Of a stretch of DNA of 64,000 nucleotides, positions 1 to 64,000 are shown piece by piece; position 1 is the first letter of the stretch, and the number at the start of each line of letters is the position of its first letter. The position numbers and the translations under genes are program-made. This DNA is from Deltaproteobacteria bacterium GWC2_55_46 (GTDB taxonomy: Bacteria; Desulfobacterota; GWC2-55-46). The notes under the pieces were generated by a model that did not search any database, was not told the DNA's origin, and saw only the letters and a list, made by a program, of their open reading frames with translations. The DNA lies in assembly GCA_001595385.3 (NCBI GenBank), contig LVEI03000001.1, positions 372,001-436,000 on the forward strand. Reading direction: 5' to 3'.

Positions 1-1
1 G

Positions 2-901
2 CCGGAGGGCATAGAGCTTGCCGAGCCGAAGAACATCCTCCGGTACGAAGAGATGCTCCGTCTCGCCAGGATCGCCGCTGCCAACGGGGTAAAAAAGATA
101 AGGGTCACAGGCGGAGAGCCGCTTGTAAGGAAAGGGATAGTCGAATTCCTTCACGAGATAGCCGATATCCCCGGCATAGAGGACTTGAGCCTTACCACTA
201 ACGGAGTGCTCCTTAAGGAGTACGCGCGGAGCTTGAAGGAGGCCGGGCTCAACAGGGTCAACGTAAGCCTCGATTCATTGAAAAGGGACAGGTTCATCAA
301 GATGACCCGCGGGGACAATCTCCAGCAGGTGCTCGACGGCCTTGACGAGGCGTTAAAAGTCGGTCTGACACCTGTAAAGATAAACATGGTCGTCATAAAG
401 GGCTTTAACGACGACGAGATAGTCGACTTTGCGCTGCTCTCCAGGACAAGGCCATTCCATGTGCGCTATATCGAGTATATGCCCTTCAACACCCAGGAGG
501 GCTGGCAGAGGGACAAGTGCTTGACCGCAAGGGAGATAAAAGAGATCATCGAAGCGGCGGCAGGCCCGCTTGAGCCTGTCTCCGACCAGACGGGCGCGGG
601 AGGCCCGGCAAGGCGCTTCAGGTTCAAGGGGGCCCCAGGCGAGGTAGGCCTCATAAGCCCGGTATCTGAGCACTTCTGCGGCTCCTGCAACAGGCTCCGC
701 CTCACCTCCGACGGCAAGTTGAGGACCTGCCTCTTTTCTGACAACGAAGTAGACTTAAGGACGCCGCTCCGGGATGGCTCAAGCGATGAAGAGATAGTCA
801 GGATACTTCAGGAGGCCGTGCGCGAAAAACCCAAGGGGCATACGATAAACGAGAACATATTCAAGAAGTGCAGCAGGACGATGAGCCTGATAGGCGGGTA
901 G
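2..901 (+). CDS. moaA: GTP 3',8-cyclase MoaA, 5' end outside window
   Basis: Radical-SAM enzyme of molybdenum cofactor synthesis, converting GTP to 3',8-cyclo-GTP. The frame is open from base 2, so the gene begins upstream and the N-terminal SAM-cluster motif (CxxxCxYC) is not in view. Seen here: the TGGEPLVRKG segment of the radical-SAM barrel, the SLDSL strand, and the C-terminal second [4Fe-4S] motif CGSCNRLRL followed by a third Cys in RTCLF. The end, MSLIGG, is typical of MoaA, so the C terminus is complete. About 300 residues are visible of an expected 325-330. A GC hairpin with T7 follows. Molybdoenzymes are therefore likely, though none is encoded in this window. Confidence 0.95.
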   Translation, partial: PEGIELAEPKNILRYEEMLRLARIAAANGVKKIRVTGGEPLVRKGIVEFLHEIADIPGIEDLSLTTNGVLLKEYARSLKEAGLNRVNVSLDSLKRDRFIKMTRGDNLQQVLDGLDEALKVGLTPVKINMVVIKGFNDDEIVDFALLSRTRPFHVRYIEYMPFNTQEGWQRDKCLTAREIKEIIEAAAGPLEPVSDQTGAGGPARRFRFKGAPGEVGLISPVSEHFCGSCNRLRLTSDGKLRTCLFSDNEVDLRTPLRDGSSDEEIVRILQEAVREKPKGHTINENIFKKCSRTMSLIGG

Positions 902-965
902 AAGACGGCTCCCCTGTTTTCTAAGATATACAATTCCATCTTCATAATCCTTCAAAAGACCTTTT

Positions 966-986
966 GCGCGCTGCCGCGCTTTTTTT
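966..986 (+). terminator. Intrinsic terminator after moaA
   Basis: GCGCG (966-970), loop CTGC, CGCGC (975-979), then seven T (980-986). It sits about 65 nt after the moaA stop. The stem is only 5 bp but all G/C, with a good U-tract. Confidence 0.6.
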
Positions 987-1120
987 GGGCATAAGGCTCG
1001 GCTCGCTTTCCACCCCCTTCCTCTTCGCTCGCCCCTTATGTCGCTCGCAAAATGCCTCGCTCCTTCTTCCTCGGCTCGCTCGCCCTTCCCCCAACCTTAG
1101 GCTCGCTACGCCTTATGCCC
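987..1120. repeat. Low-complexity GCTCGC-rich element with 11-bp inverted ends
   Basis: An 11-bp perfect inverted repeat, GGGCATAAGGC (987-997) and GCCTTATGCCC (1110-1120), encloses about 110 nt in which GCTCGC/CTCGCTC recurs many times on a C-rich strand. It fills most of the 339-bp gap between moaA and the convergent phosphoesterase gene. An open frame across it (964-1164) has no RBS or recognisable protein content. It may be a degenerate, structured intergenic repeat; its family is not recognised. Confidence 0.45.
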
Positions 1121-1146
1121 GCGGTGTTTTATTAAGTACAGGACAT

Positions 1147-1178
1147 AAAAAAGGAGAGGTCTAAAAGACCTCTCCTTT
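1147..1178 (-). terminator. Intrinsic terminator of the phosphoesterase transcript
   Basis: Perfect 12-bp stem AAAGGAGAGGTC (1150-1161) / GACCTCTCCTTT (1167-1178) with a TAAAA loop. Read on the minus strand the stem runs into TTTTTT, so it terminates the gene ending at 1241. The near symmetry could also let it act on moaA read-through. Confidence 0.8.
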
Positions 1179-1240
1179 CTAAATCAAAGCTACAATCGCT
1201 GGGGATTTCGGTCAATAAAACAAAAGTTACTTCTCACCTT

Positions 1241-1978
1241 TCACCACCCCAGCTTCAATCTTTCCGCAAGCCTCTCCGGAAGGCCTGCCGCAAGTATCTT
1301 TTCCGCCGTCGAGTGTATGTCGTACTCGAACCTGTAGAAGTTTATCTGGTTTTTCCTGCTGTCGTAGATGAGGAAGGCGGCCCTGGGGTCACGGTCGCGC
1401 GGTTGTCCAATGCTCCCCGGGTTGACGAGGTACCTTACACCCTTCTTGAGCTTAAGGGGGTTCTCCTGGTTGAAGACTACTTCCCCGTCCTCATGGCTAT
1501 AGGCCGCCGGGACGTGCGTGTGGCCGAAAAAGCAAAGGCTTAAGGTGCTCCGCGCCTCTTTCATAAGGTCGAAGTTCCTCTCGGCGTCCCTCGGCCCGAG
1601 TATGTACCTGTCAGTATTATTTATCCAGCCGTGGACGGCCATGAACTTCCTGTTGACGAGGATATCCCTCGGGAGGCCCCTCAGGAACTCCATGCTCTCT
1701 TCATTGACGGCGTCCCTTGTCCAGTAGACAGCGGCCGCGGCATGGTAGTTGAAATCTGTCGGCTCCTCGAAGCCCGCAACCCTCGAATCATGGTTGCCGA
1801 TGACGCACAAAGCCCCGTTATCCTTCAGGAGCTTTATGCATTCATTAGGGTTCGCGTTATAGCCGACGATGTCGCCAAGGCAGATTATCTTGTCGACGCG
1901 GAGGCCTTCCGCGGCCTTCAGGAAAGCGGAGAGCGCCTCGATATTTGAGTGGATGTCTGAGATGACAGCGTAGCGCAT
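1241..1978 (-). CDS. Metallophosphoesterase, YfcE/MJ0936-like
   Basis: Soluble 245-residue protein of the calcineurin-like phosphoesterase superfamily. All metal-binding blocks are visible in order: SDIHSN near the N terminus, GDIVGYNANP, GNHDSR, AVHGW, and GHTHVP, followed by the NPGSIGQPRD strand typical of the YfcE/MJ0936-type phosphodiesterase group. These use two divalent metals to cleave phosphodiester bonds; natural substrates are mostly unknown. ATG start, no strong RBS. It lies 22 nt downstream of a small zinc-ribbon gene on the same strand and probably shares its transcript, which ends at the 1147-1178 hairpin. Confidence 0.85.
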   Translation of the reverse strand: MRYAVISDIHSNIEALSAFLKAAEGLRVDKIICLGDIVGYNANPNECIKLLKDNGALCVIGNHDSRVAGFEEPTDFNYHAAAAVYWTRDAVNEESMEFLRGLPRDILVNRKFMAVHGWINNTDRYILGPRDAERNFDLMKEARSTLSLCFFGHTHVPAAYSHEDGEVVFNQENPLKLKKGVRYLVNPGSIGQPRDRDPRAAFLIYDSRKNQINFYRFEYDIHSTAEKILAAGLPERLAERLKLGW

Positions 1979-2000
1979 CAGCGTCGGGGCAGACTTGGGC

Positions 2001-2309
2001 TCAGTGGATAGTGCCCTTTAAGTCCTCTCCCTCGAATACGGCTTTGCCTGTCTGGAACGGATCGCTGGTGAACCTGTCACGGCAGGTCTTGCAAAGTATA
2101 TAGATAAGCTCTCTTGAAACGTCCTCCTCAAGGGCCTTGGGGTCCATGTTCTCCATCGCGTCGAGCAGGTCGTTTATCCCCTCCTCCACATCCCCCTCAA
2201 AGTCCTCCAGGTAGCCGTCAAAATCGGCGAAACTGCGTATTTCTACGATATATTTCAGATTGCCCTTGGGAAGCTCCCTGCCGCAGCAATGGCACCTGAG
2301 TTTCTGCAT
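2001..2309 (-). CDS. Small two-CxxC zinc-ribbon-like protein, unknown function
   Basis: A 102-residue acidic protein not recognised at family level. It begins with a CHCC knuckle (residues 5-8) and has a second pair, CKTCRDRF, near residue 75. Between them is an acidic helical stretch, so the four cysteines probably bind one zinc. The C-terminal 20 residues look unstructured. The ATG at 2309 has AAAGGGA nine bases upstream. It is followed by the phosphoesterase gene, with which it is probably co-transcribed, and divergent from ccsA. No signal peptide. A role in nucleic-acid or protein binding is only a guess. Confidence 0.7.
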   Translation of the reverse strand: MQKLRCHCCGRELPKGNLKYIVEIRSFADFDGYLEDFEGDVEEGINDLLDAMENMDPKALEEDVSRELIYILCKTCRDRFTSDPFQTGKAVFEGEDLKGTIH

Positions 2310-2431
2310 TATATAAAATCCCTTTCTGACGCTAACTGCCTGATTTTTAATAGCAAAACACCACTCTGCCCGGCAGGTTTTCGGTCATGGCAGCTCTTAC
2401 ATTTTGTAAATCTTAACCCTAAAGATGCCGC

Positions 2432-2460
2432 TTGTCAAACCAAATGGGACGTGTTAGATT
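2432..2460 (+). promoter_or_regulatory. Possible sigma70 promoter for ccsA-resB
   Basis: TTGTCA (2432-2437), 17-nt spacer, TAGATT (2455-2460): 5/6 and 4/6 matches. Predicted transcription would start at or next to the GTG/ATG of ccsA (2464/2467), which has no Shine-Dalgarno, so a leaderless message is conceivable. Confidence 0.3.
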
Positions 2461-2463
2461 TTC

Positions 2464-3351
2464 GTGATGTCCTACGACTCTATCCTTTCGAGGGACTCCT
2501 TCCTGCTCTCGGTAGAGCTCCGTTTTTTCTGGGCTATAGCGTTTGCCTACGGCATCTCTCTCATCCTTCATATATTTCACGTCCTCACCAGAGGGGCTTT
2601 CTCTGGCAAGGCCGCGTACACGGTCCTTTGGGCAGCCGGCGTCTCTCACGCTGCCCTGATAACGTTTCGCGCCTTTGAAGCCGGAAGGGTCCCGATCCAG
2701 ACCCTGTATGAGAGCCTTTCATGGTTCGCCTGCTCCGCCGTCCTTACATGGCTTTTCGTCTCACGCAAGTGGAAGGGGGTATACCTGCCCGGCGCCATCG
2801 TAGCCGCGCTCGCCATGAGCGCTTCGCTTTACGCGTTGCTTGAGCGCTCTCCGGCTATCGGCCCGCTTCCTCCACAATTCAGGAGCTGGTGGTTCGAATG
2901 GCATCTCATGCTGACCCTCTTCTCATACGCCTTCTTTGCCGTAAGCGCGGCCATAGAGATAAGCTGGCTTGCCATTAAGCGGTCTGTCCTCTATGGCAGG
3001 GCTGCCGGGTACGGACTTACAGCAGGGATGATGGATGGTTTTCATGACGCTTCCATGAAGCTCGTCCTCTTCGGCTTTCCGCTTCTTACCTTCGGCCTGT
3101 TATCTGGCGCGGCATGGGCAAACGCGGCGTGGGGCAAGTATTGGATATGGGATCCGTTTGAGGCATGGTCGCTTGTAACATGGTTTGTCTTCGCCATCTA
3201 TCTGCATGCAAAGGCGGTCCCGACGCTCAAGGGCCTTCCAGCCTCATTTTTCAACCTCCTGGGCTTCGCTTGCATGCTCATGACCTTCCCTGGTGCCAAC
3301 TGGCTCGCCAGCCTCCTTGGCATACCGGGCCTGCACGTCTATGCGGTGTAG
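2464..3351 (+). CDS. ccsA: Cytochrome c maturation protein CcsA (first copy)
   Basis: Polytopic inner-membrane protein, 295 residues, about eight membrane spans, heme-handling subunit of System II cytochrome c maturation. The tryptophan-rich heme motif is present as WGKYWIWDPFEAWSLVTW (about 220-237), with flanking histidines in EWHLML and YLHAK that are expected heme ligands. Start is GTG 2464 or, one codon on, ATG 2467. resB follows after 3 nt, so the two form a pair. It is clearly different from the second copy at 51386-52273: the motif reads WDPFEAW instead of WDPKETW. HemX-like proteins are related, but the complete WxWDP motif and resB neighbour favour CcsA. Confidence 0.85.
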   Translation: MMSYDSILSRDSFLLSVELRFFWAIAFAYGISLILHIFHVLTRGAFSGKAAYTVLWAAGVSHAALITFRAFEAGRVPIQTLYESLSWFACSAVLTWLFVSRKWKGVYLPGAIVAALAMSASLYALLERSPAIGPLPPQFRSWWFEWHLMLTLFSYAFFAVSAAIEISWLAIKRSVLYGRAAGYGLTAGMMDGFHDASMKLVLFGFPLLTFGLLSGAAWANAAWGKYWIWDPFEAWSLVTWFVFAIYLHAKAVPTLKGLPASFFNLLGFACMLMTFPGANWLASLLGIPGLHVYAV

Positions 3352-3354
3352 CCT

Positions 3355-4824
3355 ATGCTAAAGGAGATGGTCAAGATCGTACGGCGAGATGTCATCGTGA
3401 GGCGGCTGAGAGGCGTTCTTGCCTTGTCGTATAAAAAGCTCTCATCTGTCGAGACCTCGATTATTATCCTCGGCCTCCTCGCCCTCTCCTTCATGGCTGG
3501 AAGCATATTCCCGCAGGGCGCTGATATGGACGATTACATTAATGATGGCGGCAGCTTCGTCTTTCCAGTAGAGGCGTTAGGCCTGCTCGACCTCTTTTCA
3601 TCGCCAATCTTCCTCTTCCTCGCCGCTTTATTTATTCTCAACCTCGTCATCTGCACCTTTGGAAGGTACAAATCCCTTTTCGCCCAAAGGACCTTCCCCG
3701 GCCCCTTCGAGCCGGATAAAAGCTTCCTCGTAACGCAGGACGCTAATCGCGCGCACGAAGAGGTTAGACGGGTTGTAAAAGAGCTCCTCGGTTTCAGGCT
3801 CGTCGATAAGGATGGCCTCTGGACTGTGATGGAAAAAGGCCTTCCTTACCGCTGGTTGACGTGGGGCTACCACGCAGGCTTCGTAGTCTGCATGGCAGGG
3901 CTCGTCTTTACATTCCTCTTCGCCTATGATGATACGATGGCCCTTAAGGCGGGCTCGCCTCAAACTGTCATGCCTTCTACAACAGGCAACGCTCAGTCCA
4001 TCTGGCAGGAGAAGAGCGCTCAAAGCGACTTTCATCTCCTTCTTGATGGCCTTTCAACCGAGTATGTCGAAACGCCGGTGCTCGATTACCCCGGTGACAG
4101 AAAATCGAGGCTCGCCATCGGGCTCGGCTGGCGAGCCCCCCAGTACAGGATCGAAGACGACCAGCTCTTCCCGACAGTCCGGAAGGCGCGCGTCAAGGTA
4201 TTGCGCAGCAGCTCCACACTCGCCGAAGAAGATATCGAGACAAACAAGCCGCTTAAGTACGGCGGTTACGCCTTTTATATACTCGGCTTTGAGCAGGCAT
4301 TGAAGCTCAGCATAAACGGCAGCCCTATACTCCTCGAAGCGAAGGCGGATAACACGGTCCTGATACCGGGGAGCACGTCTACACTTTTACTTGGCAGGCT
4401 TCGTTACGGCAATGTAACGAGGCTTGACGGCACTGTCGAGGAGCTCACCCCGTATGTAACGGTAAAATATGAGGATAGCGATGATGCCGCCAGATTAAGG
4501 CTTGGGGATTCCGTAATCGTTGACGGGACGGTCATAAGCCTTGCGGACTACACCGAATCTGCTCTATTGAGTTACAGGTACGACCCCGGCGTACCGCTCC
4601 TCTGGATAGGCGGCATCATCGTGCTGATCGCAATCTCTCTCCGGTTCTACGGCCCTTACTATCTCCTGGCCTACAGGGTGGACGACTCGGATTCTATCGT
4701 CTGCGTAAACCTGCATCTATCCACGAAGGGGATAGTCTCCTCACCTGAGACCGTCATGGCGAAGATCGAGCGTGAACTTGCCGCAAATGACCTTAAGCCG
4801 GTAGCCCTGCCCTCTCAACCCTGA
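3355..4824 (+). CDS. resB: Cytochrome c biogenesis protein ResB (first copy)
   Basis: 489-residue membrane protein, partner of CcsA in System II heme export and ligation to apocytochromes c. N-terminal spans (about 30-55, 80-105 and 165-190), a large extracytoplasmic domain (about 195-415), then a final span (WIGGIIVLIAISLRFYG). ALSFMAGSIFPQG in the first span is the typical ResB start region. It begins 3 nt after the ccsA stop. Sequence and length differ from the ResB at 52270-53706. It is followed by 50 bp of non-coding DNA and an unrelated helicase gene. Confidence 0.85.
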   Translation: MLKEMVKIVRRDVIVRRLRGVLALSYKKLSSVETSIIILGLLALSFMAGSIFPQGADMDDYINDGGSFVFPVEALGLLDLFSSPIFLFLAALFILNLVICTFGRYKSLFAQRTFPGPFEPDKSFLVTQDANRAHEEVRRVVKELLGFRLVDKDGLWTVMEKGLPYRWLTWGYHAGFVVCMAGLVFTFLFAYDDTMALKAGSPQTVMPSTTGNAQSIWQEKSAQSDFHLLLDGLSTEYVETPVLDYPGDRKSRLAIGLGWRAPQYRIEDDQLFPTVRKARVKVLRSSSTLAEEDIETNKPLKYGGYAFYILGFEQALKLSINGSPILLEAKADNTVLIPGSTSTLLLGRLRYGNVTRLDGTVEELTPYVTVKYEDSDDAARLRLGDSVIVDGTVISLADYTESALLSYRYDPGVPLLWIGGIIVLIAISLRFYGPYYLLAYRVDDSDSIVCVNLHLSTKGIVSSPETVMAKIERELAANDLKPVALPSQP

Positions 4825-4875
4825 TTACTCCCCTCAAACATGGCAAAGCAAGGCGCGAGATGATAATATTTTAGA

Positions 4876-7164
4876 GTGGATATCAAAGCGTTCATAGACG
4901 AGATAACGGGCAGGGCAGACCTTAAGGAAGTGGTCCATCACGAGGTGTTGCCATCACGCGAGCCTCTCCTTGCCGAGACATCGGAGCCGTTGAGCCAGGA
5001 GGTAAAAGCGGCCCTCACCTCACTCGGTATCGATGGCCTCTTCAGCCATCAGGCAGAGGGCATCGACCTCGTAAGGCAGGGCAGGAACGTGGTCGTCATG
5101 ACCCCGACCGCGAGCGGCAAGAGCCTTATCTATAATATCCCGGTTGCCGAGGCGATACTCAAAGACCCTGAGGCAAGGGCCATGTATATCTTTCCACTTA
5201 AGGGCCTTGAGCAGGACCAGCTCGGGGCCTTTCGCGAGCTTGCCTCCAGGCTGCCGCTCCCTCAGCATGAGAGCGCGGGAAAAGGCAGGAGAAAGGCTTA
5301 TACCCCGGGCATATCAGAGATATACGACGGGGACACAAGCGCGTACAGGAGGAAAAAGATACGCGAATCTCCGCCGGCGGTAGTCCTCACAAACCCGGAC
5401 ATGATCCACCTCGCCATAAACCCGTTCCACCAGAAATGGGAACGGTTCCTTAAAAACCTCAAGTACGTGATAGTGGACGAGGTACACACCTACAGGGGGG
5501 TATTCGGCTCTCATGTGGCAAACGTCCTCCGGAGGCTCCGGAGGGTCGCGAGGCTCTACGGGAGCGACCCGGTCTTTATCGCCTGCTCCGCTACCATAGC
5601 AAACCCCGGTGAGCTTGCCCACATGCTCACCGGGCTGGAATTCGAGACGATAAGTAAAAGCGGCGCGCCGCAGGGCACCCGACATTTCGTCTTCCTTAAT
5701 CCTTCGTTCGGCGTAAGCCCTTATACGGTTGCGACCCGCCTTTTCGCGTCATCGGTGCGCTCTGGCTTCAAGACCATCGCCTTCACAAAGGCGAGAAAGA
5801 TAACCGAGCTTATGCACTCCTGGATAAACGACGGCTACCGCGACATAAGGGAATCGATAAGCTCATACCGCGCTGGGTTCCTGCCTGAAGAAAGGCGCGA
5901 GATAGAAAGGCGCCTCTTTAACGGCGAGCTCTCGGGCGTTATCTCAACGAGCGCGCTTGAGCTGGGAGTGGACATAGGCGGCCTTGACGTCTGCATACTG
6001 GTCGGCTACCCAGGCACCGTAAGCTCGACCTGGCAGAGGAGCGGGCGCGTGGGAAGGAGCGGCCGGGATTCCCTGATTGTCATGGTCGGCCTTGCCGACG
6101 CCCTCGACCAGTACTTCATGAGAAACCCCGCCGACTTTTTCAGGCGCAGGTCCGAGGCGGCGGTGCTCGACCCTGAGAACAGGCCCATAACGAAATCTCA
6201 TCTGCTATGCGCGGCTACAGAGCGGTACTTGAAGGCGGACGACCGGTTTTATAATGTGCCTAGGTTAGCCCCGCTCATTGCAGAGCTTGAGGCGGAAGGC
6301 AAGATAAGGCGCGGCAAGCTCGACGTCTGGTTCTCCCGCAGGAAATACCCTCAGATGGAGGTATCGATAAGGGAGGCCGGCGAGGCCTACTCGATCATAA
6401 AAGAGGACGGGACGCTCCTTGGCGAGTCAAGCTCGTCACGGGTCCTCTACGACCTCCACCCCGGCGCCATCTATCTACACAAGGGCATGCAGTACAGAGT
6501 ACATAAATTGGACATGCGCGACAGAGTGGTCCTCTGCAGGCCGGCCAATGACGTCATGTATTACACGCGTGCCATAACCAACGAAGAATCGGAGATACTT
6601 TCAGAGGACGATTCAATTGAACTCAGGAATACTATCGTCAAATTCGGCAGGCTCAGGATAACCGAGCGTATCCTCGGCTACAGGAAAAAGCAGATCTACA
6701 CAGAGCAGGGGCTGGGAGAATTTCCGCTTGAACTCCCGCCATCGGTATTTACCACGACCGGCATATGGATGAAGGTGGGCGAGGACATCCTTGACGGGAT
6801 AAAAAGAAAAGGCTTCAGCACCGGCGGCGCGCTCCACGCGGCAGAGCACGCGGCGATAGCGGCCCTGCCTCTCTTTGCGCTCTGCGACAGGATGGACCTT
6901 GGCGGCGTAAGCTACCCCATGAACACCGACCTTGGCAGCGCGGCCATATTCATATATGACGGCCACGAGGGCGGGGTAGGCCTCACCAGAAGGGGCTTCG
7001 AGTGTGTACGGGACTGGTTCTCGTCTACCGCGGCCCTCATGGAGGAGTGCTCATGCGAAGTAGCCTGCCCCTCTTGCACGCAGGACCCAAAGTGCGGCAA
7101 CAACAACGAACCGCTCGATAAACGCGGGGCTATCATGATATTAAGGGACTGGCTCGGTAAATAA
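4876..7164 (+). CDS. DEAD/DEAH-box helicase, MrfA/YprA family with C-terminal Cys cluster
   Basis: 762-residue superfamily-2 helicase. Motif I is TASGKSL (about 77-83), motif II DEVH, motif III SATIANP; the RecA-2 domain has SALELGVDIGGLD and a GRVGRSGR motif VI. The C-terminal region has four cysteines in CSCEVACPSC and DPKCGNN, as in MrfA/YprA (DUF1998) proteins. Bacillus MrfA is a 3'-5' helicase in a mitomycin-type DNA repair route independent of UvrABC, so a DNA repair role is likely. GTG start at 4876 with no clear RBS. It converges on leuB; the hairpin between them has its U-tract on the leuB strand. Confidence 0.85.
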   Translation: MDIKAFIDEITGRADLKEVVHHEVLPSREPLLAETSEPLSQEVKAALTSLGIDGLFSHQAEGIDLVRQGRNVVVMTPTASGKSLIYNIPVAEAILKDPEARAMYIFPLKGLEQDQLGAFRELASRLPLPQHESAGKGRRKAYTPGISEIYDGDTSAYRRKKIRESPPAVVLTNPDMIHLAINPFHQKWERFLKNLKYVIVDEVHTYRGVFGSHVANVLRRLRRVARLYGSDPVFIACSATIANPGELAHMLTGLEFETISKSGAPQGTRHFVFLNPSFGVSPYTVATRLFASSVRSGFKTIAFTKARKITELMHSWINDGYRDIRESISSYRAGFLPEERREIERRLFNGELSGVISTSALELGVDIGGLDVCILVGYPGTVSSTWQRSGRVGRSGRDSLIVMVGLADALDQYFMRNPADFFRRRSEAAVLDPENRPITKSHLLCAATERYLKADDRFYNVPRLAPLIAELEAEGKIRRGKLDVWFSRRKYPQMEVSIREAGEAYSIIKEDGTLLGESSSSRVLYDLHPGAIYLHKGMQYRVHKLDMRDRVVLCRPANDVMYYTRAITNEESEILSEDDSIELRNTIVKFGRLRITERILGYRKKQIYTEQGLGEFPLELPPSVFTTTGIWMKVGEDILDGIKRKGFSTGGALHAAEHAAIAALPLFALCDRMDLGGVSYPMNTDLGSAAIFIYDGHEGGVGLTRRGFECVRDWFSSTAALMEECSCEVACPSCTQDPKCGNNNEPLDKRGAIMILRDWLGK

Positions 7165-7171
7165 CCAGGGC

Positions 7172-7200
7172 AAAAAAAAAGCCCCGCCGAAAGGCGGGGC
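7172..7200 (-). terminator. Intrinsic terminator of the ilv-leu operon
   Basis: GCCCCGCC (7181-7188), GAAA loop, GGCGGGGC (7193-7200), with nine A at 7172-7180 that read as T9 on the minus strand. It lies 20 nt beyond the leuB stop. This is a textbook terminator for the leftward operon; the rightward helicase gene gains a hairpin but no U-tract. Confidence 0.9.
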
Positions 7201-7220
7201 GGTTATAACGACATTTAATC

Positions 7221-8300
7221 TTACAGCTCGTTCAACACCGCCTCACCCATCTCAACACAGCTGACCCTTTTCTTTCCTGGCTGCATGATATCGGCGGTCC
7301 TGTAGCCCTTGGCGAGCACCTTCTCTACGGCGCTCTCTATGATGTCAGAAGCCTCGTTCATGTCAAACGAGTACTTGAGCATCATCGCAGCCGAAAGGAT
7401 GGTCGCGATGGGGTTCGCTATCCCCTTGCCAGCTATGTCAGGGGCGCTGCCGTGTATGGGCTCGTACATGGCCCTGTTCTTCTCGGCCCCAAGGCTCGCC
7501 GACGGGAGCATGCCTATAGAGCCCGTCAACATCGAGGCCTCGTCAGACAATATATCGCCGAAGGTGTTCTCGGTCACTATGACGTCGAACTGCTTCGGGT
7601 TCCTTATGAGCTGCATGGCGCAGTTGTCGACGTACATGTGGCTTAGCTCGATATCGGGGTACTCCCTGCTCATCCTGACGACGACCTTCCTCCAGAGCTC
7701 GGTCGTCTCAAGCACGTTTGCCTTGTCCACGCTGCAGAGCTTCTTCCCGCGTTTCCTGGCGACTTCAAAGCCTACCTTGGCGATGCGCTCTATCTCCGGG
7801 GTGGTGTAGACCATAGTGTTGACCCCGCGTTCGGTGCCGTCAGGTAGCTTCTCGATCCCCTTTGGTGTGCCGAAATAGAGCCCGCCCGTAAGCTCCCTCA
7901 CGACAAGCAGGTCAACTCCTTCAATGACCTCCGCCTTCAGCGTAGAGGCTTCTATCAGCTCGTTGTATATCTTCGCGGGCCTCAGATTCGCAAAGAGTCC
8001 CAGCTCTTTCCTCAATGCCAGAAGAGCCCTCTCCGGCCTGATCGAATAATCAAGTGCTTCCCACTTGGTGCCGCCCACGGCCCCGAGCATGACCGCGTCG
8101 CTCCCGAGGGCGAGCTTCAATACGTCATCTGTAAGGGGATTTCCGTAGGCGTCTATCGAAGCGCCTCCGACAAGTGCCTCGGCAAGAACGAACTCGACGT
8201 TGAATTTTTTCCCGACGGCCTTGAGGACCTTTATGGCCTCGCCCATTATCTCAGGGCCTATCCCGTCTCCGGGCAATACCGCGACATTGAACCTTTTCAC
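7221..8300 (-). CDS. leuB: 3-isopropylmalate dehydrogenase
   Basis: Oxidative decarboxylation of 3-isopropylmalate to 2-oxoisocaproate with NAD+, third step of leucine synthesis. 359 residues, the usual size. Seen: LPGDGIGPE at the N terminus, the substrate arginines in [35 protein letters not shown], and the metal/NAD region with [14 protein letters not shown] and [18 protein letters not shown]. Last gene of the operon. The GTG start at 8300 is set by AAGGAG with an 8-nt spacer. Confidence 0.97.
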
Positions 8301-8386
8301 TTCAGTTGCTCCTTGGAAGAATTATAGATGCGCGCGAAAACAGGGACAAGGTCCTTTATACAAGTATGGCTGGCGGTACGCTACGC

Positions 8387-8602
8387 TTAAAACGTGCCGC
8401 CAGCTATCTTCTGCAGGACTTCCATGAAAGCTGCAAGGCCGCTCAAGGGTATGACGACCGTTGAGCGCCTGTCGTTCGAGAGCTCGGCTATCTGCAGGAA
8501 CTTTCCACCCTCGTTTTCCTTAAGGTCCACAAATATCGTCTTGTTCTCTATGTGGAGCTTCTCGGTGGAGAGGACCTGGCTTTTAGCCCCTTCTCTCTTC
8601 AT
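8387..8602 (-). CDS. PUR-alpha-like (DUF3276-type) single-domain nucleic-acid-binding protein
   Basis: 71-residue protein with the pattern of one PUR repeat: STEKLHIENKTIFVDLKENEGG, a short beta strand FLQIAEL, then RRSTVVIPLSGLAAFMEVL. Bacterial single-PUR proteins such as Borrelia BpuR bind RNA and DNA as dimers. Assignment is by pattern only. Its ATG overlaps the leuD stop (ATGA), so it is translationally coupled inside the leucine operon between leuD and leuB. Conceivably it acts on RNA of this operon or elsewhere, but nothing in the sequence shows the target. Confidence 0.6.
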   Translation of the reverse strand: MKREGAKSQVLSTEKLHIENKTIFVDLKENEGGKFLQIAELSNDRRSTVVIPLSGLAAFMEVLQKIAGGTF

Positions 8603-9093
8603 ATATTCCCCCTCTTCCTTATCGACTCCATGAGCCCGCCTGCCTTTATAAGCTCCTGCATGAAAGGCGGCACAGGCCGGGCCATAAAGCTCCTGCCTTT
8701 GGTGAGGTTTACTATCTTGCCGCTAGCGATATCAACCTCGAGTATGTCTCCCTGGTCCGTTGAGGCGAAAACCTCTTCGGATTCGAGTATGGAAAGCCCC
8801 ATGTTGAAAGAGTTCCTGTAGAATATCCTCGCGAAGCTCTTGGCTATGACGCAGGCGACCCCGGCGGCCTTAATAGCTATGGGCGCGTGCTCCCTCGACG
8901 AGCCGCAGCCGAAGTTCTTGTCTGCCAGTATTATGTCCCCAGGCTCTACCTTTGAAGCGAACGACGGGTCTTCGTCCTCCATGCAGTGGTTTGCCAGCTC
9001 CTTCGGGTCGGACGTATTGAGATACCTTGCCGGGATTATCTTGTCGGTATCGATGTCGGCTCCGAATTTCCAGACCTTGCCCTTGAAGTTCAT
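8599..9093 (-). CDS. leuD: 3-isopropylmalate dehydratase, small subunit
   Basis: Small (swivel-domain) subunit of isopropylmalate isomerase, which with LeuC interconverts 2- and 3-isopropylmalate. At 164 residues it belongs to the short type found in archaea, clostridia and deltaproteobacteria rather than the roughly 200-residue enterobacterial type. Motifs: DTDKIIPARYL and FGCGSSREHAP. The start ATG at 9093 has GAGGTGAG upstream; the stop overlaps the next gene. It is separated from leuC by a methyltransferase gene. Confidence 0.95.
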   Translation of the reverse strand: MNFKGKVWKFGADIDTDKIIPARYLNTSDPKELANHCMEDEDPSFASKVEPGDIILADKNFGCGSSREHAPIAIKAAGVACVIAKSFARIFYRNSFNMGLSILESEEVFASTDQGDILEVDIASGKIVNLTKGRSFMARPVPPFMQELIKAGGLMESIRKRGNI

Positions 9094-9116
9094 CTGCTCA
9101 CCTCAAAAAAATTCTT

Positions 9117-9764
9117 TTATGTTTTCTTTACCGTTACGAGCTGCAAAAACCTGTTCAGGAAAAATGAACGCCTGAAGTCTCTGAAACCGAGGCCTGTAAG
9201 GAGCGACTGCAGGTCTCCCCTCACCCATTCCTTCGCGCAATCTCCCTCGAAGAACGTGAACAAGAGCGATTGTGCCGCCCTTGTTGCGGCCCCTTCCGCC
9301 CTGTGAAAATCGAGTATGGCGAGCGTGCCGCCGTCTTTAATGACCCTTTTTGCCTCACCAAGCGCCACCATCGCGGCGGAAGGCGCTGCCTCGTGAAGCC
9401 CCATTGAGGCGATGACCCTGTCAAAAGAGGCGTCTGTAAAAGGCAGGGCTTGAGCTTCACCCCTAACAAGGCCCATCCGTACCCCGGCGCCCTTTGCCTT
9501 AACTCCCGCGGCCTTGAGCATGCCATGGGTTACGTCAAGGGCTGTAACGCTCGCGCCCATCCTCGCGGCCATTACGGAGAGCGTGGCAGTACCTGAAAAT
9601 ATCTCCAGGACCCGCTGCCCCTCTTTTATGCCTGCCTCATCAAGGAGCCTTCTCCTCAAGGCCTCCTCACCGCCAAATGGGAGCGCGGCAAGCCTTACGC
9701 CCAGGTCATAGAGCGGTGCAAGCAAGTCATAAAGGAAGTAATGCGAGGGACGGGATCTTCTCAT
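9117..9764 (-). CDS. Class I SAM-dependent methyltransferase, UbiE-like
   Basis: 215-residue soluble Rossmann methyltransferase. SAM-binding motif I is VLEIFSGTATLSVMAARMGA (about 55-74), followed by VTALDVTHGML, the post-I acidic segment, and SFDRVIASMGLHEA (motif IV). It resembles the UbiE/MenG group but is not assigned to quinone synthesis, since no quinone genes are near. It lies between leuC (35 nt upstream) and leuD (23 nt downstream), where other bacteria have none, and is surely in the operon. Substrate unknown. Confidence 0.8.
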   Translation of the reverse strand: MRRSRPSHYFLYDLLAPLYDLGVRLAALPFGGEEALRRRLLDEAGIKEGQRVLEIFSGTATLSVMAARMGASVTALDVTHGMLKAAGVKAKGAGVRMGLVRGEAQALPFTDASFDRVIASMGLHEAAPSAAMVALGEAKRVIKDGGTLAILDFHRAEGAATRAAQSLLFTFFEGDCAKEWVRGDLQSLLTGLGFRDFRRSFFLNRFLQLVTVKKT

Positions 9765-9799
9765 GGTATGGCTTTCAAAGCCCGGCCCTCAAGACATCC

Positions 9800-11068
9800 T
9801 TACTTTGATACCTCGTCAGGGTGAGCTATCCTGCCCATTACGGCTGATGCCGCGGCGATAGCCGGGCTGGCGAGGTAGACCTCGCTTTTGGGGTCGCCCA
9901 TCCTTCCGACGAAGTTCCTGTTCGTGGTGGCAACAGCCCTCTCTCCGGCGGCGAGTATGCCCATGTGGCCGCCGAGGCACGGGCCGCAGGTGGGCGGGCT
10001 TATGACCGCGCCTGCCTTGAGGAATATGTCAAAGTAACCGAGCTTCATCGCCTCGCTGTAGATGAGCGGGGTCGCCGGTATTACGATGAGCCTTACGTAC
10101 TTGGCGGCCTTCTTGCCCTTTAATATCTTCGCCGCTACCTTCAAGTCCTCAAGCCTGCCGTTGGTGCACGAGCCTATGATGACCTGGTCTATGGTGATGT
10201 TCTTAAGCTCCGAGACGTTCTTCGTGTTCTCAGGAAGGTGCGGGCACGCAACCGTCGGCTCTATCTTCGAGCAGTCGTACTCGATGGTCTTGCAATACTG
10301 CGCGTCTGGGTCGCTCTCGTAAAACTTGTATGGCCTTTCGGCCCTCTTCTCGACGTAAGCCTTTGTGGCGGCGTCAGGGGCTATTATGCCGCTTTTCGCC
10401 CCAGCTTCTATCGCCATGTTACACATGGTCATCCTGGATTCCATCGAGAGCTTCTCTATCACCGGGCCGCATAATTCCATCGCCTTGTAGAGCGCGCCGT
10501 CGACGCCTATGTCGCCGATGACCCTGAGTATCAGGTCCTTGCCGCCCACCCATTTATTGAGCTTTCCTCTGAAGACGAACCTCATCGACTCCGGCACCTT
10601 GAACCATATCTGTCCTGTGACCATGACCGCGGCCAGGTCGGTAGAGCCTACACCGGTTGAGAAGGCGCCGAGCGCCCCGTATGTGCAGGTGTGTGAGTCC
10701 GCCCCTATGACCACGTCGCCGGGGAGCACTATGCCCTTCTCGGGAAGGAGCGCGTGCTCGACACCCACGTCCCCGCCCTCGAAGTAATGGGTAAGCTTCT
10801 GCTCTTTAGCGAAGTCGCGCAGTATCTTCACCTGTGTTGCGCTCTTTATGTCCTTATTAGGGGTGAAGTGGTCGGGTACAAGCACGACCTTATTTCTGTT
10901 GAATACCTTCTTCGCGCCGATCCGTTTGAACTCATGGATGGCTATCGGAGCCGTTATGTCGTTGCCAAGGGCGATATCGACCTTCGCGTTGATGAGCTGT
11001 CCTGGAGCTACCTCTTTCAAACCGGCGTGCCTGGCGAGGATCTTCTCTGTAATCGTCATCTGCCTCAT
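9800..11068 (-). CDS. leuC: 3-isopropylmalate dehydratase, large subunit
   Basis: Aconitase-family large subunit that carries the [4Fe-4S] cluster of isopropylmalate isomerase. 422 residues, the short type that partners 165-residue LeuD. Cluster cysteines are visible in [12 protein letters not shown] and in [27 protein letters not shown] is the conserved early block. A second in-frame ATG at 11059 would give [13 protein letters not shown], the more usual N terminus. Homoaconitase-like activity cannot be excluded from sequence, but the leuA/leuB context supports leucine synthesis. Confidence 0.95.
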
Positions 11069-11151
11069 AAAGTCTTCAGCAACCTCTCACTTTCTCAAGG
11101 GATTAAATAGACACTGACCGCCTTTAAAAAGACGAACATGTCCGCGATAGT

Positions 11152-12696
11152 TTACAACACCAGGCTTTCGCGCCTGTCCTTCTTCCTGTACTCGAGCCTG
11201 TTGAGCGCGTTTATATATGCCTTCGCGCTCGCCACTATTATATCGGTATGCGAGCCCTGGCCGAGGACGATCTGCTCGCCCTCCCTGAGCCTCACCGTGA
11301 CCTCTCCCTGCGCGTCAGTGCCGCCTGTGATGGCGTTTACGGAGTACTTGAGGAGCGTACTCTTCGTGCCGGTTATCTTCGCGATGACGTTATAGGCCGC
11401 GTCAACCGGCCCGTCGCCGGATCCGGACTCCTTTACGGTCGCGCCCCCGACCTCCATCTCGACCTCGGCGGAAGGGGTGGTGTCGGTGCCGCTCTTCACA
11501 TTGAGCTTTACGAGCCTGTACCTGTCGGGCATTTCTATACGAAGGACCTCGTCCTGGACTATGGCCTCGATGTCCTCGTCAAAGACCTCTTTTTTCTGGT
11601 CAGCGAGCTTCTTGAACCTCTCGAATGCCTTGTCGAGCCCCTCTGTGGAAAGCTCGTAGCCGAGCTCGGCGAGCCTTGTCTTGAAGGCGTGCCGCCCGGA
11701 GTGCTTTCCCATGACGAGCGTGGAGCGGGAGATGCCGACCGACTCGGGCACCATTATCTCGTAGGTCGACTTATCCTTCAAGAGGCCGTCCTGGTGTATG
11801 CCGGACTCGTGCGCAAAAGCGTTGTCGCCGACGATGGCCTTGTTGGGCTGCACCATGATGCCCGTTATGCCGCTTACGAGCCTGCTCGTCGGGTATATCT
11901 GCTCCGTCACGATGCCTGTGTCAAGGCCGAGGATGTCCTTTCTGGTCTTGAGTATCATGACTATCTCTTCGAGAGAGGCGTTACCCGCCCTCTCGCCGAT
12001 GCCGTTTATAGTGCACTCGATCTGTCTGGCGCCGTTCACCACGGCCGCGAGCGAATTAGCTACCGAAAGCCCCAGGTCATTATGGCAGTGTACCGATATC
12101 ACGGCCCTGTCGATGTTCCTTACGTTCTCCCTTATGCCCCTTATGAGCGCGCCGAACTGCTCAGGGAGGGCGTAGCCGACGGTATCCGGTATGTTGACCG
12201 TACACGCCCCGGCCTCTATTACAGCCTCTATCATCTCATAGAGGAAGGCTGGCTCTGTGCGGGAGGCGTCCATGGCCGAGAACTCCACGTCCTCCATGTG
12301 CCCCCGCGCCATCTTGACCATCTCTATGGCCCGTTCAAGCGCCTGCTTCTGAGTCAGCCTGAACTGGTGCTTGAGATGTATTTCAGAGGTCGAGATAAAG
12401 GTGTGTATCCTTGTTTTTGGAGCGCCCTTGAGAGCGGCGGCGGCGGCGTCTATGTCCTCCGGCTTGCACCTCGCCAGGCTGCAGATGACAGGCCCCTCGA
12501 CCTCGTGCGCTATCCTCCTTACGCTGTCGAAGTCCCCCGGAGAGCTATAGGCGAAACCCGCCTCTATTACGTCTACGCCGAGCTTGGCGAGCTGCTTGGC
12601 GACGGTTATCTTCTCCTCGGCGTTCATAGAGGCGCCGGGGGACTGCTCACCGTCCCTTAAAGTGGTATCGAATATCCTTACCCTGTTCTCCGTCAT
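11152..12696 (-). CDS. leuA: 2-isopropylmalate synthase
   Basis: Condenses acetyl-CoA with 2-oxoisovalerate, the committed and normally leucine-inhibited step of leucine synthesis. 514 residues: TIM barrel with FDTTLRDGEQSPGASM at the N terminus (metal Asp and catalytic Arg), the HCHNDLG metal motif (about 201-207), GIGERAGNASLEE, and a C-terminal regulatory domain from about 390. Length and motifs fit the proteobacterial LeuA type 1; citramalate synthase is an alternative but less likely. It follows pssA by 4 nt. Confidence 0.93.
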   Translation of the reverse strand: MTENRVRIFDTTLRDGEQSPGASMNAEEKITVAKQLAKLGVDVIEAGFAYSSPGDFDSVRRIAHEVEGPVICSLARCKPEDIDAAAAALKGAPKTRIHTFISTSEIHLKHQFRLTQKQALERAIEMVKMARGHMEDVEFSAMDASRTEPAFLYEMIEAVIEAGACTVNIPDTVGYALPEQFGALIRGIRENVRNIDRAVISVHCHNDLGLSVANSLAAVVNGARQIECTINGIGERAGNASLEEIVMILKTRKDILGLDTGIVTEQIYPTSRLVSGITGIMVQPNKAIVGDNAFAHESGIHQDGLLKDKSTYEIMVPESVGISRSTLVMGKHSGRHAFKTRLAELGYELSTEGLDKAFERFKKLADQKKEVFDEDIEAIVQDEVLRIEMPDRYRLVKLNVKSGTDTTPSAEVEMEVGGATVKESGSGDGPVDAAYNVIAKITGTKSTLLKYSVNAITGGTDAQGEVTVRLREGEQIVLGQGSHTDIIVASAKAYINALNRLEYRKKDRRESLVL

Positions 12697-12700
12697 CTTC

Positions 12701-13507
12701 CTACCTGTTGGCCCCGGCCTCTTTAGGCTCTCGCCTGTCCTTGGCGGGCGCTTTTAAGTTTATCTTCCTTCTCCTGTCTATCAAGGTCGTTATCGGCCCG
12801 GAGGCCACGTACCCGAAGGTAAGAAGGAATAGCATCAGCTGCGGGTTCGCGGCCACGACTATCAATAGGAAGATAAGCCCGACAAGAAACCTGAAAGGCA
12901 TCCTCTGTGAGAGGCTAAACTCCTTGAAGCTGTAATAGTGCACGTTGCTTATCATGAGGAAGGCCAGCGCGTAGACGATCACGAGCACGGTCACGTGCTT
13001 GACCATCTCCTCGCCCCTGCCGATATAGAAGAACATGAGGACGGTCGTGCAGACGAGAGCGGCCGCGGCAGGGATCGGAAGGCCGTTGAAGCGCTTGCTC
13101 TCTACGGTGGTTATCTGGACGTTGAACCGCGCCAGCCTCAAAGCCCCGCATACGACGTACAGGAACGCGGCGAGCCATCCGTACCTTCCGAAAGGCCTCA
13201 ATGCCCATGTGAAGACGAGCACTCCAGGGGCGAGCCCGAAGGCTATGAGGTCGGCCAGAGAATCATACTCGACCCCGAACTTGCTGCTCGACCCGGTGAG
13301 CCTTGCTATCCTGCCGTCCAGGCCGTCGAGTATGCCGGATATTATGATGGCTATCGCGGCGTACTCGAAGTTGCCGTCGAGCGAGGCGATGATGGCGTAA
13401 AAGCCGCCGAAAAGGCTCGCCGAGGTAATCAGGTTCGGAAGGAGATAGACCCCCTTCTTGATCTTTTTCTTCTGGCTGTTCTCGATATTTATCTCGTTAT
13501 CAAGCAT
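12701..13507 (-). CDS. pssA: CDP-diacylglycerol--serine O-phosphatidyltransferase
   Basis: Integral membrane CDP-alcohol phosphatidyltransferase making phosphatidylserine. The signature DG(x)2AR(x)8G(x)3D(x)3D is intact as DGLDGRIARLTGSSSKFG then EYDSLAD. 268 residues, about 7-8 membrane spans; the last 30 residues are basic and cytoplasmic. It overlaps psd by 8 nt, so the two enzymes of phosphatidylethanolamine synthesis are coupled. Confidence 0.93.
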   Translation of the reverse strand: MLDNEINIENSQKKKIKKGVYLLPNLITSASLFGGFYAIIASLDGNFEYAAIAIIISGILDGLDGRIARLTGSSSKFGVEYDSLADLIAFGLAPGVLVFTWALRPFGRYGWLAAFLYVVCGALRLARFNVQITTVESKRFNGLPIPAAAALVCTTVLMFFYIGRGEEMVKHVTVLVIVYALAFLMISNVHYYSFKEFSLSQRMPFRFLVGLIFLLIVVAANPQLMLFLLTFGYVASGPITTLIDRRRKINLKAPAKDRREPKEAGANR

Positions 13508-14141
13508 CCCAGCACCCCAGTATTGAAGAGCCAGCCCTGACCTTCTCCCCGACCTTTACCGTCGGGGTGCAGCCGGCTGGCAGATATACGTCTACCCTCG
13601 AACCGAACCTTATAAGCCCGAACCTCTGCCCCTTCTCGAAGCTCATCCCGGCCTTCGCGTAGCAGACTATCCTTCTGGCTATGAGGCCGGCTATCTGGTT
13701 GAAGGCGAACCTCCTGCCGTTTTCAGCCTCCATTATGACGGCGTTCTGCTCGTTGTGAAGCGAGGCCTTGTCGAGCGAGGCGTTGAAGAACTTTCCAGGG
13801 TTGTATATGACGTCAACGACCCTGCCTGAGGCAGGGACCCTGTTCACATGGACGTTGAAGACGTTCATGAATATACAGATACGCAGCACCTCGGCTTTAA
13901 GGAACTTTTCATCCCTTACCCGCTCCACCTTTATCACCTTGCCATCGGCGGGGCTTATTATCGCGTTCGCGTCTGCCGGAACAACCCTTTCCGGGTCCCT
14001 GAAAAAAGCCAGAACGAAAACGCCCAAAGGCGCGAAAAACAGCTCCAACCATACCAAGCCCGCAATCCATATAACAATTATACAAAATAACGCCGCCAGT
14101 ATAAAGGGATAACCTTCCCTGGCAACCGGGATCCTTGCCAA
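13500..14141 (-). CDS. psd: Phosphatidylserine decarboxylase, short (archaeal-type) form
   Basis: Decarboxylates phosphatidylserine to phosphatidylethanolamine. 213 residues, the short form common in deltaproteobacteria and Aquifex. Two N-terminal spans, SPADGKV, MNVFNVHVNR, and the autocleavage site in RAGSSILG near the C terminus, where Ser becomes the pyruvoyl group after self-cleavage into beta and alpha chains. The TTG start at 14141 is decided by GGAGG with a 7-nt spacer and by the family N terminus ARIPVAREGYPF. Confidence 0.93.
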   Translation of the reverse strand: MARIPVAREGYPFILAALFCIIVIWIAGLVWLELFFAPLGVFVLAFFRDPERVVPADANAIISPADGKVIKVERVRDEKFLKAEVLRICIFMNVFNVHVNRVPASGRVVDVIYNPGKFFNASLDKASLHNEQNAVIMEAENGRRFAFNQIAGLIARRIVCYAKAGMSFEKGQRFGLIRFGSRVDVYLPAGCTPTVKVGEKVRAGSSILGCWDA

Positions 14142-14172
14142 CTAAAAACCTCCGTAAACTGCCTTCTATTAA

Positions 14173-14206
14173 ATAGATACCCTCCCCTGACGGGGAGGGT
14201 ATCTAT
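14173..14206 (-). terminator. 15-bp hairpin between ilvC and psd
   Basis: ATAGATACCCTCCCC (14173-14187) pairs perfectly with GGGGAGGGTATCTAT (14192-14206) around a TGAC loop. On the minus strand the tail is TTAATAG, a weak U-tract, so it may attenuate or stabilise rather than fully terminate. It separates the ilv half from the psd/leu half of the operon. Confidence 0.5.
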
Positions 14207-14228
14207 GAACAACCCTCGTAGCGGCTTG

Positions 14229-15248
<1,020 letters not shown>

Positions 15249-15282
15249 TCAGCGTCCTCCTAAGGATTTTTCGTAGTAAGTA

Positions 15283-15768
15283 TCACTTCTGCTTCGGGCT
15301 TCTGGCCATCGCCACCCTGCCGGTCCTGACTATTTCCTTTATCCCGAAGGGGCGAAGAAGCTCTGTCATGGCCCTTATCTTCTCCTCATCCCCTGTTATC
15401 TCTACCGTGTAGGTGCGCGGGCTCACGTCGACGACCTTGGCCCTGAATATGTCAACGATAGATATTATCTCTGCCCTGGTCTCCGCCGTGAGGTTCACCT
15501 TTATGAGGGCAAGCTCCCTTTCGATATGCTCTTCGCTCGTGAAATCATAGACCTTGATGACGTTTACGAGCTTGTTGAGCTGCTTGTTTATCTGCTCTAA
15601 GACCTTGTCGTCCCCGCTCGTGACTATGGTCATCCGGGATATCTGGGGGTCGAGGGTTTCCGCTACGGAGAGGCTCTCAATGTTAAAGCCCCTACCGGAG
15701 AAGAGCCCCGATATCCTTGAGAGGACACCGAATTCGTTCGTGACAAGCACTGATATCGTATGGCGCAC
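15283..15768 (-). CDS. ilvN: Acetolactate synthase, small regulatory subunit
   Basis: Regulatory subunit of acetohydroxyacid synthase, conferring valine feedback control on IlvB. Two parts are seen: an N-terminal ACT domain (HTISVLVTNEFGVLSRISGLFSGRGFNIESL) and a C-terminal ACT-like domain. I place the start at GTG 15768, which gives VRHTISVLV, the family's usual N terminus, and is preceded by GGAGG seven bases upstream; an ATG at 15792 would add eight residues and lacks an RBS. 161 residues. Confidence 0.93.
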   Translation of the reverse strand: MRHTISVLVTNEFGVLSRISGLFSGRGFNIESLSVAETLDPQISRMTIVTSGDDKVLEQINKQLNKLVNVIKVYDFTSEEHIERELALIKVNLTAETRAEIISIVDIFRAKVVDVSPRTYTVEITGDEEKIRAMTELLRPFGIKEIVRTGRVAMARSPKQK

Positions 15769-15775
15769 AAAAAAA

Positions 15776-15780
15776 CCTCC
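15776..15780 (-). promoter_or_regulatory. RBS that fixes the ilvN GTG start
   Basis: GGAGG on the minus strand, 7 nt before GTG 15768. It lies inside the longer open frame starting at 15792, so it argues for the internal GTG as the true start. Confidence 0.75.
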
Positions 15781-15794
15781 GGAAAAACTCAAAC

Positions 15795-17492
15795 TTAAAC
15801 GAGCAGCATCTTGTTGATGGGCTGGCCGGCAGGGACCATCGGGTAGACCCCCTCGAACTGGTCGACCCTGAAGTCCATGAGCACGGGCTTGCCCTTTATC
15901 GCCAGCCCCTGCCGCAGCACCTTCTCTACCTCTTCAGGCTTCGTGGCCCTCAAGCCCGCCGCCCCATAGGCCTCGGCGAGTTTTACGAAGTCCGGGGCAA
16001 CCGAGATGCAGGTATGGGAGTACCTCTTCTGATAGAAGAGCTCCTGCCATTGCCTGACCATCCCGAGGACCATGTTGTTGAGTATCACCACCTTGACCGG
16101 AAGCTTGTACTGCACGGCTGTGGCGAGCTCCTGTATGTTCATCTGCAAAGACCCGTCACCCGCTATGTCCACGACGGTCTTCCCTGGGAAGGCTATCTGC
16201 GCTCCTATGGCCGCGGGGAAGCCAAAGCCCATGGTGCCAAGGCCGCCTGACGTAAGGAAGGTGCGCGCCTTGTCATATTTAAAGAACTGGGCGGCCCACA
16301 TCTGGTTCTGCCCGACCTCGGTCGTGATTATGGCGTCCCCGCCGGTCAGGTCGTAGAGCTTGTCGATGACGAACTGAGGCTTTATCTTGCCCTTTGGCTC
16401 CTGCTTATAAGACAGCCTGTGGTTGGCGTCCCACCCGGCTACCTCGTTACGCCAGCCCTCGATGCCCTTCCTCTGCTCCTTGAGCGACTTGGGGAGGGCC
16501 TTGATGATCTCCTTCAAGACCGTCTTTACATCCCCGACTATCGGGATATCAACCTTGACGTTCTTGCTGATGGAGGTCGGGTCTATGTCTATGTGCACTA
16601 TGCTGGCGTACGGAGCGAACTCGTCTATCTTGCCCGTCACCCTGTCGTCGAACCTCGCGCCGACGGCTATGAGGCAGTCGGTGTTTGTGACAGCCATGTT
16701 GGCGCAATAGGTGCCGTGCATGCCGAGCATACCCATGAAAAGAGGATGGGTGCCCGGGAAGGCGCCGAGGCCCATGAGGGTCAATGTGGTCGGGATGCCG
16801 AGCTTCTCAGAAAAGGACAAAAGCTCTTCCGACGCATCCGACAGGATCACCCCGCCTCCAGCGTACACTACCGGCCTCTTGGCGGAAAGTATCAGGTCGA
16901 TCGCCCTCTTTATCTGGCCAGGATGCCCCTTGTAATTGGGCTGATAGCTGTCGATAGTGACCTTTTCAGGGTATTTATATTCCTGCAGCCTGTCGTTAAG
17001 AACGTCTTTCGGGATATCGACGAGCACGGGCCCCGGCCTTCCGGTAGTAGCGATGTAGAAGGCCTCCTTCACTATCCTCGGCAGGTCCCTCACGTCCTTG
17101 ATCAGGTAGTTGTGCTTTGTGCACGGCCTGGTGATGCCGACGATATCGGCCTCCTGGAAGGCGTCGTTCCCTATGAGGGCCGTTGGCACCTGCCCGGTGA
17201 ATACCACAATCGGGATAGAGTCCATGTAGGCCGTGGCGATGCCTGTAACGGTATTGGTGGCTCCGGGGCCTGAGGTTACGATGACGACGCCGGGCTTGCC
17301 GTTCGCCCTCGCGTAGCCGTCCGCCATGTGTACCGCCCCCTGCTCGTGCCTTACGAGTATGTGCCTTAACGAGGCGTCATAGAGCGCGTCATATATGGGG
17401 AGCACCGCCCCGCCCGGGAAGCCGAATACGGTGTCAACGCCTTCCTTGATGAGACATTCGATCAAAATCTCAGCGCCGCTTCTCTTGTTCAT
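15795..17492 (-). CDS. ilvB: Acetolactate synthase, large catalytic subunit
   Basis: Thiamine-diphosphate enzyme condensing two pyruvates, or pyruvate and 2-oxobutyrate, at the entry of branched-chain amino-acid synthesis. 565 residues. Seen: [16 protein letters not shown], the activating Glu in [16 protein letters not shown], and the ThDP/Mg motif beginning [12 protein letters not shown] and ending in NN. FAD-binding middle domain (about 190-330). It sits 25 nt after ilvD and just before ilvN, as a holoenzyme pair. Confidence 0.97.
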
Positions 17493-17517
17493 TTCATTAT
17501 CCGTCCCGTTTTTCCGC

Positions 17518-19179
17518 TCAGCCCTTTACAACCGCGCCGGTATTCGCTGACGTTACCACCTTTGCGTACCTGGCGAGCCAACCGCCCTTTATCTTGGGGG
17601 AAGGCATCTTCCACGCCTTCCTTCTCTCGGCAAGCTCCTTCTCGCTTACCTTAAGCTCTATCTTCCTCGCCGGGATATCAAGCTCTATCACATCACCGTC
17701 TTTAACGAGGGCTATGGGGCCGCCCTCCATGGCCTCCGGCGAGATGTGCCCTATGCAGGGCCCCCTTGTGCCGCCTGAGAACCTGCCGTCTGTTATAAGC
17801 GCAACGCTTTCTCCAAGGCCCATGCCCATCAACGTGGCCGTCGGAGCGAGCATCTCCCTCATGCCAGGGCCGCCCTTGGGCCCTTCATACCTTATGACCA
17901 GCACCTCTCCGGCTTTTATCCGGCGACCGAGTATGGCCTTCATGGCGGCCTCTTCTGAATCAAAGACCCTGGCCTTGCCTGTAAACCGCATCATCTTCTC
18001 GCTTACGCCGGATTGCTTGACGACAGCTCCGAGAGGGGCGATGTTGCCTTTCAGTACCGCAATGCCGCCTTCCTTGTGGTAGGCTTCACCAAGCGGCTTT
18101 ATGACCTTCTCATCGATGAAATCGACGCTCTCTATAAGCGCCTTTATCTTCTTGCCGGAGACCGTCGGGTTGTCCTTCACGAGGCCGCGGAGCCTGTAAA
18201 GGAGCGCCCCCATACCGCCAGCCCAGTGGAGGTCTTCCATGTAATATTCGCCGACCGGCTCAAGGGACGTGATATGAGGGGTCGTGCGGCTTAAGGTATC
18301 AAATGCCTCAAGCGGAAGCTTCACCCCCGCCTCATTCGCTATCGCAAGGAGATGAAGGACCGTATTTGACGACCCGCCGAGGGCGAGGTCCGCCCTTATG
18401 GCGTTCTCGAAGGCCGCCTTCGTCAGTATCTTCCTCGGCGTTATGTTCTTTTTCACAAGCTCTACTATGCGCACGCCGCTGTCAAAGGCTATCCTTCTTT
18501 TATCGGCTGAGTTGGCAAGCGCAGTGCCGCAAAACGGAAGCGACATGCCCATAACCTCAGTAAGGCAGCTCATGGTATTCGCCGTATAGAGCCCCTGGCA
18601 GCTGCCGGCGCCTGGGCAGGCCCCTGTCTCGCAAGAGTTGAGCTCTTCTTTCGTTATCTCGCCCTTCCTGAAACGGCCCATGGCCTCGAAGGTGTCGCGG
18701 ATAAACGACGTCCTCCTGCCCCTGTACCTGCCAGTGAGCATTGGACCGGCCGTGACCACGATGGACGGGATATTGAGGCGCGCCGCGGCCATCAGCATGC
18801 CGGGCGTGATCTTATCGCAGTTCGTGAGGAGCACGAGGCCGTCAAAGGCGTGCGCCTCCGCGACTGTCTCGACCATGTCGGCGATAAGCTCCCTTGAGGG
18901 AAGCGAATAGTGCATGCCCCTGTGCCCCATGGCTATCCCGTCGCATATCCCTGGCAGGCCGAAGAGCATGGGGTATCCGCCGCCGGTGTGGACGCCTTTT
19001 TCTATGAACCTTTCAAGGTCCCTCATCCCGACGTGGCCTGGTATGAGGTCTGTAAAGCTTGAGGCTATCCCTATGAAGGGCTTTTTCATCTCCCCTGTGG
19101 GAACGCCTGTGGCGTAGAGCAGGGCCCTGTGCGGGACCCTTTCAAGCCCTTTTTTTATCCTGTCGCTGCGATTTGCCAT
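17518..19179 (-). CDS. ilvD: Dihydroxy-acid dehydratase
   Basis: Fe-S dehydratase giving 2-oxoisovalerate and 2-oxo-3-methylvalerate. Cluster cysteines are visible in [10 protein letters not shown] and [29 protein letters not shown] and HISPEA lie in the C-terminal domain. Start choice: ATG 19179 gives the family-like [11 protein letters not shown] (about 553 residues); a TTG at 19206 overlapping the upstream stop (TTGA) would add nine residues and has AAGG only 2 nt away. I favour the ATG, but coupling to the upstream gene keeps the TTG possible. Confidence 0.93.
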
Positions 19180-19202
19180 CTCGAGTGCGTGTTGCCCCTT
19201 TC

Positions 19203-19424
19203 TCAATGCCTTCTGTAATCGGAGAGCCTCTTTTCCATCTCGTCTTTCAATGCGAGCTTGAGCTTCTTGAGCCTGTTCTTCTCCATCTTCTCATTAGGGC
19301 TCAGGGTCGGCTTCTTCTCCATCTTGGCTATCTTGTTCTCGTAATCCTGGTGGGTCTTAAAGGTCTTTCTGAACCCCTCGTCCTCATCAAGAAGCTTTTT
19401 GACGATCTCGTCGCGTTTTTCCAT
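19203..19424 (-). CDS. DUF465 (YdcH-like) small helical protein
   Basis: First gene of the ilv-leu operon. The 73-residue product has the DUF465 pattern: [30 protein letters not shown], then [23 protein letters not shown], a two-helix hairpin. The function of this family is unknown. The frame is open further upstream, but ATG 19424 follows AAGGTGG at a good distance and matches the family N terminus. Its stop overlaps the possible TTG of ilvD. Confidence 0.8.
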
Positions 19425-19487
19425 AAAAGCCACCTTTTTTCCACCTGAAGGTTTTGGATGGGTTATCTTAACCGCGCCCACTTTGAT

Positions 19488-19517
19488 TTAAATACTTATA
19501 ATTGCGCCTTCCTTCAC
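19488..19517 (-). other. Candidate Ile-rich leader peptide of the ilv operon
   Basis: In the roughly 135-nt leader, GTG 19517 opens a 9-codon frame (V-K-E-G-A-I-I-S-I, then TAA); three of nine codons are Ile. AAAGG lies 7 nt upstream. A short hairpin GGTTA-AGA-TAACC follows, but no U-tract, so a full attenuator is not seen. Such short frames can occur by chance. Confidence 0.25.
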
Positions 19518-19532
19518 AAAAGAGCCTTTAAA

Positions 19533-19551
19533 GCCCTTAATTTTTAAGGGC
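19533..19551 (-). other. Leader hairpin downstream of the ilv promoter
   Basis: GCCCTTAA / TTAAGGGC 8-bp stem with a 3-nt loop, about nine bases after the predicted transcription start. It is followed on the minus strand by CTTTAAAGG. It could protect the 5' end or belong to an attenuation fold. Confidence 0.4.
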
Positions 19552-19566
19552 AAATGCAGATATTTT

Positions 19567-19596
19567 ATAATAACCTAACCGGGAATGCTTTGTCAA
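19567..19596 (-). promoter_or_regulatory. Sigma70-type promoter of the ilv-leu operon
   Basis: TTGACA (19596-19591, 6/6), 18-nt spacer, TATTAT (19572-19567, 5/6). Predicted start near 19560, in the AT-rich gap between tsaB and the DUF465 gene. No other good promoter is seen within the downstream 12 kb. Confidence 0.7.
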
Positions 19597-19680
19597 TTTG
19601 ATACTAAACAGATATTTTGCCAAAAACAATAGTAAAAATGATTTTTTATACCGTTATTGTCACTAAGTCCATACAAACAA

Positions 19681-20370
19681 TCATGACGGCCTTTTAAGCT
19701 CCGCCTCGGATTTCCTAAGATATATCGGGGAAAGCGCCGCAGGCTCTACCGCCTCATCCAAACGGTCAAACGCCAGGAGGCCGACGTTCGCTGCCTTTAT
19801 CTGCCAGAGCGGCTGACTGGCGACTTTAGCGCCGCCCAGGGCGTCGCTAAAGATATCGAGGTAGGCGGTAAGGCCGCTCCCAAGAAAGATTATATCATCT
19901 CCGAGGTTCATCTCCGAGACGGTCTTCACCAGGTCGTCAGGGCTCATGACCGAATCGGGCAGCACGGCCCTTGGAAGGCCCGAGACGGTATCGTAAAGGG
20001 CGGCATATACCTCGCCCTTTCGAGCGTCAAGCACCGGGCATACCATCTTTCTGGAATAAGGGATATTCATGGCGAGGGAGGCAAGGGTCGAGACACCGGC
20101 CACCTTCCTTCCAGTGGACCAGGCAAGGCCTTTTAGAGTGGATATCCCGATCCTCAAGCCGGTGAACGAGCCTGGGCCGATATCAGCCGCGAAGATGTCG
20201 ATAGCGGCCACAGGACATCGGGCGCTTTCCAGATGGGACTTTATTGAACCAAGGAGCCAGTTCGAGTGCGTCCCGGCGTCCCCGACAGTCCATTCTGAAA
20301 TGAGCCTTCTGTCCTCGATAAGGGCTATGGAGCCCGACGAGGAAGAGGTGTCGATCGATAGGACCTTCAA
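19681..20370 (-). CDS. tsaB: tRNA N6-threonylcarbamoyladenosine biosynthesis protein TsaB
   Basis: Inactive ASKHA-fold partner that holds TsaD/TsaE for t6A37 formation on ANN-decoding tRNAs. 229 residues; VLSIDTSSSSGSIAL at the N terminus and DIGPGSFTGLRIGISTLKGLAWS (about 66-88) are diagnostic. TTG start at 20370, three bases after the rseP stop, so it is translated with rseP. It is the last gene of the rseP-dxr-cdsA-uppS cluster; an AT-rich gap follows. Confidence 0.93.
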   Translation of the reverse strand: MKVLSIDTSSSSGSIALIEDRRLISEWTVGDAGTHSNWLLGSIKSHLESARCPVAAIDIFAADIGPGSFTGLRIGISTLKGLAWSTGRKVAGVSTLASLAMNIPYSRKMVCPVLDARKGEVYAALYDTVSGLPRAVLPDSVMSPDDLVKTVSEMNLGDDIIFLGSGLTAYLDIFSDALGGAKVASQPLWQIKAANVGLLAFDRLDEAVEPAALSPIYLRKSEAELKRPS

Positions 20371-20373
20371 TAG

Positions 20374-21675
20374 CTATCCGAAAATCCTGAAAAGGTCGTT
20401 GTAGGTGACAAGGACCATGAGCGCGACAAGGAGCGCGATGCCTACCTGCTGAGCAACCGTCATGAACTTCTCGCTCAAGGGGCTGCCCTTTACGGCCTCG
20501 ATGCTGAAAAAGACGATATGGCCGCCGTCCAGCACCGGTATCGGGAAAAGGTTTATTATGCCGAGCTGGAGGCTCAGGAAGGCCACGAGAGAAAGGATAT
20601 CCACAAGGCCGCTCTCCGCGGCCTTGCCCGCGACCTGGGCTATCATGATCGGGCCGCCAAGCGTCTTAAGGGAATACTCGCCCAGGACAAGGCCCTTTAT
20701 TACCACAAAAAGCTTGGAGGTCATATCTATGCCGGATGAGACCCCCTTATCAATGGACTCGATCAGGCCGTAGCGCCTAAGGACCTGATCTTCCTGCCTG
20801 GATATGCCGACGAGGTAGGCCTTCGCCTCTTCGCTGTACCTGGGCGTTATCACAAGGCTCAGCTCCTCGGCCCCCCTCCTTATCACAAATGTCTTTTTAT
20901 CGCCGCTTTTGTGTATAGCCACTTCGAGCTCTGCCCAGTGGACAATCGGGGTGCCATTGACGGATATTATCCTATCGCCGGGCTTAAGCCCCGCCTCTTT
21001 CGCGGGAAACCCGGGGGATATATCGCCGATCACAGGCTCCATCGGCGGGTACAGGCCACCGTAGCCGGCCCCGGTCTTCTCTGAGGTCTCAGGGACAAGC
21101 GAGGCATTGAGCCTCTGCCCGTCCCTCAAGAACCCTACCTCAAGTGTTTTGCCAGGGCTCATCGTAAGGGCTCCAAGGAGCTCCTCCCAGGTCTTTATCG
21201 CCTTGCCGTTTACCGTGTTTATGATGTCGCCGTTCCTGATGCCAGCCTTTGAAGCGGCGTCTCCCGGGACAACATAGCCGGCTTGGGCAGGCTTTTCAAG
21301 GTACAGGGGCACCTGTATGCCTATCATGAAGATGACCGGAAGGAGGGCTATCGCGAGCACCAGGTTCATGACCGGCCCTGCGGCAACTATAGCCGCCTTC
21401 TTCCACACAGGCTTATGCGTAAAGGATTTTGCCCTTAACTCCTCTGTTATCTCCTCACCGGGCGCCTCGCCGACCATCTTGACGTAGCCGCCAAGAGGAA
21501 GCGCCGATATCCTGTACTCGGTCTCACCCCTTCTTACGCCGATCAATTTTGGACCAAAGCCCAAAGAGAACTTCTCAACGCCGACTCCGCAAGCCTTGGC
21601 GACCGCGAAATGGCCCAGCTCGTGGATGAATATCAGGATCCCAAGAACGATTAGAAAAGAGATAAAAGTTGTCAT
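20374..21675 (-). CDS. rseP: Site-2 intramembrane zinc metalloprotease RseP
   Basis: 433 residues. Zinc site HELGHF in the first span (about 19-24), the LDGGH motif near residue 380, and two PDZ domains between (about 125-200 and 210-290). In proteobacteria it cleaves anti-sigma factors and remnant signal peptides. No anti-sigma gene is in this window. It stands 14 nt after dxr in the usual uppS-cdsA-dxr-rseP order. Confidence 0.95.
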   Translation of the reverse strand: MTTFISFLIVLGILIFIHELGHFAVAKACGVGVEKFSLGFGPKLIGVRRGETEYRISALPLGGYVKMVGEAPGEEITEELRAKSFTHKPVWKKAAIVAAGPVMNLVLAIALLPVIFMIGIQVPLYLEKPAQAGYVVPGDAASKAGIRNGDIINTVNGKAIKTWEELLGALTMSPGKTLEVGFLRDGQRLNASLVPETSEKTGAGYGGLYPPMEPVIGDISPGFPAKEAGLKPGDRIISVNGTPIVHWAELEVAIHKSGDKKTFVIRRGAEELSLVITPRYSEEAKAYLVGISRQEDQVLRRYGLIESIDKGVSSGIDMTSKLFVVIKGLVLGEYSLKTLGGPIMIAQVAGKAAESGLVDILSLVAFLSLQLGIINLFPIPVLDGGHIVFFSIEAVKGSPLSEKFMTVAQQVGIALLVALMVLVTYNDLFRIFG

Positions 21676-21689
21676 TTTTCTATTATATA

Positions 21690-22856
21690 CTATGTCCTGT
21701 CTGATATGGAGGAGGCAGCCTCCTGGGCCGCCTCCCTGGCCGTTCTGTCGGCCTCTATTACATCCTCTATTGTCTGTATTTTCATGGGCTTATGCCTGCC
21801 AAGCACTTGAGACATAACCCTGTAGATGCCGGTAAATGGGATCCTGCCTTCAAGGAATAGCGCCACCGCCACCTCGTCAGCGGCATTAAGGGCCGCCGGG
21901 GCCCCTCCGCCAAGCCTCAAGGCCTCGTAAGCGAGCCCAAGGCATGGGAACCTTTCGGGGTCAGGGTCGCTGAACTCAAGGGAAAGAGATCTAAATCCCA
22001 GGTGTTCGGTACCGGACGGGACCCTTTCCGGGTACGAAAGGGCATAGGCGATGGCCCCGCGCATGTCGGGGTTGCTCATCTGCGCCATTATGGAGCCATC
22101 TATATATTCAACCATTGAGTGTACTATCGACTGGGGGTGTATTACAACCGATATCTTCTCGGGAGGGAGCGCGAAAAGCCACCTCGCCTCTATGACTTCG
22201 AGCCCCTTGTTGAAAAGCGTGGCTGAATCTATGCTTATCTTCCTGCCCATCTTCCACCTGGGGTGGTTCAATGCCTCTTCCGGGGTCGCCCTTTCAAGGG
22301 TATCGACTGGCCTTGTGAGGAACGGCCCGCCTGAGGCAGTAAGTATTATCCTTTTGACATCCTCCTTCCTGTGGCCAAGGAGGGACTGAAAAACAGCCGA
22401 ATGTTCGCTGTCTATCGGGATTATCTTTACGCCGCGCCTGGCGGCCTCGTCAATGACGAGGCTTCCGGCAAGGACAAGGGCCTCCTTGTTGGCAAGGGCC
22501 AGGTCTACCCCTGCCCTTATGGCGGCCATCGTCGGCAAGAGTCCAGCAGCCCCGGATATTGCGGATACCGCCATCACAACCCCGTCAAAAGAGGCGGCCT
22601 TCATGGCGCCTTCGACCCCGTAGCCTGTCTCGACTTGAAAGGAGAGCGACCTTTTCAAGGCTTCGGAAGCCTCTTCGCTTGCTACAGATATGAAGGCTGG
22701 CCTGAACTCCTCTGCCTGCTCTTTTACAAGGGCCACGTTATTCCCGGCGGCAAGGGTCACGACCTTGAACCTCTCCGGGTGCATGCGCACGACCTGAAGG
22801 GTATTCCTTCCTATGGACCCGGTCGAGCCGAGTATGGCCAATCCTTTTATCTTCAT
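21690..22856 (-). CDS. dxr: 1-deoxy-D-xylulose 5-phosphate reductoisomerase
   Basis: Second step of the non-mevalonate isoprenoid pathway, DXP to MEP with NADPH. 388 residues: GSTGSIGRNTLQV at the N terminus, ALANKEALVLAG, the metal/substrate loop IPIDSEHSAVFQ, and the Trp-containing loop HPRWKMGRKISIDSATL. It starts 6 nt after cdsA and supplies precursor for undecaprenyl phosphate made by neighbouring uppS. Confidence 0.96.
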   Translation of the reverse strand: MKIKGLAILGSTGSIGRNTLQVVRMHPERFKVVTLAAGNNVALVKEQAEEFRPAFISVASEEASEALKRSLSFQVETGYGVEGAMKAASFDGVVMAVSAISGAAGLLPTMAAIRAGVDLALANKEALVLAGSLVIDEAARRGVKIIPIDSEHSAVFQSLLGHRKEDVKRIILTASGGPFLTRPVDTLERATPEEALNHPRWKMGRKISIDSATLFNKGLEVIEARWLFALPPEKISVVIHPQSIVHSMVEYIDGSIMAQMSNPDMRGAIAYALSYPERVPSGTEHLGFRSLSLEFSDPDPERFPCLGLAYEALRLGGGAPAALNAADEVAVALFLEGRIPFTGIYRVMSQVLGRHKPMKIQTIEDVIEADRTAREAAQEAASSISDRT

Positions 22857-22862
22857 CGATAT

Positions 22863-23657
22863 CTAAACCTGACAGGCGAGATAATAATACAATAGCGGCA
22901 CAGAAAAAAGAAGGCTGTCTATCCGGTCGAGCACCCCTCCATGGCCTGGGATTATCGCCCCGGAGTCCTTGACTCCCGCGGCCCTTTTAAGCACCGATTC
23001 GGCAAGATCGCCTATCATGGCGACGATCCCAATTACAGCAGCCAGCACAAAGACGTTTAACGGAGAAAGGCCCATTCCGGCAAGATAGCTGAACAATACC
23101 GCTACAGCCGCGCCGCCTATTATGCCGCCCGCCGCGCCTTCGACCGTTTTTTTCGGGCTTATCTCTGAAGCGAGCTTATGAGCGCCCAAACCCCTGCCGA
23201 TAAAATAGGCGAAGGTGTCGTTGGACCATATCACTATAAGGAGAAACAGGAGCCACCATTGGCCGTTTTCTATCTCACGGAGAGGCGTTAGAAACGAAAG
23301 CGGCAGGGCGATGTAGACCAGGCCAAAGGCCTTGTGCGTTGTATCCTGGGAGGCATCCTTAAGCTCTCTTCCGGATACAATCGCGTAGAAGAAAAAAGCG
23401 AATAGCAGAACAAGCGCGGCTGGCGCGAAAGAGCCGGCCCCGCCATAATAGACCACGGGGACAAGCGCGGTCCCGGCCATGACGCCTGTCCAGTCGAAGA
23501 TGGCGTCCCTCTTCTGGACAATGGCAAGGCCGTTGAACTCGTAGAGGGCAAGAAGGGTTATGGCGGCTGAGACCGCGAGTATAAGATAAACAGAAGCGTA
23601 CAGGACTATCGCGACGAATATCGGGATAAGCACTATCCCGGTGACTACCCTTTTCAG
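22863..23657 (-). CDS. cdsA: Phosphatidate cytidylyltransferase, probable CTG start
   Basis: Polytopic membrane enzyme making CDP-diacylglycerol, the substrate of PssA. The family signature is complete: SVLKRAAGVKDSGAIIPGHGG (two short blocks, LKR and KDSG...HGG) near the C terminus. Start: the first ATG/GTG/TTG in frame is GTG 23633, which cuts off the usual KRVVTGIVLIP start. Eight codons earlier a CTG (23657-23655) gives exactly that N terminus and follows GGAGGG by four bases; no ATG, GTG or TTG lies between it and uppS. I therefore place the start at CTG, 264 residues. Confidence 0.88.
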   Translation of the reverse strand: MKRVVTGIVLIPIFVAIVLYASVYLILAVSAAITLLALYEFNGLAIVQKRDAIFDWTGVMAGTALVPVVYYGGAGSFAPAALVLLFAFFFYAIVSGRELKDASQDTTHKAFGLVYIALPLSFLTPLREIENGQWWLLFLLIVIWSNDTFAYFIGRGLGAHKLASEISPKKTVEGAAGGIIGGAAVAVLFSYLAGMGLSPLNVFVLAAVIGIVAMIGDLAESVLKRAAGVKDSGAIIPGHGGVLDRIDSLLFSVPLLYYYLACQV

Positions 23658-23661
23658 ACTA

Positions 23662-23667
23662 CCCTCC
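23662..23667 (-). promoter_or_regulatory. RBS supporting a CTG start of cdsA
   Basis: GGAGGG on the minus strand, then TAGT and CTG. It is the only good Shine-Dalgarno near the 5' end of cdsA, 20 nt beyond the uppS stop. Confidence 0.65.
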
Positions 23668-23686
23668 GATAAGGCGGACTCAGGCG

Positions 23687-24430
23687 CTATCCAGCCGCGC
23701 CAACCCCTTTTTCCTTGACCAGGCCGAACCTGCGTTCCCTTTTCTGATAATCCCTTATGGCCGCCTCAAGGTGCTCCCCTGAAAAGTCCGGCCAGAGCGC
23801 GTCGCAGATGTATATCTCGGTATATGCGAGCTGCCAGAGGAGGAAGTTGGATATCCTCATCTCGCCGCTCGTCCTTATGAGGAGGTCCGGGTCCGGGGCG
23901 CCAGCGGTGTAGAGGTTTGCCTGGAAGGTCTCCTCGGTTATCTCTTCAGGCAGGAGCCTCCCCTCGGATACAAGCCTCGCTATCTTCTTCGCGGCGCTGG
24001 TTATCTCCTCTCGTCCGCTGTAGCTCAAGGCCAGCTGAAGGACCATCCCTGTATTATAACGGGTCTTCTCCTCGAGGTCGGAGATGACGCCCTTCACACC
24101 TGCCGGCAGGTCCTCGACTCTGCCGATGGCGCGGAAGCGGATATTGTTCTCTACCAGGTTCTTCTCCTCGCCGCGGAGATGGACCTCGAGGTACTTCATG
24201 AGCATATTCACCTCGAGGGCGGGGCGGTTCCAGTTCTCTTTCGAGAAGGTGTACAGGGTAAGGTAAGCGATGCCCATCTCCCTGCAGAGGCGTACGGTCT
24301 CCCTGGCGACCTCGATGCCCTTCCTGTGGCCGTTTATCCTGTTGAGGAGGCGTTTTTTCGCCCACCGTCCGTTGCCGTCCATTATGACGGCTATGTGCCT
24401 GGGGAGATTTTCCCTTGTGATATCGCTCAT
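23687..24430 (-). CDS. uppS: Undecaprenyl diphosphate synthase
   Basis: cis-prenyltransferase making the C55 lipid carrier for cell-wall and polysaccharide precursors. 247 residues; MDGNGRWAKKR (catalytic Asp and substrate Arg), TLYTFSKENWNRP and RTSGEMRISNFLLWQLAYTE are the conserved blocks. ATG start. Downstream cdsA, dxr, rseP and tsaB follow closely; the upstream gap to frr holds a MITE-like element. Confidence 0.96.
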   Translation of the reverse strand: MSDITRENLPRHIAVIMDGNGRWAKKRLLNRINGHRKGIEVARETVRLCREMGIAYLTLYTFSKENWNRPALEVNMLMKYLEVHLRGEEKNLVENNIRFRAIGRVEDLPAGVKGVISDLEEKTRYNTGMVLQLALSYSGREEITSAAKKIARLVSEGRLLPEEITEETFQANLYTAGAPDPDLLIRTSGEMRISNFLLWQLAYTEIYICDALWPDFSGEHLEAAIRDYQKRERRFGLVKEKGVGAAG

Positions 24431-24490
24431 AGGTTTTTGCCTGGACTTGAGAGTTCTCTAACAGGTTCTTGAAAAATACGGATTCTGTTC

Positions 24491-24606
24491 AGGCTGCTTA
24501 AAAAAACATATGCGAGGCGATTCTCGCCGTTTGACGAATGAGGCGTACTCCTTATCAGTGACGAGCTTCTGAAGCCAACGACGCAGATGAACTTTTTCAG
24601 CAGCCT
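24491..24606. repeat. MITE-like repeat with terminal inverted repeats
   Basis: A 116-bp element between frr and uppS. Ends are imperfect inverted repeats: AGGCTGCTTAAAAA (from 24491) and CTTTTTCAGCAGCCT (24592-24606); the match extends inwards through CATaTGCG / CATCTGCG. It carries no ORF. Its ends resemble AGGCTGCTGAAAAAG intergenic repeats I associate with deltaproteobacterial genomes; no second copy is seen in this window. Confidence 0.55.
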
Positions 24607-24608
24607 TG

Positions 24609-25166
24609 TCAGACCTCCATTATCTCCGTCTCTTTCTGGGCTACCATCTCATCGACCTTGTGTATCTGCTTGTCGATTATGTCCTGGACCTCTTTCTGCA
24701 GTTTCTTGTGATCGTCCTCTGAGATGCCCTTGTCCTTCTCAAGCTTCTTGAGCCCCTCGTTAGCGTCCCTCCTCACGTTCCGTATGGAGACCTTGCACTC
24801 CTCTCCGTACTTCTTCGCGAGCTTGACTAACTCCTTCCTTCTCTCCTCGGTAAGAGCAGGTATGCTTATCCTTATGATCTTGCCGTCGTTGGAAGGGTTG
24901 AGCCCCAGGTCCGAGGTCATTATGGCTTTTTCTATGGCGTGGAGCTGGGATACGTCCCATGGCTGAATGGTGATGGTCCTGCTCTCAGGGACCGAAAGGG
25001 TGGCTATCTGCTTTATGGGAGTCGAAGTCCCGTAGTAATCCATCTTGACGTGGTCGAGAAGGGCAAGGGAAGCCCTGCCGGTACGGAGCCCGCCCAGTTC
25101 ATGGGCGAGCGCCTCGATGGCCTTCTCGGTCCTTTTTTTCATCTCGGAAAATATCTCTTCCTTCAT
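24609..25166 (-). CDS. frr: Ribosome recycling factor
   Basis: 185 residues, exact family length. Splits post-termination ribosomes with EF-G. Seen: [56 protein letters not shown] and VRNVRRDAN. It follows pyrH by 35 nt in the standard rpsB-tsf-pyrH-frr order. Confidence 0.97.
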
Positions 25167-25201
25167 CCCTGTTCTCCGTTGCCTCCGGCAGATTTTTTAT
25201 T

Positions 25202-25915
25202 TCAGGAAACCAACGTGCCTATGCTCTCGCCTCTGACGACCTTCAGGAGGTTGCCGGAGGTCTTGACGCTGAAGACGATGATAGGGAGGTTGTTGTCCAT
25301 GCAGAGCGAGATGGCGGTAGCGTCCATCACCTTGAGCCCGTCCTTGAGGACGTCTATGAACTTGAGGCTCTCGTACTTTCTGGCGTCCTTCTCCTTCATC
25401 GGGTCCTTGTCGTATACCCCGTCGACCTTGGTTCCCTTGAGTATCACGTCGGCGTGTATCTCCATCGCGCGGAGCGACGCTGCGGTATCGGTAGTGAAGT
25501 ACGGGTTGCCGGTGCCGGCGGCGAAGATTATCACCCTGCCCTTTTCGAGGTGGCGGACGGCGCGCCTGCGTATATAAGGCTCGGCAAGCTCCTTCATCTC
25601 TATCGCGGACATGACGCGGGTGAAAACGCCGTTCTTCTCGAGCGCGTCCTGCAGCATGAGCGAGTTTATGACCGTTGCGAGCATGCCGACGTAATCGGCT
25701 GTCGCCCTGTCCATGCCCTTCGCGCTCGCGGAAACACCCCTGAAGATATTGCCGCCGCCTATGACGACGGCCACCTGGACCCCAAGGTTATAGACCTCTT
25801 TTATTTCCTGCGCGATAGCGTTGATTACGGCGGTGTCGACCCCGAACTCCTTGTCGCCCATGAGGGCCTCGCCCGAAAGCTTAAGGAGTATCCTTTTGTA
25901 TTTATGCTCTGGCAT
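25202..25915 (-). CDS. pyrH: Uridylate kinase
   Basis: Bacterial-type hexameric UMP kinase, 237 residues, amino-acid-kinase fold. Seen: [43 protein letters not shown] and the DGVYDKDP segment. I start it at ATG 25915 ([13 protein letters not shown]). A TTG at 25969 keeps the frame open further but lies inside the terminator of the upstream rpsB-tsf unit and would add 18 unrelated residues. Confidence 0.96.
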
Positions 25916-25967
25916 TTTTACGTCCGGTGCGGGCAGCGAGGCCCGTTGAAAGGTGAGATTATGGAAC

Positions 25968-25994
25968 AAAAAAAGGGAGCCCTTGCGGGCCCCC
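25968..25994 (-). terminator. Intrinsic terminator of rpsB-tsf
   Basis: On the minus strand: GGGGGCCC, GCAA tetraloop, GGGCTCCC (one G-U pair), then seven T. It begins 5 nt after the tsf stop, so pyrH-frr is a separate or partly read-through unit. Confidence 0.85.
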
Positions 25995-25998
25995 TCGC

Positions 25999-26643
25999 CT
26001 ACTTCTGAGCCGCTGCGACCTCGGCTGCAAAGTCAGTTACCTTCTTCTCCAGGCCTTCGCCTACCTTGAACCTGGTGAACCTTCTGATGGAGATGTTCTC
26101 GCCAAGCTTGGCTATATTCTCGATGACGAGCTTCTCTATGGTCTTGTCCGGGTCCTTCACGAAGGGCTGCTCAAGGAGGCATGCTTCCTTGTAGAACTTC
26201 TCCAGCTTACCTTCTACCATCTTCGCTATCACATGGTCAGGCTTGCCGGACTCCTTTGCCTGAGCCTCATAGATGCGCTTCTCGCTCTCGACCACATCGG
26301 CCGGGACTTCCTGCCTCGTCACATACTGCGGGTTCATGGCCGCTATGTGCATGGCTATCTCGCGGACAATGGCGCTGAAGCCCTCGGTCTTCGCCACAAA
26401 GTCGGTCTCGCAATTGACTTCGAGAAGAACGCCAACCTTGCCGCCGTGTATGTAACTGCCGACTATGCCCTCGGAAGCGAGCCTCGAAGCCTTTTTCTGC
26501 GCCGCTGCCAGCCCTTTCTCGCGCAAAAAGCTTACGGCCTTCTCTATATCGCCTTTGGTCTCGGCAAGGGCCTTCTTACAGTCCATTATGCCGGCCCCGC
26601 TCTTCTCTCTAAGCTCCTTTACCGCCGCTGCTGAAATCTCCAT
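25999..26643 (-). CDS. tsf: Translation elongation factor Ts, short form
   Basis: Nucleotide exchange factor of EF-Tu. 214 residues, shorter than the roughly 280 of E. coli and like the compact EF-Ts of many deltaproteobacteria and Thermus. N-terminal UBA-like [19 protein letters not shown], core [11 protein letters not shown], and a C-terminal [10 protein letters not shown] segment. ATG with GAGG six bases upstream; it follows rpsB closely. Confidence 0.96.
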
Positions 26644-26679
26644 TATTGCCTCAACCCTCCAAAAAGTTTTTCTCTTGAT

Positions 26680-27471
26680 TTAGCCCTGTGCGGTGCCTTC
26701 GCTGGCCGCGGCTGGGGCTGGGGCTGGGGCGGAGACGGCCTCAGGCTTTTCGGCCTGCTTGTCGCTCTTCGCCTGCATGGCCTCTTGATAAAGGGCCTTG
26801 CCCTCAAGACAGGCATCCGCCATGGAGGATGAGAAGAGCTTAATGGCTCTGATGGCGTCATCGTTACCCGGTATCACGTAGTCGACCTCGTCCGGGTCGC
26901 AGTTGGTGTCGACTATGGCGACGACCTTTATGCCGAGCCTTTGGGCTTCTTTTATGGCGATAGCCTCTTTCTTGGAGTCGATTATGAAGATGGCCTCAGG
27001 CACCCTGTCCATTTCCTTTACGCCGCCGAGGTACTTATCAAGCCTATCCTTTTCCCTCTTGAACATCAAAAGCTCTTTTTTGGTAGCAGATGCGAAAACA
27101 GGGTTGGTGTCGAGGGTATCAAGCTCCTTGAGCCTGTTTATAGACTTCTTCACAGTCGCGAAGTTGGTGAGGAAGCCGCCTATCCACCTGTTGTTGATGT
27201 ATCCCATTCCGGCCCTGGCGGCCTCTTCCTTGATGGCGTTCTGGGCCTGCTTCTTGGTGCCTATGAAAAGGACCCTGCCGCCCTTCGACGCCGTTTTCCT
27301 GATAAAATCATAGGACTCTTTAAAGAGCTTGACCGTCTGCTGAAGGTCGATGATGTAGATGCCGTTCCTGGCCCCATAGATATACGTCTTCATCTTGGGG
27401 TTCCACCTCTTGGTCTGGTGCCCGAAGTGGACGCCGGATTCCAGCAGCTGTTTCATTGTCAAATAAGCCAT
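26680..27471 (-). CDS. rpsB: 30S ribosomal protein S2
   Basis: 263 residues. [19 protein letters not shown] at the N terminus and [19 protein letters not shown] and [14 protein letters not shown] are diagnostic. The last 35 residues are an Ala/Pro-rich tail (PAPAPAAAS). AGGAGG lies upstream of the ATG. The leader carries a strong hairpin (27522-27551), possibly for S2 autoregulation. Confidence 0.97.
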
Positions 27472-27521
27472 TTCCCGTACTCCTCCTTTTTTTGGTTAGC
27501 CTCCGCGTGGCATTACTTCAC

Positions 27522-27571
27522 AACCGGGACCCCTGAGGGGCACCGCCGGTTTTAAGCCTACGCGTGCGTAG
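27522..27571 (-). promoter_or_regulatory. Structured leader of rpsB
   Basis: Nested hairpin 51-80 nt upstream of the rpsB start: outer AACCGG (27522-27527) / CCGGTT (27546-27551), inner CCCC / GGGG around TGA. Next to it is a dyad CTACGC-GT-GCGTAG (27558-27571). rpsB leaders bind S2 in other bacteria; whether this fold corresponds is untested. It shares a 314-bp gap with a terminator and otherwise non-coding sequence. Confidence 0.4.
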
Positions 27572-27610
27572 TTAATCGAAAATATTTAGCATAATAAAGC
27601 GTGTGTTGCA

Positions 27611-27656
27611 AGAAAAAAGGCATCCTGGCCGTGCCTTTCGGCAAACCGCCGGATGC
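27611..27656 (-). terminator. Probable terminator of the purF/lipoprotein transcript
   Basis: On the minus strand GCATCC (27656-27651) pairs with GGATGC (27625-27620), with inner GGC/GCC and TGCC-GAAA-GGCA pairs, then TTTTTTCTT. It lies 130 nt beyond the lipoprotein stop and just upstream of the rpsB leader. Confidence 0.6.
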
Positions 27657-27785
27657 AACCCATTGATTTTAACCAAGTTTAACACGAAAATCGATCGGTG
27701 GGCGATTTAAGGAATGTACAGGGCATCTGCAGCACGAAAGAAAAGCAAAAACGCGAAAAACGGGACGATAAAGATGAGCGGCCCC

Positions 27786-28439
27786 TTACTTCCCCCCTGA
27801 GCGCCACTCAAGGGCGCCTTTGCCCATTACTCCGGTCACTGTGAGCCTTACCAGGCCGTCCGGGCCGGGTATCTCCTGGCCGGTCTCATTGTACTTTGGA
27901 AATTTTACGACGTAGGCCTTGCTCCACAGGTCGTAATAGGGAAAGAACTCCCTGATGACAGCGTCAGAGTTCTCTACCCTTGCTATCGATATGGGCCTGA
28001 CCTTGCCCCCGCTGCCGTCCTCCAGGTAAAGCTGCCAGACCGAGGCCGCTTTATCGAAGTCGTTGATAGACTCATCGGGGGTATAGGCCGCGAAAAAGAA
28101 CTCGTTATACCCTTCGGCCTGCTCAAGCTCCCTTTCAAGGAGCATCTGCGAGCGTTCCGGGCCCATGGCATAGCTCTCCGAGTACCTCTGTATATAAGCC
28201 TTCCTGAACTCCACGCTCTTATAAGTGGCGTTCATATACAACCTGGACTCAAGCCCCTCGTAGACCTTGAACCCGCGCGACCACCTGTTGAGAGCCTGGT
28301 TATAGCCCGCCTCTCCGGCGGGCTTACCCGACTCTTTCCCTACCCCGCAGCCCTGAAAAAGCGCCGCCGACAACAAAAGAACGCAGAGGACCGCAAGGCC
28401 CCTGCCCACGCCTGTCTTTTTGGTAAAATGGTAGCGCAT
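27786..28439 (-). CDS. Lipoprotein of unknown function
   Basis: 217-residue exported protein: basic n-region, hydrophobic core LAVLCVLLLSAALF and lipobox FQGC (Cys about 31). The mature part is mixed alpha/beta with many Tyr and Glu (RELEQAEGYNEFFFAAYTPDESINDFDKAASVWQ in parts) and is not recognised. ATG 28439 has AGGGA five bases upstream; GTG 28454 overlapping the previous stop is an alternative. Coupled to the SUMF1-type gene upstream, so both probably work in the envelope. Confidence 0.7.
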   Translation of the reverse strand: MRYHFTKKTGVGRGLAVLCVLLLSAALFQGCGVGKESGKPAGEAGYNQALNRWSRGFKVYEGLESRLYMNATYKSVEFRKAYIQRYSESYAMGPERSQMLLERELEQAEGYNEFFFAAYTPDESINDFDKAASVWQLYLEDGSGGKVRPISIARVENSDAVIREFFPYYDLWSKAYVVKFPKYNETGQEIPGPDGLVRLTVTGVMGKGALEWRSGGK

Positions 28440-28450
28440 CAGCGTCCCTG

Positions 28451-29332
28451 TCACTCAACGAGCCTGAAGCCGAGTGTCGGAAGACTTTTGCCGGGCTCAA
28501 GGCCATACCTGTAAGTGGTGCGGAGCTTACTAGGCTGGTCCAGGAATGAGCCGCCCCTGACGACACGGAACATCGAGTGATCAGCGCCGGGTGGATTTTC
28601 CAGCGGACTTATCTTGTAGTAGTCGAAATCGAAGTAATCCTCGACCCACTCAAATACATTGCCGGTCAAGCCATAGAGGCCGAGGGCGTTCGGCTGTTTG
28701 CTTTTTACAGGCTCCATCATGACGCTGTTGTCGCTGAAGACGGCATAGTCCCTGAGTTCGGCCTCGTTATCGGTGCCAGACCACCGCATATCCTTGCCGC
28801 GCTCCCTGGCGGCGAATTCCCATTCGGCCTCGGACGGCAGACGATAGAAGCCGCCGGTTACCTCGTTGAGCTTTTTTATGAACGCGGACACACCGGTCCA
28901 GGTAACGTAATTTACGGGCGCCTGAGGGTCTTTTTTCATATCAGGGTTTATCCTGGTCGCAGGCAAGCTCCCTATCAAGGCCTCGAAGAGCTCCTGGGTC
29001 ACCTCGGTCTCAGCCATATAGTAGTCGTCAATGCACACCTCATGGGCCGGCCTCTCGTCATCATCGCCATCCCCTGTAAAATCCCCCATATTGAAACAGC
29101 CGCCCTTAATGAATACCATCTTTATGGGAGGAAGGTCCTCTTTCTTGACTATTCTCTCCTCTTTTTTCTTCTTCTTATTTTTTACGGCCTCGTCCTTCAT
29201 CTGCTCGCCGATGCCGAGATCATCGTCTTCAGCCGCGGCGCCTTGGCCTTGGTCAGCCGCGTATGCCTTCGCGCCCATGACGGCGAGGGCCAACAATAGC
29301 GAAAAAATGATCAAAGAAGTCCTTTTCCTCAC
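28451..29332 (-). CDS. Exported SUMF1/FGE-domain protein
   Basis: 293 residues. Signal peptide (about 1-25), a charged linker with a KNKKKKKEE run, then a formylglycine-generating-enzyme-like domain (about 68-293): FIKGGCFNMGD, PAHEVCIDDYYMAETEVTQ, RLPSEAEWEFAAR, GLTGNVFEWVEDYF, RVVRGGSF and GFRLVE. These are SUMF1-fold hallmarks. Most bacterial members have unknown, often non-FGE, roles, and no sulfatase is nearby. GTG start with AAGGAGG seven bases upstream. Confidence 0.82.
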   Translation of the reverse strand: MRKRTSLIIFSLLLALAVMGAKAYAADQGQGAAAEDDDLGIGEQMKDEAVKNKKKKKEERIVKKEDLPPIKMVFIKGGCFNMGDFTGDGDDDERPAHEVCIDDYYMAETEVTQELFEALIGSLPATRINPDMKKDPQAPVNYVTWTGVSAFIKKLNEVTGGFYRLPSEAEWEFAARERGKDMRWSGTDNEAELRDYAVFSDNSVMMEPVKSKQPNALGLYGLTGNVFEWVEDYFDFDYYKISPLENPPGADHSMFRVVRGGSFLDQPSKLRTTYRYGLEPGKSLPTLGFRLVE

Positions 29333-29382
29333 GTTCCAGCCTCCTTCAGCTTTTTACCTTGATAGGGCCTGGGCCCTTCTGC

Positions 29383-30789
29383 TCACTTGAAAAGTGCGAG
29401 CTGGGGCACAGGCTTCATACAAACGTCCACCGGGTATTTTCCAGTAAAACAGGCGTCGCAGAAGCTTCCGCCCGCTTGACGCACCGCGTCATAGAGCCCC
29501 TCGACGCTTAAATAGCCAAGCGTATCGGAAGTTATGTACCTGTTTATGGCCTCCGTGCTCTGGACAGCCGCTATTAGCTCTTCCTTACTTGGCGTGTCTA
29601 TGCCGTAGTAGCATGGGCAGATGGTCGGAGGCGAGCTGATCCTCATATGTACCTCCCTGGCCCCGGCCGACCTTATCATCTTTATTATCTTTCTGCTGGT
29701 GGTGCCCCGCACTATGGAGTCGTCTATGACCACGACCCTCTTGCCCTCTATAATATCCCGTATTGCGTTGAGCTTTATCTTTACACCGAAGTGGCGTATC
29801 GAGTCCTTGGGCTCTATGAACGTCCTGCCCACGTAATGGTTCCTGACGATCCCCTTGTCGAACGGGATGCCGGAGGCCTCGGCGTAGCCTATCGCGGCGG
29901 GCACCCCGGAGTCCGGGACCGGCACGACTATGTCGGCCTCGACCGGGTGTTCGAGCGCGAGCCTCGCCCCCAACCTCTTCCTTACCGCGTGCACGTTTGC
30001 GCCGAAGATCCTCGAATCCGGCCTCGCGAAGTAGATGAACTCGAAGACGCACGGAGTGTAAGCCGCGGGAGGGAAAGGCTTGTAGGAAGTCAGGCCGTTC
30101 TTGTCGATAAGCACTATCTCGCCAGGATCTATGTCGCGGACGTATTCGGCCTCGATAAGATCGAACGCGCAAGTCTCGGAAGCGACCACCCACGCCCCCT
30201 TGTGCCTGCCGAGGGAAAGAGGCCTGAAGCCGTGTGGATCGCGGACCGCTATCATCGCGTCATTTGTAAGGAAGAGTAGCGAATAGGAACCCCTTACCCT
30301 TTTGAGAGAGGCAGCTATCCTGTCGACAAGAGTGTCCTCCTTGCTGGAAGCCAGCAGGTGGACGATTATCTCGGTGTCCATCGACGACTGGAAGATGGAG
30401 CCGTATGCCTCGAACTCGGCCTTGAGGAGCGCGGCGTTGACTATGTTGCCGTTGTGCGCGACAGCTATGCCGCCCCTTGAGTACTCCACCACGAAAGGCT
30501 GAGCGTTCCTTATGTGTGACTCCCCGGCGGTAGAGTACCTGACGTGGCCTATCGCCGCGTTCCCGTGGAGCCTCTCTATATCATTGCTTGTGAAGACGTC
30601 CGCCACAAGGCCCATGCCCTTGTGCGAAAATATCTCCTTGCCGTCGGTAGAGACTATGCCGGAGCTCTCCTGCCCCCTGTGCTGAAGCGAGTAGAGTCCA
30701 AGGTAGGCGAGGTTAGACGCCTCCGGGTGGCCGTAGATGCCGAATATACCGCACTCGTCATTGAACATGTCTTCTCTGAATGGGCTCAT
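29383..30789 (-). CDS. purF: Amidophosphoribosyltransferase
   Basis: First step of purine synthesis, PRPP plus glutamine to phosphoribosylamine. 468 residues. The nucleophile Cys13 follows a 12-residue propeptide (ECGIFGIYG), as in the Bacillus-type enzyme, and the Fe-S cysteines of that type are present: TPCVFEF, TICPCYYG and SFCDACFTGKYP. PRPP loop VVVIDDSIVRGTTSRK. It follows purL by 15 nt. Confidence 0.96.
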   Translation of the reverse strand: MSPFREDMFNDECGIFGIYGHPEASNLAYLGLYSLQHRGQESSGIVSTDGKEIFSHKGMGLVADVFTSNDIERLHGNAAIGHVRYSTAGESHIRNAQPFVVEYSRGGIAVAHNGNIVNAALLKAEFEAYGSIFQSSMDTEIIVHLLASSKEDTLVDRIAASLKRVRGSYSLLFLTNDAMIAVRDPHGFRPLSLGRHKGAWVVASETCAFDLIEAEYVRDIDPGEIVLIDKNGLTSYKPFPPAAYTPCVFEFIYFARPDSRIFGANVHAVRKRLGARLALEHPVEADIVVPVPDSGVPAAIGYAEASGIPFDKGIVRNHYVGRTFIEPKDSIRHFGVKIKLNAIRDIIEGKRVVVIDDSIVRGTTSRKIIKMIRSAGAREVHMRISSPPTICPCYYGIDTPSKEELIAAVQSTEAINRYITSDTLGYLSVEGLYDAVRQAGGSFCDACFTGKYPVDVCMKPVPQLALFK

Positions 30790-30804
30790 ATAGGAAAAAT
30801 ACCT

Positions 30805-33006
30805 TTAGGAACGTATATAGTTGTCAAGCGCGCCTGACCAGGCATCTTTGGCGCTCTCAAGGGCGATATCAATGAGACCGCCTATCTGCAGGGAACACCC
30901 GCCGACCCTGCCTATTACAGAGAAAGTCGCTCCGGCCCCCTGGGCTATCTCCTTCATCCTTGCGAGGTCGTCCTCATGAAAGCTCACCACTATCCTTGAC
31001 TGGGCCTCGCCAAAGAGCGCGTCGTCAGGCCTGAGCGCGCCGCCGATATCGACCCTGGCGCCTACCGCGCCGTCCGGGTTAAGGCACGCCTCGGCAAGCG
31101 CCACGGCGAGCCCGCCATCCGAGACATCGTGGGCAGACAATATTATACCAGCCTTGATGGCCTGCGAACAAGCCTTCTGGACGGCCTTCTCCCTTTCAAG
31201 GTCCAAGGCCGGGGGAAGCCCCCTTTCAAGGCCGTGGACAACGCTTAAGTATTCGCTCCCGCCGAGGCCCGGCCCGCTATCGCCTATAACGCCGATGAGG
31301 CCGCCCTCCTCCAGGAACCACTGCCTTGTGTGGACGTCGAGCTTTTCGATGAGGCCGACCATGCCGATAGCAGGCGTCGGGTGGACGGAGGTGCCGGAAG
31401 TCTCGTTATAAAGGCTGACGTTCCCGCTCACCACAGGGATATTGAGGGCGATGCACGCCTCCTTGATGCCTTCTATCGCCTCTACTATCTGCCACATGAC
31501 CTCAGGCCTTTCCGGGTTGCCGAAGTTGAGGCAATCGGTCAGGGCCATGGGGCGCGCGCCGCTTGCCACGAGGTTCCTCGCCGCCTCAGCCACGGCTATC
31601 CTCGCCCCCGCTCTCGGGTCGAGGAAGCAGTACCTTGAGTTGCAGTCGACGGTAAGGGCCAACCCCTTGTCTGTACCCTTTATCCTTACCACAGCCGCGT
31701 CAGAGCCGGGGCAGACGACGGTATCGGTCCTTACCATGTGGTCGAACTGGCGGTAGATCCATCCCTTGCTCGCAATGTTGAGCGATCCAAGGAGCCTCAG
31801 GAGGACTCCGTTATAGTCCTTCGGCTCTGGAATAGCAGATATGTCAAGTGAGTTAAGCTCGTCCTGGCCTGCCGGCTTTGATATCGGCCTGTCATAGACA
31901 GGGGCGTCGTCGGTAAGGAAAGCAACTGGTATATCGGCCGCGACCCTGCCGCGCTCTATAATGCGGATATTGTTCCCCTCGACGACCGTCCCTATCACCT
32001 CCGCATCGAGGTCCCATTTCCTGAATATCTCCTTTACGAAGCCCTCCGTGCCGGCGCGGACGACCATGAGCATCCTCTCCTGCGATTCTGAGAGCATTAT
32101 CTCGTACGGCGTCATCCCCTCCTCGCGCCTGGGGACCATATCCATGTCGAGCTCGATCCCCACGCTCCCCCTTGACGCCATCTCGACGCTTGACGATGTA
32201 AGCCCGGCCGCGCCCATATCCTGGATGCCTACGACGTAATCTGTCCTGAAAAGCTCAAGGCAGGCCTCAAGGAGCAGCTTCTCGGCAAAGGGGTCGCCCA
32301 CCTGGACGGTCGGCCTCCTCTCCTCGCCACCTTCTCCGAATACGTCAGAGGCCATGGTGGCCCCGTGAATGCCGTCCCTGCCGGTCTTGCTGCCGACATA
32401 CATGACCGGATTGCCGAGGCCAGCCGCCTTGCCCCTGAATATCCTGTCTTTTTTTACGAGCCCCGCGGTCATAACGTTCACAAGACAGTTGCCGTTGTAC
32501 GAGGCGTTGAACAGGACCTCGCCGCCGACCGTCGGTACGCCGATGCAGTTGCCGTAACCGGCTATGCCTGATACGACGCCTTCAAGGAGGAACTTCGTCC
32601 TCGCGTTATCAGGAGAGCCGAAGCGGAGCGAATTGAGGGAGGCGACGGGCCTGGCGCCCATGGTGAATATGTCGCGCAGTATCCCTCCCACGCCTGTGGC
32701 CGCGCCCTGGTAAGGCTCTATGAAAGACGGGTGGTTGTGGCTCTCCATCTTGAAGGCCACGGCCAATCCGTCGCCGATATCGACTATTCCAGCGTTCTCG
32801 CCGGGCCCCTGGAGGACGAACTCGCCTTTTGTCGGGAAACCCTTCAAGTGCTTCCTCGACGACTTGTACGAGCAATGCTCGCTCCACATGACGGAGAAGA
32901 TGCCAAGCTCAAGGAGGTTTGGCTCCCTGCCGAGCGAGCTTACTATCCTTCCGTACTCATCCGGGCTAAGCCCGTGCTCTTTTACGACTTCCTCTGTTAT
33001 CTTCAT
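30805..33006 (-). CDS. purL: Phosphoribosylformylglycinamidine synthase subunit PurL
   Basis: ATP-dependent amidation of FGAR to FGAM, small-type PurL that works with PurS and PurQ (not in this window). I start at ATG 33006 ([13 protein letters not shown], 733 residues); GTG 33042 would overlap ilvE. Seen: [51 protein letters not shown] and the C-terminal [21 protein letters not shown] lies just before the ATG. It is between ilvE and purF. Confidence 0.95.
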
Positions 33007-33014
33007 TCCCTCTG

Positions 33015-34097
33015 TTATTCCGCCGGTATGGTGTAGACCCACCCGAACCTGTCCTCGGCCTCCCCGTACTGGAGGCTGGTTATGTAGTCATAGAGCTTCC
33101 TGGCAAAGGGGCCAGTCTCGCCGTTATTTATCCTGATATAAGCGCCCTGGTGGTGTATCTCGCCTACAGGAGAGATTACAGCCGCGGTGCCGGTGCCAAA
33201 GGCCTCCTTGAGGCTTCCGTTGCCGCACGCGGCGAATAGCTCATCAATTGATATCCTCCGCTCACAGACCTTTACACCCCACTCCTTCGCAATACGTATC
33301 ACCGAATCCCTTGTAACGCCGCCGAGCACAGATCCTTCAAGGGAGGGAGTTACAAGCTCGTCCGCGATGAGGAAGAAGATATTCATGGTGCCGACCTCTT
33401 CGACGTACCTGCGCTCAATGGCGTCGAGCCATAAAACCTGGGTAAAACCCTTTTTCTTCGCCTCTTCGGCTGGAAGGAGGCTGGCGGCATAGTTTGCCGG
33501 GGTCTTGGCGGCCCCGAGGCCGCCCTTCACGGCACGCACATACTCGCCCGGGGTAGTGAGCCTCACCGGGTTTATGCCTTCCTTGTAATAAGCGCCGACA
33601 GGGGAGGTTATGATGAGGAACTTGTATGTCTCCGAGACCCTTACGCCGAGATAGTTGTCTGAGGCGAAGATAAAGGGGCGGATATAGAGCGAGTAGCCCT
33701 TCTTCTTCGGAACCCAGTCCCTGTCGGTCTTTACAAGGGTGGACAGCCCGGCAAGGAAATCATCGTAGCTCACCTGAGGTATGCACAGGCGCGCCGAGGA
33801 CCTGAGCATCCTTTCGTGGTACTTATCGGGCCTGAAGATGTTTATAGAGCCGTCAGGGGCGTGAAAGGCCTTGAGCCCCTCGAAGATGGCCTGTCCGTAA
33901 TGCAGGGTCGTGAGGGCAGGCGAGACTTCGAGGTTGCCGAAGGGGACCACCATGGGTTCACCCCACCTGCCGTCGCTGAAATCCATCGAGAGCATGTGAT
34001 CGGAAAATATCGTGCCGAAGCCAGGGTTCTCCAGCGCCGCCGGGTCAAGCCTGCTCTTAGCCGTCTTTTGTACCTCGATATTTTTAAGCATATCCAT
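33015..34097 (-). CDS. ilvE: Branched-chain amino-acid aminotransferase
   Basis: PLP fold-type IV transaminase, last step of Val/Leu/Ile synthesis. 360 residues, the longer group with the [17 protein letters not shown] block that carries the Schiff-base lysine region, plus [11 protein letters not shown]-like [11 protein letters not shown] and EVGTMNIFF. It is away from the main ilv-leu operon and instead lies 1-2 nt after a methyltransferase and before purL. ATG start. Confidence 0.93.
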
Positions 34098-34098
34098 A

Positions 34099-35067
34099 TC
34101 AGCCCTTTTTCCTGGCGTAAACCTCTATGGTGCCGCCTGCCCTCAAGAGCGCCTCAACCGCTGAAAAGACGGTCGAGAGAACGGCAACAAACGGCAATGT
34201 CGCGAACATGAAAGCGAGGCCAGCCCGGGTCTTGACGCTCCGCGCTGATCTCGACCTCAGGTATTCATACAGTAGGTTCTGCTTAAGCCCCATGGCGTTA
34301 TAAAAACTCTGCAGAAAGCCGTAAGGGTTGTACTCGAACGAAAAATGCCTTCTGCTTTTTACCTCGAACCCGTTTTTCTCAAGGAGCCTCTTCATGTTCC
34401 CTGCCGAGTAGTGGTACAGGTGGAAGGGCGGGTCGAGGTGGAACCAGGCGCTGCCCGTTGTCATGGACTGCAGGCTCGCCGTGTTCGGCACAGCCACCAG
34501 TAGAAGCCCTCCTGGCTTTAGTATCCGGGCGCACTCTTTAAGCGTCCACTCTGGGTCCCTTACGTGCTCAAAGACGTGCCAGAACGTGACGGCGTCGAAG
34601 TACCCGTCCGGGAAGCTCGAATCAGAGAGGCTCCCGTATCTAAGCTCAAGGCCGGGCCGGTTAAAACTGCTCACGCGCTCATCGAGCTCGAGACCGAAGC
34701 ATTCCCACCCTCTTCGAAGCATCATGAGGAGGAAATCCCCCCTGCCGCAGCCTATGTCGAGTATACGCCCCTTGCGCGCGTACTTCTCGACGGCCCTTCG
34801 CCTGCCATCCCTTACAATGCCTATAAGCCATTCCAGGGGAGCGGGAAACCTGGTAGAGTCCTCCTTACGGTAGGTGCTCGAATAGAGCTTTTTAAGCTCC
34901 GATTCTTCAAGGAATGGCTCTGTCTTGCCCAGGCCGCAGCCCTGGCAGAAGACCACCTCATAATACTTTCCCTCGGCCTTGAGGCCTGTAAGCCTCTTGC
35001 CTGAAAAACTGCCTCCGCAGACAAAACAACTCTGTGTCGGCCTCCTTTTCTGAGGGATGCTATGCAC
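34099..35067 (-). CDS. SAM-dependent methyltransferase with N-terminal zinc knuckle
   Basis: 322 residues. N-terminal CFVCGGSF and CQGCGLG pairs form a probable zinc site (about 15-42); then a class I methyltransferase domain with ILDIGCGRGDFLLMMLRRGWECFGLELDE (in parts, about 105-133) and AVTFWHVFEHVRDP. The C terminus has a hydrophobic span (about 272-297), so it may be membrane-attached. This arrangement is common in methyltransferase_23-type proteins of sugar or surface-glycan pathways. Substrate unknown. GTG start with GGGA five bases upstream. First gene of the ilvE-purL-purF transcript. Confidence 0.8.
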   Translation of the reverse strand: MHSIPQKRRPTQSCFVCGGSFSGKRLTGLKAEGKYYEVVFCQGCGLGKTEPFLEESELKKLYSSTYRKEDSTRFPAPLEWLIGIVRDGRRRAVEKYARKGRILDIGCGRGDFLLMMLRRGWECFGLELDERVSSFNRPGLELRYGSLSDSSFPDGYFDAVTFWHVFEHVRDPEWTLKECARILKPGGLLLVAVPNTASLQSMTTGSAWFHLDPPFHLYHYSAGNMKRLLEKNGFEVKSRRHFSFEYNPYGFLQSFYNAMGLKQNLLYEYLRSRSARSVKTRAGLAFMFATLPFVAVLSTVFSAVEALLRAGGTIEVYARKKG

Positions 35068-35102
35068 GATTTCCCAGGACCCGAAGAATCTAATGAATTT
35101 TT

Positions 35103-35131
35103 AAAATAACCCAAAATGGATTAAATGACAA
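35103..35131 (-). promoter_or_regulatory. Candidate promoter for methyltransferase-ilvE-purL-purF
   Basis: TTGTCA (35131-35126, 5/6), 17-nt spacer, TATTTT (35108-35103, 4/6) in an AT-rich gap; predicted start about 35096, 29 nt before the GTG. Confidence 0.45.
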
Positions 35132-35161
35132 GAGTGAAAACAGGGGGTTGTTGTGGAGTTT

Positions 35162-35626
35162 TTACGGCCTTCGCTGGCCTGTGGCCTCGCTGGACTCAAG
35201 CTCCCTTATCATCCTTTTCGCTTTTTCGATTATTTCCTTCTCGTCTTTGAACCTCATGAGCCCTACGGCCTCATCTATGGTGACCCACCTGCACTCGTCG
35301 ACCTCCTGGTCGTGGTCTTCTACGCGGCCTGAGGCATATTCCATGAGAAAGAAATAGACTATCTTGAATATCCTTTTGATCTCGTCTTTATCCCTGAAGC
35401 TGAAAAAATACTCGATATGGCCGATCTTCTCGATTATATGCCCTTCAAGGCCGGTCTCCTCCCTTACTTCTCTGTGGGCTGTCCTGGCGAGGTTCTCACC
35501 CTTTTCTGCCGTGCCCTTGGGGAGGCCCCAGACCTTGCCGCCCTTTGTGGAGATGACGGCGATGTCGACTTCGGCGTCCCTTCTCCTGAATATCACCCCT
35601 CCGGCTGAGATCTGCCGCTCTGCCAC
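35162..35626 (-). CDS. Nudix hydrolase
   Basis: 154-residue pyrophosphohydrolase. Complete Nudix box G(x)5E(x)7REVREETGL beginning GTAEKGENLARTAHRE (about 39-54), preceded by KVWGLPKG, as in diadenosine polyphosphate hydrolase-like proteins. FFLMEYASG and WVTIDEAVGLM are the usual C-terminal elements. GTG start with GGAG eight bases upstream. Separated from dksA by a bidirectional terminator, so probably transcribed on its own. Substrate not predictable. Confidence 0.88.
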   Translation of the reverse strand: MAERQISAGGVIFRRRDAEVDIAVISTKGGKVWGLPKGTAEKGENLARTAHREVREETGLEGHIIEKIGHIEYFFSFRDKDEIKRIFKIVYFFLMEYASGRVEDHDQEVDECRWVTIDEAVGLMRFKDEKEIIEKAKRMIRELESSEATGQRRP

Positions 35627-35726
35627 AACCCACTCTCCGATTCATGACATCAATTGCGCTTGCAATTCACTTTTCCAAGGCAGGACTGCTGGATTATTAT
35701 ATCAGGAAAAGAAACTCGGCTGAATC

Positions 35727-35756
35727 AAAAAAGCCCTCTACATCGTGGGCTTTTTT
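35727..35756. terminator. Terminator overlapping the 3' end of dksA
   Basis: AAAAAAGCCC (35727-35736) / GGGCTTTTTT (35747-35756), 10-nt loop. It has T6 on either strand. One arm is the last codons (Lys-Lys-Pro) of dksA, so coding and terminator functions overlap. Confidence 0.8.
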
Positions 35757-36124
35757 CCTCCGCCTGACTCCATTTCCGCCTGGCACCTGACGCAATAGCC
35801 TGTATATGGCATGAGCTTAAGCCTTTCCTCTTCTATCAGAACGCCGCAGCTGTCGCACTTGCCGTAGGTGCCCTCCTCGACCTTCCGTAGCGCCGCGTCG
35901 AGCATCTCAAGCTCCTGCCTCCGGATATCGGAGACCGTCAACCCCAGGTCCTCTACATGGTCGAGGACCGAGAGGTCCTCTATGTCCTGGGGCGTGTCGA
36001 ACTGGGCATTGTAGTCCTTGCCAAGCTTCCTGAAGATCTCGTCCCTCAGGTCGACCCACATCTTTCGCTTGCGCTCAATGAGTATCACCTTGAGCTTGTT
36101 AAAGCGGTCATTATCTTTGCCCAC
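35738..36124 (-). CDS. dksA: DksA/TraR-type zinc-finger regulator
   Basis: 128-residue coiled-coil plus zinc-finger protein of the DksA/TraR family, which enters the RNA-polymerase secondary channel with ppGpp. Helical hairpin about 1-85 (ERKRKMWVDLRDEIFRKLG), then YGKCDSCGVLIEEERL and YTGYCVRCQAEME: the CxxC(x)nCxxC zinc site. The GTG at 36124 has AAGGAGG eight bases upstream. DksA proper versus a paralogue cannot be settled. It follows metK. Confidence 0.85.
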   Translation of the reverse strand: MGKDNDRFNKLKVILIERKRKMWVDLRDEIFRKLGKDYNAQFDTPQDIEDLSVLDHVEDLGLTVSDIRRQELEMLDAALRKVEEGTYGKCDSCGVLIEEERLKLMPYTGYCVRCQAEMESGGGKKPTM

Positions 36125-36146
36125 AGTTTAAGCCTCCTTTCGGTAG

Positions 36147-37349
36147 TCAGCACACAGGGTGCTCGCCCCTTGAAAGCTCCTCTGTGAAAGCCGGTATACT
36201 TAAGAGGAACTCGTCGATTATCCTCCAGACGTTCCTGGTGATCCGGGCCTTGAGAGGCTTTTTCCCCGGCCTGACCTCCACGTAGACCTGCTTTGGCTCG
36301 TTTATCGGCCTTCCTATCTCGCTCAAGAGCCAGACCGATACCTCTTTCAGCCCCTCTACCCTCTCGTATATCTCATTGGCCATCTGATGCGATAATATAG
36401 AGTATATCTTGCCTACGTGGCTTACGGGGTTTTTGCCCGCCGCCGCCTCCGTGCCCATGGGACGATTTAACGAGATCACACCGTTTACGCGGTTGCCCCT
36501 GCCTACCTGGCCAGAGTCGGCGTCCTCGGCGGAAGTGCCGAGAAGGCTTATATAAACGCCCCGCGTGCCCTGCCCTTTCGCGTCAAGAGAATTGAAATTG
36601 AGGTTTACTTTTGAGAAAGGGCGGGTGGAGAGGAATTCCATCACGGCGGCGTGTATCTCCCGCTTTTTCCTGAAATAGGCTCTTTCGCTGTCGATGAGGC
36701 TGGCCATGAGCGGACAGGCGAGCGTAAGGTCAAGCTCTCTGCCTCTCCTGACGCCCATGACCTTCACGTCCTCTCCGGTCTCTGGAAAGCGGAGCTTGAA
36801 TGCTGGCGAATTTATAAGCCGCTCCGTGGCGAATACAGCCTGTTCAGTCGGCGTAAGCGGTGCATAGCCTGCGGCGGCAGAGGTGTCGTTAGCGCCCCTT
36901 ACCCTGCCCCGCCTCGCGAATATGCCGGCAAGCTCAACAGAGCCTGGTTGCAGTACGACCCTGACCTTGAGATGTTTTTTTGGGTCTATGTGCGGCAGGT
37001 TCTCGCGGAACCAGGAAAAAACGGTCTCTCTGGCTATTTCAGCAACTGGCACGCGGGAGCGCCCTGTGCCGTAGGAGGCCCGGTCGCCTACTATAAGCTC
37101 CATGGGCTTTATCACTTTCCCGCCGCCGAAGCCCTTCACAACCTGCCCGGCCACCAGCAGCCCCTTATCGGTATTATGATGGAGCACCGTGCCGAACCTT
37201 TTCAGATACTCGCGGCTCAAAGCGACCGATATCCGCTCCATCACCGCGTCGCAGATATAGTCCGGGTGTCCGGTCCCCTTCCTTTCTACTATCTCCACGG
37301 CCTGCTCTGCCACGGGGGCCCTGTTTGATATTTCGATCGTCTTGTGCAC
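36147..37349 (-). CDS. S-adenosylmethionine synthetase, archaeal type
   Basis: 400 residues. It matches the archaeal MAT family, not bacterial MetK: VERKGTGHPDYICDAVMERI replaces the bacterial EGHPDK motif, followed by HHNTDKGLLVAGQVVKGFGGGKV, APLTPTEQAVFATERL and NDTSAAAGYAPL. The ATP/Met-binding acidic and basic residues of that family appear intact. Start ATG 37349. It stands between queH and dksA. A classical bacterial metK is not in this window, so this may be the sole SAM synthetase. Confidence 0.9.
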   Translation of the reverse strand: MHKTIEISNRAPVAEQAVEIVERKGTGHPDYICDAVMERISVALSREYLKRFGTVLHHNTDKGLLVAGQVVKGFGGGKVIKPMELIVGDRASYGTGRSRVPVAEIARETVFSWFRENLPHIDPKKHLKVRVVLQPGSVELAGIFARRGRVRGANDTSAAAGYAPLTPTEQAVFATERLINSPAFKLRFPETGEDVKVMGVRRGRELDLTLACPLMASLIDSERAYFRKKREIHAAVMEFLSTRPFSKVNLNFNSLDAKGQGTRGVYISLLGTSAEDADSGQVGRGNRVNGVISLNRPMGTEAAAGKNPVSHVGKIYSILSHQMANEIYERVEGLKEVSVWLLSEIGRPINEPKQVYVEVRPGKKPLKARITRNVWRIIDEFLLSIPAFTEELSRGEHPVC

Positions 37350-37403
37350 TCTGTCACCAGTGGGGGATTAAAAATAGACAGGTCTTAAACGGATGTGAGC
37401 CTC

Positions 37404-38039
37404 TTACTTTTTTTTAAGCTTTTTTGAATACCTCTCTATCCGGCTGTATACGCAGCCGCAGTACTTCTGCATATAAAGGCCCAGCCCCCTCGAAGAGTCC
37501 ATGCCCTCCTGCCAGAGGGTCCTAAAGTCCTCGTACAGGAAAAGTATGCCGTACTTCCGGGCTGATTCAATACCAGCTTCCATTATCTGTTCGTGCCCCT
37601 GATACATGCTGAAAAGAAGCGACGATGTGAAGGCATCGAAGCCGCGCAGAGCGGCTTGCCTGGCCGTTGCGTCGAGCCGGGTCGAGTAGCAGTAAGCGCA
37701 CCTGCCGCCGTGGGGCGGGATGCCGGAAGGCGTCATGGTCTCCTCCCTTACGCCCTTTATAAACGCGGATGGAGAGTACTCCTCGTCGCAGATGACTGGC
37801 AACGAAAGGATGCGCGCGAGCTCCTTTACGGACTCAAGCCTTTTTTTGAACTCAGAACGGGGATGGATATTCGGATTGTGAAAAAACCCCCATATGTCGG
37901 CGTGTTCGCCGAGCAGCTTCCGCAAGGGCGCCACTGCGCACGGGCCGCAGCAGATATGGGCCAGCACCCTTGGCCTCTGGCCCATGGATGCCTTTTCCAT
38001 GAGGCCATCAAAAGTCACGACCTCTTTCATAGTTTGCAT
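37404..38039 (-). CDS. queH: Epoxyqueuosine reductase QueH
   Basis: Non-orthologous replacement for QueG in the last step of queuosine tRNA modification. 211 residues with the DUF208/QueH cysteine pattern: HICCGPCA (about 29-36), RCAYCYSTRL and KYCGCVYS, which bind an Fe-S cluster and second metal. FFHNPNIHPRSEF is also typical. Start ATG 38039 or 38030. Upstream is ruvB, downstream metK. Confidence 0.9.
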   Translation of the reverse strand: MQTMKEVVTFDGLMEKASMGQRPRVLAHICCGPCAVAPLRKLLGEHADIWGFFHNPNIHPRSEFKKRLESVKELARILSLPVICDEEYSPSAFIKGVREETMTPSGIPPHGGRCAYCYSTRLDATARQAALRGFDAFTSSLLFSMYQGHEQIMEAGIESARKYGILFLYEDFRTLWQEGMDSSRGLGLYMQKYCGCVYSRIERYSKKLKKK

Positions 38040-38068
38040 GAGATATTTCGTATAACTTATTGAAAGAC

Positions 38069-39100
38069 TTAAAAAAGGCCATCCTGTGTGTCGGCCTTGC
38101 CTGCCTTTTTGTATGGCCTTCCAAGATGAGCATATGAAAGCTCTGTGGCGATCCTGCCCCTCGGGGTCCTGTTAAGATACCCTTCCTGAAGAAGATAGGG
38201 CTCATAGAGGTCCTCTATGGCGTCCTTCTCTTCATGGAGCGAGGCCGCCAGCGCCTCTATCCCAACCGGCCCGCCGCCGAACTTGTCTATGATGGCAAGG
38301 AGTAGCCTCCTGTCCATCTTGTCAAAGCCCTTCTCGTCTATCTCCAGCATGTCAAGGGCCCTGGAGGCTACCTCCCTGGTGATGACCCCTTTTGCCTTGA
38401 CCTGGGCGAAGTCCCTTACCCTCCTCAAAAGGCGGTTTGCCACCCTCGGCGTGCCCCTCGACCTGCCGGCTATCTCATCGGCCCCGTCCTGGGTCATCTC
38501 CACGTCGAGTATCGCGGCAGACCTCGTGACTATGGTCTTAAGCTCGGTGGGGGTATAAAAATCAAAGCGGATGATCACCCCGAACCTGTCCCTCAAAGGG
38601 GCGGTCAAGAGGCCGGCCCTGGTAGTAGCCCCTATAAGGGTGAACTTCGGAAGCTCGATCTTCACAGACCTGGCCGAAGGGCCCTGCCCTATGAGTATGT
38701 CTATGTGATAGTCCTCCATGGCCGGGTAGAGTATCTCCTCGACGGTAGCGGACATCCTGTGTATCTCGTCTATGAAGAAGACGTCCATTGGCTCAAGGTT
38801 GGTGAGCATGGCGGCAAGGTCGCCGGTCTTCTCTATTATCGGCCCTGAGGTCGCCTTTATCTGGCTGCCGAGCTCGTTGGCTATGATATTGGCCATCGTG
38901 GTCTTGCCGAGCCCCGGAGGGCCGTAGAAGAGCACGTGGTCGAGCGCCTCGTTCCTTCCCTTGGCCGCCTCAACGAATACCTTAAGGTTCTCCTTGAGCT
39001 TCTCCTGCCCGATAAAATCGGTAAGGAGCCTGGGCCTGAGTGTTACCTCAAGGTCGTCTTCCATGAGCTTTGCTGGTGTTATATCGCGCTCGTCTTCCAT
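38069..39100 (-). CDS. ruvB: Holliday junction branch migration ATPase RuvB
   Basis: Hexameric AAA+ motor of the RuvABC complex. 343 residues: [15 protein letters not shown], Walker [10 protein letters not shown], Walker [28 protein letters not shown] (sensor I and arginine finger), and the winged-helix C terminus [12 protein letters not shown]. Ordered ruvC-ruvA-ruvB behind yebC, as in many deltaproteobacteria. Confidence 0.97.
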
Positions 39101-39171
39101 TTTAATCCTATCGGTATGTTAATAAAGCCCATCCATGGATCGCCTTGGCAGGCTGCTTTTTCAAAAGTCCG

Positions 39172-39774
39172 CTATTTCTTCGAGAGCAGCTTCAAGGACT
39201 CTTTCAAAACCGTTTCAAAGGCGGCCTCGCTGCCAAGGGCCTTTATCGCCTTCCTGGCGGCCTCCTCGGCCTGCGCGCTCTTATAGCCGAGGTTTTCAAG
39301 GGCTGATGCCACATCGACCGTAAGCGGGTCATTTGACGCGGCTTCCATCGGGGCAGCGGCCTTAAGCGCTATAGAGCCTATCTTGTCCTTGAGCTCGAGG
39401 ATGAGCCTTTCGGCTGATTTGGCCCCGATGCCTGGTATCGAGTTGAGCTTTGCCTTATCTGACGTCCCAAGCGCCTGGACAAGGTCGACAACCGCTACCC
39501 CTGAAAGGATATTCCTCGCGAGCTTGGGGCCTACACCAGAGACCCCTATAAGGAGCAGGAAGACGTCCTTCTCCTCCTGCGTAAGAAAGCCGTAAAGCTG
39601 TATGGCGTCCTCCCTCACATGGGTGTAAACTCTCAAGTTTACGTCCTCGCCATGGCCGGGGAGCATATAAAAGGTTGAAAGGGGTATGAAGAGCTCGTAG
39701 CCGAGTCCATTTGCCTCGACGATGACCGACTCCGTTGACTTGTGCGTTATCCTGCCCCTGATGCTCGCTATCAT
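39172..39774 (-). CDS. ruvA: Holliday junction DNA-binding protein RuvA
   Basis: 200 residues, three domains: N-terminal OB fold (MIASIRGRIT...YGFLTQEEKDVFLLLI), two helix-hairpin-helix motifs (GVGPKLARNILSG and GIGAKSAERLILEL), and the C-terminal RuvB-binding domain (LENLGYKSAQAEEAARKA). Start ATG overlaps the ruvC stop (ATGA). Confidence 0.96.
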   Translation of the reverse strand: MIASIRGRITHKSTESVIVEANGLGYELFIPLSTFYMLPGHGEDVNLRVYTHVREDAIQLYGFLTQEEKDVFLLLIGVSGVGPKLARNILSGVAVVDLVQALGTSDKAKLNSIPGIGAKSAERLILELKDKIGSIALKAAAPMEAASNDPLTVDVASALENLGYKSAQAEEAARKAIKALGSEAAFETVLKESLKLLSKK

Positions 39775-40295
39775 ACAGGGCGTTTTGCCTTAAGCACGCC
39801 TTCTCCTTTTATCTTAAGTCCTGGATTATGGCTGTTCAGATGGCATATCGCTATGGCGAGGGCGTCTGTAGCGTCAGATTTTCCTGAGAGGGCGCGGTCC
39901 TTTAAAAGGATCCTGACCATCTTCTGCACCTCTTCCTTTGTAGCCCTGCCGTAGCCGGTTACAGCCTGCTTTACCGTTGTCGGCGGGTACTCGAAGACGG
40001 GGATGCCGAACTCCGCCACAGTAAGAAGGGCCGCCCCCCTCGCCTGCGCGAGCGTTATGGCGCTCTGAGCGTTCCTGGCGAAAAACATCGACTCTATTGA
40101 AACGGCCTCCGGCCTGTATGTCTCAAGGAGCTCCCTCAGCTTTGCGGATATGCCGAGAAGGCGCTCTGTAAGCGGCAATCCCGCGCCTGGCGAGATACTG
40201 CCGTGGCAGACGTAAGTGAAGCTATTCGCGCCAGCCCTGTCGATTGCGCCGTAGCCGGTGGATAAGCTTCCAGGGTCTATCCCCAACACCCTCAA
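39771..40295 (-). CDS. ruvC: Holliday junction resolvase RuvC
   Basis: 174-residue RNase H-fold endonuclease. Catalytic acidic residues visible in GIDPGSLSTG, SIESMFFARN and KSDATDALAIAICH. The TTG start at 40295 follows GAGG by six bases and gives the typical (M)RVLGIDPG N terminus. It starts 12 nt after yebC and overlaps ruvA. Confidence 0.95.
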   Translation of the reverse strand: MRVLGIDPGSLSTGYGAIDRAGANSFTYVCHGSISPGAGLPLTERLLGISAKLRELLETYRPEAVSIESMFFARNAQSAITLAQARGAALLTVAEFGIPVFEYPPTTVKQAVTGYGRATKEEVQKMVRILLKDRALSGKSDATDALAIAICHLNSHNPGLKIKGEGVLKAKRPV

Positions 40296-40307
40296 CGGAT
40301 ACCTCGC

Positions 40308-41057
40308 TTAAGCAAGTTTCGCCATCTCTTCAGGGGATATATCGAAGTTGGCAAAGACCGATTGCACGTCGTCCAGGTCCTCCAGCTCTTCAAGGAGGTT
40401 AAGCACCTGCTGCGCCGCCTTGCCCTCTACCTTGACCGTGGTCTTTGGTATCATCGCCAGGTCAGAGTTAGAGTATTTTACCCCTGCCTGGTCAAAGGAC
40501 GCCTTTACCCTGGCGTACTCGGTCGGGTCTGTATATACCTCGAAGACCTTATCTTCCTGGTTGGTCACCACGTCCTCGGCCCCGGCCTCAAGGGCGGCCT
40601 CCATGAGCGACTCTTCCGTAATAGAGCCCATGTCGAAGGTGAAGACCCCCTTCTTCTCGAACATGTACGCCACCGAGCCGCTCTGGCCGAGGCTCCCGCC
40701 GAGGCTTGAGAAGGCGTGCCTGACTTCAGACGCGGTCCTGTTCCTGTTGTCGGTCATGAAGTTGACGAGAACGGCCACCCCGCTCGGGCCGTAGCCCTCG
40801 TAGGTGCCCTCCTCGTAGATGACGTTACCCAGCTCGCCTGCGCCCTTCTTGATTGCCCTGTCGATATTATCAGCGGGCAGGTTTTCCGCCTTCGCCTTCT
40901 CTATGGCGAGCCTTAGCCTGGGGTTTCCGGAGGGGTCGCTCCCGCTTTTGGCCGCGACCATAATCTCCTTTACGAGCTTCGTGAATACCTTGCCTTTCTT
41001 TGCGTCTGATTTGGCCTTTTTATGTTTTATATTGGCCCATTTGGAATGACCTGACAT
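40308..41057 (-). CDS. yebC: YebC/PmpR/TACO1-family protein
   Basis: 249 residues; MSGHSKWANIKHKKAKSDAKKGKVF in parts and the acidic middle GAEDVV / QEDKVFEVYTDP are diagnostic. Long annotated as a DNA-binding regulator; recent work on the family points to a ribosome-associated role with proline-rich stalls. ATG 41057 has GGAGG six bases upstream; a TTG one codon earlier is unlikely. First gene of the yebC-ruvCAB transcript. Confidence 0.93.
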   Translation of the reverse strand: MSGHSKWANIKHKKAKSDAKKGKVFTKLVKEIMVAAKSGSDPSGNPRLRLAIEKAKAENLPADNIDRAIKKGAGELGNVIYEEGTYEGYGPSGVAVLVNFMTDNRNRTASEVRHAFSSLGGSLGQSGSVAYMFEKKGVFTFDMGSITEESLMEAALEAGAEDVVTNQEDKVFEVYTDPTEYARVKASFDQAGVKYSNSDLAMIPKTTVKVEGKAAQQVLNLLEELEDLDDVQSVFANFDISPEEMAKLA

Positions 41058-41097
41058 CAATTACCTCCAAAATATTTCACAATAAATAAACACAGAT

Positions 41098-41126
41098 TTC
41101 ATAACACAAAAGGGCTTTATTTTCAA
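41098..41126 (-). promoter_or_regulatory. Candidate promoter of yebC-ruvCAB
   Basis: TTGAAA (41126-41121, 5/6), 17-nt spacer, TATGAA (41103-41098, 4/6), about 35 nt before the yebC start. Confidence 0.4.
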
Positions 41127-41198
41127 TTTACAATATCGATGAGCGCCATGTTTGCCCAAAACAGGGCCGTCCATGCGGAGCGACGTTCATAGTTTTTT

Positions 41199-41207
41199 TG
41201 TTATAAT
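41199..41207 (+). promoter_or_regulatory. Extended -10 promoter of the PAS gene
   Basis: TGTTATAAT: a perfect TATAAT with the TGn extension; no good -35. It lies 21 nt before the ATG and is followed by GAGGAG as RBS. Confidence 0.5.
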
Positions 41208-41228
41208 GGAAAATAGAGGAGAAAGTCC

Positions 41229-42311
41229 ATGGGAGTACCATCGAGCGGAAGAGAAGATCTCTTGATGGAGATAGAGCTGCTCAAACGGCGCGTGGATGAG
41301 CTTCAAGAGGCCGAAGAGAGGCGAAAAAGAGAGGTCGAGGAGAGCCCTGCCACCATAGAAGCCCTTATGGACTACATCCCGGAGGCCATCACGATAATAT
41401 CGGCGCATGAACAGAAGATACGGATGGCGAGCAGGGAAGCGCTCAGGATCCTTGGGGCAGAGCGCGAAGGGATCGAGGGCATGACGCTTGCCGAACGCGC
41501 CGAAAGATGGGCTGTATACGCACCCGACGGCCACAGGCTCGCCAACGAGGAGCTTCCGCTTACAATAGCCTTAAACGAAGGCAGGACGATAAAAGACCAG
41601 GAGATGGTCCTTGTCAGGCCCGACGGCCAGACCATCTGCCTCCTGGCCAACGCAGGCCCGATATTCGACCACGCCGGAAAGCTCCTGGGCTCCATATCCG
41701 CATGGAGGGACATAACAGCGAGGAAAAAGGCCGAAACGGCCCTCAAGGAGAGCGAACGGATGCTCGCCGAGGCCCAGAGGATGACCCATGTCGGGAACTG
41801 GATATGGGACCTTGAAAAAGACCTCTTCTGCGGCTCTGACGAGGCGTACGTGATATTCGGCAGACCAGCCGGGACGCCCATCAAATACGATGAGTTCATC
41901 GGTACGGTAGTCCAGGAAGACCAGGAATCCATACAATCGGCGATAGCCCGCGCCCTTGAAGGCGAGCCGTACAAGGCCGAGTACAGGATCGCTGTGCAAG
42001 ACAGACTGAAGCACATCCTGGCGCTCGGCTCTACGGAGTTCAGGGACGGAAGGCCGGTGTCGATGAGGGGTACCGTACAGGACGTGACCGAAAGGAAAGA
42101 AAGGGAAGAGCAGCTCATGGAGGCCCTCGCCAAGATAAAGACCTTAAGCGGCCTCATACCCATCTGCGCGAACTGCAAGAGGATAAGGGACGACAGGGGC
42201 TACTGGATGAGGATTGAAAAATACATAGAAGAGCGATCGATGGCTGAGTTCACGCACAGCCTTTGCCCCGAGTGCGAAGAGAAACTTTACGGGAAGGAAA
42301 AAGAGCAGTAA
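41229..42311 (+). CDS. Cytoplasmic double-PAS protein with C-terminal four-Cys domain
   Basis: 360 residues, no membrane span. N-terminal coiled coil (about 10-45), PAS 1 (about 45-160, ending ISAWRDITARKKAE), PAS 2 (about 170-290, ending GTVQDVTERKEREEQ), a short coiled coil, then a C-terminal block with C313-x2-C316 and C346-x2-C349 in LIPICANCKRIRDDRGYW and FTHSLCPEC. There is no kinase, GGDEF, EAL or HTH output. The same tail occurs, by my recollection, on response regulators and PAS proteins of deltaproteobacteria; its function is not known. Single gene with its own promoter. Confidence 0.85.
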   Translation: MGVPSSGREDLLMEIELLKRRVDELQEAEERRKREVEESPATIEALMDYIPEAITIISAHEQKIRMASREALRILGAEREGIEGMTLAERAERWAVYAPDGHRLANEELPLTIALNEGRTIKDQEMVLVRPDGQTICLLANAGPIFDHAGKLLGSISAWRDITARKKAETALKESERMLAEAQRMTHVGNWIWDLEKDLFCGSDEAYVIFGRPAGTPIKYDEFIGTVVQEDQESIQSAIARALEGEPYKAEYRIAVQDRLKHILALGSTEFRDGRPVSMRGTVQDVTERKEREEQLMEALAKIKTLSGLIPICANCKRIRDDRGYWMRIEKYIEERSMAEFTHSLCPECEEKLYGKEKEQ

Positions 42312-42372
42312 ACCGGCTTTCAATAGCAACCGGATGACCCTGAACTCAAGCGGCGGAGATATCTGAATCCAT

Positions 42373-42414
42373 CAGTTCTCACCACTGTCCCCTTCGGACA
42401 GAAGCCAGTTCTCA
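42373..42414. repeat. 9-bp direct repeats flanking a hairpin
   Basis: CAGTTCTCA at 42373-42381 and 42406-42414 flank CTGTCC-CCTTC-GGACAG (42385-42401). It is part of the 487-bp gap between two convergent genes, and may help end transcription of the PAS gene; there is no U-tract. Confidence 0.35.
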
Positions 42415-42504
42415 GGTATCAGGTGGAAGAATAATATTAACAAGCCCAGGCTGCGTAAAATCAGACATAAGATGATGAAAACGGCATAGTGTAAATCCCG
42501 ACTG

Positions 42505-42593
42505 AAATCTCCCCCTTTTCCAAATGGGTACTAAGGGGGATTATAAACCATTCAAAGATAATCTCCCCTGACCCCTCTTCAGGAAAGAGGGGG
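42505..42593. repeat. Two C/G-run hairpin repeats
   Basis: Two adjacent inverted repeats: CCCCCTT / AAGGGGG (42511-42517 / 42533-42539) and CCCCTCTT / AAGAGGGG (42572-42579 / 42585-42592). Such C-run/G-run palindromes are common dispersed intergenic repeats in bacterial genomes. No coding content. Confidence 0.5.
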
Positions 42594-42608
42594 ACCGGGA
42601 ATATCCAT

Positions 42609-42688
42609 CGCTTCCACCAACGCTTCCACCAACGCTTCCACCAACGCTTCCACCAACGCTTCCACCAACGCTTCCACCAACGCTTCCA
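42609..42688. repeat. 12-bp tandem repeat, 6.7 copies
   Basis: Unit CGCTTCCACCAA repeated six times without mismatch from 42609, then 8 bp of a seventh copy. Between the 3' ends of the PAS gene and the NtrC-type gene, with no ORF. Perfect copies suggest recent slippage expansion. The period is a multiple of three, but no start codon or RBS accompanies it. Confidence 0.9.
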
Positions 42689-42798
42689 ATTGATATCGCG
42701 CTTTCAGCCTGGCATGGGACGTAAGCTTGAAAATCTCATTAGACGCACTGGAAGTCTTCGCCTGTAAGGCGAGGGATTTCAGGTCCCGTTGTGAGACA

Positions 42799-44217
42799 TT
42801 AATGGCCCGGGGATTTTATGCCGAGCTCTTTCATCTTAAGGAGAAGCGTATTCCTGTGAATATTGAGCGCGCGAGAGGCCTCAAGCCTGTTCCAGTTGCT
42901 CCTGTCGAGCACGCCTGTTATGTAGCGCCTTTCAAAAGACCTTACCGCGTCCCTGAAATCCGGCGAATCGCCGTTGCCAGCCTCCAGGCCGGTAAAGAGG
43001 CCTAAAGGAAGGTCATCGGCCCTTATAACGCCGCCTTCAGGGGCGAGGACCACAAGCCTCTCCATCAGGTTCTCAAGCTCCCTGATATTGCCCGGCCACG
43101 AGTAGCCCATAAAGGCGCTTACGACAGCCGCCTCCACGCCTTCTATCCTTTTGCAGCATTTTCTGCTGTGCTTCTCTAAAAAATGTTGTACGAGAAGAGG
43201 TATGTCCTCTTTCCTGCCGCGCAAGGCCGGCAGGTCTACCGGCACGACCTTGAGCCTGTAGTAAAGGTCCTCCCTGAAACGCCCCTTCAGGACCTCGCCC
43301 TCAAGGCCGACGTTAGTAGCCGCTATTATCCGGATATCGACCTTTATAGGCGTGTTGGAGCCGAGCCTCTCGAAGGACCTCTCCTGCAATACCCGGAGGA
43401 GCTTTATCTGCAGATACGTTGGAAGGGTCGAGACCTCGTCAAGGAATATCGTGCCCATGTCAGCGTACTCGAACTTCCCTATTTTTCTCTGGTGTGCCCC
43501 TGTAAACGCCCCCTTTTCATGGCCGAAGAGCTCGCTCTCCATCAGTTCCGCAGGCACCGCGCCGCAATTGACGGCCACAAAAGGCTTCTCCTTCCTGTCG
43601 CTCATGTAATGTATGCCCCTTGCGACAAGCTCTTTGCCGGTGCCGCTCTCTCCCGTTATAAGGACGTTTGACGGCGTGCGGCTTACCGCCTTCATCAGGT
43701 CGAATATCTTCATCATCCTCGGAGACTTGCTTATTATCTCCCCGTAGCTGTACCTCTCCTTATAGCTCTCGTTGAGTTCTTCCTTGAGGAACTCAAGCTC
43801 GCTTTTAAGCTTGAGCCCCTCCGAGAGCCTGCCGAGGGTTGATAGCAGCTCGTCGTTGTCAAATGGCTTGGTTATATAATCATAGGCGCCCTTCTTAAGG
43901 GCCGTGACCGCCTGCTGGGCGCTGTCAAAGGCTGAGAGCATGACAACCTCTATCGACCCGTCGAACTCCTTTATCCTCTCAAGGGTCTCCAGCCCGTTCA
44001 TGCCCGGAAGCTTAAGGTCCAACAGCGCAATATCTACAGCCCTCGAATTTATTATGCCAAGCGCCTCGGGACCGTTCTTCGCCTTTAGTACGCAATAGGA
44101 ATCCCCCAGGATTATCTCCAGGGTATCTGAGATGAAATCATCGTCATCCACGACAAGGACCACGGGTCTTTTCATAACGGCTACCGTCCCGATCTGTTTT
44201 TTGTAAAGACGCGCCAT
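42799..44217 (-). CDS. NtrC-family sigma54-dependent response regulator
   Basis: 472 residues. Receiver domain (about 15-130) with VVDDDDFISD and the phospho-acceptor Asp in LLDLKLPGMNG; AAA+ domain with GESGTGKELVARGI (Walker A), the intact sigma54 loop GAFTGA, and FLDEVSTLP; C-terminal Fis-type helix-turn-helix (VLDRSNWNRLEASRALNIHRNTLLLKMKEL). Start ATG 44217, or ATG 44175 which gives MKRPVVLVVDDDD. No kinase is adjacent on its own transcript; it lies 156 bp beyond ntrX with a possible own promoter. Target genes unknown. Confidence 0.9.
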   Translation of the reverse strand: MARLYKKQIGTVAVMKRPVVLVVDDDDFISDTLEIILGDSYCVLKAKNGPEALGIINSRAVDIALLDLKLPGMNGLETLERIKEFDGSIEVVMLSAFDSAQQAVTALKKGAYDYITKPFDNDELLSTLGRLSEGLKLKSELEFLKEELNESYKERYSYGEIISKSPRMMKIFDLMKAVSRTPSNVLITGESGTGKELVARGIHYMSDRKEKPFVAVNCGAVPAELMESELFGHEKGAFTGAHQRKIGKFEYADMGTIFLDEVSTLPTYLQIKLLRVLQERSFERLGSNTPIKVDIRIIAATNVGLEGEVLKGRFREDLYYRLKVVPVDLPALRGRKEDIPLLVQHFLEKHSRKCCKRIEGVEAAVVSAFMGYSWPGNIRELENLMERLVVLAPEGGVIRADDLPLGLFTGLEAGNGDSPDFRDAVRSFERRYITGVLDRSNWNRLEASRALNIHRNTLLLKMKELGIKSPGH

Positions 44218-44252
44218 AAGCCCTGATTAACTTTTAATGTAAATTCAGGCTT

Positions 44253-44280
44253 ATGGTAACAAATTATTTACATATGTCAA
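44253..44280 (-). promoter_or_regulatory. Candidate promoter of the NtrC-type gene
   Basis: TTGACA (44280-44275, 6/6), 16-nt spacer, TACCAT (44258-44253, 4/6) in an AT-rich gap; predicted start about 44246. Confidence 0.5.
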
Positions 44281-44373
44281 GCACTATTTTAAATATTTTG
44301 TTTACGACGGGAGGCTTGCTCCCAAGGTGTGGGTTTCCAGGTGAGGTCTTGCTATTTGCAGCTACTTACGCTG

Positions 44374-45747
44374 TCAGGCTGTTTCAGTCGTGTCGGCATG
44401 CTCTATGCCATAGCTTCTTATCTTTCTATACAGGTGGCTCCTTTCTATCCCAATGGCCTCGGCTGTCCTGGCTATATTGCCGCCGAACTCCTTGAGCTTT
44501 CTCGTTATGAACTCACGTTCGAAATCGCTTCTGGCCTCCTTGAGGAGGTCCCTCCTGAAAAGGTCCCTTGGTTGAGCCGGCTGCGCGCCCTTTATATAGG
44601 AAGGTATGTCATCTGCGGTTATGGTATGGGACGGGGCCATTATTACGAGCCTTTCTATAAGGTTCCTGAGCTCCCGTACGTTACCCGGCCAGTCGTAGCC
44701 GTAGAGCACGCCCATCGCCTCTTTATTGACCGTAAGAACCTCCCTGGCCGTCTCCCTCGCGAACTCCTTGAGGAAATGGTCTATCAGCAGGCCTATGTCT
44801 TCCCTGCGCTCCCGAAGCGGCGGCACGTGGAAGGGTATGACGTTGAGCCTGTAGAAAAGGTCTTCCCTGAACCTGCCTTTGGCTACCTCGCTCAACAAGT
44901 CTTTGTTGGTGGCGACGATGACCCTCGCGTCTACGTTTATAAGCTCTGTGCCCCCCACCCTTTCAAAGCTCTTTTCCTGAAGCACCCTTAATATCTTGGC
45001 CTGCGTACGCAGACTCATGTCGCCTATCTCGTCGAGGAAGATGGTACCCTTATCGGCAAGGTCGAACTTCCCCTTTTTCTGGGCCACGGCGCTGGTGAAA
45101 GAGCCCTTCTCATGGCCGAAGAGCTCGCTTTCTATCAGCTCTTCGGGTATGGCCGCGCAGTTGACCTCCACAAAGGGCCTTCCCGACCTGTTCGACAGCA
45201 GGTGCATGTTCCTCGCGACAAGCTCCTTGCCGGTGCCGTTCTCGCCGGTTATGAGCACCCAGCTGTTGGAGGGGGCGGCCTTCCTGATGTCGGCCTTAAG
45301 AGAGAGCATGACCTGGGACGACCCTATTATCTCGTACTTGGCCCAGGCCTTGAGGCGCAAGTGGCTGTTCTCCTCCAGAAGCCTTTTCTGCTCTATGGCG
45401 TGCTCGACGGTCAAGGTCACTTTTTCAAGCGAAAGGGGCTTCTCGATAAAGTCGTACGCCCCGAGCTTTGTGGTCCTTACCGCTGTCTCGATATTCGCGT
45501 GCCCCGATATCATTATGACCGGTACGCCAGGGTACCTCGACTTTATCTCTTTTAGCGCCTCTGTCCCGTCCATGCCAGGCAGCCAGATATCGAGCAGAAT
45601 GGCGTCAGGAACGCGCGCCTCAAGCTTTTTAAGGGCCTCCTCGGCGCTCCCCGCCGCGATAACGTCGTGCCCCTCGTCTTTAAGTACGCCCTGCAGGGCT
45701 TCCCGTATATCCTTCTCGTCGTCTACTACAAGAATGGTGGTCTTCAT
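44374..45747 (-). CDS. ntrX: NtrX-type response regulator with altered GAFTGA loop
   Basis: 457 residues. Receiver (ILVVDDEKDIREALQGVL; Asp in LLDIWLPGMDG; KPLSLEK), AAA+ domain with GENGTGKELVARNM and FLDEIGDMS, and a Fis-type HTH (LKEFGGNIARTAEAIGIERSHLYRKI). The loop that normally contacts sigma54, GAFTGA, reads GSFTSA here, so activation through sigma54 is uncertain. Its ATG overlaps the ntrY stop (ATGA), making an NtrY-NtrX pair, known for nitrogen and redox or envelope control in proteobacteria. Confidence 0.9.
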   Translation of the reverse strand: MKTTILVVDDEKDIREALQGVLKDEGHDVIAAGSAEEALKKLEARVPDAILLDIWLPGMDGTEALKEIKSRYPGVPVIMISGHANIETAVRTTKLGAYDFIEKPLSLEKVTLTVEHAIEQKRLLEENSHLRLKAWAKYEIIGSSQVMLSLKADIRKAAPSNSWVLITGENGTGKELVARNMHLLSNRSGRPFVEVNCAAIPEELIESELFGHEKGSFTSAVAQKKGKFDLADKGTIFLDEIGDMSLRTQAKILRVLQEKSFERVGGTELINVDARVIVATNKDLLSEVAKGRFREDLFYRLNVIPFHVPPLRERREDIGLLIDHFLKEFARETAREVLTVNKEAMGVLYGYDWPGNVRELRNLIERLVIMAPSHTITADDIPSYIKGAQPAQPRDLFRRDLLKEARSDFEREFITRKLKEFGGNIARTAEAIGIERSHLYRKIRSYGIEHADTTETA

Positions 45748-47966
45748 ATGTTTATCGCCTTCACCGGAAGCTCGATGACGAACCTTGTGCCCTTGGGCTG
45801 GTTGTCCCTTACCCTTATATAGCCATTGTGGTCGGCTATGATGTTATTGACTATGGCAAGGCCAAGGCCAGTGCCTGTCTTTTTCGTCGAAAAATACGGC
45901 TCAAAGAGCTTCTGCTTGGACTCAGCCGGTATGCCCTCCCCGGTATCGATGACCTCGATGCGGGCGAGCTGCATCTCATCAAGAAAGTGTGTCTCAACCC
46001 TCACGGTGCCCTCGTCGCCCATAGCGGCGAGAGCGTTGTCTATAAGGTTAATAAGTACCCTTTTTATCTGGTCCCTGTCAATATCCAGCACAGGGACCAG
46101 ATCGTCAAGCGAAGACTCGAACTGGACGGTCTTCCGCCCCGGCTTATAGAGGGCCATCGCCTCGCGTATGACCTCATTCAGGTCATTTGGGCTACGGTTC
46201 GCGGCAGGCATCCTCGCGAAGCTCGAGAACTCGTTCACAAGGGTCTTAAGCTCGTCTACCTGCTTTATTATGGTCATGGTGCACTCGTCAAAGACAGTAT
46301 CATCCTCCGGGAACCTGTCGAGGTACTTCTTCCTGAGCCTCTGAGCTGATAGCTTTATGGGCGTAAGCGGGTTCTTGATCTCGTGCGCGATCCTCCTGGC
46401 GACCTCCTTCCAGGCCGACATCCTCTGCGTCTTTAATAGATGAGTAAGGTCGTCCAGGACCGCGACCATCCCCAGGTAGTTGCCTGATTCGTCCTTGAGG
46501 GCGTTAAGGTTGGCAAGCACTGTCATCACCTTGCCGTCGACCTCGACCCGCATCTGCTTCTCCAGGGACTCAAGGCCCACTTCGGTCATCTCGCGGATCA
46601 TCTCGCGGAGCACCTCCCTGTCCTCCTGCCGGAGCACCTCCCTGTAGTTCTTGCCGAGGGCAAAGTCTTCGCCAGTGCCGAGCATCTGGGCTGCCACCCT
46701 GTTAATCGAAACTATCCGTCCGGATTTGTCGATCGATACGACACCGGCGGGGACGTTCCCGAGGACTATCTCGATATACCTCCTCCTCTGTTCAAGCTCC
46801 ATGTTGGTGCGCCGGAGGTCAAGGTTCGCCGTCTCTATCTTTCCCTTGCCGGTCTTCAGGTCCTCTGTCATCCTGTTGAAGGATTTCACCAGCAAGCCGA
46901 TCTCGTCGTTCGATTCGACGTTTATCCTGTAATCGAGGTTGCCGCTGGCAACGGCGTGCGTGCCCTCGGCAAGCTCGTGGATTGGGACGGTAAGCTCCTT
47001 GGCGAGGTAGCGTCCTATCCAGATGGAAAAGAAGACTATGAGGAGCGTTATGATGAGCAGTATCGTGAAGTAGCTCGCCTTAACGGGGTTTTTGAGCAGC
47101 TTGAGCTGTTTGTACCCCTCGAAGGCGGCGGATATCTCCTTCATCTTGTCGATGAGGCTCAGTGGGACGTAATAGTTGACGACAACCGCCCCTGCTGGCA
47201 TGCCGTCCACAGAGACCTGTACCGGCGCGACAGCCCTTACCACGTCCCCTACCTGCATGGTCTGCACGTAGCTCGACGCCTCTCCGGCAAGCGCTTTAAC
47301 GACAGATTCAGGCGCGATGTCCGGGACCATGTTCTGGTTTATCTTGTCCGAGATCGAGTAAAGCACCCTGTCGCCAGAGGCCGAATATATCTCGATGGTG
47401 GAAAAATCCCCCTCGACGAGCTTCCTGTTGATAAACCGCTCAAGCTTTTCGTTATCACTGCCGAACCCTTCGGCCACGATGGATACGGCAATGATCCTGG
47501 AGGCCGCCTCGACCCTGTCGTTTATGTCCTTGTAATAGTTCTGGGCAAGCTCAAGGGATTCCTGAAGCGAGTCCTCCACCTTTATCCCGAACCACCCGTC
47601 AATGGAGCGGTTTATGAACCCGATGACTATCACGAAAAGGAGGACTGTGGGGACGATCGAAAGGCTCACGAAGGCTGTGACGAGCTTGGTCCTAAGGCGC
47701 GAGCCCATCACCTGGCTCTTCCTTTCGATGAAGAGCTTGACCATGTTCCTCAATATCAGGAAGACGAGCAGGATAAGGAGGATGATATTCAGGTTTATGA
47801 GGCCGAAAATGAGGATGTTCGTGGCGATAGGCACGTCGCCGCTTATGGTGGAGACGTGCGATTCCACAAGGGTGAGGATTATTATGGCGGGCACTACGAG
47901 CAGTATTATAAGAAGCTCGCGGCGGCGCCTTTTGGCTTCCCCCTCTATCTTCTGGTTGTCATTCAT
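45744..47966 (-). CDS. ntrY: NtrY-type membrane sensor histidine kinase
   Basis: 740 residues. Three N-terminal spans (about 18-40, 50-72 and 90-112), an extracytoplasmic domain (about 115-290), a fourth span, HAMP (about 310-365), PAS (about 385-490), HisKA with the phospho-His in RIAHEIKNPLTPIKL, and HATPase_c with GEGIPAESKQKLFEPYFSTK and GTGLGLAIV. This is the standard NtrY layout. It overlaps DUF4390 by 8 nt upstream and ntrX by 4 nt downstream. Confidence 0.93.
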   Translation of the reverse strand: MNDNQKIEGEAKRRRRELLIILLVVPAIIILTLVESHVSTISGDVPIATNILIFGLINLNIILLILLVFLILRNMVKLFIERKSQVMGSRLRTKLVTAFVSLSIVPTVLLFVIVIGFINRSIDGWFGIKVEDSLQESLELAQNYYKDINDRVEAASRIIAVSIVAEGFGSDNEKLERFINRKLVEGDFSTIEIYSASGDRVLYSISDKINQNMVPDIAPESVVKALAGEASSYVQTMQVGDVVRAVAPVQVSVDGMPAGAVVVNYYVPLSLIDKMKEISAAFEGYKQLKLLKNPVKASYFTILLIITLLIVFFSIWIGRYLAKELTVPIHELAEGTHAVASGNLDYRINVESNDEIGLLVKSFNRMTEDLKTGKGKIETANLDLRRTNMELEQRRRYIEIVLGNVPAGVVSIDKSGRIVSINRVAAQMLGTGEDFALGKNYREVLRQEDREVLREMIREMTEVGLESLEKQMRVEVDGKVMTVLANLNALKDESGNYLGMVAVLDDLTHLLKTQRMSAWKEVARRIAHEIKNPLTPIKLSAQRLRKKYLDRFPEDDTVFDECTMTIIKQVDELKTLVNEFSSFARMPAANRSPNDLNEVIREAMALYKPGRKTVQFESSLDDLVPVLDIDRDQIKRVLINLIDNALAAMGDEGTVRVETHFLDEMQLARIEVIDTGEGIPAESKQKLFEPYFSTKKTGTGLGLAIVNNIIADHNGYIRVRDNQPKGTRFVIELPVKAINI

Positions 47967-48513
47967 AGGTCTGGGACGGCAAAGGTCTCACGTGCCAGTC
48001 GGTCTCAAAATCAAGAAGCTCAAGGAAAAAAAAGACGTAATTAAAAAGGAACGGCAGCTCTACCGGGTCCATCTCCGCCTTTATCCTTAGCTCGTACTCT
48101 TGCCCGGGCTTAAGATGTGCCGGGGCTATCGTAACGCCGGAGCATGAGCTCATGAGGCGCTTGACCTCACCAAAGTCCTTTATCTTCACCGGCCTCTCCC
48201 CTGTCTCGTCAAGGGTTATCTCGTACTCGTCACGGAGGCTGTCGTACTTGACGGTATGCCTGAACTCCCATCTTCCTGTGTTCTCATTTGGCAGCAGGCG
48301 GTTTACCCTGTTTATCTCTACTATGAAGTTGAACGATGTCGGCAGGCCGCTTTTTACCGCCTCCTCTATGTCCTTGCTGAAGGCGTCTTTTACATGGAAG
48401 GATACCTTAAGCGGCGGCCTCGTAACCGACACGTCTGTGATGGTGGCTGTGCCAGCCATGACCTGAAGCGGCAGCAGCCATATGGAAAAGACGAGTATTA
48501 TGAGCTTTTTCAT
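47959..48513 (-). CDS. DUF4390 exported protein
   Basis: 184 residues with a signal peptide (LIILVFSIWLLPLQVMAG, cut after AMAG-like site) and a beta-rich domain typical of DUF4390: SFHVKDAFSKDIEEAVKSGLPTSF in parts, FRHTVKYDSLRDEYEI and VELPFLFNYVFFFLELLDFETDW. Function unknown; members are often encoded directly upstream of ntrYX, as here, so an accessory periplasmic role for the sensor is plausible. Confidence 0.8.
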   Translation of the reverse strand: MKKLIILVFSIWLLPLQVMAGTATITDVSVTRPPLKVSFHVKDAFSKDIEEAVKSGLPTSFNFIVEINRVNRLLPNENTGRWEFRHTVKYDSLRDEYEITLDETGERPVKIKDFGEVKRLMSSCSGVTIAPAHLKPGQEYELRIKAEMDPVELPFLFNYVFFFLELLDFETDWHVRPLPSQTYE

Positions 48514-48652
48514 GGAAAATTCGATTTAAGAACAGGCTTATATTTAAAGTGGCCAGGTCGAAGGGCCCCCGTGGACAGGCCCGCCAAGCTATTATCCCGT
48601 CTATCCGGTTGAGTCAAAATATATCGAATTTTATTGGAAAAAGCAATAACAG

Positions 48653-48684
48653 GAGCCCTGTCCGGGACAGATTCAGGCCGGCTC
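48653..48684 (-). terminator. Hairpin after the RgpF-like gene
   Basis: GAGCC (48653-48657) / GGCTC (48680-48684) outer stem with an inner CTGTCC-G-GGACAG. On the minus strand it is followed by CTGTTATTGCTTTTTC, a moderate U-rich tail. Confidence 0.4.
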
Positions 48685-48697
48685 TTCTATAAGCGTA

Positions 48698-49558
48698 TTA
48701 AAAAAAAACTTTAATCATCGCCTTGAAGCGGTTAAAAATCCTTATTAAAAAAATTGGCTGTCTTGTAAAACGATAATCCTTGTCCGTCTCCGTTTTTTCT
48801 CCCGTCTCTACGATCCTGAAGCCTGAGGAGACGAGCAACAGGCCCAGAAAACGCTCAAGCGCATGGGCTAATGTGCCGTCTAACTGGCCTTGCTCTGGCT
48901 CAAAATCGTTCCTTGAAAGCTTCAGGCTTAAAAGCTGCTTCAAGGCCAACGGGCGAAACCAGAACATCGAGCCGGCTACAAATTGAAATTGCGCGCCGGT
49001 ATACGGGATATTGATGATCTCAGCCAACTTCCTGACCTTGGGCTCATTGGCGCCCAAATTAAAAGATAACGGCAGCACATGCCCTTGCGGAGCGATCACT
49101 CCGGTATTCAAATTGGACTCAAAAGTCACTTTTATTTTTTGGACCAACATCTTTGAGCCCAGGAGCTTCTCCATCAGATCATGACGCCAGATATCGCCGT
49201 CCTGACGGTGCCTGGTTTTTTTGGTATGTATCTTCAAAACATATTTATACTGGCGATCGATGATAGACGAGAGTATCTCCAAAAAAGGAGCGATATCGCG
49301 CCCCCTGTTCTCACAGCGATATATATAGGTGTCACGATGTCCCTCAAATATCTTTTGCTCCGCAAAATCGACATCTTCAGGTATCGAAACGAAGAGGTCA
49401 AAATCCCCCTCAATGTTCCTTAAATACAGGCTCGTCTCCTCCCACAGGTCCGGATAATACAGATGGAGGATAACGGCTGTATCATGATGTTTTTCTACGC
49501 TTTCCGTCGGTAGTGAATCATGCGTAAAAAAACGCGCTGTCGTTTCCACTTTGACCAT
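48698..49558 (-). CDS. RgpF-like (rhamnan synthesis F) glycan protein
   Basis: 286 residues matching the RgpF domain: VILHLYYPDLWEE, FDLFVSIPED, CENRGRDIAPFLEIL, YVLKIHTKKTRH, GVIAPQGHVLP and FVAGSMFWFRPLAL. Such proteins act in extension or export of rhamnose-rich and other surface polysaccharides, often with glycosyltransferase partners. Here it stands alone among regulatory and cytochrome genes, with AT-richer sequence (an A9 run at the 3' end) than its neighbours, which suggests transfer. ATG start. Confidence 0.8.
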   Translation of the reverse strand: MVKVETTARFFTHDSLPTESVEKHHDTAVILHLYYPDLWEETSLYLRNIEGDFDLFVSIPEDVDFAEQKIFEGHRDTYIYRCENRGRDIAPFLEILSSIIDRQYKYVLKIHTKKTRHRQDGDIWRHDLMEKLLGSKMLVQKIKVTFESNLNTGVIAPQGHVLPLSFNLGANEPKVRKLAEIINIPYTGAQFQFVAGSMFWFRPLALKQLLSLKLSRNDFEPEQGQLDGTLAHALERFLGLLLVSSGFRIVETGEKTETDKDYRFTRQPIFLIRIFNRFKAMIKVFF

Positions 49559-49637
49559 AATCCATATTTTGTCGGGCTAAATGGGTTTTCAGGCGGAAAT
49601 AAAAACAAAAAAACTGATCGGATGTGGCGCTGGCAGG

Positions 49638-49955
49638 TCAGCTGTAGCGCTCTTTTTTGGAGAGGCGGAAAATCCCGGCTTTTATGATCTCTTTTCTAAC
49701 CTTCTTCCTGAACTCCGCCTCATCGACCTTATACTTGAAGGCCTTTTTCCCGTTGATAAAAACAGTAGGGATCTCGCCCGTGTACTTCCTCATGAGGTCA
49801 TCGCTCGAGTCTATGTCCACCTCCTTGCACTGGAAAGGGACATCCTGGCTGACCTTGCCTATTACGCTCAATGCCTCCATGCACAGGGCGCAACCCTGCA
49901 GCTTGCAAAGGGCACAGTCCTTACGGGCATATACTTCGATGAGCGGCATAGTCAT
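49638..49955 (-). CDS. Glutaredoxin-like (DUF836-type) protein with two CxxC motifs
   Basis: 105 residues, thioredoxin fold: IEVYARKDC, cis-Pro segment EIPTVFINGKKAF. The active-site region has C14-x2-C17 followed by C22-x2-C25 (CALC twice), an unusual duplication for this family. It lies 16 nt downstream of ccdA, so it is probably part of the thiol-reduction branch of cytochrome c maturation. No signal peptide; presumably cytoplasmic. Start ATG 49955 or 49949. Confidence 0.75.
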   Translation of the reverse strand: MTMPLIEVYARKDCALCKLQGCALCMEALSVIGKVSQDVPFQCKEVDIDSSDDLMRKYTGEIPTVFINGKKAFKYKVDEAEFRKKVRKEIIKAGIFRLSKKERYS

Positions 49956-49971
49956 AGGGTAAAGGTAGAGA

Positions 49972-50706
49972 TCAGCTCAGGCTCGGGATCAGGCTATTCA
50001 GGTACACCGCTATAATACCAAGAGAGTTGGTAAATATCAATAGTCCAGTGGCTACCAGGAAGATGCCGGTTACGACAGATACGACCCGCATGTGTTTTTT
50101 GAGCCTGTTGAAGTGCTTAAGGAAGGTGTTGATGCCAAGGGACGTCAGCAGGAATGGTATGGCCAGCCCAACGGAGTAAGCTATGAAAAGGAGCATGCCT
50201 GACCAGGGGCTTTCGGAGGTGGCTGCCACGGCGAAGATGGCTGAGAGTATCGGGCCTATGCAAGGTGTCCAGCCCGCGGCGAAGCCGATGCCGACAAGGA
50301 ACGAACCGAGAAGCCCAGTGGGCTTCTCGCGGAAGAAATGGAGGCGCTTGTCCCTCTGGAGTATGTTGAAGTTGATGATGCCTATGATGTGGACGCCGAG
50401 GAGTATTATGACCAGGCCGCCGATCTTCCGTATGACGTCCTGGTACTCCATGAAAAGGCTTCCGAAGAGCTGGGCTGAGGAGCCCAGGATGACGACGAAG
50501 ACGGTGGAGAAGCCGAGTATGAACATGAGGGAGTTGAAGAGGATCACCTTCTTGAGCGACTTGTCCCCTTCCACGCTGGTGAGCTCCTCGAAGGAGATGC
50601 CTGTCACAAACGAGATATACGACGGCACGAGCGGCAGGACGCATGGCGATACGAAGGACAGAAGCCCTCCCATGAACGCGAGCGGTATTGAGACATCGGT
50701 TGTCAT
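49972..50706 (-). CDS. ccdA: Thiol-disulfide membrane carrier CcdA
   Basis: 244 residues, six membrane spans, DsbD-core family. Passes electrons from cytoplasmic thioredoxin to extracytoplasmic thiol reductants. The two essential cysteines are in GGLLSFVSPCVLPLVPSY (about residue 22) and GFAAGWTPCIGPIL. It follows the ResA-like gene by 46 nt and is in turn followed by a glutaredoxin-like gene. Confidence 0.92.
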   Translation of the reverse strand: MTTDVSIPLAFMGGLLSFVSPCVLPLVPSYISFVTGISFEELTSVEGDKSLKKVILFNSLMFILGFSTVFVVILGSSAQLFGSLFMEYQDVIRKIGGLVIILLGVHIIGIINFNILQRDKRLHFFREKPTGLLGSFLVGIGFAAGWTPCIGPILSAIFAVAATSESPWSGMLLFIAYSVGLAIPFLLTSLGINTFLKHFNRLKKHMRVVSVVTGIFLVATGLLIFTNSLGIIAVYLNSLIPSLS

Positions 50707-50752
50707 CTTGGGACCCTTCCCTCACTAAAACGGTCAGTGACTCCAGAAGCTA

Positions 50753-51352
50753 TTATTTCGCCTCGGCCTTGTATTCGCCCTTTTTCCTGGCTCCGTAACT
50801 GATGAGGTCCATGATGGTCTTTGTCGCATCAGGGTCGGTCCAGTCCTTCGGCCCCCATATCTTCTCGGCTATGACCCCGTTCTGGTCTATTATGAACGTC
50901 TCGGGGACACCTGTTGTCTTGTATCTCTCCTTTATCTTGCCGTTCCTGTCATGCAGTATGGTAAAGGTCAACCCGTAGCGCTTCGCGAACTCCGCGACGG
51001 TCTCAGGTCCGTCCTTATCGACGCTTACCGCGACTATCTCAAAAGGGAATGTCTTAAGGTTCTCATAGAGCACCTGCATGGACGGCATCTCATCCTCGCA
51101 CGGCTTGCACCAGGTAGCCCAGAAGTTCAGGAATATCACCTTGCCCTTGTAATCGCTCAGCTTGTGCATCTTGCCGGAAAGGTCCGGGAGCTCGAAGTCT
51201 ATCATCTCCGAGTTCGCGACCACCGGTTCGAACTTCTGCCTCTGGGTAAAGACTATTACGACCACCGCGGCGACTACAGCCAGGATGATTGCGGCTATGG
51301 CTGTCTTTGGCAGCCCTTTCTCGTTATCGTCGCTTTTCAACTTTTCGCTCAT
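50753..51352 (-). CDS. resA: ResA/TlpA-like membrane-anchored thioredoxin
   Basis: 199 residues: N-terminal anchor (AIAAIILAVVAAVVVIVF) and an extracytoplasmic thioredoxin domain with FLNFWATWCKPCEDEMPS (CxxC reductant motif) and VPETFIIDQNG (cis-Pro). It reduces apocytochrome c heme-binding cysteines, receiving electrons from CcdA. ATG 51352 has AGGGG five bases upstream; a GTG one codon earlier is less likely. It lies in the resB-ccsB-resA-ccdA operon. Confidence 0.9.
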   Translation of the reverse strand: MSEKLKSDDNEKGLPKTAIAAIILAVVAAVVVIVFTQRQKFEPVVANSEMIDFELPDLSGKMHKLSDYKGKVIFLNFWATWCKPCEDEMPSMQVLYENLKTFPFEIVAVSVDKDGPETVAEFAKRYGLTFTILHDRNGKIKERYKTTGVPETFIIDQNGVIAEKIWGPKDWTDPDATKTIMDLISYGARKKGEYKAEAK

Positions 51353-51385
51353 CACATCCCCTGAGATCTTTTTTTCTATCCCTGA

Positions 51386-52273
51386 TCAAGCGTACGCGTG
51401 CAGGCCCGGGAGTATGAAGCTTACGCCCCAGTACAGGAATATCACGGCAAGGAAGCCGGCTATGGAAAGATAGGCTGCCCGCGTGCCTCTCCATCCCCTC
51501 GTGACCCTGGCGTGAAGGTACGCCGCGTATATCAGCCAGGTGATGAGCGACCACGTCTCCTTCGGGTCCCAGCTCCAGTATGTGCCCCATGCGTAGTTGG
51601 CCCATACAGCGCCCGAGACGATGCCGACCGCGAGGAAAGGGAACCCCCAGGCGACAGCCCTGTAGCTGAGCTCATCGAATACCTTCGAATCAGGGAACGA
51701 GTCTATGATCGAATTTCGTTTCCCGCTGTTCTCGTATCTGTGCTTTACCAGATAAAGCAGCGCGAGACCGAACGATATCGCGAAACCGGCATAGCCGACG
51801 AAGGTCATAAAGACGTGGAAGTCGAGCCAGCCAATGGCGTACTTCTGAAGGCCCCATGTGGACAGGATGTCAGACATCCAGTGCCACTTGTTCTGCAGGG
51901 CGGGGTTCAGCGGCTCCGCGTCCTTGAAGCTGTACGGAAGTAAAGAGGCGGAAAGCATGGCCAATGACTCGATGCCCATTACTACGGCGCCCACGGACTT
52001 GAGCTTGTGCTTGTACTCCATCAGCAGATAGCCCGCGTTAGTCGCCCAGATAAAGAGCATCATCGACTCCCACAGGTTCGAGAAGGGGGCGTGCCCGGAC
52101 TCCCCTGCCCTGCTGATGAGTATCATGGAGGTGGAGACCAGGGCGACGAAGGCCATCGCCGTTGCTGTCTGCCCAAGCCACTTCTTCTTTAAAAACCAGT
52201 TGCTAACGTACAGGACCGTCGTGATCAGGTAAAAGACGAACGAGAACGTAAAAAAGACAAGAGAAAGTATCAT
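51386..52273 (-). CDS. ccsB: Cytochrome c maturation protein CcsB/CcsA-type (second copy)
   Basis: 295 residues, eight spans. Heme-handling tryptophan motif WGTYWSWDPKETWSLITW (about 240-257) and flanking His in FHVFMTFVGYA and YLHARV. ATG overlaps the resB stop (ATGA), so this is a tightly coupled ResB-CcsB synthetase. It is the canonical copy, whereas the pair at 2464-4824 is more divergent. Confidence 0.93.
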   Translation of the reverse strand: MILSLVFFTFSFVFYLITTVLYVSNWFLKKKWLGQTATAMAFVALVSTSMILISRAGESGHAPFSNLWESMMLFIWATNAGYLLMEYKHKLKSVGAVVMGIESLAMLSASLLPYSFKDAEPLNPALQNKWHWMSDILSTWGLQKYAIGWLDFHVFMTFVGYAGFAISFGLALLYLVKHRYENSGKRNSIIDSFPDSKVFDELSYRAVAWGFPFLAVGIVSGAVWANYAWGTYWSWDPKETWSLITWLIYAAYLHARVTRGWRGTRAAYLSIAGFLAVIFLYWGVSFILPGLHAYA

Positions 52274-53706
52274 TTATTCCCCCTGGACGCATCCGTTGAA
52301 AGTGCGCTGGTTATTTCCTTTATATCCTTTTCGAAGACCAGCTGGTTCTTGTTTATGGTACCGCCTATCCTGACCTCGGTCGATTGACCGGTGTCCTTAA
52401 GATAGATCCATATTCTCCTGTGATATATGAAAAAGGCCAGGATGAAGCCAAGGCCCATGATGATCGAACCGAGCCAGACTATGTTGGTGCCAGGGTCCTT
52501 GTTTACAGAGATGCCGGAATACATTATAGGACGGTGGGCGAGATAGACGAGGTCCTGGCTGGAATCGGGAATGGCCGGGAATATCCCAGGGTACTTCATA
52601 AAGAGCCACGGGGTGGACACGAGCCTGTCCCCGTCGTCATATACCTCGACCATCACCGCCGGGTTGTTGGCCTCCGGAGACTTGGAGAAGACGGTGCTTG
52701 TCCTCTCGTCATAGGCGAAATCCGCGGTATAGCCGACAAGCTTCACCGAGTACTTGCTGCCGGGGACTTTCTGCACGGCATCCCATTTAACGGTAAAAGG
52801 CGCCTCAGGCTTGCCCTTGTCCTTGTTCCTCAGGGCGATTTCAGCCTCTGAAACCTTGTTCCAGGACTGGCCGTAGCTCGACTGATAGAACCTTATCCCC
52901 TTGTAGTACAGAGGCTCGTTCACCCATATCTGCTTTTTAAGGACCTCTTTGCCGTCCTCCATGACGGCAAGGTTGGAGTTAAACTGTCTTATCTGGCCCG
53001 AATCATAGTAGTCTATCCAGAACTTATCGAGCCGGAGATTGAAATCGGCCTGCGGCACGCTTATGGTGCCGCCCTCGTTCACGGCAAAGAAGTCCTTATA
53101 TCCGGCATAACTGCCCACGATGGAGCCGAACAATATGACGAGCAGGCTTATGTGGATCGCATCTGAGCCGAGCCTGCCATGCCTGCCCTTCCAGGCGTAG
53201 ATGTAATATTCCTTCCCGCCTCCGGAAGAGACTACCCCGAACTTCTTCTTCCTGAGCACGCCAAGAAGCTTCTCCTTCAAGGCTTCGGGGCTCTCTTTTA
53301 TGCGCAGGGTCTCGTGGTGGGCAAACTTCTCTATGAGCTTTGGGTCGAATTTCTCTACCTTGTGATTCAATAACGACTTCCACTTGGGAGGGAACCTCTC
53401 CATGGTGCAGACGATGATGGATATGGACATAAGAGACAGGAGGGACATGAACCACCAGGCGTGGTACATGTCGTTAAACCTGGCGTAGAGGATGACCCTG
53501 GTCCACGTCTCACCGTATTGGGCGAGATATTCCTCGACAGGCGAGTTCTGTTCTACGACCGTCCCTATTATCGCGGTCAAGGCGATGGATACGAGGATGA
53601 ATATGGTCAGCTTTAGGGAGTTAAGAGCGCTCCAGACCCTGGACCCGAGAGTCTTGTACCACCTGGCGTCGACGACTTGAGCCGCTTCCTTTGCTTTATC
53701 GGGCAT
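52270..53706 (-). CDS. resB: Cytochrome c biogenesis protein ResB (second copy)
   Basis: 478 residues. First span SLKLTIFILVSIALTAIIGTVV with the following EQNSPVEEYLAQYG, second span WWFMSLLSLMSISIIVCTMERF, a third (DAIHISLLVILFGSIVGSYAG), a large extracytoplasmic domain (about 215-395) and a final span near residue 405-430. It is 15 nt after the TPR lipoprotein gene and leads the ccsB-resA-ccdA operon. Confidence 0.93.
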   Translation of the reverse strand: MPDKAKEAAQVVDARWYKTLGSRVWSALNSLKLTIFILVSIALTAIIGTVVEQNSPVEEYLAQYGETWTRVILYARFNDMYHAWWFMSLLSLMSISIIVCTMERFPPKWKSLLNHKVEKFDPKLIEKFAHHETLRIKESPEALKEKLLGVLRKKKFGVVSSGGGKEYYIYAWKGRHGRLGSDAIHISLLVILFGSIVGSYAGYKDFFAVNEGGTISVPQADFNLRLDKFWIDYYDSGQIRQFNSNLAVMEDGKEVLKKQIWVNEPLYYKGIRFYQSSYGQSWNKVSEAEIALRNKDKGKPEAPFTVKWDAVQKVPGSKYSVKLVGYTADFAYDERTSTVFSKSPEANNPAVMVEVYDDGDRLVSTPWLFMKYPGIFPAIPDSSQDLVYLAHRPIMYSGISVNKDPGTNIVWLGSIIMGLGFILAFFIYHRRIWIYLKDTGQSTEVRIGGTINKNQLVFEKDIKEITSALSTDASRGNK

Positions 53707-53721
53707 ATTGGTCAGGCTTCC

Positions 53722-54273
53722 TTATTTTTTAGTCAGAGCTGAAAGATATTCCGCGGCGGCCTTGCCGATCTGGCTCTCAGGGTTGAGGGCGTTGGCCTTC
53801 TCCCAGGCTGCCTTTGCCCCCTCCATATCGCCTGAGCCGTAAGCGAGTATGAAGCCCTTGGTTAGCCATATCCTCTGGTGGTACGGGTTCTTGTTTATGC
53901 CTTCCTCAACGTACTTGAGGGCCTCTGCCGAGTTGCCCAGATAATGGAGAGAAAGACCCAGGTCGTTATACAGATCGGTCTCGCCCGACTTTATCGCCAG
54001 CACTTTTTTGTAATAGACGGAGGACTGCTCGAACTGTTTTGACTCAAAGTAAACGTCAGCAAGTTGCCAGAGGAGCTGTGTGTCCTTCGGGTTCTCTCTC
54101 AGCTTGCCCTCCAGCTCGGCTACGAGATTGGTGTTGCCCATCGATGGATGCGGGGCCTGTTGCGTCTGCTGGACCTCCCCGCCGGGTTGCTGCCCTTTAT
54201 CCTTTGAGCAACCCGCAAACGCGAGCCCGATGGTTACTATAGCGGTTGCCAGGACAAGGTTCCTGCTCTTCAA
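53722..54273 (-). CDS. TPR lipoprotein of the cytochrome c operon
   Basis: 183 residues: signal peptide with lipobox FAGC (Cys about 21), a Gln/Pro-rich linker, then three to four TPR repeats (about 50-180: QLLWQLADVYFESKQFEQSS, DLYNDLGLSLHYLGNSAEAL, QRIWLTKGFILAYGSG). Similar in design to the TPR part of CcmI/NrfG, which hold apocytochrome, so an apocytochrome chaperone is plausible. TTG start at 54273 with AAGGAGG four bases upstream. Confidence 0.8.
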   Translation of the reverse strand: MKSRNLVLATAIVTIGLAFAGCSKDKGQQPGGEVQQTQQAPHPSMGNTNLVAELEGKLRENPKDTQLLWQLADVYFESKQFEQSSVYYKKVLAIKSGETDLYNDLGLSLHYLGNSAEALKYVEEGINKNPYHQRIWLTKGFILAYGSGDMEGAKAAWEKANALNPESQIGKAAAEYLSALTKK

Positions 54274-54285
54274 GGTGCCTCCTTA

Positions 54286-54711
54286 TTAATGCCTCAGATG
54301 TGAGAAGCGCTCGTCTATCGCCTTTTTTATTCCGTTCATGTCCACGCCTTTTTTATGCAGGTCATGGGCCATGATGGCCTCGTAAATACAGATATCGCAA
54401 TTGGCCCCGTGCTCGTCGACAAAACAGCTCAGGAGGCTCTTGTGGCCGAAGTTCTTCTCGCAGTCGCAATAGCAGTACAGGCCGTCAAGCACTTCAGGCA
54501 CCTCGGCGGCTGCCTGGTAGGCCGCAGCTGTCTCACCGGTAAAGTTCGACGCAGGAAGGGTCGGCCTCGTCTCGCCTCCCTTTCCAAGGGTAACCGAGCT
54601 TGCCGGTTGAGGAGCGGCCGTCTGTTTGGCTGAATCGCAGGATGAAATGCCGAGAGCGAGGAATGCAACAAGCGGGAATATTGCTACTAAATATTTTAAG
54701 CTACGGACCAT
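54286..54711 (-). CDS. PCYCGC-type Cys-rich lipoprotein
   Basis: 141 residues. Lipobox SSC (Cys about 25), a Pro/Ala linker, then the conserved Cys domain: GLYCYCDCEKNFGHKSLLSC, FVDEHGANCDICIYEA. This matches the PCYCGC-motif lipoprotein family, here YCYCDC. Six or more cysteines and a His suggest binding of a metal such as copper or heme; the role is not established. It is 12 nt upstream of the TPR lipoprotein and is probably the first gene of the maturation operon. Confidence 0.75.
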   Translation of the reverse strand: MVRSLKYLVAIFPLVAFLALGISSCDSAKQTAAPQPASSVTLGKGGETRPTLPASNFTGETAAAYQAAAEVPEVLDGLYCYCDCEKNFGHKSLLSCFVDEHGANCDICIYEAIMAHDLHKKGVDMNGIKKAIDERFSHLRH

Positions 54712-54845
54712 CTTTATTATCGCCTTACCTCTGACTTTTTAGCTTTTTTCAGCGCGTTACAAGTCATGGACATATTAACAGACCTGAATTAAAAATCCAT
54801 TAAGTTTTTATTAGGAATTGAAAATGAAGGGGCAGGTCCGAACGT

Positions 54846-55703
54846 CTACAGCGCGTGGTCCTTCTTTGGCTCTGAAGCAGAGTAGCTTGCCTTTGTTATC
54901 TTCTCTTCCTCGTTAAAGAGAATGCACTTTGTGGGGCACCTCTTTATGGACTCGTCGGTCTGGGGGGCGACAGCGTAGTTCACTGCCGCGAGGTTTTCCT
55001 TTAAGGCGATGCCCCCGGGCACCGAGCAGTCCTTCACGCACAGGCCGCAGGCGATGCAGGCGACCTTGCAGGCCTTCTTGGCGTAGGCGCCCTTGTCCTT
55101 GCTCTTGCAGTAGACGAAGAGCTTGTGGTCCTCGGGGTGCATCTCGATTATGTCCCTGGGGCATGCCCTGGCGCACGCGCCGCACCCCACGCACTTGTCG
55201 TATAAGACGACCGGCAACCCGTTGGAGTTCATCACCATGGCGTCGAAGTCGCAGGCGTCAACGCACTCCCCAAGCCCAAGGCAGCCATAGGTGCAGGACT
55301 TGTCCCCGCCGGTGATGTCGGCCGCCGTGCAGTTCATATCGCCCTTGTAGGCGGCGCGCCTTTCGGACTCGGCGTCGCCTCCGCGGCACAGCACCACGGC
55401 GAGCATCCTCTTCATCGACCCGGCCTCGACCCCGAGCATGGCGGCTATATGCGCGACCGCCTCGTTGCCGCCTACCACGCACCCGGTAGGCAAGGCATCT
55501 CCCTTTACAAGGGCCTCGGCGAAAGGCCTGCAGCCAGGGTACCCGCAGCCGCCGCAATTGGTGTTCGGCAGGGCGTTTATGACAGCCTCTATCCTCGGGT
55601 CCTCCTCGACCTTGAGCTTCCTGTCGGCGAAGGCGAGAAAACCTGCGAGCACCGCCCCGATGACGCCCATGCTAAGGGCTGATATTATAAGTATCTCTAC
55701 CAT
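54846..55703 (-). CDS. rnfB: Rnf complex ferredoxin subunit RnfB
   Basis: 285 residues, Fe-S subunit that accepts electrons from ferredoxin. One N-terminal span, then the CGGCGYPGC cluster motif (about 51-59) with a further Cys, CTYGCLGLGECVDAC, CVGCGACARACP and CIACGLCVKDC (ferredoxin-type pairs), and a last RCPTKC. The gene follows rnfA by 9 nt and ends the rnfCDGEAB operon. No intrinsic terminator is seen after it. Confidence 0.95.
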   Translation of the reverse strand: MVEILIISALSMGVIGAVLAGFLAFADRKLKVEEDPRIEAVINALPNTNCGGCGYPGCRPFAEALVKGDALPTGCVVGGNEAVAHIAAMLGVEAGSMKRMLAVVLCRGGDAESERRAAYKGDMNCTAADITGGDKSCTYGCLGLGECVDACDFDAMVMNSNGLPVVLYDKCVGCGACARACPRDIIEMHPEDHKLFVYCKSKDKGAYAKKACKVACIACGLCVKDCSVPGGIALKENLAAVNYAVAPQTDESIKRCPTKCILFNEEEKITKASYSASEPKKDHAL

Positions 55704-55712
55704 TAAATTTGA

Positions 55713-56303
55713 TTATCCTCTTATAAGCCCGGCAAAGCCCATGAAAGCGAGGGCTAGCATGCCGGATACAATAAGTGTCATGGAAACACCCTGAAAGTGC
55801 CTGGGGACGTCGGCGAACTCAAGCTCTTCCCTTATGCCGGACATCATGACTATCGCAAGTGTAAAACCCACGCCGGTTGCGAAGCCGAAGACTATCGATT
55901 GGAGATAGTTGTAGTCCCTCAACACCATGAAAAGCGCAAGGCCCAGCACCGCGCAGTTAGTTGTTATAAGAGGCAGGTAAATACCTAAGGCCCTGTAGAG
56001 CGCCGGGCTTGACTTTCTTATGTACATCTCCACCAGCTGGACAAGGGCGGCGATGATTATTATGAACGAGACGTACTGGAGGAACGGGACATGAAAAGGC
56101 ACGAGCACGTAGTTGTATATGGGCCAGGTCGCGGCGGCGGTAAGGGTCATGACGAAAGTGGTAGCAAGGCCCATGTTAACGGCGTTCTCAGTCTTGTTCG
56201 ACACCCCCAGGAACGGGCATATGCCGAGGAAATAGGTCAGGACGAAGTTGTTTATGAGCGCGGCCGATATGAATATCAGTATAAGTGTTCCAAGAGTCTC
56301 CAT
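55713..56303 (-). CDS. rnfA: Rnf complex membrane subunit RnfA
   Basis: 196 residues, six spans, pseudo-symmetric partner of RnfE. INNFVLTYFLGICPFLGVSNK is the conserved first helix with the inner cluster Cys (CPFLGV), and TTNCAVLGLALF carries the second. Starts directly after the rnfE stop. Confidence 0.95.
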   Translation of the reverse strand: METLGTLILIFISAALINNFVLTYFLGICPFLGVSNKTENAVNMGLATTFVMTLTAAATWPIYNYVLVPFHVPFLQYVSFIIIIAALVQLVEMYIRKSSPALYRALGIYLPLITTNCAVLGLALFMVLRDYNYLQSIVFGFATGVGFTLAIVMMSGIREELEFADVPRHFQGVSMTLIVSGMLALAFMGFAGLIRG

Positions 56304-56933
56304 TTAAACCCTCGCCGTCTCGGCCGCCTTTGCGGCCTTCCTGCTTGATATGTAGTTTACGAGCGCCACGAGCCCCCCGAAGACGAGGAACGCCCCGGCC
56401 GGGAGTATCATGACTATCCAGGGCTCGAACCAATCGCCGAGGACCCTGAAATGCAGGATGGTCCCGAAGCCAAGGACCTCGCGTATAAGCCCCATAGCGG
56501 CGAGGCTCAACAGAAAACCGATCCCTATGCCGAGAGCGTCCGCTATGGAAGGCAGGACCGGGTTTTTCTGGGCGAACGCCTCTGCCCTGCCGAGTATCAT
56601 GCAGTTGACTATTATAAGCGGCAAGTACGGGCCAAGCGCTTTTGATATGGGCGGGAAAAAGGCCGCCATGAACATATCGGTCACTGTGACCAGCAGCGCG
56701 ATGATGACGATATAAGAGGCGATCCTCACCTGCGAGGCCACGAACCTCCTCAGGAGAGATACCATGATATTCGCACCGAGGAGGACGAAAAGGGTCGCAA
56801 GCCCCATGGCGATGCCGTTTACGACTGAGTTCGTGACCGCCAGCGCCGGGCATGTCCCCAGAACGAGCCTGAAAGGAGGCAGCTCCTGCCAGAGCCCTTT
56901 TTTGAACTCATATCCAAGGCCTTTACCTGCCAT
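56304..56933 (-). CDS. rnfE: Rnf complex membrane subunit RnfE
   Basis: 209 residues, six spans. Conserved LVLGTCPALAVTNS and IVNCMILGRAEAFA, the Cys pairs that with RnfA hold the intramembrane [2Fe-2S] cluster. Overlaps rnfG by 11 nt and abuts rnfA. Confidence 0.95.
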   Translation of the reverse strand: MAGKGLGYEFKKGLWQELPPFRLVLGTCPALAVTNSVVNGIAMGLATLFVLLGANIMVSLLRRFVASQVRIASYIVIIALLVTVTDMFMAAFFPPISKALGPYLPLIIVNCMILGRAEAFAQKNPVLPSIADALGIGIGFLLSLAAMGLIREVLGFGTILHFRVLGDWFEPWIVMILPAGAFLVFGGLVALVNYISSRKAAKAAETARV

Positions 56934-57558
56934 GTCTTACCTCCGGCGCCTGCTTCTGTTCCTCCGAAGCCGCCTTGGACAGGTCTTCAGCCTTAGGGAA
57001 CGCCTTAAGGACCTTTTCCACGGCCTTGTTTATATTGCTCACAACGGCGTTGGAGGATATCGTGGCGCCTGTTATGGCCTGGATCTGGTTAGGCTTCTCC
57101 GGCTTCCTGTATTTTATATATTCGACCATGGGCTGAGCCTCGACACCATTAAATTGGTCCTTGAACGCGCTCTCCCTTATCCTGTCTCCGAGGCCGGGGG
57201 TCTCGGTCTGGTCGAGTATCTCAATGCCTTTGAGCTTAAGATAATCGAGGTTGAGGCCTACCATGACGCCCACGTTGCCCTGGAACCCGACGCCGTCGGC
57301 CTTGAAGGCCACCCCAACAGGCTTTTGAGTCTCGTCAAGGCCGATATATACGACCACCGGGTTGCCAGCGCCAAGCTCTTTTTTAACGGTCTTTATGTTC
57401 TTGGCCTCAGGTAGCACCTTGAAGATGGCCTCCTTGAGCTCTTTTTCCTTGTTGGCGCGTATCATCGGGTCGGCTACCGAAAAGACGCCCGCGAGGACGG
57501 CCCCGGAGAACGAGCCGATGACGACAAGGTTCAAAAACATTTTTATCGCTGTGTTCAA
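56923..57558 (-). CDS. rnfG: Rnf complex FMN-binding subunit RnfG
   Basis: 211 residues; one N-terminal span and an extracytoplasmic FMN domain with the covalent attachment motif TGATISSNAV (Thr in TGAT, about 175). Also GLGDRIRESAFKDQF. TTG start at 57558 supported by GGAGG six bases upstream; ATG 57540 is an alternative. Confidence 0.94.
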   Translation of the reverse strand: MNTAIKMFLNLVVIGSFSGAVLAGVFSVADPMIRANKEKELKEAIFKVLPEAKNIKTVKKELGAGNPVVVYIGLDETQKPVGVAFKADGVGFQGNVGVMVGLNLDYLKLKGIEILDQTETPGLGDRIRESAFKDQFNGVEAQPMVEYIKYRKPEKPNQIQAITGATISSNAVVSNINKAVEKVLKAFPKAEDLSKAASEEQKQAPEVRHGR

Positions 57559-57579
57559 AAAAACCTCCGGGCTAAAACT

Positions 57580-58608
57580 TTAGCCCCGTTCGCCTGCCCC
57601 GAAGACCCTGGGCCTGGTGTGCTTGTTGAGGAGCGGCACAAAGGCGTTCATGAAAAGTATCGAGTACATGACGCCTTCGGGGAGCCCTCCGAAGAGCCTT
57701 ATGACCACCGCCAGCATGCCGGCGCATATGACGAATATCCACTGCCCCATCGATGTCGTAGGAGACGTCACCATGTCGGTTACCATGAACCAGGCTCCGA
57801 GCATCGCGCCGCCCGCGAGGAGATGGAAGAGCGGGCTCGGGTACTTCACCGGGTCGGAGAGCCAGAAGATCGACGAGAAGGCGGCTATCGTGCCCAGGTA
57901 CCCCAGCGGAAGCTTCCAGTTTATATAGCCCTTGTACCTGAGATAAAGTCCGCCGATTATTATAGCTATGGCAGAGGTCTCTCCGAGTGAGCCGGAAGTA
58001 TTGCCGAGGAACATGTCCATCCAATTGAAATCGACCTTGCCCTCGAACTTCGCAAGGGCCAGCGGGGTAGCGGCCGTTACCGCGTCAACCGCCTTCTGGA
58101 CGGTCCGTGGCTCCACCCAGGTGGTAGTAAGGACCGGGTACGTCGCCATGAGGAAGGCCCTTCCAAGGAGGGCCGGGTTAAATATATTGAAACCGAGGCC
58201 GCCGAAGAGTTGCTTGCCCACGCCTATCGCAAATAACGAGCCGAGCACAGCGCCGTATACCGGGAACCCCGGCGGCAGCGTAAGCGCCAGGAGCATGCCT
58301 GTTATTATGGCGCTGCCATCGTATATCTTTATGGGCTTATTTCTTATCCTCTGGAATGCGTACTCGGTTGCGAGGCACGCCGTCACGCAGACGGTGATAA
58401 GAAGGAGCGCCCTCCACCCGAAGAAATAGACGCTCGCGGCAACGGCCGGGAAAAGAGCGAGCACGACCGTGTGCATTATCTTCGGTATGCTCTCGTCGTT
58501 AAGGAAGTGCGGCGAAGGAGATACGACCAGCCTTGCGGCCGCCTTGGCCGGCGCCTCGATCGGGGCTTCCTTCAGCTGATTATTGTTTTCCACGGTCTTC
58601 TGGTCCAT
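57580..58608 (-). CDS. rnfD: Rnf complex membrane FMN subunit RnfD
   Basis: 342 residues, about nine spans. Conserved SPSPHF start, GGLGFNIFNPALLGRAFL, and AATPLA, whose Thr is the expected FMN-phosphothreonine site. The true start is ATG 58608, which shares one base with the rnfC stop (TAATG); a longer open frame to 58731 only overlaps rnfC in a different frame. Confidence 0.94.
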   Translation of the reverse strand: MDQKTVENNNQLKEAPIEAPAKAAARLVVSPSPHFLNDESIPKIMHTVVLALFPAVAASVYFFGWRALLLITVCVTACLATEYAFQRIRNKPIKIYDGSAIITGMLLALTLPPGFPVYGAVLGSLFAIGVGKQLFGGLGFNIFNPALLGRAFLMATYPVLTTTWVEPRTVQKAVDAVTAATPLALAKFEGKVDFNWMDMFLGNTSGSLGETSAIAIIIGGLYLRYKGYINWKLPLGYLGTIAAFSSIFWLSDPVKYPSPLFHLLAGGAMLGAWFMVTDMVTSPTTSMGQWIFVICAGMLAVVIRLFGGLPEGVMYSILFMNAFVPLLNKHTRPRVFGAGERG

Positions 58609-59948
58609 TATTTTGTCTCGCCATGGCCATTCTGGGCCTCCTGGCGGAGCTTGAGCTTCCCGAGCCTTATCCACTGCAGCAGCGGCCTCTTCGACGGGCA
58701 CACATAGGAGCAGCAACCGCACTCTATGCAAGTGAGCCCGTCCCAGCCCTTGAAGTCAGCGGTCCTGTACGCCTTTCCGTAATCACCGAGCCTGTAGGGC
58801 ATGAGACCCATGGGGCAGGCCTCCACACAGCTCGCGCACCTGATGCATGGCTCGTATTGAAAGGTCTTTCCGGCATCAGCGGCTATGACCGTAATGCCTG
58901 ATGTGCCCTTTACGACCGGCACGTTGAGGGTCGGCTGGGAGACGCCCATCATCGGGCCGCCGTTCAAGACCTCAACTTCCTGACAGTCGATGAGGCCGCC
59001 GCAGAGCGCCAGTACGTCTTCAAAAGACGTGCCCACGCGCACCCTTAAGTTCCTGGGCTCCTTTACGCCGTTGCCGCTTATGGTGACGACCCTGTCTATG
59101 AGGGGCTTGCCCCAGTTCAGGGCCTCGTATACGGCGATGGCCGTGCCGACGTTGCTGACGATGACGCCAACGTCAAAGGGGAGCTTGCCGACAGGGACCT
59201 TCCTGCCAAGGGCGGCCTTTATAAGCATCTTTTCCGCGCCCTGGGGGTATTTGGCCTCGAGGACTATTATCTTTATATCGGAAGAGCCGGCTACGGCCCT
59301 GCCAAGGGCGCTTACAGCGTCGGGCTTATTCTCCTCGATCCCGATGACGCCGCTTGGGGCGCCTACGGACCTCATGATGGCGCGCAGGCCCCAGACGACC
59401 TTGTCCGGCTCCTCCAGCATCATCCTGTGGTCTGCGGTAAGAAATGGCTCGCATTCGCAGCCGTTAAGTATAACGGCATCAATGGCCTTGCCCTTCGGTG
59501 GAGAGAGCTTAACCGAGGTCGGGAACGCGGCCCCGCCCATGCCGACGATACCTGCGTCCTTCACGGCTTCGCGTATGGCCTCGGGAGAAAGGGAGGCGAG
59601 GTCGGCAACACCGTTCTGAGGGCCCCATTCCTTCGCGGAGCCGTCCCCCTCGATGATGACAGACAGGCACCTGAAACCGCCCGGGTGCTGCGCCATCTCT
59701 ATATCTTTTATTTTTCCTGAAATACTTGCGTGGACAGGCGCTGAGATGAAGGCCTTTACATCGCCTATCATCTGCCCTTCCTGGACCACCTCGCCTTTCT
59801 TGACGAGTGCCTCGCAGGGCGCGCCTAAATGCTGCTGAAGAGGTATGGTTACCGTCTTTGGCAGTGCAGCCGGCTCGATGGGCCTACCGGCGGTAAGCTC
59901 TTTATAATAAGAGGGGTGTACCCCTCTTTCAAATGTCTTGTGTCCCAT
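58608..59948 (-). CDS. rnfC: Rnf complex NADH-binding subunit RnfC
   Basis: 446 residues, peripheral subunit where NAD+ is reduced. GMGGAAFPTSVKL nucleotide/FMN block, NGCECEPFLTADH, GGPMMGV, then two [4Fe-4S] motifs CIRCASCVEACP and CIECGCCSYVCPSKRPL. First gene of rnfCDGEAB. ATG 59948 has no Shine-Dalgarno on its strand. The leader carries a ZTP-type riboswitch with terminator, and a second candidate promoter just before the gene. Confidence 0.95.
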   Translation of the reverse strand: MGHKTFERGVHPSYYKELTAGRPIEPAALPKTVTIPLQQHLGAPCEALVKKGEVVQEGQMIGDVKAFISAPVHASISGKIKDIEMAQHPGGFRCLSVIIEGDGSAKEWGPQNGVADLASLSPEAIREAVKDAGIVGMGGAAFPTSVKLSPPKGKAIDAVILNGCECEPFLTADHRMMLEEPDKVVWGLRAIMRSVGAPSGVIGIEENKPDAVSALGRAVAGSSDIKIIVLEAKYPQGAEKMLIKAALGRKVPVGKLPFDVGVIVSNVGTAIAVYEALNWGKPLIDRVVTISGNGVKEPRNLRVRVGTSFEDVLALCGGLIDCQEVEVLNGGPMMGVSQPTLNVPVVKGTSGITVIAADAGKTFQYEPCIRCASCVEACPMGLMPYRLGDYGKAYRTADFKGWDGLTCIECGCCSYVCPSKRPLLQWIRLGKLKLRQEAQNGHGETK

Positions 59949-59966
59949 TTGTTTAGGAGGTCAAGA

Positions 59967-59995
59967 GATATAATCTTCTGACCGTCGTGGGTCAA
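59967..59995 (-). promoter_or_regulatory. Second candidate promoter directly before rnfC
   Basis: TTGACC (59995-59990, 5/6), 17-nt spacer, TATATC (59972-59967, 4/6). It lies after the riboswitch terminator, so transcription from here would escape the riboswitch. Confidence 0.45.
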
Positions 59996-60014
59996 GTTTT
60001 TTCTTACGGACAAT

Positions 60015-60074
60015 AAAAAACCGTCATAGCAAAGCACGCAGCCTCATTTGGCTGCAGGTCTTTGCCCAGACGGT
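60015..60074 (-). terminator. Riboswitch-controlled terminator before rnfC
   Basis: Three stacked stems on the minus strand: ACCGTC/GACGGT (60074-60069 with 60025-60020), GCAAAG/CTTTGC (60065-60060 with 60034-60029), GCAGCC/GGCTGC (60055-60050 with 60043-60038), then TTTTTT (60020-60015). The 5' arm is the conserved 3' strand of the ZTP aptamer, so folding of aptamer and terminator exclude each other. Confidence 0.85.
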
Positions 60075-60142
60075 CGGCATGCTACATATCACGTTTCCCG
60101 ATCCCCAGTGGTAGCCACCTTGATTCCGTCAGTCACGGGAAA
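60063..60142 (-). ncRNA. ZTP (pfl) riboswitch aptamer in the rnf leader
   Basis: Minus-strand reading: stem P1 TTTCCCG (60142-60136) with CGGGAAA (60100-60094). P1 encloses GTGACTG, a GGTGG/CCAC hairpin and TGGGGAT, all in the order of the ZTP aptamer. After a short linker comes the hallmark GCCGACCGTCTGGGCA (60078-60063), the 3' domain that forms the pseudoknot in this class. A promoter lies upstream and a competing terminator overlaps the 3' domain. ZTP riboswitches bind the AICAR derivatives ZMP/ZTP, alarm signals for low 10-formyl-tetrahydrofolate, and usually turn genes on. Assigned by pattern memory, not by covariance search. Confidence 0.87.
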
Positions 60143-60160
60143 ACTCAGTTATCTTATACT

Positions 60161-60190
60161 ATGATAATTCATGATGCCTTGTATTGTCAA
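60161..60190 (-). promoter_or_regulatory. Promoter of the ZTP riboswitch-rnf transcript
   Basis: TTGACA (60190-60185, 6/6), 18-nt spacer, TATCAT (60166-60161, 5/6); predicted start near 60154, just before aptamer stem P1. Confidence 0.7.
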
Positions 60191-60216
60191 GGTCAATCAC
60201 CAAAATAATAACAGGC

Positions 60217-60960
60217 TCAATCACCTTTGAGCAGCCACTTCAGGAGACAGACAAAGGCTATAAGGAGGCCGGCTGAGACCAGGGCTGTGCTGAATACCGC
60301 CATGGGGAGGACAGAAGCTTCCGCCGCCGCCTCGCCGAGCGCGGTCGTCCTGAAGCCCATTATTATCCAGGCCAACGGGTAGAAAAAGCTCCCGGTGCCA
60401 AGAGCGGCTGCGGCAAGGGTCTTTGTCCTCGCCCCAGCGGGCACAAAGGCGAGCATCATGGATACGCTGATGGTCAGCACGCCAAGGCCCATCGCGTGCA
60501 GGTGCCCCCTGGCGAGCCTCTCGTGGGCCTCTTCCATTTCAGGGCCATGGTGGCCAGCTTCCTGGGCCACCCTCTCCGATATCTCTTTTCTTATCTCAAA
60601 CAGCTCCTTTTCCATCCCGGCGCCCGCGCCATCCCGGCTACCGGAGAGATGGCCATGTGCGGCGTCTTCATGCCCGGAGTGGACTTCGCCCTCAGCCCCG
60701 GCCATGTGCGCCTGCGCATCTTCCGAAGAGGCGTCCATCTGATGACCAACGTGCCCCTGATGCGACTGGTGGCCCGCGCCTGAGATCACGAACTTTTCTT
60801 CCAGGGCCGCCCTCGCCGACTCGCTCAGCTGCCTGTGTATGGAATCATGGTTTACCGTGATGTAGACGGCCCAGGATACCCCGAAAAGCAGGCACAGGAC
60901 CCCCAGAAGGAACCCGATGCCTACGCCCTTTACCTCCTGCCTTATCTCCTTGAGCCTCAT
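60217..60960 (-). CDS. His-rich four-span membrane protein, unknown
   Basis: 247 residues. First span about 13-35, then an extracytoplasmic loop with a His/Asp/Glu/Gly-rich stretch (about 62-105: HQSHQGHVGHQMD, HMAG, HSGHEDAAHGH), a predicted helix, and three more spans starting with RGHLHAMGLGVLTISVSMM. The HLH motif at a membrane edge and the His-rich loop suggest binding of a metal such as Zn, Ni or Cu; the family is not recognised. ATG 60960 overlaps the protease stop (ATGA), so it is coupled to the HtrA-like gene. Confidence 0.75.
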   Translation of the reverse strand: MRLKEIRQEVKGVGIGFLLGVLCLLFGVSWAVYITVNHDSIHRQLSESARAALEEKFVISGAGHQSHQGHVGHQMDASSEDAQAHMAGAEGEVHSGHEDAAHGHLSGSRDGAGAGMEKELFEIRKEISERVAQEAGHHGPEMEEAHERLARGHLHAMGLGVLTISVSMMLAFVPAGARTKTLAAAALGTGSFFYPLAWIIMGFRTTALGEAAAEASVLPMAVFSTALVSAGLLIAFVCLLKWLLKGD

Positions 60961-62027
60961 CAATAGTCCCTCGGCATCTCCTCAAGGGTGACCTTGAGGT
61001 ATATTGTCTTGCTCTTTCTTACGGCCTTTATGGACGCTATCCCGCCCACCCCGACGGCGTCTACGATCCCGTTAAGCTCGTCCATGGATGAGACGGCCTT
61101 TCCGTTTATCCCTATGATAAGGTCACCGCCTGAAGCGACGATGACGTTGCCGAGCCTTAAGCTGCCTGAAGATGCCGTAATACCGGCCTTCTCGGCAGGG
61201 CTCCCCCTGAACACATCGGCGACCAGGACACCGCCGGAAGGCAGCCCCATAGCCATGGCGTCCGCGGCGTCTATCGTCTGCCCTGTTATCCCGAGCCACG
61301 CCCTCGAAACATACCCCTTGTCTATCAGGCTGGATAGCGCTTTTTTTACGGTATCCGCGGGGATGGCAAAGCCGATGCCGATTGAGCCGCCTACGGGGCT
61401 GAAGATAGCCGTATTGACGCCTATCATCCTGCCCTGGCTGTCAAGGAGAGGGCCTCCGGAGTTGCCGGGGTTTATGGCCGCGTCAGTCTGTATTATGCCG
61501 CCTATGAGCCTGCCGTTTGTAGCCCTCATCGTCCTTCCCAGAGAGCTCACCGTGCCGACGGTAAGCGTCCTCTCAAGGCCGAAGGGATTTCCTATGGCAA
61601 GCGCCTTCTGCCCTACCTTAAGCGATGAGGACTCTCCAAACCTTATCGGCTTGAGCCTGGATAGCGGCGCGTTCACGGCTATTACGGCGAGGTCGTCCCC
61701 GGGGTCTGAGCCCACTACCTCGGCCTTGTACCTGCTGCCGTCGAAAAGGGTCACCTCAAGGCTCCTGGCCCCATCTATCACATGGTAGTTCGTCACTATG
61801 TAGCCGCGTTTTCCGCGCCTGTCGACTATGACGCCGGAGCCGGAACCGGTCGTGGGTACGGGGTTGTAGAAGAAATCGTAGGATACGGCGCTGGTCACTA
61901 TGTTTACAACGGATGGGCCGGCCTCCTCGTATATCCCTATATTATTCTCCTCATCGGGCGAGAGCGCAAGGGCAAGGGCCGGGAATAGCAGAAAGACAAG
62001 GATGGCTTTTATTGCATTTTTACTCAT
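60960..62027 (-). CDS. Periplasmic HtrA/DegP-like serine protease, one PDZ
   Basis: 355 residues from ATG 62027 (overlaps the glycosyltransferase stop as ATGA); a longer frame to 62147 is not needed. Signal peptide AILVFLLFPALALALS, then a trypsin-like domain with the full triad: TNYHVID (His), DPGDDLAVI (Asp), NPGNSGGPL (Ser). One C-terminal PDZ (about 260-350). DegS/DegP-like quality control is the usual role; with a single PDZ and no membrane anchor beyond the signal, the exact class is open. Confidence 0.9.
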   Translation of the reverse strand: MSKNAIKAILVFLLFPALALALSPDEENNIGIYEEAGPSVVNIVTSAVSYDFFYNPVPTTGSGSGVIVDRRGKRGYIVTNYHVIDGARSLEVTLFDGSRYKAEVVGSDPGDDLAVIAVNAPLSRLKPIRFGESSSLKVGQKALAIGNPFGLERTLTVGTVSSLGRTMRATNGRLIGGIIQTDAAINPGNSGGPLLDSQGRMIGVNTAIFSPVGGSIGIGFAIPADTVKKALSSLIDKGYVSRAWLGITGQTIDAADAMAMGLPSGGVLVADVFRGSPAEKAGITASSGSLRLGNVIVASGGDLIIGINGKAVSSMDELNGIVDAVGVGGIASIKAVRKSKTIYLKVTLEEMPRDY

Positions 62028-62737
62028 CTTAAGAGATTGAACTTGAATATATGCCAGAAGGCCGCGATACCGTCCTTCCAGTTTATCTTCTTGCCTTCCT
62101 CGTAGGTACGCCCCGCGTATGATATCGATGTCTCGTATATGCGGCACCTCTTCCTGGCGACCTTGGCCGTTATCTCCGGCTCGAAGCCGAACCTGTCCGA
62201 CTCAAGCCTTATCTCCTTTAACACCCCGGCCCTGAAGGCCTTGTAGCCGGTCTCCATGTCGGTGAGGTTCAGGTTCGTAAGCATATTCGAGAAAAAGGTC
62301 AGTAGCTTGTTCCCTATCATGTGCCAGAAGAAGAGCACCCTGTGCGATTCCCCGCCGATGAACCTTGACCCGTAGACCACGTCAGCCTTTCCGTCGAGTA
62401 TCGGCTGGATGAGCTTGGAGTAGTCATTGGGGTCGTACTCGAAGTCCGCGTCCTGCACTATGACGATATCGCCTGTCACCTCTGAGAAGCCGGTCCGGAG
62501 GGCCGCGCCCTTTCCCTTATTGAGGTCGTGCATGAGGAGCTTGAGGCGCACCCCCTCATTCCACTCCGCCTGCATGCCCTTCAGCACGTCCCTTGTGCCG
62601 TCCCTTGAGAAGTCGTCGACGATGACGATCTCGTCAAGCATGCCTGTTGCGAGCACCCTTTTTATGACCGCGGATATGTACTCCCGTTCATTGTAGACAG
62701 GCACGACTACCGAAATGCTCATTTTACCTGCAGGCAT
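62024..62737 (-). CDS. Family 2 glycosyltransferase, DPM1-like
   Basis: About 237 residues from ATG 62737 (GGAG eight bases upstream; ATG 62722 is close behind). GT-A fold: ISVVVPVYNEREYISAVIKRVL, IVIVDDFSRDGTRDVL, KGKGAALRTGF, VIVQDADFEYDPNDY (DxD region) and KINWKDGIAAFWHIFKF at the C terminus. The pattern is that of polyprenyl-phosphate hexosyltransferases such as dolichol-phosphate mannose synthase. No C-terminal span. It leads the minus-strand trio GT, protease, His-rich protein. Confidence 0.85.
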   Translation of the reverse strand: MPAGKMSISVVVPVYNEREYISAVIKRVLATGMLDEIVIVDDFSRDGTRDVLKGMQAEWNEGVRLKLLMHDLNKGKGAALRTGFSEVTGDIVIVQDADFEYDPNDYSKLIQPILDGKADVVYGSRFIGGESHRVLFFWHMIGNKLLTFFSNMLTNLNLTDMETGYKAFRAGVLKEIRLESDRFGFEPEITAKVARKRCRIYETSISYAGRTYEEGKKINWKDGIAAFWHIFKFNLLR

Positions 62738-62823
62738 CAGTCCGGCTCCGTTATGGTTTTTATTTTTATACAATAAAATCAAAACGAAATCCACTGTCTG
62801 CCGTCTTCTCTTGCTGTTTTGTT

Positions 62824-62851
62824 TTGATATGCGAGCGAAAACTGGTATAAT
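62824..62851 (+). promoter_or_regulatory. Promoter of the multiheme cytochrome gene
   Basis: TTGATA (62824-62829, 5/6), 16-nt spacer, TATAAT (62846-62851, 6/6); predicted start near 62858, 29 nt before the ATG, which has GAGG six bases upstream. Confidence 0.65.
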
Positions 62852-62886
62852 CCCGCGCATCCGGTAAAAACTTTTTGAGGTTGAAG

Positions 62887-64000
62887 ATGATTAGAAAGGC
62901 TGTAATTACGCTACTTATAGCGGCCTTCGGCTGGGCAGCCATTTGCCAGCAGGCCCTTGCCGAGGAGAGCAAGTTCAGGAAGAGCTTCAGGACGAGCTAC
63001 GAGCAGAACAGGTTTGACGCGCTCGGTTTTCTTGTCAGGACCAACAGAGACAAGCTGCCAGGCGAGATACAGTCGCTTATCGACGAGGCCAGGGCAGCCG
63101 AAAGCTTTCCCGAGAAGATGGTCATCCTGGACCTCGCGAACGCCATGGCTACGATGCACAAGGAATGGCACGGGGTGGACACCTTCCTTCCAGAAATAGA
63201 AAAGATGCAGAAGGAAGAGATAAAGAAGGAAGAGTCGAGGAAGGCCGAGATCGAGAAATGGGAAAGGTACGAATCCTTCCCGGGCAACCTGTTGATGAAG
63301 GCAAAGGCGGAGGAGCTGGAGGCCATAGGGCTTTCTCCTGTAATCTTCCCTCACTGGGTCCACAGGATAAACTTCGAGTGCAAGGCCTGCCACCAGGAGC
63401 TCTTCCAGATGAAGAGGTCGGACGCGATAACCATGACAGAGATATTCGAGGGCAAGCTCTGCGGAGCGTGCCATAACGGGAAGGTGGCCTTCGACGCAGC
63501 CGAAAGCTGCGAGATGTGCCACGTTGCCGGCAAACCCGAGGCAGAGCCGCTCGTCTCACCGAAAAAAGCGGATATGAAAAACATAAAGGCCACCGCAGAC
63601 CGTCTCGGCACAGGGCTCGACCTTGACCTGCTGCCCAACAATAAGCTTCCATTCGACAAGTTCGGCAACATAGACTGGACGCTCCTGAGGAAGGCCCAAA
63701 AGCAGCCTATAAAATCGATAAAGAAGGACCCTCCAACGGACGAGACCAGGGATAACGAGATACTCTTCGAGTCGCCGGTACCCTTTGTGAGCCACGTGGT
63801 CTTCAGCCACAAGAAACACTCTGAAATGATCGTCTGCTCATCCTGCCACCAGGAAGTTTTCAGAGAGGATCTCGGCTCGTCAAGGGTCAACATGACCGAG
63901 ATGTCTCGTGGAGCCTCGTGCGGCGCATGCCACGGAAAGGTCTCATTCAAGTTCGCGGACTGCAAGCGCTGCCACTCAAAGCCTGCCGGAGAGACAGCCG
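62887..64000 (+). CDS. Periplasmic multiheme c7-type cytochrome, 3' end outside window
   Basis: 371 codons are visible with no stop, so the gene continues. Signal peptide AVITLLIAAFGWAAICQQALA (about 5-25), an unassigned charged helical domain (about 26-150), then two copies of a triheme c7-type domain. Heme motifs CxxCH start at residues 165, 192, 208 and 317, 345, 359. Each half repeats the order FPHWVH or FSHKKH, CH-QE-F, M-E-x-G-CGACH-GKV-F, C-x-x-CH. Such cytochromes move electrons in the periplasm of metal- or sulfur-respiring bacteria. More heme sites may follow downstream. Open frames on the opposite strand are shadows. Confidence 0.92.
   Translation, partial: MIRKAVITLLIAAFGWAAICQQALAEESKFRKSFRTSYEQNRFDALGFLVRTNRDKLPGEIQSLIDEARAAESFPEKMVILDLANAMATMHKEWHGVDTFLPEIEKMQKEEIKKEESRKAEIEKWERYESFPGNLLMKAKAEELEAIGLSPVIFPHWVHRINFECKACHQELFQMKRSDAITMTEIFEGKLCGACHNGKVAFDAAESCEMCHVAGKPEAEPLVSPKKADMKNIKATADRLGTGLDLDLLPNNKLPFDKFGNIDWTLLRKAQKQPIKSIKKDPPTDETRDNEILFESPVPFVSHVVFSHKKHSEMIVCSSCHQEVFREDLGSSRVNMTEMSRGASCGACHGKVSFKFADCKRCHSKPAGETA

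What the first reader, a model, noticed from the sequence alone, without database searches (positions are those of the whole stretch)
60015..60190. ZTP (pfl) riboswitch apparently controlling an Rnf operon
Seen: a sigma70 promoter, a ZTP-type aptamer with the GCCGACCGTCTGGGCA 3' domain, and a long terminator whose 5' arm is that same domain, all pointing at rnfC 115 nt on. Known: this class senses ZMP/ZTP, which rise when 10-formyl-tetrahydrofolate is short, and normally controls purine and one-carbon genes. Inference: this organism turns on ferredoxin:NAD+ oxidoreductase when one-carbon supply fails, tying membrane energetics to folate status. purF and purL in the same window lack the element. 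I recall no rnf member of this regulon.
Basis: partly seen in the sequence, partly recalled or inferred. Interest (0 to 1): 0.87.

Follow-up and report, generated by a model that had tools for sequence, protein, structure and literature searches.

The report
Folate-alarm riboswitch on Rnf operon
In a class of uncultured groundwater bacteria, a known RNA sensor for a folate-shortage signal sits in front of the genes of a membrane energy complex (Rnf) and of reductive TCA-cycle enzymes, which suggests that cells short of one-carbon units raise electron supply and carbon metabolism rather than only purine and folate genes.

Summary
Window 60146-60057 (-) is a true ZMP/ZTP riboswitch (RF01750, 53.2 bits, cut-off 39; the window's only Rfam hit). 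It has an intact pseudoknot, an upstream promoter, and a terminator (-34.1 kcal/mol) whose 5' arm is the pseudoknot strand: a transcriptional ON-switch 108 nt before rnfCDGEAB. It is not a one-off: 30 of 63 genomes of the class have the element before rnfC, all with an overlapping terminator, and the RnfC tree suggests more than one origin. Outside the class none of 74 rnfC-bearing genomes of the phylum sample has one beside rnfC.
Two points change the interpretation. (1) A second promoter-like site lies between terminator and rnfC in 20 of 30 leaders, the window's included, and resembles the promoter of ZTP-less rnf operons. The switch therefore probably raises rnf expression above a basal level rather than turning it on. 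(2) Rnf belongs to a retargeted regulon: isocitrate dehydrogenase plus ATP-citrate lyase, sucCD-korAB, transhydrogenase, and serA with an aminotransferase. purH and fhs are never near an element, and 12 of the 30 ZTP-rnf genomes have no detected fhs. I infer supply of reductant and carbon for serine-derived one-carbon units. Ligand binding and direction of electron flow are untested.

The parts
60161..60190 (-). P1: sigma70-type promoter (TTGACA 60190-60185, TATCAT 60166-60161) upstream of the aptamer
   Evidence: 11 of 12 matches; TTGAC within 75 nt upstream of the aptamer in 30 of 30 rnf leaders
60057..60146 (-). ZMP/ZTP riboswitch aptamer (RF01750)
   Evidence: 53.2 bits, E 7.8e-6; model R1 gives 79.2 bits (the window row is in that model by construction)
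60126..60130 (-). J1/2 strand of the pseudoknot, GACGG
   Evidence: paired with 60073-60069; 98% of cells paired, 2 of 5 pairs with compensatory changes in 32 sequences
60069..60073 (-). P3-loop strand of the pseudoknot, CCGUC, also part of the terminator's 5' arm
60015..60075 (-). intrinsic terminator (stem 60075-60019, U-tract 60020-60015), mutually exclusive with P3/pseudoknot
   Evidence: -34.1 kcal/mol, z -4.5; overlapping terminator in 30 of 30 rnf leaders
59967..59995 (-). P2: second promoter-like site after the terminator (TTGACC 59995-59990, 17-nt spacer, TATATC 59972-59967); weak -10
   Evidence: TTGAC between terminator and rnfC start in 20 of 30 leaders against about 2.8 expected; the scan does not list it because its -10 fails that tool's filter
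58608..59948 (-). rnfC
   Evidence: TIGR01945 516 bits, cut-off 246
57580..58608 (-). rnfD (start overlapping the rnfC stop)
   Evidence: TIGR01946 337 bits, cut-off 207
56923..57558 (-). rnfG
   Evidence: TIGR01947 108 bits, cut-off 102
56304..56933 (-). rnfE
   Evidence: TIGR01948 219.5 bits, cut-off 213.4
55713..56303 (-). rnfA
   Evidence: TIGR01943 260 bits, cut-off 229
54846..55703 (-). rnfB
   Evidence: TIGR01944 125 bits, cut-off 69

Best explanation
A genuine ZMP/ZTP riboswitch controls the rnfCDGEAB operon by transcription termination. Transcription from P1 makes the aptamer. When ZMP/ZTP is high (10-formyl-THF short) the ligand-bound pseudoknot holds the P3-loop strand, the terminator cannot form, and RNA polymerase reads through into rnf; when it is low the same strand becomes the 5' arm of the terminator and the P1 transcript stops. 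A second promoter (P2) after the terminator probably gives basal, switch-independent rnf transcripts, so the riboswitch adds expression. In this bacterial class the same sensor controls a retargeted regulon: IDH plus ATP-citrate lyase, in some families sucCD-korAB and NAD(P) transhydrogenase, and the serA/aminotransferase operon. The likely logic is that one-carbon units come largely from serine, so one-carbon shortage raises reductant supply (Rnf, transhydrogenase), reductive TCA-type carbon reactions and serine synthesis. Shown by sequence: element, pseudoknot, terminator overlap, P1, conservation, regulon membership. Inferred: ligand, P2 activity, direction of Rnf and TCA reactions, physiological purpose.
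For: RF01750 match at full length. Pseudoknot and P1-helix covariation. Terminator overlapping the pseudoknot strand, z -4.5, in 30 of 30 rnf leaders. The P3 loop CCGUCUGGG is essentially invariant in the class. ZTP-rnfC adjacency in 30 of 63 genomes; the RnfC tree needs 4-5 label changes, with f1+f4 and f13 apart. ZTP-less rnfC loci give no weak hit even at E 10. Two-promoter anatomy: 20 of 30 with TTGAC after the terminator against 9% expected, and 16 of 20 ZTP-less rnfC have TTGAC within 120 nt of the start. Regulon partners: monomeric NADP-IDH TIGR00178 1366 bits and ATP-citrate-lyase domain PF16114; PGDH, hisZ, purA; sucC, sucD, korA, korB, pntA. Own genome: three elements only, before rnf, IDH-ACL and aminotransferase-serA. 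Elsewhere in the phylum the elements stand before genes that read as glyA, fhs and serA/aminotransferase.
Against: No ligand-binding, transcript or expression data exist for these organisms. P2 in the window has a poor -10 (TATATC) and 10 of 30 leaders show no TTGAC there. Whether the TCA enzymes run reductively, and whether Rnf makes or uses reduced ferredoxin, cannot be read from sequence; KOR in G000 is known only from split matches below the fused-family cut-off. 18 of the 30 ZTP-rnf genomes carry fhs, so formate could also feed one-carbon units there. IDH, transhydrogenase and Rnf could equally be an NADPH/redox response.
Confidence: 0.72

Rival explanations
1. NADPH/redox rival: the riboswitch is real, but the regulon supplies NADPH and redox balance for folate reduction and one-carbon interconversion (IDH, transhydrogenase, Rnf), with the TCA steps running oxidatively, not for carbon fixation.
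For: NADP-dependent IDH, NAD(P) transhydrogenase and Rnf all move reducing equivalents.
Against: ATP-citrate lyase in the same operon as IDH and sucCD-korAB under the same switch in family f13 fit the reductive cycle better; serA-aminotransferase supplies serine, not NADPH.
Confidence: 0.25
2. Formate rival: Rnf makes reduced ferredoxin so that CO2 is reduced to formate and loaded on THF by Fhs, as pyruvate formate-lyase supplies formate in Firmicutes.
For: The function would match the best-known ZTP target pfl (PMC2864571); fhs occurs in 18 of 30 ZTP-rnf genomes.
Against: 12 of 30 ZTP-rnf genomes, including all five other members of the window's genus, have no detected fhs; fhs is never near an element; no CODH/ACS match in 63 genomes.
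Confidence: 0.1
3. Switch largely bypassed: rnf is transcribed mainly from P2, and the riboswitch-controlled P1 transcript is a minor contribution or a relic.
For: P2-like sites in 20 of 30 leaders, resembling the promoter of ZTP-less rnf operons.
Against: P1, aptamer and terminator are all kept in 30 of 30 leaders, with compensatory changes, and the arrangement probably arose more than once, so the switch is under selection. P1 is closer to consensus than P2 in the window.
Confidence: 0.15
4. Changed ligand: the class uses the pfl fold for a different metabolite related to energy or carbon status.
For: Unusual target genes; the class-wide A-U pair inside the pseudoknot differs from the commonest family sequence.
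Against: The A-U change is compensatory and also found before fhs-like genes outside the class; the P3 loop CUGGGC and full model length are kept; the same aptamer type stands before serA operons, a target shared with other taxa.
Confidence: 0.05

Closest known systems
ZMP/ZTP riboswitch (pfl motif, RF01750), e.g. Thermosinus carboxydivorans and Clostridium beijerinckii pfl
   Same: aptamer, J1/2-P3 pseudoknot, terminator competing with P3, transcriptional ON logic (PMC7337938)
   Different: controls rnf and TCA-type genes; a second promoter-like site follows the terminator
ZTP regulon of purine and formyl-THF genes (purH, fhs, pfl, glyA, folD; PMC2864571)
   Same: serA/aminotransferase(-purA) operon, seen also elsewhere in the phylum
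   Different: purH (58 genomes) and fhs (28 genomes) are never within 6 kb of an element in this class; Rnf, IDH-ACL, sucCD-korAB and pnt operons are added
Rnf operons (RnfABCDGE ferredoxin:NAD oxidoreductase)
   Same: six subunits in the order C-D-G-E-A-B, all above family cut-offs
   Different: carries a riboswitch leader; none of 74 rnfC-bearing genomes of the phylum sample outside the class and none of the nearest named rnfC loci outside the class has one

Membership tests
ZMP/ZTP riboswitch RF01750 | covariance-model score above the curated gathering score | tested here: met
   53.2 bits against 39, full length
ZMP/ZTP riboswitch RF01750 | P1, P2 and P3 helices with compensatory changes | tested here: met
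   P1 region: 10 of 12 pairs with changes on both sides; whole structure 83% paired against 76% in shuffles; P2 is undercounted because MAFFT misaligned it in some rows
ZMP/ZTP riboswitch RF01750 | pseudoknot between J1/2 and the P3 loop | tested here: met
   98% paired; 2 of 5 pairs compensatory
ZMP/ZTP riboswitch RF01750 | conserved P3 loop with the U next to the ligand (CUGGGC) | tested here: met
   role of a loop U from PMC7337938
ZMP/ZTP riboswitch RF01750 | binds ZMP/ZTP | not testable with these tools
   needs in-line probing or ITC
ZTP transcriptional ON-switch | terminator whose 5' arm uses the P3/pseudoknot strand | tested here: met
   30 of 30 rnf leaders
ZTP regulon (typical gene context, not defining) | target gene in purine or one-carbon metabolism | tested here: inconclusive
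   rnf is outside it; a sister element of the same genome stands before aminotransferase-serA-hisZ-purA
Rnf complex | RnfC, D, G, E, A and B family models passed in one operon | tested here: met
reductive TCA-cycle regulon | ATP-citrate lyase, KOR and IDH under the same switch | tested here: inconclusive
   IDH-ACL in about 34 elements, KOR only in f13; direction of flux not testable

The most novel reading that the evidence does not exclude
In this class ZMP/ZTP acts as a carbon-status signal: its riboswitches set the expression of reductive TCA carbon fixation (IDH, ATP-citrate lyase, KOR, sucCD), of its reductant supply (Rnf, transhydrogenase) and of the serine route to one-carbon units, instead of purine and formyl-THF enzymes.
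Probability: 0.45. Interest if true: 0.78.

Novelty: new variant of a known kind. Interest (0 to 1): 0.62.

Why it matters
It would be the first described case, in the literature I could search, of a folate-stress riboswitch controlling a membrane energy-conserving complex and TCA-type carbon metabolism. It gives testable content to the idea that ZTP is an alarmone whose meaning depends on where a cell's one-carbon units come from, and it offers a regulatory handle on the physiology of an uncultured class. The two-promoter arrangement shows how a riboswitch can be layered over an existing promoter.

Tried and rejected
Chance or misread element: rejected. One-off insertion before rnf: rejected (30 genomes). 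Weak elements missed before other rnfC genes: rejected (0 hits at E 10). Formate/Fhs route as the general reason: weakened (12 of 30 lack fhs). Wood-Ljungdahl link: no CdhC match in 63 genomes. A ZTP survey of Nitrospirota failed because that option needs a G handle. My terminator counter marked some IDH, pnt and kup leaders negative only because it chose an earlier T run; by eye most of those sequences show a GGCGGTTTTTTT-type end.

Full report
OBSERVATION. The window has one Rfam match at gathering level: the ZMP/ZTP riboswitch RF01750 at 60146-60057 on the minus strand, full length, 53.2 bits against a cut-off of 39. A promoter (TTGACA-18-TATCAT) lies at 60190-60161. The stretch after the aptamer folds into a terminator of -34.1 kcal/mol (z -4.5, none of 200 shuffles as stable); its 5' arm GACCGUC at 60075-60069 is the strand that forms the pseudoknot with GACGG at 60130-60126. 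RnfC starts 108 nt after the aptamer, and all six Rnf subunits pass their family cut-offs in the order C-D-G-E-A-B. purF and purL are in the window without an element.

IS IT MORE THAN CHANCE. In the class (63 genomes) 47 genomes carry ZTP elements. I fetched 100 elements with their downstream genes and found that 30, in 30 genomes, stand directly before rnfC. In a phylum sample of 395 genomes, 25 have a ZTP element and 90 have rnfC; comparing coordinates, no element outside the class lies beside rnfC. Of the 80 nearest named rnfC loci, seven carry the element, all 'Deltaproteobacteria' or 'Proteobacteria' MAG contigs that match class genomes. Twenty ZTP-less rnfC loci of the class give no hit even at E 10. 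An RnfC tree needs 4-5 gains or losses of the trait, with a clade of families f1 and f4 separate from two f13 genomes: more than one origin, or repeated loss.

STRUCTURE. Across 32 aptamers (24 rnf leaders, 8 from other phylum members) the structure has 14 pairs with changes on both sides and 83 such cells, against 10.1 and 33.2 in shuffles; sliding the partners destroys the signal. The pseudoknot is 98% paired, and two of its five pairs vary by compensatory change (A-U to G-C; G-C to U-A or A-U). The P3 loop CCGUCUGGG is nearly invariant in the class; a U of that loop contacts ZMP in crystal structures (PMC7337938). So ZMP/ZTP is the expected ligand. Binding itself was not tested.

EXPRESSION PLATFORM. 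In all 30 rnf leaders the P3 strand can pair with the terminator, and TTGAC lies within 75 nt upstream of the aptamer. By the mechanism known for this class (pseudoknot as antiterminator, PMC7337938), this is an ON-switch. New here is a second promoter-like site after the terminator: TTGAC between terminator and rnfC start in 20 of 30 leaders (9% expected by shuffle), many 45-52 nt before the start, often followed by TATCAC, TATTAC or TATCAA at 17 nt; in the window TTGACC 59995-59990 and TATATC 59972-59967. ZTP-less rnfC genes have TTGAC within 120 nt of their start in 16 of 20 cases. The simplest reading is that the switch unit (P1, aptamer, terminator) was placed upstream of the old rnf promoter, which still works. 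IDH leaders show the same arrangement (21 of 25). P-values here treat related genomes as independent and are therefore too small. The activity of P2 is inferred.

REGULON. By target, the 100 elements divide into: monomeric IDH with ATP-citrate lyase 34 (plus one before ACL alone and one before a dimeric IDH with ACL), rnf 30, aminotransferase-serA(-hisZ-purA) 20, a CPA2 antiporter 5, sucC-sucD 4 (followed by korA-korB in the two longest contigs), transhydrogenase 3 (one a weak hit), kup 1 and one undetermined at a contig end. The window's own genome has three elements: rnf, IDH-ACL, aminotransferase-serA-hisZ-purA. purH (58 genomes) and fhs (28 genomes) are never within 6 kb of an element. Outside the class, elements of the same phylum stand before genes that read as glyA, fhs, aminotransferase-serA(-purA) and aminotransferase-def-fmt (named from sequence, not by model search). 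The class has thus kept the serine branch of the usual regulon and added TCA-type and energy genes.

MECHANISM AND PURPOSE. A CODH/ACS (CdhC) match was not found in any of 63 genomes, and 12 of the 30 ZTP-rnf genomes lack a detected fhs (some of these genomes are incomplete), so formate is unlikely to be the general reason. With serine as the main one-carbon source, low 10-formyl-THF would call for serine, hence for carbon skeletons and reductant. Rnf (ferredoxin/NAD), transhydrogenase (NADPH), IDH, ACL, KOR and serA form one line from CO2 or acetyl-CoA to serine. This is inference: the same genes could serve an NADPH response, and neither the TCA direction nor the Rnf direction can be read from sequence.

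KNOWN OR NEW. The element is an ordinary member of a known class. In the open library no paper joins 'ZTP riboswitch' with rnf or with isocitrate dehydrogenase; [quoted passage not shown] The 2015 ZTP paper is not held, and supplementary gene lists could not be opened, so priority is not certain. I rate it a new variant of a known kind: same sensor and switch, retargeted regulon, added second promoter.

Noticed in passing
window 59948-59970 and rnf leaders of G012, G013, G014: rnfC has no AGGAGG-type ribosome site; its ATG follows CCTCCTAA or similar, while IDH and serA leaders of the same class carry a strong AGGAGG. A GAGGGGTACACCCCTC hairpin lies just inside the gene.
   Followed up: no
L035, L034 and other IDH and serA leaders: The promoter-aptamer-terminator-promoter arrangement also occurs before IDH-ACL (TTGACAAA-N-TTTAGT; 21 of 25 with TTGAC) and in half of the serA leaders.
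   Followed up: partly
window 49972-54711 (-): Directly after rnfB on the same strand lie a PCYCGC-motif protein, a TPR protein, ResB, a cytochrome c assembly protein, a TlpA-like thioredoxin and a CcdA/DsbD-like protein: a system II cytochrome c maturation cluster that may or may not be read with rnf.
   Followed up: partly
L061, L064, L068, L072, L073 (genus g3) and L125 (G059): In genus g3 a ZTP element precedes a CPA2 cation:proton antiporter, and in G059 one precedes a Kup potassium transporter: ion-transport targets with no evident folate link.
   Followed up: no
L214 (G268): Two near-identical ZTP elements 3.3 kb apart, each followed by a glyA-like start (MRALRDxLSATDPE), suggesting a duplicated or remnant leader.
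   Followed up: no
window 62875-63999 (+): Multihaem cytochrome c7/c3-type protein, running off the window end.
   Followed up: no
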